Below, piece by piece: positions 1-34,585 of a stretch of 34,585 nt of DNA. The notes below the pieces were generated by a model, which saw only the letters and a program-made list of their open reading frames with translations, was not told the DNA's origin and ran no database searches. This DNA is from Pseudomonadota bacterium (lineage in GTDB: Bacteria; Oederibacteriota; Muellerivitia; Muellerivitales; Muellerivitaceae), in the NCBI GenBank assembly GCA_021324075.1, contig JAJPJW010000026.1, forward strand, positions 1-34,585, given 5' to 3'. The position numbers and the translations under genes are program-made. Each line of letters opens with the position of its first letter. The stretch's first letter is position 1.

Positions 1-397
1 GCACATAAATGTCCACCGGCACCGTAGGTCTGTCGAACATGTAGGAGATGCCGACGACGCCCCGGGCCCCCACGGCCACGCTCCCCTGCAGGTTTAGGTC
101 CCCACCCACGCCGAAATAAAGCGGCAGGAGGCCCTGTTTGGGATGGATGACGTCGTAGTCGTGCCAGAGGTAGTCCAACTGCAGTAGCGTCGCGCCGTTG
201 CCCAGTTTCACGGCGGGCTGGAAGGCGTTTTGCCGGTCGACCCAGATCTTGCCGACCGCTCCCCAGGTTCCCGGATCACCCAGTTCCAAACCCAGGCCGA
301 AATTCCCGCCACCCGCGATGGGTGACTCACCTGCAAAAACCCCCAAAGGCAAAAAAGCTAAACCCACCAGGGCCAACATCCAGAAACATTTCTTCAT
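1..397 (-). CDS. Outer-membrane beta-barrel-like protein (C-terminus outside window)
   Basis: The gene starts at ATG 397 behind a strong AGGAGG five bases upstream and runs off the left edge, so only the first 132 codons are visible. The N-terminus is a signal peptide: MKK, then a hydrophobic stretch ending near FAGES. The mature part begins with a glycine-rich strand (AGGGNFGLGLELGDPG) and continues with alternating aromatic and glycine strands such as LQLDYLWHDYDV and LPLYFGVGGDL. This layout resembles small 8-strand outer-membrane barrels of the BAPKO_0422/DUF3996 type; that family assignment is from memory of its pattern. It is the last visible gene of the minus-strand run and lies 37 bp after the 163-residue gene. 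Function is unknown; a structural outer-membrane role is inferred. Confidence 0.7.
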   Translation of the reverse strand, partial: MKKCFWMLALVGLAFLPLGVFAGESPIAGGGNFGLGLELGDPGTWGAVGKIWVDRQNAFQPAVKLGNGATLLQLDYLWHDYDVIHPKQGLLPLYFGVGGDLNLQGSVAVGARGVVGISYMFDRPTVPVDIYV

Positions 398-434
398 GTC
401 GTCCTCCTAAAAACTGATTTTGGTTGGACTACTG

Positions 435-926
435 TTAAAGACTTTCCTTCAATTGGCGCAGCTTCGCGCGTTTTTTCAAATCTTCCCGGAGCTCACGGAT
501 CCTACCCGTCAGCTTTTCGGGTGGTATCTCCGTAAAATCGGTGCCGTCTTCCTCCGTCTTCGGTTCCTCGAACTTCGAGGATTCCGTATCGACAAAAAAC
601 ACCTCCGGAAGCTCCAAGCCCTCCTTGTAATCTTCCGCCATCTCCTTGAAATAGTCCGCTTTATGGATGAATTTACGGAACCGGTAAACCAAGGCTCCCA
701 AAGTCTTTCCAGCGTCTACCACCCGGTGGACGAAATGGATTTCCAAATCCATGTCCCGGATGGCCAATTGGTCGTCAGGAAAATAATTGGCAACGAAGTC
801 GATCAACCATTTGAAAGCCTCTTCCACATAGAGTTGTTGGGCCTGCTGGAAAGCCTCCAATTGCTCCTCCAGTTCTTTTTCACTCAATTCGGGACTTTCG
901 TCCCCGTTTTTTGCCCCCGAAACCAT
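435..926 (-). CDS. Hypothetical charged alpha-helical protein, 163 aa
   Basis: I do not recognise this protein. I chose ATG 926 because an AAGGA motif precedes it; the frame is open further upstream, but only with a TTG codon at 971. It has no signal peptide or membrane segment. Residues 10-45 form a glutamate/glutamine-rich helix (EKELEEQLEAFQQAQQLYVE). A mixed central part contains IHFVHRVVDAGKTLG and a lysine/arginine-rich helix ends the protein (GRIRELREDLKKRAKLRQL). It is probably cytoplasmic. It sits 54 bp after thpR in a run of housekeeping genes, so it is likely co-transcribed with them. Its function cannot be inferred. Confidence 0.75.
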   Translation of the reverse strand: MVSGAKNGDESPELSEKELEEQLEAFQQAQQLYVEEAFKWLIDFVANYFPDDQLAIRDMDLEIHFVHRVVDAGKTLGALVYRFRKFIHKADYFKEMAEDYKEGLELPEVFFVDTESSKFEEPKTEEDGTDFTEIPPEKLTGRIRELREDLKKRAKLRQLKESL

Positions 927-980
927 GTTCCATCCTTTTTTTATTCTTGGTTTTATCCTACCCGAAAGCAACCCACCTTT

Positions 981-1550
981 TCACTCTTTGCCGAATCCAT
1001 AGTCCCCCAGGGACGTATAGATAGACCCTCCGGAAGCCAACTGGCTTTTAAAAAGGATGAATCGGTCGGCTTTCCATGATTCCCAATGGGCGGGGCAGGT
1101 TCCTTTAAGTGCTTTTACCGCTGCCTCCGGGTCCTCCTTTTCCCTGACCCGCCCCAGGGTTAAATGGGGATAATATTCCTTGTCATCCGGTTCCACGCCA
1201 AAACTTCCCAAAAGGACCGAGAGTTTCTTTTCCAAGCTCCCAAACTCTTCCATTCCTTTAAGAACCGGTATGAACAAAACACGGGGCCTTTCGAGCCTTG
1301 GAAAAGCTCCCAGGCCCCCGATTTCCGCCTCAAAAGGAGCTGAGGAAAGGGCCGATTCTCTTAAACCTTGTTCCAGTTTTGGCAAAAGCTTTTCTTCAAA
1401 ATCCCCGATGAACCTCAACGTAATGTGAAGCTGGGCCTTGGACACCCACCTGACGCCTCGGTATTTCGCCATCTTCGCCAGTAGTTCGGCGATCCCATCC
1501 GCAAGGGCGGGGGCCACCGGCACCGCCACGAAAAGCCTTAAGGCGGCCAT
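981..1550 (-). CDS. thpR: RNA 2',3'-cyclic phosphodiesterase (2H phosphoesterase, LigT/ThpR)
   Basis: This 189-residue protein has the family's usual length. It carries the two HxTx signatures that define the 2H phosphoesterase active site: HITLRF at residue 42 and HLTLGR at residue 129. The N-terminus (LRLFVAVPVAP) matches the usual first strand. Family members open 2',3'-cyclic phosphate ends of RNA and ligate tRNA halves in vitro; the cellular role is poorly defined. The ATG has a GAAGG three bases upstream, and the gene lies 6 bp after the cinA stop. cinA-thpR adjacency is common in bacteria, often with recA next; here recA is about 21 kb away. Confidence 0.92.
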   Translation of the reverse strand: MAALRLFVAVPVAPALADGIAELLAKMAKYRGVRWVSKAQLHITLRFIGDFEEKLLPKLEQGLRESALSSAPFEAEIGGLGAFPRLERPRVLFIPVLKGMEEFGSLEKKLSVLLGSFGVEPDDKEYYPHLTLGRVREKEDPEAAVKALKGTCPAHWESWKADRFILFKSQLASGGSIYTSLGDYGFGKE

Positions 1551-1556
1551 AGGCCT

Positions 1557-2816
1557 TCAGTCTCTTGCCGGCATTTGCAGGCAATGGCGCCGAAGAAGCT
1601 CCAGGGCCGCCTGGCTGGCCCTTTTCTTCACCGTCTCCCGGCTTCCCGTAAAACGGAATTCGAAAGCCTGGGTGGATTGCTCGTCCGAAAGCCCGATATA
1701 AACCAGTCCGACAGGCTTTTCCGACGAACCGCCCGTGGGGCCGGCAATACCGGTCGTTGAAAGGCCGATGTCGGCCTTGGCCGCCTTGCGCACGTTGGTG
1801 GCCAGGACTTCGGCCACTTCCTTGGAGACGGCGCCCTTTTGCCGGATCAATTGGGGGTCTACTTTCAGGGCCTCGTCCTTCGCCTCGTTGCTGTAAACCA
1901 CGTAGCCCCGGAGGAAATAGTTGGAACTCCCGGATACCTGGGTGACGCGGTGGGCGATTAGCCCCCCGGTACAGGATTCGGCCGTGGCCAGGGTCATGTG
2001 GCGGGTCGTCAACATTTGGCCCACAATGGTTTCCAGCCCGTCGTGGTTCCAGCCATAAATATAATTGGGCAAGCGGGTGGTCAAAACCTTCCCCAATTCC
2101 TCGATGAGGGCGTCCGCCTTCTCCACGCTTTCGGCCTTGGCCGACAACCGAATATCCACCCCCTCCCAATGGGCCAGGACCCCGATGGTCGGATTGGTCG
2201 AACTCTCAAATATATCGGCGATTTTTTCATTGAGGGCTGATTCGTCAATGCCTGTGGTGCGGTAAACCCTGGACTTGATGACCGTCCCGCCCGGTGAAAG
2301 GGATTTCAGGAAAGGTTTGATTGTCTCCTCGAACATGGCCTTCATTTCAGAAGGCACCCCCGGCAGGCAGGCCAGTTGGGACTTGCCCACCTTGATAATG
2401 AAGCCCGGCGCAGTGCCATTGGCGTTGGGAACGACCGCGGCACCCTGGGGAATGAAGGCTTGGTTCAGGTTCACCTTGGGGAAGGGTTTGCCGGGACGGA
2501 AACGGGCGAAGCGCTGTTCGATGGCCTTGGCGATGTCCTCATGAAAAACCAGTTGTTTCTGGGCCAGCCGGGCGATGACCTTGCGGGTGACGTCGTCCAC
2601 CGTGGGTCCCAGGCCGCCGGTGGTCAGGACCACATTGCTCCGCTCGCAGGCCAGCTTTAAGGCCGACTCCAGGCGTTTTTCGTTGTCCCCCACGGCCTGA
2701 AAACCGTAAACATCCACGCCTAAGAGGGCCAACTGCTGGGCGATCCAGGAGGAATTGGTGTCCACATTCTGGCCCAAAAGCAGTTCGGTTCCGATCGCCA
2801 CGATTTCAGCGTTCAA
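1557..2816 (-). CDS. cinA: CinA: nicotinamide-nucleotide amidohydrolase / molybdopterin-binding-like domain protein
   Basis: This 419-residue protein has the full CinA architecture. Residues 1-170 form a MoCF-type domain beginning NAEIVAIGTELLLG with a TTGGLGPTVDD loop. The C-terminal ~160 residues form the NMN deamidase domain (ATAESCTGGLIAHRVT, then GIAGPTGG). The C-terminal domain converts nicotinamide mononucleotide to nicotinate mononucleotide in pyridine-nucleotide salvage; the N-terminal domain has ADP-ribose pyrophosphatase activity in some homologues. The start is TTG 2816: the residues after it align with the usual CinA N-terminus and a GGAAAGG lies upstream. It sits 22 bp after pgpA and 6 bp before thpR, clearly within one operon. 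Confidence 0.95.
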   Translation of the reverse strand: MNAEIVAIGTELLLGQNVDTNSSWIAQQLALLGVDVYGFQAVGDNEKRLESALKLACERSNVVLTTGGLGPTVDDVTRKVIARLAQKQLVFHEDIAKAIEQRFARFRPGKPFPKVNLNQAFIPQGAAVVPNANGTAPGFIIKVGKSQLACLPGVPSEMKAMFEETIKPFLKSLSPGGTVIKSRVYRTTGIDESALNEKIADIFESSTNPTIGVLAHWEGVDIRLSAKAESVEKADALIEELGKVLTTRLPNYIYGWNHDGLETIVGQMLTTRHMTLATAESCTGGLIAHRVTQVSGSSNYFLRGYVVYSNEAKDEALKVDPQLIRQKGAVSKEVAEVLATNVRKAAKADIGLSTTGIAGPTGGSSEKPVGLVYIGLSDEQSTQAFEFRFTGSRETVKKRASQAALELLRRHCLQMPARD

Positions 2817-2838
2817 GGGAGGCCTTTCCGAGCCGCAG

Positions 2839-3294
2839 CTATTTAATGTAATCCACCAGCATGCGGCCGATCTGCACCCAGGCTAGGGCATAAAGCCCCG
2901 CCACCAGGTCGTCCGTCATGATGCCCCATCCCCCCGGCAGTTTTTCGACCCGGTGGATGGGATAGGGTTTCCAGATGTCGAAAAGCCGGAACAGGACGAT
3001 GGCCATGATCACGAAGGGCCATTGATGGGGTATGGCCAGCATGGCCACGCCCATACCCAGTACCTCATCCATGACCGCGCTGGAGGGGTCCACGTCCCCA
3101 ATGGCCTTGGCATACTCGCCGGTTGAATAAACCCCCAGGAAGTAAACCACGACCAAGGTCGCCAAGTGGATCAAGGGGGAATCAATCAGGGGGTAAAAGA
3201 GCGGCGCGGCCGCCAGGGAAGCCCAGGTGCCCGGAGCGAAGGGAATCTTGCCGATGCCCAGGAAGGTCGCGACCCAGAAGTGGAAATGTTTCAC
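2839..3294 (-). CDS. pgpA: Phosphatidylglycerophosphatase A
   Basis: This 151-residue membrane enzyme removes phosphate from phosphatidylglycerol phosphate to give phosphatidylglycerol. The family N-terminal motif GIGKIPFAPGTWASL is present, as is the acidic VMDEVLGM motif. Several hydrophobic segments follow, and the conserved FRLFDIWKPYPI and GGWGIMTDDLVAG elements are intact. The frame is open further upstream, but I chose GTG 3294: GGAGG lies just upstream and the GTG overlaps the pgsA stop as GTGA. That coupling joins synthesis of the phosphorylated lipid (PgsA) with its dephosphorylation. Cytoplasmic membrane location. Confidence 0.93.
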   Translation of the reverse strand: MKHFHFWVATFLGIGKIPFAPGTWASLAAAPLFYPLIDSPLIHLATLVVVYFLGVYSTGEYAKAIGDVDPSSAVMDEVLGMGVAMLAIPHQWPFVIMAIVLFRLFDIWKPYPIHRVEKLPGGWGIMTDDLVAGLYALAWVQIGRMLVDYIK

Positions 3295-3944
3295 GGCTTG
3301 CCTCCGCTTAACACACGGCGGTTCTTGACGACGTAGTCGATCCCCGAGATCAGCGACATAACGGTGGCGTAAAACATAAGCCAATAGGGGCCGTACCAAA
3401 CCACGTATTCCACCACATTCCCCCAGGTTCCCAAGCGGGTGACGAACAAATCCCACTTCACTTCGAAGGCCCCCACGGTGGCCTGGGCGCAGATGATCGC
3501 CAGGATGACCGAACAGGCCACGATTTGGGAGACGGTTTTGTGCTTTCCCGCCCGGCTGGCCGCAATGACGATGTTTTGGCTCTGGGCCACTTGGCGGAGC
3601 CCCGTGATGAGGAATTCACGGGCGAAGATGATGACGAACATCCATAGCGGGACCAGGTCCAACGCCACAAAGGAGCCGAACACCGAAAGGAGGAGGATCT
3701 TATCCGCAAGGGGATCCAGCAGGGCCCCAAAATCGGTATTCAATTTGTACTTACGGGCCAGGTAGCCGTCCAGGTAGTCGCTGATGGCACCCCAGGCGAA
3801 CAATAAACCGGCCGCCCATTTGGCCCAAACTTCGTCCCGGAAGATCAGAATAAGGTAGAGGGGCGTGACCCCAATGCGGGACAAGGTCACCAGGTTGGCG
3901 ACATTCCATTGGGAAGGCCTAGTGGCGGCGGGGGACGGGGGCAT
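3291..3944 (-). CDS. pgsA: CDP-diacylglycerol--glycerol-3-phosphate 3-phosphatidyltransferase
   Basis: PgsA transfers the phosphatidyl group from CDP-diacylglycerol to glycerol 3-phosphate, the committed step to phosphatidylglycerol. The protein is 217 residues with several membrane segments. The CDP-alcohol phosphotransferase signature is complete: SDYLDGYLAR, then TDFGALLDPLADK about ten residues on, supplying the metal-binding aspartates. The N-terminal NVANLVTLSRIGVTP is typical of PgsA. ATG 3944 is preferred over an in-frame TTG at 3950 because GAGGG sits six bases before the ATG. It starts 2 bp after the rimO stop and its own stop overlaps the pgpA start. Confidence 0.95.
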   Translation of the reverse strand: MPPSPAATRPSQWNVANLVTLSRIGVTPLYLILIFRDEVWAKWAAGLLFAWGAISDYLDGYLARKYKLNTDFGALLDPLADKILLLSVFGSFVALDLVPLWMFVIIFAREFLITGLRQVAQSQNIVIAASRAGKHKTVSQIVACSVILAIICAQATVGAFEVKWDLFVTRLGTWGNVVEYVVWYGPYWLMFYATVMSLISGIDYVVKNRRVLSGGKP

Positions 3945-3946
3945 GG

Positions 3947-5362
3947 TCAACCCTCAGGGGAAACGGCTTTGCCGACCAGGTCCTGCTGAAGCGCATGGGT
4001 GATTTCAACTTCCACCCACTGGCCTATGCGGGGACTGGAGAGGCCTTCGATTAAAACCACGCCATCCACTTCGGGGGCCTGGTAGCGGGTGCGCCCCTGC
4101 ACCTGCCCGTTCTCGATTTCTTCAACTACCACCGACAGCCGCTCCCCGACCCAGCGTTGGTGGGATTTTTCGGCGATTTCTTCCTGGACCCGGTAGGCCT
4201 CGGCCAAGCGGGCCTTCTTGACGGCCTCCGGCACCTGGTTTTCCATGATGCCTGCGGGGGTGTTCTCCTCCTGGGAATAAGCGAAAAACCCGACATAGTC
4301 CAATTGGGACTGCTTGAGGAATTCCAGTAGTTCGTTGAAATCCTGGTCCGTTTCACCGGGAAAGCCCACGATAAAGGTCGATCGGATCGAAGAATGGGGG
4401 ATCTTGGCCTTGATTCTCTGGATCAGTTTTTCCAAAAGCGCCCGGTCTCCGATCCGCTGCATCGACTTCAAAACCCGGTCGCTGGCGTGCTGGAGGGGCA
4501 CATCAAAATAAGGGCAAATCTTGGGATTGGCGGCCATGACTTCCAAGAGTTCGTCCGAAACGCGGCTGGGATAGAGGTAGTGGAGGCGGACCCAGTCCAG
4601 GTCTTCCACCTTGGCCAACCTGGCCAAAAGCTCGGCAATCTTGGGCTTCCCATAGCGGTCCGCCCCATACCAAGTGCTGTCCTGGGCCACCAGGCAGATT
4701 TCCCGGACACCCTGGGCGGCCAAATGGCGGGCTTCCTCTTCGATATCCTCCAGGGACCGGCTGCGGTAATGCCCCCGGATCTTAGGGATAATGCAGAAGG
4801 TACAGGGCAAATCGCACCCTTCTGAGATTTTCACATAGGCGAAATGGGCGGGCGTGGAAAGAAGGCGCGGCGATGAAGCATCATAAACATAAGTCGCTTC
4901 ATTCATGGAGTTGGGCAGCAAGGGGGCCTTCCCCTTCGCTGATAAAACCGCATCCGGAATGGGCTCGATGGAAAAGGGCAATCCCTTCCCCTTGATTTGA
5001 TTGGCTACATTCTCCACGTCGTTCAAGCCGAACAAGATGTCGATTTCAGGAAGTTCTTTCCTTAATTCATCCCCATAACGGTGCGCCAGGCAGCCCCCGA
5101 CGACGAGGGATTTCAATTGGCCCGTCTTTCGCAGCTTAGCTACTTCCAGGATGGTATCGATCGATTCCTTTTTGGAGGCCTCAATGAACCCGCAGGTATT
5201 CACAATGACCACCTCGGCTTGGGTCGGGTCCTTGACCAGGGCATAGTGGTCCTGCGCCAGTTTTCCCAGCATCACCTCGGAATCCACGGTGTTCTTGGGA
5301 CAACCCAGGCTGATGACGGCGACGGTCTTGGCGGATGTTTTGTCGGCTGTTTTCTTGCTCAT
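3947..5362 (-). CDS. rimO: Ribosomal protein uS12 (S12) Asp methylthiotransferase RimO
   Basis: RimO adds a methylthio group to a conserved aspartate of ribosomal protein S12 using two [4Fe-4S] clusters and S-adenosylmethionine. The 471-residue protein shows the N-terminal MTTase domain with cluster cysteines at about 21, 57 and 91 (LGCPKNT, NTCGF, GGCLA). The radical-SAM motif CDLPCTFC is at 183-190, followed by the RGHYRSRS segment. A C-terminal TRAM domain begins near residue 405 (ERLSVVVEE). The CPKNTVDSE sequence favours RimO over MiaB. No good ribosome-binding site precedes ATG 5362. It is the first gene of the minus-strand run and lies 171 bp after bioA. Confidence 0.96.
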   Translation of the reverse strand: MSKKTADKTSAKTVAVISLGCPKNTVDSEVMLGKLAQDHYALVKDPTQAEVVIVNTCGFIEASKKESIDTILEVAKLRKTGQLKSLVVGGCLAHRYGDELRKELPEIDILFGLNDVENVANQIKGKGLPFSIEPIPDAVLSAKGKAPLLPNSMNEATYVYDASSPRLLSTPAHFAYVKISEGCDLPCTFCIIPKIRGHYRSRSLEDIEEEARHLAAQGVREICLVAQDSTWYGADRYGKPKIAELLARLAKVEDLDWVRLHYLYPSRVSDELLEVMAANPKICPYFDVPLQHASDRVLKSMQRIGDRALLEKLIQRIKAKIPHSSIRSTFIVGFPGETDQDFNELLEFLKQSQLDYVGFFAYSQEENTPAGIMENQVPEAVKKARLAEAYRVQEEIAEKSHQRWVGERLSVVVEEIENGQVQGRTRYQAPEVDGVVLIEGLSSPRIGQWVEVEITHALQQDLVGKAVSPEG

Positions 5363-5449
5363 AAGCGGAGTTACTGTAACACAACCGAAGGTTAAAAACG
5401 AATCCTACCCTCATTTTCATTATTACAATTAGGCGAAGACCAACACAAG

Positions 5450-5477
5450 GAAACGAGGGTGACATAGTTCTCGTTTC
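5450..5477. repeat. Inverted repeat in the bioA-rimO gap
   Basis: Perfect 8-bp arms, GAAACGAG and CTCGTTTC, flank a 12-base loop. It lies 57 bp after the bioA stop and 88 bp before the rimO start. No T-run follows on the minus strand, so it is a poor intrinsic terminator. It could be a processing hairpin or an operator. The remaining 171-bp gap also contains an 11-bp palindrome, GTTACTGTAAC, at 5370-5380 just before rimO. Confidence 0.4.
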
Positions 5478-5533
5478 GGGGTCATCCGCCATTATGAATA
5501 GATGAGTTGGTTGGGTGAGAAGAAAACAAAAAA

Positions 5534-6886
5534 CTATGATGTGGCCGCTTCGATGCTCTTGGAAACCACTTCGATCAAAAACGCCAAGTCCTTTTTGGAA
5601 ATGCCCAAGGGAGGCATAAGGACGATGACATTGCCCAAGGGCCGCATGAGGACGCCCCTCTTCTTGGCCTCCGCGCAAACCCGGTAGCCCATTTTCTTTT
5701 CGTAAGGATAGGGCTCGTTTGTTTTCTTGTTTTTAACAAGCTCGATACCGCCCATCATCCCCCTCAGACGGACATCGGCCACGTGGGGATGGGCCACCAA
5801 TGGCTCCAGGAACTCCTGGAGCATGAGGCTTTTCTCTTCGACCCCCTCCAGGAATCCCCTTTTTTCCATCAACCCCAAGTTCGCCAGGGCCGCGGCACAG
5901 CCCAATTGGTTCCCCGTGAAGGTATGCCCATGGTAAAAGGTCCGCAAGGAACCAAAAGTTCCCAGGAAGGCCCGGTAGACCTTCTCGGTCGCCAGGGTGG
6001 CCGCCACCGGCAGGTAGCCGCCCGTGAGGTTTTTCGCCACGCAAAGCAGGTCCGGCCGGACGCCTTCCTGCTCGCAGGCAAACATCGTTCCCGTGCGCCC
6101 AAAACCCGTTGCAACCTCATCCAGGATGAGCAATACGCCATAGCGGTCGCACAAGCGGCGGATTGCCTTCAAATAGCCCCATGGGTGCGCCAACATTCCC
6201 CCCGCTCCCTCAATGAGAGGCTCCATATGGACCGCCGCCAGGCGGGACCCGTACTTGCGGAAAAGAGCCTCCGCTTCCTTCACACTATCCTTCAACCATT
6301 GATCGTTCGAAACCCGGCGGCTGGGGTAGTCATGGGGGCTTTTGACTTTCAGGGTCTTGAACAACATTCCGCCGAAGATAGCGTGGAAAAGCTCGATACC
6401 GCCCAGGCTGACCGAACCGATGGTGTCACCGTGGTAGCCCTCCCGGACGGTCAGGAACAGGTTCTTTTTCGGCCTTGCGGGTTTTACCTGCTTCCAATAT
6501 TGGAATGCCATCTTGGCGGCGATCTCATTGGCTTCCGAGCCCGAGTCGGAGTAAAAAACCCGGGTCAGGCCCTTGGGGGCCAGTTGAACCAGTTTTTCCG
6601 CCAAGAGGATAGCCGGTTCATTGGAGGCGCCCAACATCGTGGAATGGGCGATCTTCTGGAGCTGTTTTTGGATGGCCCGGTCGATTTCGGGCACTTGGTG
6701 CCCGTGGACGTTGCACCAAAGGGAGGAAACCCCATCGAGATACTTCCTGCCCTTGGAGTCGTAAAGGTAGGTTCCCTTCCCCCGTGTAATGATGGTGATG
6801 TCCTTGTCCATCTCCCACTCCCGCTGCTGGGTGAAGGGATGCCAGAGGTGTTGTTTGTCTTTTTTGGAAAGTCGCTTGTAGTTCAT
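5534..6886 (-). CDS. bioA: Adenosylmethionine--8-amino-7-oxononanoate transaminase
   Basis: BioA moves the amino group of S-adenosylmethionine to 7-keto-8-aminopelargonate, forming 7,8-diaminopelargonate. The 450-residue protein has class III aminotransferase features: SSLWCNVHGH near residue 60, the PLP phosphate site DSGSEANE, LILDEVATGFGRTG, and the lysine segment VAKNLTGGYLPVA, where K forms the internal aldimine. HLWHPFTQ at the N-terminus is typical of BioA rather than other class III enzymes. ATG 6886 lies 2 bp after the bioD stop, so the two are one unit. No bioB or bioC occurs in the window. Confidence 0.96.
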   Translation of the reverse strand: MNYKRLSKKDKQHLWHPFTQQREWEMDKDITIITRGKGTYLYDSKGRKYLDGVSSLWCNVHGHQVPEIDRAIQKQLQKIAHSTMLGASNEPAILLAEKLVQLAPKGLTRVFYSDSGSEANEIAAKMAFQYWKQVKPARPKKNLFLTVREGYHGDTIGSVSLGGIELFHAIFGGMLFKTLKVKSPHDYPSRRVSNDQWLKDSVKEAEALFRKYGSRLAAVHMEPLIEGAGGMLAHPWGYLKAIRRLCDRYGVLLILDEVATGFGRTGTMFACEQEGVRPDLLCVAKNLTGGYLPVAATLATEKVYRAFLGTFGSLRTFYHGHTFTGNQLGCAAALANLGLMEKRGFLEGVEEKSLMLQEFLEPLVAHPHVADVRLRGMMGGIELVKNKKTNEPYPYEKKMGYRVCAEAKKRGVLMRPLGNVIVLMPPLGISKKDLAFLIEVVSKSIEAATS

Positions 6887-6888
6887 TG

Positions 6889-7563
6889 TTAAATTTTCAA
6901 CCTGCTTTTTTCCAGATCATTCGCCAGCAAATCTAAATCCGTCCTGTATTTCGGATTAAATTTAACGGGCCCATAAACAGGAACCTTCAAAAGTTTCCGA
7001 AGAGCTTGGACATTGGTTTTTTCCGAAAGCTCTTTCCCTTTATAACCGTTCACGACCGCTCCCAAAACCTTGATCCGGCGCTTTTGAAGGACTTCAACCG
7101 TAAGCAGCGTGTGGTTAAGGGTCCCCAACCCCGCCCGGGCCACAATCAGTACAGGCAGTTTCCATTGAGTTATCCAATCAATGGCCAGTAAATCCCGCGT
7201 AATGGGCACCAAGACCCCGCCGATCCCTTCGACCACCATGCAGTCGTACTTTTTCTTGGCCTTTTGGTAGGTCTCTTCAACCTTTGCCAAAGGAACCACG
7301 CCTTCCTTCCAAGCCGCTACATAGGGGGCGAGGGGCTGGCGGTAGTGGACCGGGACTATTTCGGGATAAACCGAATTTGGAAGTTTCGCCGCTTTTTGGA
7401 GCAGTTTGCCGTCCTCGCTGGGAACCCCGCCTGAAGCTACGGGTTTCATGACCCCGACGCGGATGCCCCGATTCACCAGCAGGCGCACAAGTCCCGCGGC
7501 GATCAGGGTTTTACCGACACCGGTGTCGGTTCCAGCAATAAAAAGGGAGGATGGTTTATTCAA
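6889..7563 (-). CDS. bioD: ATP-dependent dethiobiotin synthetase
   Basis: BioD closes the ureido ring of dethiobiotin from diaminopelargonate, CO2 and ATP. The 224-residue protein begins with the P-loop GTDTGVGKT (residues 11-19), has the conserved MKPVASG segment and VEGIGGVLVPI, and is the normal length. The start is TTG 7563, since the P-loop follows directly and no other start fits. The ribosome-binding site is weak. It is the first gene of bioD-bioA and diverges from the DUF2339 gene. A palindrome 15 bp upstream may be an operator. Confidence 0.94.
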   Translation of the reverse strand: MNKPSSLFIAGTDTGVGKTLIAAGLVRLLVNRGIRVGVMKPVASGGVPSEDGKLLQKAAKLPNSVYPEIVPVHYRQPLAPYVAAWKEGVVPLAKVEETYQKAKKKYDCMVVEGIGGVLVPITRDLLAIDWITQWKLPVLIVARAGLGTLNHTLLTVEVLQKRRIKVLGAVVNGYKGKELSEKTNVQALRKLLKVPVYGPVKFNPKYRTDLDLLANDLEKSRLKI

Positions 7564-7578
7564 AGTGCTAGAAGTCTA

Positions 7579-7596
7579 CAAAAGAATTTTCTTTTG
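7579..7596. promoter_or_regulatory. Palindrome upstream of bioD, candidate operator
   Basis: CAAAAGAATTTTCTTTTG is a perfect dyad of two 8-bp arms around a TT spacer, 15 bp upstream of the bioD start. On the minus strand a weak promoter-like pair, TTGAGC and TATCAA spaced by 16, would overlap or precede it. The position suits a repressor site or an mRNA hairpin near the ribosome-binding region. It does not match the E. coli BirA box. The rest of the 192-bp divergent gap (7564-7755) shows nothing else I can name. Confidence 0.35.
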
Positions 7597-7755
7597 ATAA
7601 AGGGAAGTAATACTCGCTCAAACATGCCCCAATTCCTGGGTTTTCCAAATTCGCTTGCCCGCCCGTTTCGTCTGCCGCCTTTTCCAAGGACAAAGCCCGA
7701 TTGGCGGGCATAAAATAAATCCGTTTCCGCCGACAATTGTTCAATGGGAGGCTCT

Positions 7756-9606
7756 ATGGGCGACTCTTGGATATGGGTACTCGTTCTCTTCATGTTGGCC
7801 CTCATCGCGCTGGCGATCGTCGGCCTTGTCGCCGTCATCCGGTTTCTTTCCCAGCCCTCTTCCACTAAATACGCTACCCTTCCCGCCTCCGCCGAAGAAC
7901 TTCGTAAAATACTGCAACAACACGATGAACGCCTCGTCAGGCTGGAACAAAAAATGGGTGTCGCCAAGTCCGTTCCTCCCTCTTTGGAGATTTCGTCGGC
8001 CCCGAAAACCCCGGCCAAAACCGAACCTCCCAAACCCAAAGCCCCTGGAAAGACCCTGGAAGAGGCCGTTGCCGGCCGCTGGTTCCAGTGGATCGCCCTA
8101 GCGGCCCTCCTTTTTGGCATGGGCTATTTCCTGAAGCTCGCCTTTGAGAACAACTGGATCGGCCCCATGGCCCGGGTATCCATGGGATGGGTTGCCGGCA
8201 TTGCTTTCCTGGCTTTGGGCCATCAGTGGTTCAAACGCTACCCCGTTTGGGCCCACAGCCTGGCGGGCGGCGGGCTGAGTTTCCTCTATCTTTCCACCTA
8301 TGCGGCCTTCCAGTTCTACCATTTTCTCGACAGTGACCTCGCCTTCGCGCTCATGATCCTGACCACGGCCGCCGGGTCCGTCATGGCCGCGGCCGATAAA
8401 AGCCGGGTTCTCGCCGCCTTTACCGCTTTGGGCGGCTTCCTCACCCCCATCCTGGTTTCCACGGGCGAAGACCACCAGGTTGTCCTCATGTCCTACCTTT
8501 TGATCCTCAACGCGGGGATCTTTTTCCTGAGCCTGATGGGCGGCTGGCGTTTCCTGCGCTGGGGCGGGGCCCTCTTTACGGTTCTTTATTGCGTGGGATG
8601 GGCCGATAAATTCTACCAACCCGACAAACTTTGGGTCACTTTGGGTTTCCACACGGCCTTTTTCCTCCTTTTTGCCGCAACATCCTGGACCCAGGATTTC
8701 CGCAAGCGTAAAGACACCGACTCCGCCGACGCGCTCTTCACCATCCTCAATGCTGGTATTTACTACGCTTCCACCTACACCCTCCTGTCCAACATCAACT
8801 TCCACGGGGACTACGACCTTCTTTCGGCCCTCTTAGCCATGGGCCTGGGCCTTGTTTACACCAGCCAGTCCATGCGGGTTTTGAAGTCCAAGGCCCCCCA
8901 TTCCACTTATCTTTCCACCATCCTTTTAGGCCTGGGGGCCTCCTTTTTCGCGGTGGCCATCCCGGCCTACTTCAACAAGGGCTGGATTACCGTCGGCTGG
9001 TCCGTGGAGGCGGTCGTCATGGCCTGGGCGGGCTTGCGGGAATCCCGGCCCGCCACGCGGTATATGGCCTATGTGGTTTTAGCCTTCGCGGCCTTCCGCC
9101 TCATCTTCTTTGATTGGACAGGGATCACCCAGACCCTCATTTGGAACGAAAGGCTGATTCCCTATGGCTCAGCCCTGGCTTCCATCGTCGCCCTCATCCT
9201 CATCCTGGAAAAATCCAAACCCAGGCCCCCGGAGGCGGATGCGGTAGTGCCCATCCTGGCCATCGCGGGTAATTTGACCGCCCTCCTTTACTTGAGCCTG
9301 GAGGTGGCCGACTATTGGAACCGCCAGGCTGCCGTCAGTTTCTGGAACGCCAAGGCCCTAAGCCTGTCCGTGCTGTGGCTTCTCTACGCGGGGGGCATGA
9401 TGGCGGCGGGCTTCATCAAGAACATCAAGGGCCTGAGGCTGGTGTCCATCATGACCTTTTTCGTGACCATCATTAAGGTCTTCTTCTACGACCTCTCCGA
9501 GCTTGAGGGTGGTTACCGGGTCCTCTCCCTCATCATCCTCGGCCTGATTCTTTTGGCCGTTTCCTTCGCCTATCAAAACCGGTCCAAAAAGAAAGGAAAG
9601 GCCTGA
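7756..9606 (+). CDS. DUF2339 polytopic membrane protein
   Basis: This 616-residue protein consists largely of hydrophobic segments; I count about 18-19 possible membrane spans. The first span is followed by a soluble stretch (about residues 35-100) containing a short coiled coil (EELRKILQQHDERLVRLEQKM) and a lysine/proline-rich linker. The conserved core then starts at GRWFQWIALAALLFGMGYFLK, with AGGGLSFLYLSTYAAF and LGGFLTPILVSTG typical of DUF2339. ATG 7756 is chosen because GGGAGG lies directly before it; an in-frame ATG lies 12 bases upstream. The family is uncharacterised. The DUF3999 gene follows 2 bp later, a pairing seen in many Gram-negative genomes, so the two products probably act together in the envelope. 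Confidence 0.88.
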   Translation: MGDSWIWVLVLFMLALIALAIVGLVAVIRFLSQPSSTKYATLPASAEELRKILQQHDERLVRLEQKMGVAKSVPPSLEISSAPKTPAKTEPPKPKAPGKTLEEAVAGRWFQWIALAALLFGMGYFLKLAFENNWIGPMARVSMGWVAGIAFLALGHQWFKRYPVWAHSLAGGGLSFLYLSTYAAFQFYHFLDSDLAFALMILTTAAGSVMAAADKSRVLAAFTALGGFLTPILVSTGEDHQVVLMSYLLILNAGIFFLSLMGGWRFLRWGGALFTVLYCVGWADKFYQPDKLWVTLGFHTAFFLLFAATSWTQDFRKRKDTDSADALFTILNAGIYYASTYTLLSNINFHGDYDLLSALLAMGLGLVYTSQSMRVLKSKAPHSTYLSTILLGLGASFFAVAIPAYFNKGWITVGWSVEAVVMAWAGLRESRPATRYMAYVVLAFAAFRLIFFDWTGITQTLIWNERLIPYGSALASIVALILILEKSKPRPPEADAVVPILAIAGNLTALLYLSLEVADYWNRQAAVSFWNAKALSLSVLWLLYAGGMMAAGFIKNIKGLRLVSIMTFFVTIIKVFFYDLSELEGGYRVLSLIILGLILLAVSFAYQNRSKKKGKA

Positions 9607-9608
9607 CC

Positions 9609-10865
9609 ATGAAAAAGGCCGCCCGATTCCTTCCTATCCTGCTGGGATTCTTTTGCTTGGGTGCCCTGGAAAAGGTCGATTGGAAAAGCTGGCCGCTTTA
9701 TAGGGAACTAAAAGGCGACGCGCCGCCCTCCGGGGACTTCGCCACCCTGGCCTTGGGTGATTTTTATTGGCCCAAAGACGGGGGCGGCCTTGCCAACCTG
9801 AGGATTAGCGGCGGAAAGGGAGAGGAGGTTCCTTATTTCATCCGCATCGAACGCCAGGATGAAAGCTCCCGGGAATTCCCCGCCAAGCTCATTGAAAACA
9901 AGGTTTCAATCGGGGATAAAACTTTGGCCGTGGCCGACCTGGGGAAATCCCGCCTCGCCAACCGGGTCGACCTGGACAGCCCGAATGAGAATTTCGCCCG
10001 GCAGGCGGTCGTCGAGGGCAGCGCGGACCGGAAGCATTGGAGCACCCTTCTGGAGGACGGGTTTATTTTCGACGTCTCCAATACCCGCAACCCCACCCGG
10101 AAGGATTATCTTTCTTTTCCCGATTCGCAATTGCGCTACTTGCGCGTGAGCATCCCCATGAGCGGCCAAAAGGACTCCTTCATCCTCAATAAACTCTCCG
10201 TCCGCGCCTATTCGCCCGAATCGGGCCGGTCAGAGGAGAGGGATTTCCCCGGCACCCCCGAGAAATCCGAGAACGGTGAAACAACCTGGCTCTTGGACCG
10301 GGAAAGGGCCGGCCTTCCCTTAAATGAAGTGGATTTCAATTTCGAAAGCCGGGATTTTTACCGGCCCGCAAGGGTGGAGCTTTCCGACGACCAGAAGGAT
10401 TGGTCGCCCCTCTCGACCTGCGGATTCCTCTATGACGCCCAGAAGGGCGGTGTGGAGAACCAGTGGAAGCTGTCCGGCCCCGAAGCGTCGGGCCGCTATG
10501 TGCGGATCACGATCACCGACGGAAACGACAGACCCCTGGCCGTGCACCGCATCACCCTCAAGCGCTGGCGCCGCACCCTTCTTTTCCGCCCGGTGGGCCC
10601 TGGGCCTTTCCGGCTCTATTATGGAAACAGTAAAGGAGCGGAACCTTCCTACGACCTGGCTTCCTGGGCGGCCCGGACTTCCTACAAGGAACTGGCTTGG
10701 ACCGCTGGCGATGAAATGCCCAACCCCGATTACGTTCCGCCCGTCGTGCCCATCACCGGGCGAACACCCTTCGTTTGCGTCATAATCGTGGTCGTAATGG
10801 GGGTCTTGGCTTTGTTTCTATGGAGTTCGTTTAAAAAATTGATGGCCGCGCCGCCGCGTCGGTAA
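9609..10865 (+). CDS. DUF3999 family exported protein
   Basis: This 418-residue protein has an N-terminal signal peptide (KKAARFLPILLGFFCLGAL), a large extracytoplasmic part and a single C-terminal membrane span (VCVIIVVVMGVLALFLW). The soluble part contains two beta-rich segments resembling discoidin/carbohydrate-binding folds: VVEGSADRKHWSTLLEDG near residue 135 and VELSDDQKDWSPLSTCG near 255, each followed by a YLRVSI or YVRITI strand. That internal similarity suggests a duplicated module. It lies 2 bp after the DUF2339 gene with AGGAAAGG upstream. The function is unknown; ligand or glycan binding is inferred from the fold only. Confidence 0.82.
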   Translation: MKKAARFLPILLGFFCLGALEKVDWKSWPLYRELKGDAPPSGDFATLALGDFYWPKDGGGLANLRISGGKGEEVPYFIRIERQDESSREFPAKLIENKVSIGDKTLAVADLGKSRLANRVDLDSPNENFARQAVVEGSADRKHWSTLLEDGFIFDVSNTRNPTRKDYLSFPDSQLRYLRVSIPMSGQKDSFILNKLSVRAYSPESGRSEERDFPGTPEKSENGETTWLLDRERAGLPLNEVDFNFESRDFYRPARVELSDDQKDWSPLSTCGFLYDAQKGGVENQWKLSGPEASGRYVRITITDGNDRPLAVHRITLKRWRRTLLFRPVGPGPFRLYYGNSKGAEPSYDLASWAARTSYKELAWTAGDEMPNPDYVPPVVPITGRTPFVCVIIVVVMGVLALFLWSSFKKLMAAPPRR

Positions 10866-10872
10866 GGGCGGA

Positions 10873-12027
10873 TTAAAGCTTTTTGAAAGCATTGAACAGC
10901 TTTTCGATGTCCACATCCGTATGGGCGGCGGAAATGGAAAGCCGCAGCCGGGCCGTACCCTTGGGCACCGTGGGTGGGCGGATGGCCACCACCAGGATTC
11001 CTTCTTCCAAGAGCTTTTCCGACATCTTCACCGCTTCCTCATTTTCACCGACGATGATGGGCATGATGGGCCCCGCGCCCCGGGGGATGTCGTAACCCAT
11101 GGTCCTCAACCCCTCCCGGATCTTCTTGGCGTTGTTCCAAAGCTTTTCCACCCTCTCCGGTTCCTGTTGCAGGACTTCTAAAGCGCCCAAAGAGGCCCCG
11201 CAAGCGGCCGGTGGAAGGCCGGTGGTGAACACGAATGTCCTCGCCTTGTTTAAAAGGTATTCGATGAAGATTTTCGGGCCGCAAACAAAGCCTCCCACGC
11301 TTCCAAGGGCCTTGCTGTAGGTCCCCATCACCACGGCGGGATGGTGTTTCAAGGGAAAATGATGGGTGACACCCTGTCCGCCGGGGCCCAAGACTCCGGT
11401 GCCATGCGAATCATCCACGTAGACGTCCGCGTCAAATTCGCGGGCCAGGTTGGTGACTTTCAGCAAAGGCACCAGGTCCCCATCCATGCTGAAGATCGCG
11501 TCAGTCACCACCAGCCGGCGGCGGTACTTACCCGCCCTTTCCAACTGTTTCTTCAAGTCCTCCAGGTTCAAATGCTCATAAATAAGGAATTTAGCCTTGG
11601 AGTTGCGGCAGCCGTCGATCAGGCTGGCGTGGTTCAACCGATCGCAGAGAACCGCGTCACCCTCCCCCACCAAGGCCGGTATCGCCGCCAGGTTGGCCAT
11701 GTAACCCGTCGGGAAGATCAGGCAGGCTTCGGCCCCCTTGAAAAGGGCGGTAATCTCCGCCAGTTGAAGGTGGACGGGCAAATTCCCGGAAACCAGGGCC
11801 GCCGCCTGCGCCCCTGCGCCATAGCGCAAGAGGGCCTTTTGGGCCCTCTCCAGGACTTTCGGATGGTCCGCCAAACCCAGGTAGTTGTTCGTACAAAAGA
11901 GGACGCAATCCTTATGGTCGATGGAGGCCCTCATGCCGCCTAAAAGGTCGACGACCCTCAGCTTGCGGCGCAATCCCTGGGCGTCCAGCTGATGGAGCTG
12001 CTCGTGCATGTCGTCAAGCCAGTTCAA
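10873..12027 (-). CDS. bioF: 8-amino-7-oxononanoate synthase (alpha-oxoamine synthase family)
   Basis: BioF condenses pimeloyl-ACP or pimeloyl-CoA with L-alanine to give 8-amino-7-oxononanoate, using PLP. The 384-residue protein has the family's standard length. It shows NNYLGLADHP, the VDDSHGTGVLG aspartate/histidine region and GTYSKALGSVGG with the PLP lysine at about residue 239. I chose TTG 12027: AGGGAG lies just upstream, it overlaps the acetyltransferase stop as TTGA, and the resulting length fits. Close relatives include glycine C-acetyltransferase and serine palmitoyltransferase; the nearby bioD-bioA and ketoacyl synthase favour BioF. It converges with the DUF3999 gene 7 bp away. Confidence 0.85.
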   Translation of the reverse strand: MNWLDDMHEQLHQLDAQGLRRKLRVVDLLGGMRASIDHKDCVLFCTNNYLGLADHPKVLERAQKALLRYGAGAQAAALVSGNLPVHLQLAEITALFKGAEACLIFPTGYMANLAAIPALVGEGDAVLCDRLNHASLIDGCRNSKAKFLIYEHLNLEDLKKQLERAGKYRRRLVVTDAIFSMDGDLVPLLKVTNLAREFDADVYVDDSHGTGVLGPGGQGVTHHFPLKHHPAVVMGTYSKALGSVGGFVCGPKIFIEYLLNKARTFVFTTGLPPAACGASLGALEVLQQEPERVEKLWNNAKKIREGLRTMGYDIPRGAGPIMPIIVGENEEAVKMSEKLLEEGILVVAIRPPTVPKGTARLRLSISAAHTDVDIEKLFNAFKKL

Positions 12028-12455
12028 AGGTTCTCCCTTTCCATGGTCAAACAATAGTCGGCGAACCCCACTGATCGCCAAAAGCGGATGGCGGGAGTAT
12101 TATCGACCAGCACGTCCATCCTCAGCCGCGGGGCTTCTATCCAGTGAAGCTTTCGCATCATTCCAAAGGCCTCACGCCCAAACCCTTTTCGGCGCAACTT
12201 GCGGGCCACGAAAAACTGGCGGATATAGGTAAACTCCGGCTCTTTTCGATAAACACAATAACCGATTGTCTCGCCCCCGGCTTCAAAGATGCAGACCTGG
12301 TATTCGCCTTTTTTGATCCACCCGCGCATGCGGCGGGTCAATTGGGGCAGTTTCATGGGGTTCCGGTGGCCCGAATCCCGGATAAGGTCGTAGTTCATCC
12401 GGGCCAGGGCCGGACTGTCCAGGGTACGGGCTTTCCTCATTTGAAGTTCTTTCAT
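12024..12455 (-). CDS. GNAT family N-acetyltransferase
   Basis: This 143-residue protein fits a single GNAT domain, which transfers an acyl group from acyl-CoA to an amine or similar acceptor. Visible features are the beta strand VCIFEAGGETIGYCVYRK, the acetyl-CoA loop RRKGFG (R-x-x-G-x-G) near residue 87 within FVARKLRRKGFGREAF, and the C-terminal NTPAIRFWRSVGFADY typical of the fold. The start is ATG 12455, 1 bp after the ketoacyl synthase stop. Its stop overlaps the bioF start. The substrate is unknown; its place between a ketoacyl synthase and bioF is unusual. Confidence 0.85.
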   Translation of the reverse strand: MKELQMRKARTLDSPALARMNYDLIRDSGHRNPMKLPQLTRRMRGWIKKGEYQVCIFEAGGETIGYCVYRKEPEFTYIRQFFVARKLRRKGFGREAFGMMRKLHWIEAPRLRMDVLVDNTPAIRFWRSVGFADYCLTMERENL

Positions 12456-12456
12456 C

Positions 12457-13638
12457 CTAGGACCTCGAAAACAAAACGGCGCCCAACTGTCCGCCAAAAC
12501 CGTAGGAAAGGGACATCACATGATCCACCTTTTGTTGAACCCCGCCTTTTTCCACATGCCGCAGGCGGCATTGGGGATCGGGCCGGTCCAAGTTACGGGT
12601 GTCCGGCATTTCGCCCCGTTGCAGGACCATGGCGGTCAGGACCGCCTCCATGCTTCCGGCCGCCCCGAGCAAATGCCCCGTCGCCCCCTTGGTGGAGCTG
12701 ACCCTGGCCTGGCCGGCCCCAAAAACCGAAAACAGGGCCTGCGATTCGACCCGGTCGTTCAATTTCGTCCCCGTACCATGGGCGTTGATATAACCGATGT
12801 CGGAGGGTTGGAGGCCGGCCTTGCCAAGGACCCGCTGGATAAGGGGCGTGATGGTACGGCCGTTAGGCTCCATTTCCAAGGCGCCATAAGCGTCGGCGCC
12901 CAGGGCCCAGCCCGCCAACCGGGCCAATATCGGGGCCTTCCTCTTCTTCGCCGGTCCTTCCCTTTCCAAAACCATGACGGCCGCGCCTTCCCCCATGAGA
13001 AAGCCGTCCCGATCCAGGTCAAAAGGCGCAGGACCTCCGTCCTTTTGGCTGAGGACCCCCATATTGCGGAACCCCGCGTAAATCAACGGATGGATGGAAG
13101 CTTCAGTGCTTCCGGTGAGGACGGCGTCACATTCCCCGTCCAGGAGAAGCCTGGCGCCTCCGGCGATGCTGGTGATCCCGGTGGAACAGGCGGAAGAAAA
13201 CGAAAGCGCAGGACCGGAAAAGCCGAACCGCTCGGCCAGCAGCTTACCGCCCGCATGGGGGAAAAAATCGGAAAGGAAGTCCCAATTCACGGCCGTGGGA
13301 TCCATCCCCACCTCCAGAAGGCTTAAGAGCCCGCCTTTGCTGGAGGAAAAGGTCGTGGCGATGCGCCCCGGCGGCGTCTTATAAAGTCCCGCCATCCGCC
13401 AGGCTTCCTCGGCGGCGATCACGGCCAATTGCAGGGAGCGGTCCCTTTGGAGGAAACGCTGGGGAACCCATGCCTCCAGGGCCTGGGCCGCCCGGGGATC
13501 CTCAAACCCCTTCCATTCCGGTCCTTCCAATTTGTGCCTTGCCGATTCTCCCGCCATAAGGGCTTTCCAGGTATTGCCCGCGTTGGCGCCCAGGGGCGAA
13601 ACGATCCCCCATCCCGTCACAACAATGGAATCGTTCAT
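12457..13638 (-). CDS. Beta-ketoacyl-ACP synthase (KAS I/II, FabF/FabB-like)
   Basis: This 393-residue condensing enzyme has the complete KAS I/II triad: Cys151 in SSACSTG, His287 in NAHGTGTKLND and His322 in KGATGHLLGAAG, with Lys317 nearby. The N-terminus (IVVTGWGIVSPLGAN) is typical, as is the length, slightly below usual FabF (about 410). It joins acyl and malonyl-ACP units in chain elongation. GAGGG precedes ATG 13638. It heads a unit with the GNAT gene and bioF with 1-bp and overlapping junctions, so it may serve pimeloyl-ACP formation rather than bulk fatty-acid synthesis. No fabD, fabG or acpP lies nearby. Confidence 0.9.
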   Translation of the reverse strand: MNDSIVVTGWGIVSPLGANAGNTWKALMAGESARHKLEGPEWKGFEDPRAAQALEAWVPQRFLQRDRSLQLAVIAAEEAWRMAGLYKTPPGRIATTFSSSKGGLLSLLEVGMDPTAVNWDFLSDFFPHAGGKLLAERFGFSGPALSFSSACSTGITSIAGGARLLLDGECDAVLTGSTEASIHPLIYAGFRNMGVLSQKDGGPAPFDLDRDGFLMGEGAAVMVLEREGPAKKRKAPILARLAGWALGADAYGALEMEPNGRTITPLIQRVLGKAGLQPSDIGYINAHGTGTKLNDRVESQALFSVFGAGQARVSSTKGATGHLLGAAGSMEAVLTAMVLQRGEMPDTRNLDRPDPQCRLRHVEKGGVQQKVDHVMSLSYGFGGQLGAVLFSRS

Positions 13639-13656
13639 CGAAAGGCCCTCAAATTA

Positions 13657-13679
13657 AAAACCCCTCAGACCATGGTTTT
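13657..13679. repeat. Inverted repeat upstream of the ketoacyl synthase operon
   Basis: AAAACC and GGTTTT are separated by 11 bases, about 20 bp upstream of the ketoacyl synthase start. The half-sites resemble the AACC/GGTT ends of BirA boxes, but the spacer is shorter than the usual 14-16 and the outer bases differ. The rest of the 128-bp gap (13639-13766) shows no clear terminator or promoter. Confidence 0.25.
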
Positions 13680-13766
13680 ATCGTTCGTTGTGGTTTTGCG
13701 CTCCAGGCGGACTAGTGACGGACCCTTTAACTGCGTCAAGAAAAGTCGATGCGGCGTCTCGGCTTT

Positions 13767-14105
13767 TTAGTCCGACGGCGCGACAGCGTCGGAAACCGAG
13801 CCGGCCACCGCGATCGCCGTGATCAAAAGGGCCAGCATGAGGAAGAGGATGGGCAGGAGGATCCAAAGCACGAAGGCGATCAAGAGGCAGTTGCGGCCGA
13901 TCTTCCGCACGGTCCAATTTTCCTGATCGTAGAGGAAAAGGGCGATCAGGATGCCCGCAAAGGGAACGAAAACCGAAAGAAGGTACCAAACCCAGGTATA
14001 GGAGGTGATGCCGTCCGGCGCCAGGGTCGGAACCGGAGCCGGGATACGGGCCGGAACCTTCGGGGGGGATCCGGCGGGGACCCGTGCCTTTTTCGCGGGA
14101 CTCAT
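13767..14105 (-). CDS. Small membrane protein with proline/alanine-rich N-terminus, 112 aa
   Basis: I do not recognise a family. ATG 14105 overlaps the stop of the Yip1-like gene as ATGA, which decides the start. The first 35 residues are basic and proline-rich (SPAKKARVPAGSPPKVPARI). Two membrane spans follow, WVWYLLSVFVPFAGILIALF near residues 42-60 and LLIAFVLWILLPILFLMLAL near 76-98, with a short basic loop between them. Translational coupling to the upstream membrane protein suggests that the two proteins work together. Codon use resembles the neighbours. Confidence 0.75.
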   Translation of the reverse strand: MSPAKKARVPAGSPPKVPARIPAPVPTLAPDGITSYTWVWYLLSVFVPFAGILIALFLYDQENWTVRKIGRNCLLIAFVLWILLPILFLMLALLITAIAVAGSVSDAVAPSD

Positions 14106-14632
14106 TTGAACACCTTGAACATAAAGGCCACGAATACCAACAACACCGCCACCAGCGAAAAGGGCAGGCCCACATAGATGCCCGCCGTCCAGCGGGAGCA
14201 CTTCAGCACTTTTTCCACGCCGAAAACTTGGAAAACGAAGGCCGAGAGGCAAAACCACTTGCCCAGGCCGAAACCCAGGCCCATTAGGGCGATTCCCGCC
14301 ACCGAATAAGCCACCACCTGCCGCATCGGTTCCACGGGAAGGGATTCCCCGATCAGGAAGGCGCAAAGGCGCATGAAACCGGCCCAAAGATAGATGCCCG
14401 CCGTCACCAAAAACGGCATGGCCAGGAGCATGACCACCGTAACGAGGGTAACGTTGATGACGGAACCGCCGGTCAGGATTTCCGCCAGCCCCAGCTCCAG
14501 GGCCACGAAAACACCGGTAAGGTTGGCGAAACGGAAGGACTCCTTTTCATCCTCGCCAACGGCGGTGCGGCTGAAAAACTGGGCGGGATGGAGCCACAAA
14601 AATCTCAAATTTTCGAAGTATTGCCGGATCAT
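14102..14632 (-). CDS. Yip1-family-like integral membrane protein
   Basis: This 176-residue protein has about five hydrophobic spans after an N-terminal amphipathic part (MIRQYFENLRFLWLHPAQFF). The LRFLWLHPAQFF opening, the PFLVTAGIYLWAGF span and the YSVAGIAL span fit bacterial Yip1-domain proteins, a family of unknown function. ATG 14632 has no clear ribosome-binding site. A cluster of perfect hairpins lies just upstream (14648-14762) and could influence its expression. The downstream 112-residue membrane gene overlaps its stop. Confidence 0.72.
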   Translation of the reverse strand: MIRQYFENLRFLWLHPAQFFSRTAVGEDEKESFRFANLTGVFVALELGLAEILTGGSVINVTLVTVVMLLAMPFLVTAGIYLWAGFMRLCAFLIGESLPVEPMRQVVAYSVAGIALMGLGFGLGKWFCLSAFVFQVFGVEKVLKCSRWTAGIYVGLPFSLVAVLLVFVAFMFKVFK

Positions 14633-14647
14633 GAGGGCTAGAGTTTA

Positions 14648-14762
14648 GCAGGCTGCCGAGAAAATAAAAACAAGAACCAAAGCAGCCTGCCGACCCAAAG
14701 ATTCCGTCGAATCTTTGGGTTTCAAGAACGCCGTTCGCTGAAAAGGCCTAAGCCTTTTCAGC
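14648..14762. repeat. Cluster of four adjacent inverted repeats
   Basis: Four dyads lie back to back. GCAGGCTGC (14648-14656) pairs with GCAGCCTGC (14682-14690) across 25 AT-rich bases. ACCCAAAGATTC (14693-14704) pairs perfectly with 14709-14720 over a 4-base loop. GAACGCCGTTC (14726-14736) is a short palindrome. GCTGAAAAGGC (14737-14747) pairs perfectly with 14752-14762 over CTAA. None is followed by a T-run, so they are not ordinary terminators. They lie between the acidic gene's terminator and the Yip1-like gene and could be a REP-like mobile repeat or an mRNA leader structure. No second copy was noticed in this window. Confidence 0.7.
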
Positions 14763-14818
14763 TCCCTTTTAAAAACACAACCCTTTCTTCAAGTGTCACC
14801 CGCAAAAAAACCTTAAAC

Positions 14819-14850
14819 AAAAAAGCCCGGGGGGAAACCCCCCCGGGCTT
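14819..14850 (-). terminator. Intrinsic terminator after the acidic-protein gene
   Basis: On the minus strand a GC-only stem (GCCCGGGGGG pairing with CCCCCCGGGC over a short T/G loop) is followed directly by six Ts. It ends 14 bp after the acidic-protein stop and closes that minus-strand unit. Confidence 0.92.
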
Positions 14851-14863
14851 CATCGAATTGGCG

Positions 14864-15283
14864 CTATTCCTCGAGACGCTCCAAAGCCTCGTCCCAGGCG
14901 TCGTCCAAATTGTCCACTTCCCCTTCGTTGATCACCTCGGCGAGGAGCTTTTTGAGTTTCGGCGCCAGGGCCTCATCCTGGTCGTTCTCCTTGAGGACTT
15001 CCCGGACATCTTCCATGGTCAGGTTTTCCAGGAGTTCTTCCGACTCGCTCTGAAAGAGACGGCGGCGTTCTATATCCTCCACCGATTCCTTCGCCGATTC
15101 CTCGTCATCGTCATCGTCCACGTCTTCGTCGTCTTCTTCCTCTTCCTCGGCTTGGTCCAGGTCAATGGTGTCGTCGTCTTCGTCGTCCTCTTCATCATCC
15201 TCTTCTTCGTCGGCGTCCTCGTCGTCCATTTCCTCGTCATCGACCATTTCGTCGTCGTCCGCATCACCGCGCTTGCGAGCCAA
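14864..15283 (-). CDS. Highly acidic low-complexity protein, 139 aa
   Basis: I do not recognise a family. TTG 15283 is the start, because AGGAGG lies five bases before it. After a short basic start (ARKRGD) residues 8-65 are almost only Asp and Glu, with runs such as EEEDDEEDDEDDD. Residues 70-139 look folded and helical (EDIERRRLFQSESEELLENLTMEDVREVLKE in outline), ending DAWDEALERLEE. The acidic half is encoded by GAC/GAT/GAA/GAG repeats prone to length change. The gene follows the tandem Mrr-like membrane protein by 132 bp and ends at a strong terminator. A DNA mimic, histone-like chaperone or protein-interaction role is possible but unproven. Confidence 0.75.
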   Translation of the reverse strand: MARKRGDADDDEMVDDEEMDDEDADEEEDDEEDDEDDDTIDLDQAEEEEEDDEDVDDDDDEESAKESVEDIERRRLFQSESEELLENLTMEDVREVLKENDQDEALAPKLKKLLAEVINEGEVDNLDDAWDEALERLEE

Positions 15284-15415
15284 GGTGGCCTCCTGATAGG
15301 GGAATTTGACTCAATGAATACTTCGAGACCGTTGAACTGTCAAGAGGTTGATGCCGGATTCAAAAACAATTTACGGGCGGGTCTGGTCCTCGGGGGGACG
15401 GCCGGAGGCTTTTCG

Positions 15416-17236
15416 TTAAAGTTGCCGCCGCAGGTTTTCCCACTGGTTGCGGTCCACCAGTTCCACGTTGGAAAAGCGGGCCAGGGCGCGGGCTTCCATC
15501 GCAAAATCGGCGGTCACCATCAACAATCCCCGGTGGCAAAATTCAGCCTTCATGATATGGCCCATCTCGCTCACCAGTTCGGCCGGCACCCTTTCCTCCG
15601 GCGGATACTGCCTGGCCATGACGGCGTACTTGCCGCCGGTAATGGGATGGGGGAACTCGGCCACCGCCACCACCGCCCCGCCCGGGATACGGCGGGTCTT
15701 TTCCACGCGGAAACCCAAGCACTTCAAAAAGAGGTCCGTTTCCTTTTCAAAATCCATGAGCGACATGCGGCTTAAGTCGGCGACCACGCCCTTCTCATCC
15801 ACAACCCGGAAGGTCCACCGGCCGTCATAGGCCGGACCTTCCATCAGTTCGGTTAGTTTCAAGCCGTCCACCAGGTCCACAGCCATGGTCCGGGAAATGT
15901 TCCTGGCTTCCTCGGTGAACCGCCCCGTCACGATATAGATGCCGCGTTTGCAGCCCTCCTCACGGGTCACTTCATCCAATTCCCGGATCAAATCCGCGTG
16001 GACAGGTGCGGTTTCTGGGTATTGCCGGGCCAGCACCAGGAAACTCCCCCCGACGACCGGATGTTGGAAGTCCACTTGGATCTGCAGGGTCCCGCCGGGC
16101 ACCTTCTTGATTTTCCTCACGTCAAAATTCATCTTCGCCAGGACCCCCACGGCCAGGTCCTGGAACTGGGCCAGGGGCAGGGAGCTCAGTTCCTTCCCCC
16201 GAAGGGTCTCCTGGATCACCTGGGGTTCTTCCACGGCCTTGGGCTTTTCCCAGCCTTCGTCCACCTTTTCCTTGGCGGTTTCATACCGGATGTTGATCTT
16301 GGGGGCATTTTCCTTGATGCGCTCGATGACCCTGGCGCCCTTGCTTTCCTCTTGGGGTATGGGCTGGGTCTCCATGCCGTCGTTGTAACGAAGGTCGAAG
16401 GAAGTCAGGGCCTTAAAGGGCGGCAGCTGGTTTTTCTGGGTGTGCTCAAAGACTTCCCTCTGGGCTTTGACGCTCAAAACCGTGCCGTCGTAGTATTTGG
16501 CCTTGCCGCTGATGAAGCTCATCATGGCGTCGGCGATCACATGGGGGATGTTCTCCGAAAGGAAAAAGGCCCTTTCGAGGACATGGAGCGTGTCGGTGAA
16601 AAGGGCCTCCCGGAACGTCCGGTAGTTGCTGTCCAGCTCCTTCATGTACTTTTGTTTCATCATGTCGGCGGCGTAGTCCTCCTTGGAATCCTTGGGGGCC
16701 CTGCCGATCAGCGCGCTCTCCCCGGTCGAAAAACGCCGGACTTGGAACCGGATCCGGGGGACCATATCCACCACATGGACGGACTTTACCTCGATCTCGG
16801 GATATTTTTCCGAGAGGTAGAACCGGAAAATTTCCTCAAAATTTCCCATGGCGCCCTTGCGCAGGTGGTTACGTTTTTCCTCTATCTTGTGCCGGTCCAT
16901 CCTTTGGCGGTGCTGCGCTTCCGCTTTCTGGGCGCTGGTCCGCCGCATGAATTGGAAGATAAGGGCCAGGAGCATAAGGGTGCCGAAGATGGCGATTCCC
17001 GTCGCCTCAGCCGGGTTTTGTTGGCAGTAATCCCAAAGGCTTTGGAAGGAAGTATGGATCAGCCCATAAATAAAGCTGTTGAAGAGGATGACCAGCAGGA
17101 AAATCACGAGGAAGGCCGCGGCCACACCGCCCGTATTGGCCTCGTCATCCGTGTGACCCTGCTGGAGGAGGTGGGCCTTCACTTGCTTCGCGCCGGGGAT
17201 TCGGAGGAAACGTTCGACCCATAAGGGTGAGAGCAT
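15416..17236 (-). CDS. Membrane-anchored protein with two tandem degenerate Mrr-like (restriction-endonuclease fold) repeats
   Basis: This 606-residue protein has two N-terminal membrane spans (about 39-60 and 77-97) and a basic helix (about 100-130). A middle region (about 130-330) contains no motif I recognise. Two ungapped 114-residue repeats lie at about 355-468 and 493-606. By hand alignment they share about 40 identical positions, including PGG, HP, GG, ARQYP, the C-x-RG motif, VT, EAR and LVD. The pattern of a core strand, RQYP, then RG-x-x-x-VT and LVD, resembles Mrr_cat domains (QCKRY, G-I-x-VTT, LIDG). However, the catalytic Asp of GG-x-D is not in place and the Q-x-K lysine is Arg. 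ATG 17236 is used; an in-frame TTG lies 12 bases upstream. The role is unknown. Confidence 0.8.
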   Translation of the reverse strand: MLSPLWVERFLRIPGAKQVKAHLLQQGHTDDEANTGGVAAAFLVIFLLVILFNSFIYGLIHTSFQSLWDYCQQNPAEATGIAIFGTLMLLALIFQFMRRTSAQKAEAQHRQRMDRHKIEEKRNHLRKGAMGNFEEIFRFYLSEKYPEIEVKSVHVVDMVPRIRFQVRRFSTGESALIGRAPKDSKEDYAADMMKQKYMKELDSNYRTFREALFTDTLHVLERAFFLSENIPHVIADAMMSFISGKAKYYDGTVLSVKAQREVFEHTQKNQLPPFKALTSFDLRYNDGMETQPIPQEESKGARVIERIKENAPKINIRYETAKEKVDEGWEKPKAVEEPQVIQETLRGKELSSLPLAQFQDLAVGVLAKMNFDVRKIKKVPGGTLQIQVDFQHPVVGGSFLVLARQYPETAPVHADLIRELDEVTREEGCKRGIYIVTGRFTEEARNISRTMAVDLVDGLKLTELMEGPAYDGRWTFRVVDEKGVVADLSRMSLMDFEKETDLFLKCLGFRVEKTRRIPGGAVVAVAEFPHPITGGKYAVMARQYPPEERVPAELVSEMGHIMKAEFCHRGLLMVTADFAMEARALARFSNVELVDRNQWENLRRQL

Positions 17237-17249
17237 GGAAATATCCAAT

Positions 17250-17278
17250 TTGGAATTAAGTCTTCTTCATGTTAAAGT
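17250..17278 (+). promoter_or_regulatory. Candidate sigma-70-type promoter of mazG
   Basis: TTGGAA (17250-17255) and TAAAGT (17273-17278) are spaced by 17 bases. They would start transcription near 17285, leaving a short leader that contains the GGAGG used by mazG. The site lies in the gap between two divergent genes. Each hexamer matches consensus at four of six positions. Confidence 0.45.
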
Positions 17279-17300
17279 CCCCCCATTCCGGAGGCAAGCT

Positions 17301-17978
17301 TTGGATTACATGGTTCGGCTGGAAAAATTGATGACCCGCTTGAGGTCGAAAAACGGCTGTCCTTGGGACAAGCGCCAGACCCATAAGAGCCTCAAACCCT
17401 ACCTCTTGGAGGAAGCCCACGAAACCCTGGAAGCCATCGACAGCGGCAACCCCGGATCATTGGAGGAGGAGTTGGGGGACCTCCTGCTCCAGGTCGTTTT
17501 TCACGCCCAATTGGCCAAGGAAAAAGGCCGTTTCAACCTGCAGGACGTGGCAAAAGGCATCGGCGACAAGCTCGTCCGCCGCCATCCCCATGTCTTCGGG
17601 AAGTCGAGCCGCCGGATCGCCGACATCAACCGCAAATGGGAGGAGCTCAAGCGCCAGGAGAAACCCGAGCGCAAGTCCGCCTTGGACGGCCTTCCCAAGT
17701 CCCTGCCCGCCCTGCTCCGGGCCCAGCGCATGCACGAAAAGGTTTTCAAGCAGGAAAAGTCCCGGGAGGACAAGGCATTGGAACGGGCCCTGGACAAGGC
17801 CTGGAAAAACTTTTTAAAAAATAAAAAAGGCGGGAAGGCGCAAAAAGAGCGGTCCGCCGGCCAATTCTTGTTGGCCTTTTCCCAGTATTCCCAGGCGGCG
17901 GGCATCCATGCCGAAATGGCGCTTCGTGCCGCTTCTGACAAATACGAGAAAAACTTCAGGCTTTCCGAACGGCGCTAG
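17301..17978 (+). CDS. mazG: Nucleoside triphosphate pyrophosphohydrolase MazG
   Basis: MazG hydrolyses (d)NTPs to monophosphates and pyrophosphate, cleaning aberrant nucleotides. The 225-residue protein shows the family opening RLRSKNGCPWDKRQTHKSLKPY and the metal-binding EEAHETLEAI and EEELGDLLLQVVFHA helices. DVAKGIGDKLVRRHPHVF and a RKWEELKRQEK segment follow. I chose TTG 17301 because GGAGG lies six bases before it and the divergent gene leaves no promoter room for the in-frame ATG at 17235, which remains possible. The C-terminal half is more lysine-rich than usual (KNFLKNKKGGKAQKE). It converges with the phosphatase gene 1 bp away. Confidence 0.93.
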   Translation: MDYMVRLEKLMTRLRSKNGCPWDKRQTHKSLKPYLLEEAHETLEAIDSGNPGSLEEELGDLLLQVVFHAQLAKEKGRFNLQDVAKGIGDKLVRRHPHVFGKSSRRIADINRKWEELKRQEKPERKSALDGLPKSLPALLRAQRMHEKVFKQEKSREDKALERALDKAWKNFLKNKKGGKAQKERSAGQFLLAFSQYSQAAGIHAEMALRAASDKYEKNFRLSERR

Positions 17979-17979
17979 G

Positions 17980-18648
17980 TCAGGACTGTTTGGTTTGGTA
18001 AAGAATCCGGTGGGGCAACTGCATGGCCGTGAGATAGTTGCCGTAAACACAACCCGTGTCCAGGTCGATACGGTCACGGGTCAAGTCCACCGTTTCCACC
18101 GGCGTGTGGCCGTAAATGACCAGCTTGGGCGTTGGGCGCGGGTCCTGGATGAATTTCCGGCGGATCCAAAGCAAATCGTCGGGCTGCTGGGCGTTGAGGG
18201 GCCGGTCGAGGTTGATACCAGCGTGGCAGAAGTAATAGTCGGGCGTCTCATAGGTGTAAGGCAGGGCGTTCAGGAATTCCACGTGGGTGTGGGGGATGTA
18301 GGATTGAAGAAGAATATGGGCGCCTTCCCCACGCACTTCGTCCATCTTTTCCTTAGGCACGTAGGACTGAAGGGTCTGGTGCCCGCCGTTTAAAAGCCAA
18401 TTGGCCGCCGCCAGGGGGTTGGGCGTCCCCAGCCATTCGAGCATCATCTGCTCATGGTTGCCCCTAAGAAATTGCCAGTTGGGCTTGCGGATTTCCAGCA
18501 GGTAGTCCAGCACACCTTTGCTGTCGGGCCCCCGGTCGATGTAATCCCCCAGGAACACCACCTCATCTTCGTCCTTGAGGGGCAGTTTGGCCATCAAGTC
18601 CTTCAAGGCCTTCAAACAGCCGTGGATGTCGCCGATCGCGTAAATCAC
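17980..18648 (-). CDS. Serine/threonine-type metallophosphoesterase (PrpA/ApaH-like)
   Basis: This 222-residue protein has all phosphoprotein-phosphatase motifs: GDIHGC (residues 6-11), GDYIDRGPDS (34-43), GNHE (63-66), a CHAGINLDRP histidine and YGHTPVETV near the end. These ligate two metal ions. Relatives dephosphorylate proteins or hydrolyse diadenosine tetraphosphate; the sequence alone does not decide between them, though the length favours the bacterial Ser/Thr phosphatase group. The start is GTG 18648 with GGGAG eight bases upstream. It follows the MFS gene by 29 bp, so the two may be co-transcribed. Confidence 0.9.
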   Translation of the reverse strand: MIYAIGDIHGCLKALKDLMAKLPLKDEDEVVFLGDYIDRGPDSKGVLDYLLEIRKPNWQFLRGNHEQMMLEWLGTPNPLAAANWLLNGGHQTLQSYVPKEKMDEVRGEGAHILLQSYIPHTHVEFLNALPYTYETPDYYFCHAGINLDRPLNAQQPDDLLWIRRKFIQDPRPTPKLVIYGHTPVETVDLTRDRIDLDTGCVYGNYLTAMQLPHRILYQTKQS

Positions 18649-18677
18649 TCGAATTTCTCCCGCGGGTTTCGCATAGT

Positions 18678-19955
18678 TTACGCTTTTTTCACCCGGCCCG
18701 CATGGATTTCCCCCACCTTATTTTTGGGAAGGACCAGGAAAACGGACAAGGGGGCGGCGCCCAAAACCAGGATGGCCAGCCTGAATCCCATATCGCCGAA
18801 ATAAGATTGACCCGCCAGGAAAAACACCACTCCCAAGATCCGTCCCATGGCCAAGGGGACCTCGCGGGCGGCCAGGTATTCCATCTTCCGCTTCCCCGCC
18901 TCTTTGGCTTTTTCCAACACCGTGAAGGAAAAGGCCCCATAAACGATCTGGATCCAGGTGGACCCCACTGCGGCCAGGCAGGCATAGGCCAGGAGGGAGA
19001 AATAATTGATTCGAATGAAGAATCCAACCGAGGCCAGGCTGATCAGCAGGGCGGAAACCCAGAGTCCCCTCCACCGGTTTTCCGCGGTAGCCCAAAGGGA
19101 AAGGGCGTAGGAAGTCAGGAGCCCCAAGAGGTTCACAAATGTCGCGTAACCGCCGACCACTGCCTCGTTTTTGGAGACCTCGTAGGTCAAAAGCCCGCCC
19201 AGGAACCAAAAAAGCCCGCCCCGCAACCCGAAAAGGAACTGGACCACCATCAGCCGGTTCCAATTGCCGTTATTTTTGAAGGTCAACACCCGCCAAAAGT
19301 AGAATCCTTTGTGGGTGGGCTTGGCCTTGAACTGGAGGCTTTTGTAAACAAGAAGGAGGTAAATCGCCAGGGCAATGGTGAAGACCACGTAATAACCTGA
19401 CAGGGACCCGTTCCCTGCCCCGAAGGCCGTGATCAACCAGCCGGAAATTTGCGGGGCCAGGATACAAAGGACAGAGGTGAAAAAAGTCGTGAGGGAGAGG
19501 AAGTAATCCCGCGTTTTTTCCGTGGTCATATCCAGCGTCAGGGAATGTTCGCCAAGGAAATAAAACCCGATCCCCAGGCCCGCCATGCACCCCAAAAGGC
19601 AGGGATGCCGGGAGGCGTCCGCCCGAAGGACCAGGGTCGTTGCGAAAACCAGGGCGCTGAAGACGAAACCTAACTGGTAGGAGAGCAGGTTGCCGAATTT
19701 TTTCGACAGGTGGCCGCCGACCCAAAAGGCCGGGGCGATGATCGTGAATTGGGCCAGGTAAAAATAGCTGGGGATCCGGTAATCCTCCGTGGACTTGAAG
19801 AGGAAAACGGTCATGAAAACGTTCGAGAGGGCGTAATTGAAGTCATAAAGGCTGAACATCCAGGCCAGTGTCTTTTCACGGTTGGAAAGGGGGCGCCTCA
19901 CCCCCAGGTAGTTATGCAGGAAGCGGTAAACATAGGAAAAAAACAGGTCGAACAT
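18678..19955 (-). CDS. Major facilitator superfamily transporter
   Basis: This 425-residue protein has about 12 membrane spans in two halves with a central cytoplasmic loop (SLQFKAKPTHKGFYFWRVLTF in outline) near residue 210. The first half has a WVGGHLSKKFG loop between spans 2 and 3, the position of the MFS signature loop, and the second half starts at NWNRLMVVQFLFGLRGG. The substrate is unknown. ATG 19955 lies behind a GGGGG run. The gene begins just downstream of the AsmA-gene terminator, so it needs its own promoter or read-through; none is obvious in the 65-bp gap. Confidence 0.85.
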   Translation of the reverse strand: MFDLFFSYVYRFLHNYLGVRRPLSNREKTLAWMFSLYDFNYALSNVFMTVFLFKSTEDYRIPSYFYLAQFTIIAPAFWVGGHLSKKFGNLLSYQLGFVFSALVFATTLVLRADASRHPCLLGCMAGLGIGFYFLGEHSLTLDMTTEKTRDYFLSLTTFFTSVLCILAPQISGWLITAFGAGNGSLSGYYVVFTIALAIYLLLVYKSLQFKAKPTHKGFYFWRVLTFKNNGNWNRLMVVQFLFGLRGGLFWFLGGLLTYEVSKNEAVVGGYATFVNLLGLLTSYALSLWATAENRWRGLWVSALLISLASVGFFIRINYFSLLAYACLAAVGSTWIQIVYGAFSFTVLEKAKEAGKRKMEYLAAREVPLAMGRILGVVFFLAGQSYFGDMGFRLAILVLGAAPLSVFLVLPKNKVGEIHAGRVKKA

Positions 19956-19969
19956 CTTGCCCCCAAAAT

Positions 19970-19997
19970 AAAAAGAGCGGGAATACCTCCCGCTCTT
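19970..19997 (-). terminator. Intrinsic terminator after the AsmA-family gene
   Basis: The minus strand forms a perfect 10-bp stem (AAGAGCGGGA pairing with TCCCGCTCTT) over a 5-base loop, followed by TTTATTTT. It lies 24 bp after the AsmA-family stop. Confidence 0.9.
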
Positions 19998-20020
19998 GGT
20001 CGTTGAACTGCCGATTCCGC

Positions 20021-22345
20021 TTAGTGGAAGAGGCCTTTTAACTGATTCCCGAGGTTCTGGATCACCGGTTGGGCGGCGTTTTGGATCGCCGAACCCGCGT
20101 GTTTCTTGACGTTGTTAATGAGCCGGCCCGAATCCCAGGAATAATGGTTGTCCGAGACCAGACCCGTGAATTTCAAATCGACCGGGACGTTTCCATTGTC
20201 ATCCTCCAAAAAGGCGGGATCTTTCGCCATATCGTTAAAGGGGCTTGGCAAGGCCTGTTTGAGCATGTCCGAATTGATGAAGCCCTTCTTGAGGTCGCAT
20301 TGGATGGACATATCCGGCGAATAGGCCATCTGCACCACGTTGATGCCGCCCGTCTCGCGGATGGCGCCCACCTTTCCCGCCGCATTAGCCGTATAGGAGA
20401 AGACTCTGTTTTTCATGCCCAGGTTGCCTTCGATCTTGTCGAAACCCATTTCGTCGCTGGAGTCCTTGAGATAGCCGTTGATGGTCTTGATGGCTCCTCC
20501 TTTGACCTTGGCACCCAGGATGTTGTAGTTTCCAGATCCTACCTGGCTTGCCATCATCGCGTCGCCCGAAAATTCCTTGCCCGATCCCGCGTAAACCAGG
20601 TTCATGGTGCCGTAGAGCATATCCTTGTACTTGGTGTAGTCCTTCGTGGTGACATAGGCGTCGATGCTGGCATCCACGGCCTTCTGGGCGTTCACGTTCG
20701 ACAGTCGGAAACCGTAACTATAGGCGTAGGTGCCGCCGTTGAAGGTGACCCCCATCACTCCCGTACCATCGAAGGCCTTGAAGGTGATACCGGGAACCTT
20801 GACGACGTTGTTGGCGCAATTGATATTGCCATTCATCGACTCTAAATAAGGTTCTTGCGGCAGGGTGATACCCACATTCTTAAGGGTGATCTGCCCATTC
20901 ACGAGGAACGGCAGGGTTTTTGTTTTGGCTGAAACAAAGGAAAGGTCCAGGGTCCCTTCACCCTCCACCGTGGTATTTTTCATCTTGGGCAGCATGCCCG
21001 GCAGGCCCTTGAACGGCAGGGACTTGGAGTGCACCTGGCAGGACCAGGAGGTACCGGCGTAGTGGAAGGCCCCCGTCACCGCCCAGTCGGCGTAAACCAC
21101 CTTGAAGGAGGGGACGTCGTAAACGCCCTGCTTCACCTTGTTGACGGTCTTGAAGTCGATCGTGCAGGTGGTCTTGTTGGTTTTGACGAAGAGGTCCTTG
21201 TATTTGATGCCCAACCCCGTGCCGTCAGCCGTACCCGACAACTCCAGGCCGTTGTCGAGACTGCCGCCCAAATGGAAGTCCACCTTGGCGGGTCCATCCA
21301 GGGAAAGCCCCTGCGGCATGGAGGAAAGCGAATGGGGCACCAGACCCAGGAACTTCAGAATGTCCAGGCTGGCTTCCCCATCCATATTGGGGGTGAAGTT
21401 CGTGGAAAGGTCCGAAGCGTCGCCCGTGAACTTGAAGCCGTTGCCGCTGATATCCCCGGTTAAATCCAGCCCTTTGATAGCCATGCCCGAAAGGAAGAAG
21501 CGCAGGGAACCCGTAATATCCAGCTTGCAGTTCAAGCCACCTGAGCTTAAGGGACTGTCCAGGGTGAAGGTGGTCTTTCCGCCCACCATGGAGATGTTTT
21601 TAACCTTTAAGTTTAAGTCGCTGGCCGTTGACTTTTGCGCGGGTGAAACCGTTTCGTCCAAATACTCCAGTTTCCCATGGATGATATTGAGGCTATCCAC
21701 TGAAACATTAGGCGCTTTCGAGGAAGAACTTGCCTTGGTGGAAGGGGCCGTATCGGCCCAGGCCGAATCAATAAAGAAGGAGGCATAGGGCTGTTGGCTC
21801 CCTTCCGGAACCGGCAGGGACGCATGCTTCTTTTTCTTCTTGGATTTCGTTTTGGCCTTCGATTTCGACTTGGGGGAAGCTTTAGGCGCGGGTGCCGGGG
21901 CGGATGCGGCTTGGGCCTGGGTATTCCCCGTCATGTCGCTGAAATTGAATTGGTTGGGGTTGCGGTGTTCCACCAGGATATCGGGGTTGTTCAGGCGGAT
22001 TTCCCCCAGTGAAACCTGGCCCCACAAGAGGGGAAAAAGATGGTAGGAAATGGAAATATCCTTTGCGGCCACCAGGGGGCGGCTGTCCCAGCCCGCCCGG
22101 TTGGCAACCACCAGGTTCTTGACGGCAAAGCCGCTCAAGACATTGAAGCGCACATCCCCGATGGAGACCTTATGGTGGAGCGCCGTCGTGAGTTTGTCCG
22201 TGGCCAGGGCCTTTAATTTGGCGGGCGGCAGGACAATGGGAATGATGATGGCTGCGGCAATGAGCAGAAGGACAAAAGCCCCGGCGAATAGGCCCACGGC
22301 CCAGAGGATAAGCTTCACGAATTTGTTCATCGGTTGCTTGGCCAT
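20021..22345 (-). CDS. AsmA-family envelope protein
   Basis: This 774-residue protein has one N-terminal membrane span (about residues 8-35) and a long periplasmic part. The AsmA opening is clear: LATDKLTTALHHKVSIGDVRF, then SGFAVKNLVVANRAGW and DISISYHLFPLLWGQVSLGEIRLNNPDI. Beta-rich repeats continue to the C-terminus. A lysine-rich tract (KSKAKTKSKKKKKH) and alanine/proline stretch interrupt the domain near residue 160. AsmA-like proteins bridge the inner and outer membranes and move phospholipid in E. coli relatives; that role is inferred here. ATG 22345 is preferred because GGGAGGG lies seven bases upstream, though the frame is open 75 bases further. Confidence 0.87.
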   Translation of the reverse strand: MAKQPMNKFVKLILWAVGLFAGAFVLLLIAAAIIIPIVLPPAKLKALATDKLTTALHHKVSIGDVRFNVLSGFAVKNLVVANRAGWDSRPLVAAKDISISYHLFPLLWGQVSLGEIRLNNPDILVEHRNPNQFNFSDMTGNTQAQAASAPAPAPKASPKSKSKAKTKSKKKKKHASLPVPEGSQQPYASFFIDSAWADTAPSTKASSSSKAPNVSVDSLNIIHGKLEYLDETVSPAQKSTASDLNLKVKNISMVGGKTTFTLDSPLSSGGLNCKLDITGSLRFFLSGMAIKGLDLTGDISGNGFKFTGDASDLSTNFTPNMDGEASLDILKFLGLVPHSLSSMPQGLSLDGPAKVDFHLGGSLDNGLELSGTADGTGLGIKYKDLFVKTNKTTCTIDFKTVNKVKQGVYDVPSFKVVYADWAVTGAFHYAGTSWSCQVHSKSLPFKGLPGMLPKMKNTTVEGEGTLDLSFVSAKTKTLPFLVNGQITLKNVGITLPQEPYLESMNGNINCANNVVKVPGITFKAFDGTGVMGVTFNGGTYAYSYGFRLSNVNAQKAVDASIDAYVTTKDYTKYKDMLYGTMNLVYAGSGKEFSGDAMMASQVGSGNYNILGAKVKGGAIKTINGYLKDSSDEMGFDKIEGNLGMKNRVFSYTANAAGKVGAIRETGGINVVQMAYSPDMSIQCDLKKGFINSDMLKQALPSPFNDMAKDPAFLEDDNGNVPVDLKFTGLVSDNHYSWDSGRLINNVKKHAGSAIQNAAQPVIQNLGNQLKGLFH

Positions 22346-22420
22346 TGAGGGACCCTCCCTGGAGAATGGCCCCATTGTATTCAAATCACGGCCGGATTTG
22401 AAAGAATAGCAGGGCTCCAA

Positions 22421-22450
22421 AATAAAAAAGGGCGCGGAGACCGCGCCCTT
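22421..22450 (-). terminator. Intrinsic terminator after recA
   Basis: The minus strand has a 10-bp perfect stem, AAGGGCGCGG with CCGCGCCCTT, over a 3-base loop. The T-run that follows is interrupted by one A. It lies 24 bp after the recA stop and makes recA monocistronic. Confidence 0.92.
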
Positions 22451-22474
22451 TACGGAATCTTTGCGGGAAGTGAC

Positions 22475-23659
22475 TTATTTCTTCAAGGCCACCTTGGCCT
22501 TTTCCGTCGGTACAAAACCGCTTTCTTTCTTGACCGGAGCCGGGACCACCGAAACAGCCGGTACGACCGTTTTAAACTCCGCTTTGGTTTCGGTTTTCGC
22601 CTCGACCTTGGGGGTCTCCTTCATCTTGTCGACAGCCGGAGCTTCCTTCCCTTTTTCGGGCGCTGGGGCGGGAAGCAAGCCCGCCTTTTCCTTGATCTTC
22701 TTTTCGATCTGCGCGTACATTTCCGGGTGCTCCTTGAGGAAAGTCTTTGCGGCGTCGCGGCCCTGCCCGATCTTGGTCTCGCCGTAGCTCAACCAAGTGC
22801 CGCTTTTGTCGATGATGTTCATTTCCACGCCCACGTCGATGAGGGAGCCTTCCTTGGAGATGCCGTCCCCGAAGATAATGTCGAAGAGGCCTTCCCGGAA
22901 AGGCTGGGCGGTCTTGTTTTTGACCACCTTGGTCCTCACCTTATTGCCGATGTTCTGGTCGCCGCTCTTGATGGCTTCAATCCGCCGCACGTCCAGGCGC
23001 ATGGAGGCGTAAAACTTCAGGGCCCGGCCGCCAGGAGTGGTTTCGGGATTGCCGAACATGACCCCGATCTTCTCGCGGATTTGGTTGATGAAGATGGCGC
23101 AGGTATTGGACTTGGAGAGGAGGGCCGTCAACTTGCGCAGGGCCTGGCTCATCAGGCGGGCCTGGAGCCCCACGTGGGCGTCGCCCATTTCCCCCTCCAA
23201 TTCGGCCCGGGGCGCCAATGCGGCCACCGAGTCCACGACGAGGACATCAATGGCACCGGAACGGATAAGGGTATCGGCGATCTGCAGGGCCTCTTCGGCC
23301 GAATCGGGCTGGGAAATCAGTAATTCGTCCACGTTGACGCCCAGTTTTTTGGCGTAAACCGGGTCCATGGCGTGTTCCGCGTCGATAAAGACGGCGGTCC
23401 CCCCGGCTTTTTGGCACTCGGCCACGATATGGAGGGTGAGGGTGGTTTTACCCGAGGATTCAGGCCCGAAAATCTCGACGATGCGGCCCCGGGGTACCCC
23501 CCCGATGCCGGTGGCAATGTCGAGGGATATGGCCCCCGTGGAAATGGCTTTGACGTCCTGGGCTTTGGCCTCACCGAGGCGCATGATGGCCCCTTTGCCG
23601 TGTTCTTTCTCAACCTGGAGGATCGCGTTGTCCAGTGCCTTTTGCTTCTCAGTCGCCAT
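22475..23659 (-). CDS. recA: Recombinase RecA
   Basis: RecA forms filaments on single-stranded DNA, catalyses strand exchange and triggers LexA cleavage. The 394-residue protein has Walker A GPESSGKT at 65-72, the [13 protein letters not shown] and [10 protein letters not shown] segments, loop L1 ([20 protein letters not shown] in outline) and loop L2 ([20 protein letters not shown] in outline). The C-terminal tail (about 330-394) is long and Ala/Pro/Lys-rich, ending KVALKK, instead of the usual short acidic tail. ATG 23659 has AAGGA just upstream. The gene has its own promoter and terminator. It is not adjacent to cinA or a recX gene. Confidence 0.98.
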
Positions 23660-23773
23660 TTCCTTCTTCTCCTTATTCTGGCCCGTTAAGACGGGATTTA
23701 TATGTTTTTTATGGTTTTTCGGCTGTCACCTTCCCCTTTGGGAAGGCGGGGTAGGAAATGTCCTACGCGGAAT

Positions 23774-23802
23774 ATCCTAAAAGCCCCTTTTGCCGGAGTC
23801 AA
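23774..23802 (-). promoter_or_regulatory. recA promoter
   Basis: On the minus strand TTGACT (-35, 23797-23802) and TAGGAT (-10, 23774-23779) are spaced by exactly 17 bases, predicting a start near 23767 and a leader of about 108 bases before recA. This is the best sigma-70-type promoter in the window. Confidence 0.75.
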
Positions 23803-23808
23803 GAAAAA

Positions 23809-23826
23809 AGTATACAGCCGTATACT
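23809..23826. promoter_or_regulatory. Perfect dyad upstream of the recA -35, candidate SOS/LexA operator
   Basis: AGTATACAGCCGTATACT is two 7-bp arms around a 4-base spacer. It lies six bases upstream of the recA -35 and between recA and the divergent 43-residue gene. It has the size and position of a LexA site. It does not match the E. coli CTGT-N8-ACAG or the Bacillus GAAC-N4-GTTC consensus, so it may be a lineage-specific box. No lexA gene is in the window. Confidence 0.5.
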
Positions 23827-23941
23827 ATTTTATCAAGAGGGGAAAAAGATCCATTCAGGCCCCTGGCATCGGTTATGCAAGTTGAACTATTAGGGGACTT
23901 CACCCGTCTGAATAAGTGAAGCCGCCCATAAGGTAAGAACC

Positions 23942-24073
23942 ATGACCCGGAAAATGAAAAACTTCTCAGCCCGAATCATCCTGGATTTCGTGGCTTTTTT
24001 AGCCATCTCGGGCGGGTATTGGATCGGCCGGGCCGTCTCCAAGGTCCGCAAAAACCGCGGCGGAATGATTTAA
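23942..24073 (+). CDS. Small single-span membrane protein, 43 aa
   Basis: This short open frame starts at ATG 23942 behind AAGGTAAG and ends at TAA. The product begins MTRKMKNFSARIILDF, has one hydrophobic span (about residues 12-32, including FVAFLAISGGYWIG) and a basic tail (SKVRKNRGG). The layout of a basic start, a helix and a basic end is that of a real small membrane protein. It is transcribed divergently from recA and shares the upstream dyad. A hairpin lies 20 bp after its stop. Family unknown; an internal ATG at 23954 is an alternative start. Confidence 0.5.
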   Translation: MTRKMKNFSARIILDFVAFLAISGGYWIGRAVSKVRKNRGGMI

Positions 24074-24092
24074 CGCGTGGGGTAAATCGACC

Positions 24093-24117
24093 AGCTTGTC
24101 CGGTTTTTCGACAAGCT
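24093..24117. repeat. Hairpin between convergent genes
   Basis: AGCTTGTC and GACAAGCT form an 8-bp stem over a 9-base loop, between the 43-residue gene and the end of the PIG-L deacetylase gene. It lacks a proper T-run on either strand, so it is at best a weak bidirectional terminator. Confidence 0.35.
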
Positions 24118-24118
24118 T

Positions 24119-24871
24119 TCAGATGAAGTCCCGGGGGTCCTTGACCCCCAAATTTTCCTTGGAAAAGAACGGCTCACCTGTCTCGGTGCCGATCATCGCC
24201 CCGAAATAACGGTTCGTGATGTTGATGTGCTCCAGTGCCCGGCTGCCGGGCTTCTTGATGAACTGGCTCGCATAGCAGCGTACCGACGCCAATTTGCGTT
24301 CGTGGTGGGCGGAGGTATCCACAATAAAGGAAGGCTGCACGTTGGGCCGCAGGTGCGAGCAGAGGTGGTAGTAAAGCTTGGGTGGGTACCAGGGTTCGCC
24401 CTTCATGGTGGTCTTGACCAGCTTGGCCCAAAACCTGGCGGCTTGCACCAGCTCGCTGGCGCCCCAATGATCGGGATGGGCATCCACCCAGTAGGGGGCG
24501 AAAACGATGGCGGGCTTGTACCGGCGCATCACCTCGGCCACCTTGCGCCGGGCAGGCAGGCTGTCCACCAGTTCGCGGTTTTTCAGGGGCAGGATCAGGT
24601 AATCATCCAGCCGCAGGACCCGGGCCGCGGCCGCGGCTTCCTTCAGGCGGAGCTTGTGGTTCCCGTAAGGGGTGGGTTCCCCATCGGTCAAATGGCAGAC
24701 CACCACCTTGGCGCCCTGGGCTTTTAAGGAAAGGAGGGTTCCTCCCATGGCGATTTCCACGTCGTCCGGATGGGCCCCGAAGGCCAACACGTCCACCAGG
24801 GACCCCTTCTTCGTTGTTCCACCGGAAGCGACGGTCTCAAAGGTTTGGATTTTCTTTTTCGTTTCTTTCAT
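24119..24871 (-). CDS. PIG-L/LmbE-family N-deacetylase
   Basis: This 250-residue zinc-dependent deacetylase removes acetyl groups from GlcNAc-type conjugates. The zinc motif AHPDD is at residues 33-37 within LAFGAHPDDVEIAMGGTL. The family segments CHLTDGEPTPYG, RLKEAAAAARVL and DAHPDHWGAS follow, with SFIVDTS near residue 185. BshB1 (bacillithiol synthesis) is the nearest named group, but no bshA or bshC is present and I cannot fix the substrate. The first 25 residues are polar, lysine-rich and probably a non-conserved extension. It lies 27 bp downstream of the cold-shock gene's terminator. Confidence 0.88.
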   Translation of the reverse strand: MKETKKKIQTFETVASGGTTKKGSLVDVLAFGAHPDDVEIAMGGTLLSLKAQGAKVVVCHLTDGEPTPYGNHKLRLKEAAAAARVLRLDDYLILPLKNRELVDSLPARRKVAEVMRRYKPAIVFAPYWVDAHPDHWGASELVQAARFWAKLVKTTMKGEPWYPPKLYYHLCSHLRPNVQPSFIVDTSAHHERKLASVRCYASQFIKKPGSRALEHINITNRYFGAMIGTETGEPFFSKENLGVKDPRDFI

Positions 24872-24892
24872 GGCCGGCCTTCAAGGTTAAAC

Positions 24893-24924
24893 AAAAAAGG
24901 CCCCGGCTATAGGCCGGGGCCTTG
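24893..24924 (-). terminator. Intrinsic terminator after the cold-shock gene
   Basis: The minus strand has an 11-bp perfect stem, AAGGCCCCGGC with GCCGGGGCCTT, over a 5-base loop, followed by TTTTGTTT. It lies 14 bp after the cold-shock stop codon. Confidence 0.93.
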
Positions 24925-24938
24925 GAATAGGTGTCGTT

Positions 24939-25145
24939 TTAGGCTCCCGTCTTGGTGACGTTCGCCGCCTGCTTGCCCTTCGCCCCCTGCACGATCTCAA
25001 AATTCACTTCCTGTCCGGCCGTCAGGGTCTTGAACCCGTCGCCCTGGATGGCCGAGAAATGCACGAACACGTCTTCCCCGCCGTCCTGTTCGATGAACCC
25101 GTAACCCTTCCCAGCGTTAAACCACTTCACGCGCCCCGTTGGCAT
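24939..25145 (-). CDS. Cold-shock protein (CspA family)
   Basis: This 68-residue single cold-shock domain binds single-stranded nucleic acid and melts RNA structure. RNP1 (KGYGFIEQD, residues 13-21) and RNP2 (VFVHFSAI, 26-33) are intact, with [11 protein letters not shown] at the start. The family length is normal. ATG 25145 lies behind GGAAGGG. A promoter about 150 bp upstream would give a long leader, as in cold-induced csp genes. The strong terminator makes it monocistronic. Confidence 0.96.
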
Positions 25146-25430
25146 CTTTCCGACCCTTCCTTTTCTGCATCGGTGCTCCCCTGCCCGCCCAAGTGGATCC
25201 CTTCGTCGCGTTCCTGATACAGGGATGCCGGCTTAAGATGCCCCTGGCGGACAAGTCCATCGCTACTGATGCTTTCAACGATGGCATCTCAAGTGTAATG
25301 GAAAAAACCTTTTATTTGCAATGGCTTTCGCCCCTTTGCCAGGCGGGTTTACGGTTTTGTCGATTTCTGGGTTTTGTCGAAGACCAACCTACCGACCTTG
25401 TCGGTGCGGCCCCACCGCCGAAACCGGTCC
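25146..25430 (-). other. Long leader and promoter region of the cold-shock gene
   Basis: This 285-bp gap holds the csp promoter and about 140 bases of leader. Within the leader, AGATGCC (25236-25242) can pair with GGCATCT (25283-25289), and CCATCG (25257-25262) with CGATGG (25279-25284). The two right-hand arms overlap, so the pairings exclude each other. I see no small gene here. Confidence 0.5.
25292..25321 (-). promoter_or_regulatory. Candidate promoter of the cold-shock gene
   Basis: On the minus strand TTGCAA (25316-25321) and TACACT (25292-25297) are spaced by 18 bases. Transcription would start near 25285 and give a leader of about 140 bases. Confidence 0.45.
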
Positions 25431-26639
25431 TCATTCGCAAAGCTTTAACTTTTTCAATTTGGCGGCCACGTCGTCTTCCGGCCGTCCCTCGCAAAGGGAT
25501 TTAGCCGTCTCCTTGGCTTCCGTCCTTCGACCTTGTTGCAGCAGAATCTCGGCCAGGTCCAATTGCAGGTCCGTCTTGAAACTTTTCCCATAAAAAAGGT
25601 CGAGGATCTCCCCCTCGCCCAGGGCCTTCCGCAATGCCCTTTCGCCCCCGGCCAGGTTGCCGGCCTGCCAATAGGCCACGGCCCTGCAAAATAGGACGTG
25701 GGGATCGTTGGGATATTGCTCCACCAGGGCTTTTGACTGGGCGACCGCCTTGGCAAAGGGCTTCGGCAAGCTGTCGGGAGGCGCCATTTGGGCCGCCAAA
25801 TCGCGGTTATGGCCGTAGGCGTAGGCCGGCACGGCGGCCGACCAAAGGAAAATGAAAATTCCGGAAAAGGCGGCCAACTTCCCTATCGACTCCCAAAGGG
25901 GCAGGGGTTCCTGCTTGTTCCAGGTTCCGGACAACAACCCCGCCAATACAACCCCGCAGACGGCCCCGCCCAAATGGGCGCTCAGGTCTACGTGCTTTCC
26001 GGCGGAGAAAACCTGCGGGAAAAGGGACATGACGAAACCCGGTCCGATTCCACGCAGGATACGGCTTCGGTATATCCCGCTCGGCAATTTAAAAGCCACC
26101 ACCAAGGCCGCCCCCATCAGTCCCATGATGGCCCCCGAGGCCCCCACTGATACCGAGTGCGGATCCCCCAAAAAACCGGAAGCCAGGCTTCCGCAAAAGC
26201 CGCACAGGAAATAAAGGCTGAAGAACCAGGCCCCGCCCACCATCCGCTCCAAGACCCTCCCGGTCAGGTAGAGGGCGATCATGTTGTAGAGCAGGTGCGT
26301 ATCGTCCGCATGCAGTAGGGTCGAGCTGAAAAGACGGGTCCAACCGCCTGGCAAGGCCAGGAGCTCGCGGTTCAAGGCGCCGAAAAAGATCAGGGAACGC
26401 AAACTGGGGGCAAAGTCATGTCCGAGTTTTCCGAAAGCAAAGACGGCCTCGGCCACAAAGATTCCCGTCATACCGGTAATCAGGGTCCAGGTGCAGTAAA
26501 GGGGCGTGGGTTTTGCCGCCGGCGGGGGATTCAGGGGCGCCTCGATCGGGATGGCCGAAGCAGGGGAGGCGGCTGTTTCGACAGGGGCCAGGTCCTCCCG
26601 GCGGGACAACGCCGATAGCGGAAACCACATCTTGTTCAT
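25431..26639 (-). CDS. Rhomboid-family intramembrane serine protease with C-terminal TPR-like tail
   Basis: This 402-residue protein has about six to seven spans. The rhomboid dyad is present: serine in GASGAIMG and histidine in VDLSAHLGG. The FSSTLLHADDTHLLYNM segment and the GRVLER loop are typical of rhomboids, which cut membrane proteins within the bilayer. The first 45 residues are proline/alanine-rich and cytoplasmic. After the last span (near residue 285) comes about 110 residues of helical repeats (SKALVEQYPNDPHVLFCRAVAYWQAGN in outline), TPR-like, possibly for substrate or partner binding. ATG 26639 is chosen over TTG 26645. It lies 13 bp after a putative small gene. Confidence 0.88.
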   Translation of the reverse strand: MNKMWFPLSALSRREDLAPVETAASPASAIPIEAPLNPPPAAKPTPLYCTWTLITGMTGIFVAEAVFAFGKLGHDFAPSLRSLIFFGALNRELLALPGGWTRLFSSTLLHADDTHLLYNMIALYLTGRVLERMVGGAWFFSLYFLCGFCGSLASGFLGDPHSVSVGASGAIMGLMGAALVVAFKLPSGIYRSRILRGIGPGFVMSLFPQVFSAGKHVDLSAHLGGAVCGVVLAGLLSGTWNKQEPLPLWESIGKLAAFSGIFIFLWSAAVPAYAYGHNRDLAAQMAPPDSLPKPFAKAVAQSKALVEQYPNDPHVLFCRAVAYWQAGNLAGGERALRKALGEGEILDLFYGKSFKTDLQLDLAEILLQQGRRTEAKETAKSLCEGRPEDDVAAKLKKLKLCE

Positions 26640-26652
26640 AGCCAAGGTCCGA

Positions 26653-26874
26653 TCAAAAGCGTCGATATTCGGGCGGTATTATACCAGCCACAGACGGGCC
26701 GCCTGTTTCCTCGAGGGGTAAAAGCCCCATTTTTGAAGTTAACCCCAGGCTGTCTTTAAACCACAAGGCCAGCAACGCCGCCTCAAAACGTTCCATAGGA
26801 CAGTCCCACAACGAAACCGGTCTGTGCAAGGCGCGGTGGTTTTGTTCGCAAAGAAAGACCGGTGAATTCTGCAC
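26653..26874 (-). CDS. Putative small protein, 73 aa
   Basis: This frame starts at GTG 26874 with GGGG four bases upstream (within GGAAAGGGG) and stops 13 bp before the rhomboid gene on the same strand. The product has a plausible mixed composition, a tryptophan/cysteine-containing segment (RPVSLWDCPMERFEAALLAL) and no membrane span. I recognise no family. Its codon use is less GC-rich at third positions than its neighbours, so it may be chance. An IR, ATCCCC/GGGGAT, overlaps its ribosome-binding site. If it is not a gene, 26640-26979 is a 340-bp gap between divergent genes. Confidence 0.4.
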   Translation of the reverse strand: MQNSPVFLCEQNHRALHRPVSLWDCPMERFEAALLALWFKDSLGLTSKMGLLPLEETGGPSVAGIIPPEYRRF

Positions 26875-26979
26875 TGATCCCCTTTCCTTTTTGGGGATTC
26901 CGGGAGCAGGATTAATTCAAGACTCCCAACGCTAATTTTTGGGGCAACCTTGAAAAAAAGAAATAGAAGAAAGGGTACC

Positions 26980-27474
26980 ATGCCAACCGTTCAACGACCG
27001 CTTCCCGCTTCCGAAACCAGGGCCGTGGAAATTCTACTCGTGGAGGATAACCCGGGCGACGCAAGGCTCATGCAGGAAACCTTCAACCGTTCCAAGTTCG
27101 TGGTGAACTTGAACATCGTCCCCGACGGCGACGCGGCGATGGATTACCTGAGCCGCAAGAACCCCTACCATTCCGCCCCCAGGCCGGACTTCATCCTGCT
27201 GGACCTCAACCTGCCCCGGAAAAACGGGCACGAAGTCGTGGCAATGATCAAATCCTCCCGCCGCCTGAGCGGCATCCCCACCCTGATCCTGACCGGCTCG
27301 GCCCGGGACGAGGACCGGTGGCAGGCCGCCCAAAAGCGGGTCAGCGCCTATCTGGTCAAACCCGCCGAACTGCGGCACTTCGACCTGTTTTTGAACTACA
27401 TAGAGGAACATTGGATGAAGGAACTTCGGCTGGACCTTCCGCCCGGGGCAGGTCCGCCCAAGGAGGGTTTATGA
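26980..27474 (+). CDS. Single-domain response regulator (Rcp1-like)
   Basis: This 164-residue CheY-like receiver has no output domain. The phosphorylation site is complete: Glu22-Asp23 in VEDNPGDARL, Asp75 in FILLDLNLP, Thr105 in LILTGSA and Lys127 in YLVKPAE. The VEDNPGDARL opening and the long beta3-alpha3 insert (SRKNPYHSAPRPD) are typical of the Rcp1 group, partners of phytochrome-like or hybrid histidine kinases. ATG 26980 lies behind AAGGG. Its stop overlaps the start of a second, similar regulator. No histidine kinase is in the window. Confidence 0.93.
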   Translation: MPTVQRPLPASETRAVEILLVEDNPGDARLMQETFNRSKFVVNLNIVPDGDAAMDYLSRKNPYHSAPRPDFILLDLNLPRKNGHEVVAMIKSSRRLSGIPTLILTGSARDEDRWQAAQKRVSAYLVKPAELRHFDLFLNYIEEHWMKELRLDLPPGAGPPKEGL

Positions 27475-27947
27475 AAAACGAAATGGCTGTCGCCAGGCAA
27501 TATGAGGTCCTGCTCGTGGAGGACAATCCCGCGGATGCGAAGCTGATCCAGGACGCCTTGCAAGGCTCCCAGCATCCGGTCCACGTCACGGTGGCGCGGA
27601 CGGCCGAATCAGCCTTGGATTTTCTCCGGAAGCGGGACCCCCACAGCGCCCTCCCCCCCTTCAATTTCATCCTGCTTGACCTGGGTCTTCCCGGCAGGAA
27701 CGGGTGGGAGTTCCTCTCAACGCTCAAAGGGGACCCATTCCTGAAGAACATCCCGGTCCTGATCCTGACCGGCTCACAGGACCAGCACGACTTGATGCGG
27801 GCCCAGTTTTCCATGGCGGACGATTTTTTAAACAAGCCCTTCGACCTCGCCCATTTAGGGGCCCTGGTCGGTTATTTGGAGGAAAACTGGTTCAAAAAGA
27901 AGGAACAGCCGCCGCTGTCGGCTAATCGTCCATTCCCTTCCCCTTGA
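27471..27947 (+). CDS. Second single-domain response regulator (Rcp1-like)
   Basis: This 158-residue receiver is a paralogue of the upstream gene. It has Glu17-Asp18 in VEDNPADAKL, phospho-acceptor Asp70 in FILLDLGLP, Thr100 in LILTGSQ and Lys122 in FLNKPFDL, and no output domain. ATG 27471 overlaps the first regulator's stop (ATGA) and has AAGGAGGG just upstream, giving coupled but strong translation. Its last 26 bases overlap the convergent YdeI-family gene. The pair probably arose by tandem duplication and serves a kinase encoded elsewhere. Confidence 0.93.
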   Translation: MKNEMAVARQYEVLLVEDNPADAKLIQDALQGSQHPVHVTVARTAESALDFLRKRDPHSALPPFNFILLDLGLPGRNGWEFLSTLKGDPFLKNIPVLILTGSQDQHDLMRAQFSMADDFLNKPFDLAHLGALVGYLEENWFKKKEQPPLSANRPFPSP

Positions 27948-28518
27948 GGATCTGGGGCAGCCATTTCTCGATCCTCGATTCCCGCGTTACGGATTGCTTG
28001 GCCCCGGAAAAGAAGAAGAGATATGCCCTTTGCCGCCCCGGCGTCAGGGCCTCAAAGGCCTTTTTCAAGGCGGGGTTCTTGTCCAGCCTCTTTTGGAATT
28101 CCTCCGGAACCTCGAAATCGGCGGTGGTCTTCAGCTTCACTTTCAACCCGGCCTTTTCCACCCCGACGGCTTCCCGGATATAGGCCTTCAAAACGGGAGC
28201 CAGTTTGGTTATTTCTTTCACGTTGGTAAACCGCACTTGGCGGGGCCCTTGCACGTTTTTCGTTTGCTGGATGAGGATGCCCTTGGGGTCCTTCAACAAG
28301 GCGCCTTTAAAGAACAAATAAGCGCAGTATTCCTTGAACCCATGGATCAAAACGATGTTGTTCCCCTCATGGGTATAACAGGCCTGGTACCACTTCACGT
28401 CCTCGGTCAGCCCACAGTCCAGGGCAATCCCCCGCAATTTCCCGAATTCTTCCCGCCATTGTTTGGCTTCCCGGAAGAGGGCGTCCACCCCCGGGTTCAT
28501 TTGATGGTTCTTTTTCAT
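27922..28518 (-). CDS. YdeI/OmpD-associated family protein (YdhG-type DUF1801)
   Basis: This 198-residue protein is a close match to a well-conserved family. It has an N-terminal DUF1801 domain (KQWREEFGKLRGIALDCGLTEDVKWY in outline), the signature NNIVLIHGFKEYCAYLFFKGALLKDP, and a C-terminal module with ALTPGRQRAYLFFFSGAKQS. Relatives have been linked to bacteriocin or iron-related stress, but the biochemical role is unclear. I chose ATG 28518 with GGAAAG just upstream; it overlaps the stop of a small zinc-ribbon gene as ATGA. Its 3' end overlaps the convergent response regulator by 26 bases. Confidence 0.9.
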   Translation of the reverse strand: MKKNHQMNPGVDALFREAKQWREEFGKLRGIALDCGLTEDVKWYQACYTHEGNNIVLIHGFKEYCAYLFFKGALLKDPKGILIQQTKNVQGPRQVRFTNVKEITKLAPVLKAYIREAVGVEKAGLKVKLKTTADFEVPEEFQKRLDKNPALKKAFEALTPGRQRAYLFFFSGAKQSVTRESRIEKWLPQILKGKGMDD

Positions 28519-28670
28519 TCGTCTTTCCATTCCTTTCGGCGGCGGTCTCCCGCCTTTTCCTTACCGCCCATCATGCGGGCCCCACCGCATTGGGGGCAGA
28601 TGAATTTGCGCTTTTTATGCGCCGAGTGGGGCATCTCCCGCATCTTCACCTTGCATTTTCGGCAGAACAA
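28515..28670 (-). CDS. Small zinc-ribbon protein, 51 aa
   Basis: This short gene starts at TTG 28670 with AGGAGG four bases upstream and ends at a TGA that overlaps the YdeI-family start. The product has two CxxC knuckles, Cys3/Cys6 (FCRKCKV) and Cys25/Cys28 (ICPQCGG), separated by a basic stretch. A very basic tail follows (GGKEKAGDRRRKEWKDE). This is the pattern of a treble-clef or zinc-ribbon protein that binds nucleic acid or partners. The strong ribosome-binding site, paired cysteines and coupling support a real gene. No family name is offered. Confidence 0.72.
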   Translation of the reverse strand: MFCRKCKVKMREMPHSAHKKRKFICPQCGGARMMGGKEKAGDRRRKEWKDE

Positions 28671-28711
28671 AGCGCCTCCTCATCGTGAAAAAGGGTTCTT
28701 CGCGACTTTTC

Positions 28712-29572
28712 TCAGGTTCCCGCCACCAGCAGTTCTTCGGCATTGCTGGGCGGACGCAGGCCGTCCTTGCGGCCGGAAAAGTAAAGCCGGGCCAGTTCGG
28801 CGGCGGGCACATGGTGTACTTCCTTAAAACCGGCTTCCCGGGCCAGGGCCAGCATCTCGTCCGGCATGAAGAAACTAAGGAAGGGTGTGCCGCTGGCTGC
28901 GGCCCCCTTAACCGCCCGCTCCAGGCCGGGGCGCACTTCCGGGTCGGCCATCTCCACCGGCAGCAGGAAGCTCATGGCCAGCGTGGAGCCCTTGGCCATT
29001 TCCGCCACTTGGCGCAGGGTGGCCGTGATGGCTTCCTTCGTCAGGTACATGGAAACGCCGGTAGAAGCTACCACCGCGGGTTTGGTTCCGTCAAACCCGG
29101 CTGAGACGAGGGCGTCCTTCCAGGAGTCGCCTGCTTCAAAATCCACGGGCACGAACTTGAGGCAATCCGGAATGCCGAATCCAAGATCCTCCAAACGCTG
29201 CCGCTTCCAGGCCTGGGGACCCGGCGGATCCACTTCGAACACCTTCAGCCGTGAAGCGACCTCCGGCCGGCGCTGGGCAAAGCTGTCCAACCCAGCCCCC
29301 AAAAGGACATATTGGCCCACTCCCCGGCCTGATTGTTCCACAACCAAGTCCTCAATAAAACGGGCCCGGGCCACGATGGAGGCGCGGAAAGGCGCGGTAA
29401 AAAGGGGGTTCATGTCCGGGCGCGACTGCCAGTCCCCTTCCGGAGCCGCCAGCTTAAGGCCCACTTCATCCTCGATCACATGCGGCGGTGCGTCGGCCAA
29501 GGCATGCAAGGCCCTCCAGAGGGCCACCCGAACCGCCGTGCTATCCGGCGCCAAAGATTGTTTATCTTTCAC
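28712..29572 (-). CDS. SAM-dependent methyltransferase, TIGR00027/leucine carboxyl methyltransferase-like
   Basis: This 286-residue protein fits the LCM/PPM1-like methyltransferase family. The SAM loop is YVLLGAGLDSFAQRRP near residue 88, followed by VFEVDPPGPQAWKRQRL, the acidic residue for the SAM ribose, and VPVDFEAGD. VASTGVSMYLT marks the later core strand. The substrate is unknown; related proteins methylate carboxylates or O-groups of small metabolites. The start is GTG 29572 with GGGAGGG five bases before it. It diverges from the secreted-protein gene and precedes the zinc-ribbon gene by 41 bp. Confidence 0.88.
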   Translation of the reverse strand: MKDKQSLAPDSTAVRVALWRALHALADAPPHVIEDEVGLKLAAPEGDWQSRPDMNPLFTAPFRASIVARARFIEDLVVEQSGRGVGQYVLLGAGLDSFAQRRPEVASRLKVFEVDPPGPQAWKRQRLEDLGFGIPDCLKFVPVDFEAGDSWKDALVSAGFDGTKPAVVASTGVSMYLTKEAITATLRQVAEMAKGSTLAMSFLLPVEMADPEVRPGLERAVKGAAASGTPFLSFFMPDEMLALAREAGFKEVHHVPAAELARLYFSGRKDGLRPPSNAEELLVAGT

Positions 29573-29627
29573 AAAAACCCTCCCAAATCGAACCCTGGAT
29601 TTAACCGGCGCTTAACAGGTAGAAGCG

Positions 29628-29633
29628 TATAAT
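29628..29633 (+). promoter_or_regulatory. Candidate -10 box of the PsbP-like gene
   Basis: An exact TATAAT lies 61 bp upstream of the GTG start. The expected -35 position (about 29604-29610) is GC-rich and matches poorly, so activator help or chance must be considered. Confidence 0.4.
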
Positions 29634-29694
29634 TCAGGTAAAGCCTCTTTCAATGTCGTCGCAGGATGGGAAATGAATTTTACCGGAGGAGCGC

Positions 29695-30258
29695 GTGAAA
29701 CTAAAATCCATTTGCTGGTTGATGTTTTTCACCATCACATTCTTGCCGGCCGTCACCTCTCCTGTTTGGGCCGACGCCTCCGACGTTCCGTTGACGACCT
29801 ATCAGGCCAAGTCGGGTGCGTTTTCCCTGCCCCTTCCTTCAGGTTGGAGTGTCCAGGAAGACTCGGTCATTGAAGGCTACAAGATCCCCTTGATCGCCTA
29901 TCGCCCTTCCACGGGGGCCGGCGACACCTTCCAGGACAACATGAACGTCACCTTAGAGCCATTGCCCAGCGGCGCGACCGCCTCGGACTACCTGGTGGCC
30001 AGTATCAAGGTCATGGCCAAGTCCCTCACCCACATGAAGGTGTTGAAAACCGGCCCTCTCCAGGGCGGTTTCCCAGGGGCCAGGTACATGATCTATACCC
30101 ACCAAACCGGCTTTCCGGAGAAGTTGCAGGTGGTGGCGTTTTTCTTTACGAGCAACTCCAAGGGATATGTCCTCAGCTGCACTTCTACCGCCGTCCATTT
30201 TGACAAGTTTTTCCCACTTTATTGGAAGGTCGGCAGGGGGTTCGCACCGGGGAAATAA
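29695..30258 (+). CDS. Secreted PsbP/DcrB-like protein
   Basis: This 187-residue protein has a clear signal peptide (KLKSICWLMFFTITFLPAVT, cut near VWADA). The mature part has the alpha/beta/alpha arrangement of the Mog1/PsbP/DcrB fold: FSLPLPSGWSVQED, a NMNVTLEPLPSG strand, the SDYLVASIKVMAKSL helix, a GARYMIYTHQT strand, then VVAFFFTSNSKGYVLSCTS and a final helix. Relatives are periplasmic or lipid-anchored proteins of varied role. The start is GTG 29695 with GGAGGAG upstream. A perfect TATAAT at 29628-29633 is a likely -10, although no good -35 sits at the right distance. Confidence 0.78.
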   Translation: MKLKSICWLMFFTITFLPAVTSPVWADASDVPLTTYQAKSGAFSLPLPSGWSVQEDSVIEGYKIPLIAYRPSTGAGDTFQDNMNVTLEPLPSGATASDYLVASIKVMAKSLTHMKVLKTGPLQGGFPGARYMIYTHQTGFPEKLQVVAFFFTSNSKGYVLSCTSTAVHFDKFFPLYWKVGRGFAPGK

Positions 30259-30325
30259 AGGCCTTACCGGCGATACATGGGGACAATCCTCCACAGCCTA
30301 TAAAACATCCTAAGACCCGGTTTTC

Positions 30326-32503
30326 CTACCTCAAAACTCGGAAACTCACGGAATTGATCCTGACGAATTGGCCATTTTCCATCCGGCCCAGGGTTGCATG
30401 GTGCCAACCGGGTTTCAGCATCCACCAGGCCTCCTCGGCGCCGCCGGCGATATCCGAGCCGTCCACCTGCCAGGCCGCCTTATCGCTGCCGGGCCCGCCG
30501 TTGGTCGTCAAACGGATGCCCTGGGAACCCTTGGCGGCCTGGGGGTCGATCTTGAAAACATCCCCGTCCCGGGGAAACTGGATATTCAGGCGCTTGGGCC
30601 GGTTGGGCGGGGATTTTTCTGCCGGGGCCAAGTGCACGTCGCAGGTCCGGCCGGGAAGGTTTCCCTTCCTGAAAAATTCCGTCCGGTGGTTGGGGCAAAA
30701 AGGGCCCGGCAACTTGCCCGAATCGGGGCAGATCTCCACCTCCTGGATCCCCGCGGGCCGGAGGAAGCCTGTAGAGGGGTATCTTTTTTCCACTTCCAAA
30801 GCGGCGTCGTGCAGGATGGGGGCTGCTCCCGTAATGCCCGAGACATGCCGCATGGGGTCGCCGTTGAAATTGCCCACCCAAACCGCGACGGTCCATTCCG
30901 GCGTATAGCCTACCGACCAATTGTCCCGGTAGTCCTTGGTGGTGCCTGTCTTGGCAGCGAAGGGAAAGGGTTCCAACAGCGGTGAATTGAGGCCGAAGGC
31001 CTGCATGCGGGCGTTGTTGTCCGAAAGGATCGAGGTCACGAGGAAACAGGATTCCCGGTCCGATACCCGGCGCCCCCCGGCATCTCCCTCCCCCTGCGTC
31101 ATCCTCACCGGTATCCACCATCCGCCCCGGGCCAGGGTGGCGTAGGCATTGGCCAATTCCAGCATGGTCACTTCCCCATCCCCCAAAATCAGGGCTTCCC
31201 CGTATTTTTCGGCGGGTGCCTTGAGGGATTCAAAGCCGAATGAGTGCAGCCTTTCCAGGAATGCGGGAACGCCCAGCTTTTCAATCAACCTCACGGCCGG
31301 GATGTTGAGGGAGCAGGCCAGGGCCTGCCGCATCCGCACCGGGCCGTGGTAGGTCTCGTCGTAATTCTTGGGGATAAAGCCGTTTTCGGTGAAAAGGGGC
31401 TCGTCCATCAGGATGTCCGAGGGTTTGAACCCCCTCTCAAAGGCCAGGCCGTAGGCGAAGGGCTTCAGGGAGGACCCGGGCTGGCGCAGCGCCGACACCC
31501 CGTCCACCTGCCCTTGGATGGATCTGTTGAAAAAATCCGCCGAACCCACCCAGGCCAGCACTTCCCCGGTGCGGTTGTCCAGGACCAAAAGGGCCCCATT
31601 GGTGACGTGGTTGGCCGAAAGCCGCAGCAGGTCCGAGCGCAGCAACTCCTGCAGGTCTTCCTGGAGGTCCCGGTCCAGGGTGCTGTCGATCCTCATGGTC
31701 CCAGGCAACGCCTTTTGCGCCACCAACCGGGTGAAATGCGGCGCGGTAAACTCGGCGCCGGTTTTCTTGAAAACGATCTTTTCCCGGCGGGCCCAAGCGA
31801 CGGTTTGGGCGTCCACCCACCCCCTTTTTTCCAGCAAATCCAGGATGAGCCCCTGCCGCTTGAGGACCTTCCCAGGGCGGCGGAAGGGGTCGTAATGGTT
31901 GGGGGATTTGGGGATGCCCGCCAGCACCGCCGCCTGGGCCAGTGAAAGGTCCCCGGCTTTGACGCCGAAATAGGTTTCGGAAGCCGATTCCACGCCCACG
32001 CAAAGGTTGCCGTAGGAAACGTGGTTGAAATAAGCCTCCAAAATTTCCTTCTTGTCGGCTCTCCGCTCCAGGCTCAAGGCGTCTTTCATTTCCTTGATTT
32101 TGCCCCAAAGGTTCCGGGGCACGGGCTTCAGGGCCCGGACCAATTGTTCTGTCAGGGTGGAGGCCCCCGAAACCACCCTTCCCGACCGGGTGTTCTGCCA
32201 GAGGGCCCTCAAGGCCGCGTCCAGGTCCACGCCCGGATGCAGGAAGAACCTTTTATCCTCCGCGGCCACCGTGGCCACCACCATCCAGGGCGAAACCGAA
32301 TCCAGGGACGTGGAAAAAGAAAGGGTTTGGTCGGGGGAAAGGACCGTCCTTAAGGGAAGCCCATGGCGGTCGTAGATGCGCAGCGATTGGACGGGGGGTG
32401 CGATGGGGTCGGCCCCCAGGCCCGGGGGGGCCAGGAAGGAAGCCAGCGCGAGGACAGGGAGGAGCCTTGCCCCTCCCCCCTGCCCGCGCGACCCGCCCTC
32501 CAC
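30326..32503 (-). CDS. pbpC: Penicillin-binding protein 1C
   Basis: This 725-residue bifunctional peptidoglycan synthase polymerises glycan strands and, in principle, crosslinks them. The glycosyltransferase domain has Glu82 in AAEDKRFFLHPGVD and the STLTEQLVR segment. The transpeptidase domain has Ser344 in GSSLKP, SLN at 398-400 and KTGT at 518-521. A C-terminal PBP1C domain follows (VEICPDSGKLPGPFCPNH in outline). One N-terminal membrane anchor spans about residues 12-30. The start is GTG 32503, 3 bp after the alpha-2-macroglobulin stop, though its ribosome-binding site is weak. The pairing matches the yfhM-pbpC pair of other Gram-negatives. Length is close to E. coli PbpC. Confidence 0.95.
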   Translation of the reverse strand: MEGGSRGQGGGARLLPVLALASFLAPPGLGADPIAPPVQSLRIYDRHGLPLRTVLSPDQTLSFSTSLDSVSPWMVVATVAAEDKRFFLHPGVDLDAALRALWQNTRSGRVVSGASTLTEQLVRALKPVPRNLWGKIKEMKDALSLERRADKKEILEAYFNHVSYGNLCVGVESASETYFGVKAGDLSLAQAAVLAGIPKSPNHYDPFRRPGKVLKRQGLILDLLEKRGWVDAQTVAWARREKIVFKKTGAEFTAPHFTRLVAQKALPGTMRIDSTLDRDLQEDLQELLRSDLLRLSANHVTNGALLVLDNRTGEVLAWVGSADFFNRSIQGQVDGVSALRQPGSSLKPFAYGLAFERGFKPSDILMDEPLFTENGFIPKNYDETYHGPVRMRQALACSLNIPAVRLIEKLGVPAFLERLHSFGFESLKAPAEKYGEALILGDGEVTMLELANAYATLARGGWWIPVRMTQGEGDAGGRRVSDRESCFLVTSILSDNNARMQAFGLNSPLLEPFPFAAKTGTTKDYRDNWSVGYTPEWTVAVWVGNFNGDPMRHVSGITGAAPILHDAALEVEKRYPSTGFLRPAGIQEVEICPDSGKLPGPFCPNHRTEFFRKGNLPGRTCDVHLAPAEKSPPNRPKRLNIQFPRDGDVFKIDPQAAKGSQGIRLTTNGGPGSDKAAWQVDGSDIAGGAEEAWWMLKPGWHHATLGRMENGQFVRINSVSFRVLR

Positions 32504-32506
32504 GGG

Positions 32507-34585
32507 TTACTTCTGGACCGTCACGGAGCCCGCGTCGGTGCGGCCGAAAATCTCCGGTTCATACATGCTTTCCACCCAGGTGGAAGGCAGGGTGAAGCTG
32601 CCCGGTGTGGTGGCTTGGACGAGGTAGGAATAGCTGTGGTCCCCCGCCTTCAGGAAATCCGAGAAGATCAGGATGCGGTCGTCGTATTTCTCATTCCGGT
32701 CGAATTCCCCCCAATACCATCCCCAGCGGTTGTCGTTGTTGTCGATCTTCTTCTGCTGTTCCTTCCCTTCCACCGCATAGGAAGGATCGACGATCTCGAA
32801 GCCTCCCGGCAGGGGGTCCGTGACCGCCACGAAATTATGGTCCCGGGTGGTGTGGATCTTCAACGTAACCACCGCGCGGGTGCCCGCCTTCAGGTTGTCC
32901 AGCGAACCCTCGAGCGGGGCGATGGTTTTTTCCACCGTATAGCCCGCGGACTGCGCCTTTTCCGAACCTGCCGGAAGGTAGTACCGCATGCTGGCGGTGT
33001 AATAAAGCCGCCCGTCACCGGCCTTCGAGGCTTCGAAACGAGCCGTTGTGCCCGCGTTGAAGACCGCATCCAGGGTGAGGTCCTTGATCTGGGTCATCAG
33101 CTCCCGCCCTTGGAAGCTGCCGGTCCAAAGGGGCTTGTCCGCGCCATCCTGGGTCAGTTGGGCCTTGAAGTCGGGCTCAACCTTCTCATAGTGGCGGTAG
33201 TAGTCCCCCAGGGCCCAAAGCACCGAGCCGTTGTCCAGGGTGGTCTCCCACCAATCGTAGTGGCGCTTGCGCCTTTCATCCAGCAGCCACTGGACGGCCT
33301 TTTGGTCGTCCTGGAAGCCGCCTTGGGCTTCCAAGAGGGCCTGGAGGCAGATGGCGGTGTTGTTCACATTGGTCTCATGGATCCACCAGTATTCGTTTTC
33401 GGTGGACTCATCCTCAAAATGCATCGTCCGGGCGTCCACCTTCCTCTTGTTCAAAAGCTCCTGGGCCAGGGTTTTCTCCCGGTCTTCTCCCGGCTCCAGC
33501 AAGGCCGCCGTTTTCAGGAGGTAGGCCATGCCCAGGACGGGCAGTTGGTCCCTTTTCGAATAGAGCTTGTCGAAGTAGTTCGTGGGCGACCCGCCCCAAA
33601 GGGCGTCCGCATAGACCATATAGGCCTGGCTTACCAGGTCTTCCGCCGGGCTGTAGGGATAGGCCCAGCGTTGGTCCGGCTGGGTCAGGTGCTGCTCAAG
33701 CCAGGCCCGGGCCTTGGCCGTGGAGTCCTCGTTCACCTTATAACCGGCCACCTTGGCCGCGTGGAACACGTCCAGGGCATAGGCGGTCAGCCAGGGGTCC
33801 GGGGTCTCCCCCCCGTCCGTCCAATAGCGGTAGCCCCCGCTTTCGGTTTGGAACTCGGGAGCCCGGTCCAGCACGTCCGTTTGTACGGCCTTCTTGAGGT
33901 TTTCGTAGCTTCCCAAGCCGAAGCTTTCGAGCATCTGCGCGCCCGTGATGATGGGCAGGGCCCCCGACGAACGCTGTTCAAGGCAACCGTAGGGGTATTC
34001 CAAAAGGAACCGCGCCGCGCCGGACAGGCCCGAAAGGGCCGTCGAGGAAAAGGCCCATTGCACGCCGCCCTCATCCAGGGGGGCGCCTTGGGGCAGCACC
34101 ATTTGTTCCACCGTCTTTTCGGTGGTGGCCCCGGAAGTGGCCACCGTTTCCAGGTGGGTGATGGTTTCCACCGGCAGGGTCCATTCCAACCCGTCCGTAT
34201 CCTCACCCGCGGCGGCGCGGAACTTGAAAACCGCCTTCCCTAATTTAAGGGCGCGGAAATGGAACAACACTTCCTTCGCCGCACCGGGCTTCAACGCCAG
34301 TTTCCGGGTAAGCGGTTCGGAGGAGTCCAGTGAAACGGCCTTGGAATCCGCATGCGCGTCCAGGAGCACGTTCATGTCCTTGGCGCTGTCGTTGTGCACC
34401 ACCACGCCGCCCTGGAATTCGTCGCCGAGCCGCGCGAAGCGGGGAAGGCTGGGGCGCAACACCAGGTGCTTGTTGACGGTCAGGGCCGCCTCCCCATTGC
34501 CGAAGCGTTTTTCATCCAAGGCCACGGCCATCACCCGGAAGCGCGAAAGGTTGTCCGGGAGCGTGAAGGAAAGTTTGGCCCGTCC
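32507..34585 (-). CDS. Bacterial alpha-2-macroglobulin, C-terminal part (N-terminus outside window)
   Basis: The open frame enters from the right edge and covers 692 residues of the C-terminal part. The thioester motif CLEQ (YPYGCLEQRSS) is intact, with its cysteine codon at 33983-33985, so covalent trapping of proteases should work. The first visible residues (LPDNLSRFRVMAVALDE) fit the family's A2M domain, and the alpha-alpha barrel around the thioester and the C-terminal receptor-like domain follow. The family traps attacking proteases in the periplasm, and the partner PBP1C repairs the wall. The N-terminal MG domains and the bait region lie beyond the window. Confidence 0.95.
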   Translation of the reverse strand, partial: GRAKLSFTLPDNLSRFRVMAVALDEKRFGNGEAALTVNKHLVLRPSLPRFARLGDEFQGGVVVHNDSAKDMNVLLDAHADSKAVSLDSSEPLTRKLALKPGAAKEVLFHFRALKLGKAVFKFRAAAGEDTDGLEWTLPVETITHLETVATSGATTEKTVEQMVLPQGAPLDEGGVQWAFSSTALSGLSGAARFLLEYPYGCLEQRSSGALPIITGAQMLESFGLGSYENLKKAVQTDVLDRAPEFQTESGGYRYWTDGGETPDPWLTAYALDVFHAAKVAGYKVNEDSTAKARAWLEQHLTQPDQRWAYPYSPAEDLVSQAYMVYADALWGGSPTNYFDKLYSKRDQLPVLGMAYLLKTAALLEPGEDREKTLAQELLNKRKVDARTMHFEDESTENEYWWIHETNVNNTAICLQALLEAQGGFQDDQKAVQWLLDERRKRHYDWWETTLDNGSVLWALGDYYRHYEKVEPDFKAQLTQDGADKPLWTGSFQGRELMTQIKDLTLDAVFNAGTTARFEASKAGDGRLYYTASMRYYLPAGSEKAQSAGYTVEKTIAPLEGSLDNLKAGTRAVVTLKIHTTRDHNFVAVTDPLPGGFEIVDPSYAVEGKEQQKKIDNNDNRWGWYWGEFDRNEKYDDRILIFSDFLKAGDHSYSYLVQATTPGSFTLPSTWVESMYEPEIFGRTDAGSVTVQK

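What the first reader, a model, noticed from the sequence alone, without database searches (positions are those of the whole stretch)
15416..17236. Membrane protein with two tandem, apparently dead Mrr-like repeats
Residues ~355-468 and ~493-606 align without gaps over 114 positions with about 40 identities by eye. Both keep the fold markers of Mrr_cat (GG, RQYP, C-x-RG, VT, LVD), but the catalytic Asp is missing and the Q-x-K lysine is Arg. Duplicated, inactive nuclease folds joined to two membrane spans suggest a sensor or scaffold that binds DNA or RNA ends, or a defence-type adaptor. It is the strongest candidate here for an undescribed system together with the acidic gene after it.
Basis: partly seen in the sequence, partly recalled or inferred. 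Interest (0 to 1): 0.72.

Follow-up and report, generated by a model that had tools for sequence, protein, structure and literature searches.

The report
Membrane-tethered tandem dead Mrr nuclease domains
In one family of uncultured FCPU426 bacteria, a membrane protein carries two side-by-side copies of a DNA-cutting fold that have lost their catalytic residues yet are tightly conserved, which suggests the old nuclease fold is now used to bind something at the inner face of the membrane rather than to cut it.

Summary
A 606-aa gene (window 15416-17236, minus strand) encodes two predicted membrane helices, a basic stalk, a roughly 210-residue middle region, and two tandem Mrr-type PD-(D/E)XK domains. 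The repeats share 40 of 114 residues without gaps (shuffle maximum 19), match Pfam Mrr_cat twice (whole protein E 5e-26), and are modelled together confidently (pLDDT 86, pTM 0.82). Foldseek finds MspJI, AspBHI, AF1548 and Rpb5. The catalytic Asp and Glu/Gln positions are replaced in all six orthologues (Q/L in repeat 1, V/M in repeat 2). Repeats evolve under strong purifying selection.

The system or defence reading is not supported. The gene lies in a conserved housekeeping block in six of eight sampled genomes of one FCPU426 family, with no PADLOC-recognised neighbour. A 99%-complete relative has the block and the acidic gene but lacks this gene.

A wider pattern appears. In other phyla, short one-helix proteins, TPR proteins and longer membrane proteins carry single dead Mrr domains of the same type. 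I found no description of them in the papers searched. Best reading: a membrane-anchored pseudonuclease acting as a binding scaffold on the cytoplasmic face; ligand unknown. New variant of a known kind (inactive PD-(D/E)XK domains).

The parts
15416..17236 (-). CDS, 606 aa: two-helix membrane protein with tandem inactive Mrr-type domains
   Evidence: orthologues
17057..17125 (-). TM helix 1, about residues 38-60
   Evidence: hydropathy peak 38-56, span present in all six orthologues; helix in model
16943..17011 (-). TM helix 2, about residues 76-98
   Evidence: hydropathy peak 79-97 here, 76-94 or 79-97 in orthologues; helix in model
16847..16942 (-). basic helical stalk, residues 99-130 (net charge +6); with few K/R in the helix-helix loop this suggests the C-terminal part is cytoplasmic
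   Evidence: topology inferred from the positive-inside rule
16217..16846 (-). middle region, residues 131-340, no Pfam family; likely related to the domain that precedes active Mrr in soluble coiled-coil nucleases
15839..16183 (-). Mrr-like repeat 1, residues 352-466, catalytically dead (Q385, L402, R404)
15770..15838 (-). linker, residues 467-489, 74-91% identical to the window sequence among orthologues
15419..15769 (-). Mrr-like repeat 2, residues 490-606, catalytically dead (V523, M540, R542)
14864..15283 (-). acidic 139-aa gene; neighbour, not a dependent partner (kept in G006 without the Mrr gene)
14822..14851 (-). terminator-like hairpin just after the acidic gene; none seen between the two genes, so co-transcription is possible
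   Evidence: similar hairpin in L015, none in L014

Best explanation
The protein is a pseudonuclease held at the inner membrane. Shown by computation: two hydrophobic spans, two tandem PD-(D/E)XK (Mrr-type) domains packed together in one model, loss of the catalytic Asp and Glu/Gln in every orthologue, and strong purifying selection on the dead domains. Inferred: the positive-inside pattern puts the domains in the cytoplasm; they arose by tandem duplication, most simply of an already inactivated domain; they now bind a partner (protein, nucleic acid or small ligand) without cutting it, so the protein works as a scaffold or sensor for a chromosomal housekeeping role. Of these ligands I rank a protein or small-molecule partner slightly above nucleic acid, on the published precedent of the YqgP cytosolic domain, but nothing here decides it.
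For: Mrr_cat twice. Model of residues 345-606 with pLDDT 85.7, pTM 0.82; Foldseek to MspJI and AspBHI (prob 1.00, E about 1e-4) and to AF1548 and Rpb5. Asp and Glu/Gln lost in 6/6 orthologues. pN/pS 0.065 and 0.082 for repeats 1 and 2 between G001 and G002, 0.08-0.19 against the window; repeats more conserved than the TM part. Repeats 1 and 2 are sisters in the tree (98/95). Syntenic in six genomes between mazG and the acidic gene. No other Mrr_cat protein found in the window's own genome. The YqgP N-terminal cytosolic domain has a restriction-endonuclease-like core, binds Mn/Zn and facilitates MgtE cleavage (PMC7231995); it appears in the Foldseek list at E 0.016, prob 0.77.
Against: No ligand or partner is identified. 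The match to the YqgP domain is weak. Absence in G006 means it is not essential to the family. Net charge of the repeats (about -2 and +1) does not separate nucleic-acid from protein binding, because active Mrr domains span the same range. The middle region is poorly modelled (pLDDT mostly under 50).
Confidence: 0.6

Rival explanations
1. A membrane tether for nucleic acid: the paired dead nuclease domains keep DNA or RNA binding (perhaps ends or structured sites) and hold chromosome or transcripts at the membrane.
For: Parent fold binds DNA; two copies in one chain could mimic a nuclease dimer. Rpb5, an inactive relative among the Foldseek hits, is an RNA polymerase subunit. RmuC is a precedent for a TM helix plus coiled coil plus a PD-(D/E)XK domain (PMC1189080).
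Against: No positive net charge on repeat 1; the positions of the metal-site residues are hydrophobic or amide. No DNA-processing operon partner.
Confidence: 0.25
2. A sensor or adaptor in an anti-phage system, like the inactive restriction-endonuclease domains in NACHT, BREX-related and Orc/CDC6-linked systems.
For: PF22722 NA-iREase1 matches above its cut-off (35.4 against 27 bits). PADLOC PDC-S02 matches at E 3.6e-7. Inactive REases are proposed as sensors or decoys in defence (PMC12839542; also found with an Orc/CDC6 ATPase in PMC10853773).
Against: No NTPase partner and no PADLOC match among the neighbours scanned, fixed syntenic position in six genomes, no match in phages and only the Mrr region of a plasmid restriction endonuclease. 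NA-iREase1 also matches fully active Mrr proteins, and PDC-S02 matches only over the Mrr part.
Confidence: 0.08
3. A still active nuclease using relocated catalytic residues.
For: PD-(D/E)XK enzymes are known to move catalytic residues (general knowledge); repeat 1 has an invariant Asp389 near the site, repeat 2 keeps Lys in four of six orthologues.
Against: Asp, Glu/Gln and Lys positions are all changed in repeat 1; repeat 2 lacks both the Asp and the Glu/Gln in 6/6. Glu527 in repeat 2 is Gln in one orthologue.
Confidence: 0.05

Closest known systems
Mrr_cat family (PF04471), including MspJI and AspBHI type modification-dependent nucleases
   Same: Fold, HMM score over the cut-off for both copies, GG and RG motifs
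   Different: No catalytic Asp, Glu/Gln or (repeat 1) Lys; two tandem copies; membrane helices
NA-iREase1 (PF22722), inactive restriction-endonuclease domain of NACHT systems
   Same: Inactive domain of the same fold; score above cut-off
   Different: No NACHT or other NTPase; membrane-anchored, tandem, chromosomal housekeeping context
YqgP N-terminal cytosolic domain (6r0j; PMC7231995)
   Same: Restriction-endonuclease-like core tethered to the inner membrane and facing the cytoplasm, with a non-nuclease role
   Different: Single copy fused to a rhomboid protease; only weak structural match (E 0.016)
Rpb5 N-terminal domain
   Same: Inactive PD-(D/E)XK-like fold found by Foldseek
   Different: Soluble RNA polymerase subunit; no membrane helix, no tandem
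Short one-helix proteins with a dead Mrr domain (L065, L067, L068, L072, L073, L078, L080, L091, L108) and TM-TPR-dead Mrr proteins (L069, L070)
   Same: Membrane helix plus inactive Mrr domain sharing the P-x-x-GG loop in most; fall with the window repeats in a weakly supported clade (83/83)
   Different: One copy, no middle region, different gene neighbourhoods; most one-helix forms keep an acidic residue at the Asp position but lack the Lys and the Glu/Gln

Membership tests
Mrr_cat / PD-(D/E)XK fold | HMM match over the curated cut-off | tested here: met
   two copies over 21 bits
Mrr_cat / PD-(D/E)XK fold | alpha-beta-beta-beta-alpha-beta core | tested here: met
   model secondary structure and Foldseek hits
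Mrr-type nuclease (enzyme) | catalytic D...(E/Q)xK set | tested here: not met
   Q385/L402/R404 and V523/M540/R542; six orthologues
NA-iREase1 / NACHT-associated inactive REase | HMM match over cut-off | tested here: inconclusive
   35.4 against 27 bits, but active Mrr proteins also pass
NA-iREase1 / NACHT-associated inactive REase | fusion or linkage to a NACHT or STAND NTPase | tested here: not met
   no such domain in the protein or in the neighbours scanned
Anti-phage defence system | defence-gene neighbourhood or mobile distribution | tested here: not met
Anti-phage defence system | protection against phage | not testable with these tools
   needs plaque assays
Two-gene system with the acidic protein | the two genes occur only together | tested here: not met
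   G006 has the acidic gene and not the Mrr gene; where the Mrr gene is present it is next to the acidic gene, 6/6
YqgP-like membrane sensor domain | inactive REase-like domain on the cytoplasmic side of a membrane protein | tested here: inconclusive
   topology by positive-inside rule; weak Foldseek match
YqgP-like membrane sensor domain | fused to a rhomboid core | tested here: not met
   no rhomboid domain in the protein

The most novel reading that the evidence does not exclude
Membrane-tethered, catalytically dead Mrr domains form a real cross-phylum protein class (single-helix, TPR-linked, middle-domain-linked and tandem forms) with a shared non-nuclease function on the cytoplasmic face of the membrane, of which this tandem protein is the most elaborate form.
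Probability: 0.3. Interest if true: 0.65.

Novelty: new variant of a known kind. Interest (0 to 1): 0.42.

Why it matters
Proteins like this score as restriction endonucleases in automatic annotation, although the catalytic site is gone and selection keeps the fold. A conserved membrane pseudonuclease of this kind would show a nuclease fold reused for binding or sensing, and would give a sequence class (membrane helix plus dead Mrr) that can be surveyed and tested in culturable bacteria.

Tried and rejected
Defence reading: PADLOC on 15 window neighbours (plus the protein itself) found no neighbour match, and no phage record matched. Pairing with the acidic gene: broken by G006. Decaying gene: rejected by pN/pS of 0.06-0.2 in the repeats. 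PDB sequence search gave nothing with the single protein and only a weak MspJI hit with the profile. The first genome-contig scan with the single protein found no relative. Middle region alone against the active coiled-coil family by profile was not significant (1.3% probability); the link rests on L066 as a bridge. Gain of the gene against loss in G006 could not be decided: RecA, MazG and PP2A trees do not resolve the root. The MazG tree is void because one sequence was read in the wrong frame; one MazG row still contained a stop. Acetyl-CoA carboxylase and APOBEC3G hits in Foldseek have rmsd of about 15-20 A or more and were discarded.

Full report
The gene. The ORF lies on the minus strand, window 15416-17236, starting at ATG 17236 and giving 606 aa.

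Fold. Pfam Mrr_cat matches twice. AlphaFold2 on the whole protein modelled the repeats well and the middle region badly. On residues 345-606 it gave pLDDT 85.7 and pTM 0.82, so the two domains have a defined mutual arrangement in the best model; only one of the five models reached that mean confidence, the others ranging from 53 to 78. Foldseek against the PDB lists MspJI and AspBHI (probability 1.00), AF1548 and Rpb5; the viral library lists phage restriction endonucleases and Rpb5 relatives.

Dead site. Aligned with active relatives, the catalytic Asp is Gln385 in repeat 1 and Val523 in repeat 2, the Glu/Gln is Leu402 and Met540, and the Lys is Arg404 and Arg542. In six orthologues the first two positions never revert; the repeat-2 Lys position is Lys in four. 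The repeats are under purifying selection: pN/pS is 0.065 and 0.082 between G001 and G002, and 0.08-0.19 against the window sequence, where synonymous sites are close to saturated. They are more conserved than the membrane part.

Anchoring. Hydropathy gives two spans in all six orthologues, few basic residues in the loop between them, and a stalk with net charge +6 after the second. By the positive-inside rule the repeats face the cytoplasm. This is inference.

Distribution and neighbourhood. Named matches place the relatives in candidate division FCPU426. Full-length orthologues occur in six of eight sampled genomes of the window's family and nowhere else among 45 phylum genomes. In all six the gene lies divergently from mazG and before the acidic gene, the two small membrane-protein genes, a ketoacyl synthase and, where the contig reaches that far, bioF and bioD, with a PP2A-like phosphatase and AsmA on the other side. 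The window around it holds cinA, a radical SAM methylthiotransferase-like gene, bioA, recA and a penicillin-binding protein. No neighbour scanned matches PADLOC; the protein itself matches PDC-S02 over its Mrr part only. In G006 (99% complete) the block is intact except that this gene and the MFS gene are missing, and mazG and the acidic gene are about 140 bases apart. The acidic gene is found in seven genomes, the Mrr gene in six. So the acidic gene does not depend on it. No terminator was seen between the two genes in the window and one follows the acidic gene, so they may still share a transcript.

Wider relatives. A profile of the repeats was run on 289 genomes and hit 26. Reading the proteins gives four kinds: short one-helix proteins with a single dead domain; TM-TPR proteins with a dead domain; L066/L100 with a signal-like helix, a TM helix, a middle region and a dead domain; and active Mrr proteins, mostly soluble (two with two TM helices, L076 and L079, are active). 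Every membrane form except those two is dead and every soluble form aligned is active, but the profile was built from dead domains and so favours them. In the tree the two repeats are sisters (98/95) and join the TPR forms (94/84) and the one-helix forms in a clade of weak support (83/83); L066/L100 fall elsewhere, so inactivation may have happened more than once. L066 bridges the middle region of the window protein (95% probability over middle plus Mrr) to that of active coiled-coil nucleases (E 3e-21); the direct comparison of middle regions alone was not significant.

Comparison with the literature. Inactive REase domains are described in BREX-related and Orc/CDC6-linked systems, in the BREX-related case proposed as sensors or decoys, and the Pfam entry PF22722 names a NACHT-associated one. 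RmuC and COG4741 are PD-(D/E)XK-type proteins with a membrane helix. The YqgP cytosolic domain is a membrane-tethered restriction-endonuclease-like fold with a regulatory role. None of the papers found describes the tandem protein or the one-helix dead-Mrr proteins. The library holds open-licence papers only, so this absence is weak evidence.

Verdict. The likely mechanism is non-catalytic binding at the cytoplasmic face of the membrane, with the ligand unknown. The defence reading and the two-gene-system reading are not supported.

Noticed in passing
L017 6923-7438, L097 6052-6561, L092 6732-7406, L091 6352-6885, L096 2131-2655: Five of the short one-helix dead-Mrr genes lie within about 4.5 kb of cytochrome b, cytochrome c or ccmF genes. 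L017 and L097 are close relatives, so there are at most four independent cases, and no background rate was computed.
   Followed up: partly
L069 478-1848, L070 1492-2856: Membrane helix plus TPR repeats plus dead Mrr domain; lies after two other TPR-like genes in both genomes.
   Followed up: partly
L089 8528-12127: Ribonucleotide reductase large subunit with a LAGLIDADG intein.
   Followed up: no
window 14864-15283: Acidic 139-aa protein with a conserved C-terminal 73 residues, found only in seven genomes of this FCPU426 family among 45 searched; no Pfam family above cut-off.
   Followed up: partly
window 25431-26645: Rhomboid protease with C-terminal TPR-like repeats about 8 kb from the gene; YqgP, the closest functional precedent, is also a rhomboid with TPR repeats. 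Probably coincidence.
   Followed up: no
L055 6511-7905: G006 lacks the MFS gene as well as the dead-Mrr gene from an otherwise intact block.
   Followed up: partly
L076 808-1875, L079 1216-2349: Two-TM proteins with an apparently active Mrr domain, one with a C-terminal zinc-finger-like end.
   Followed up: no
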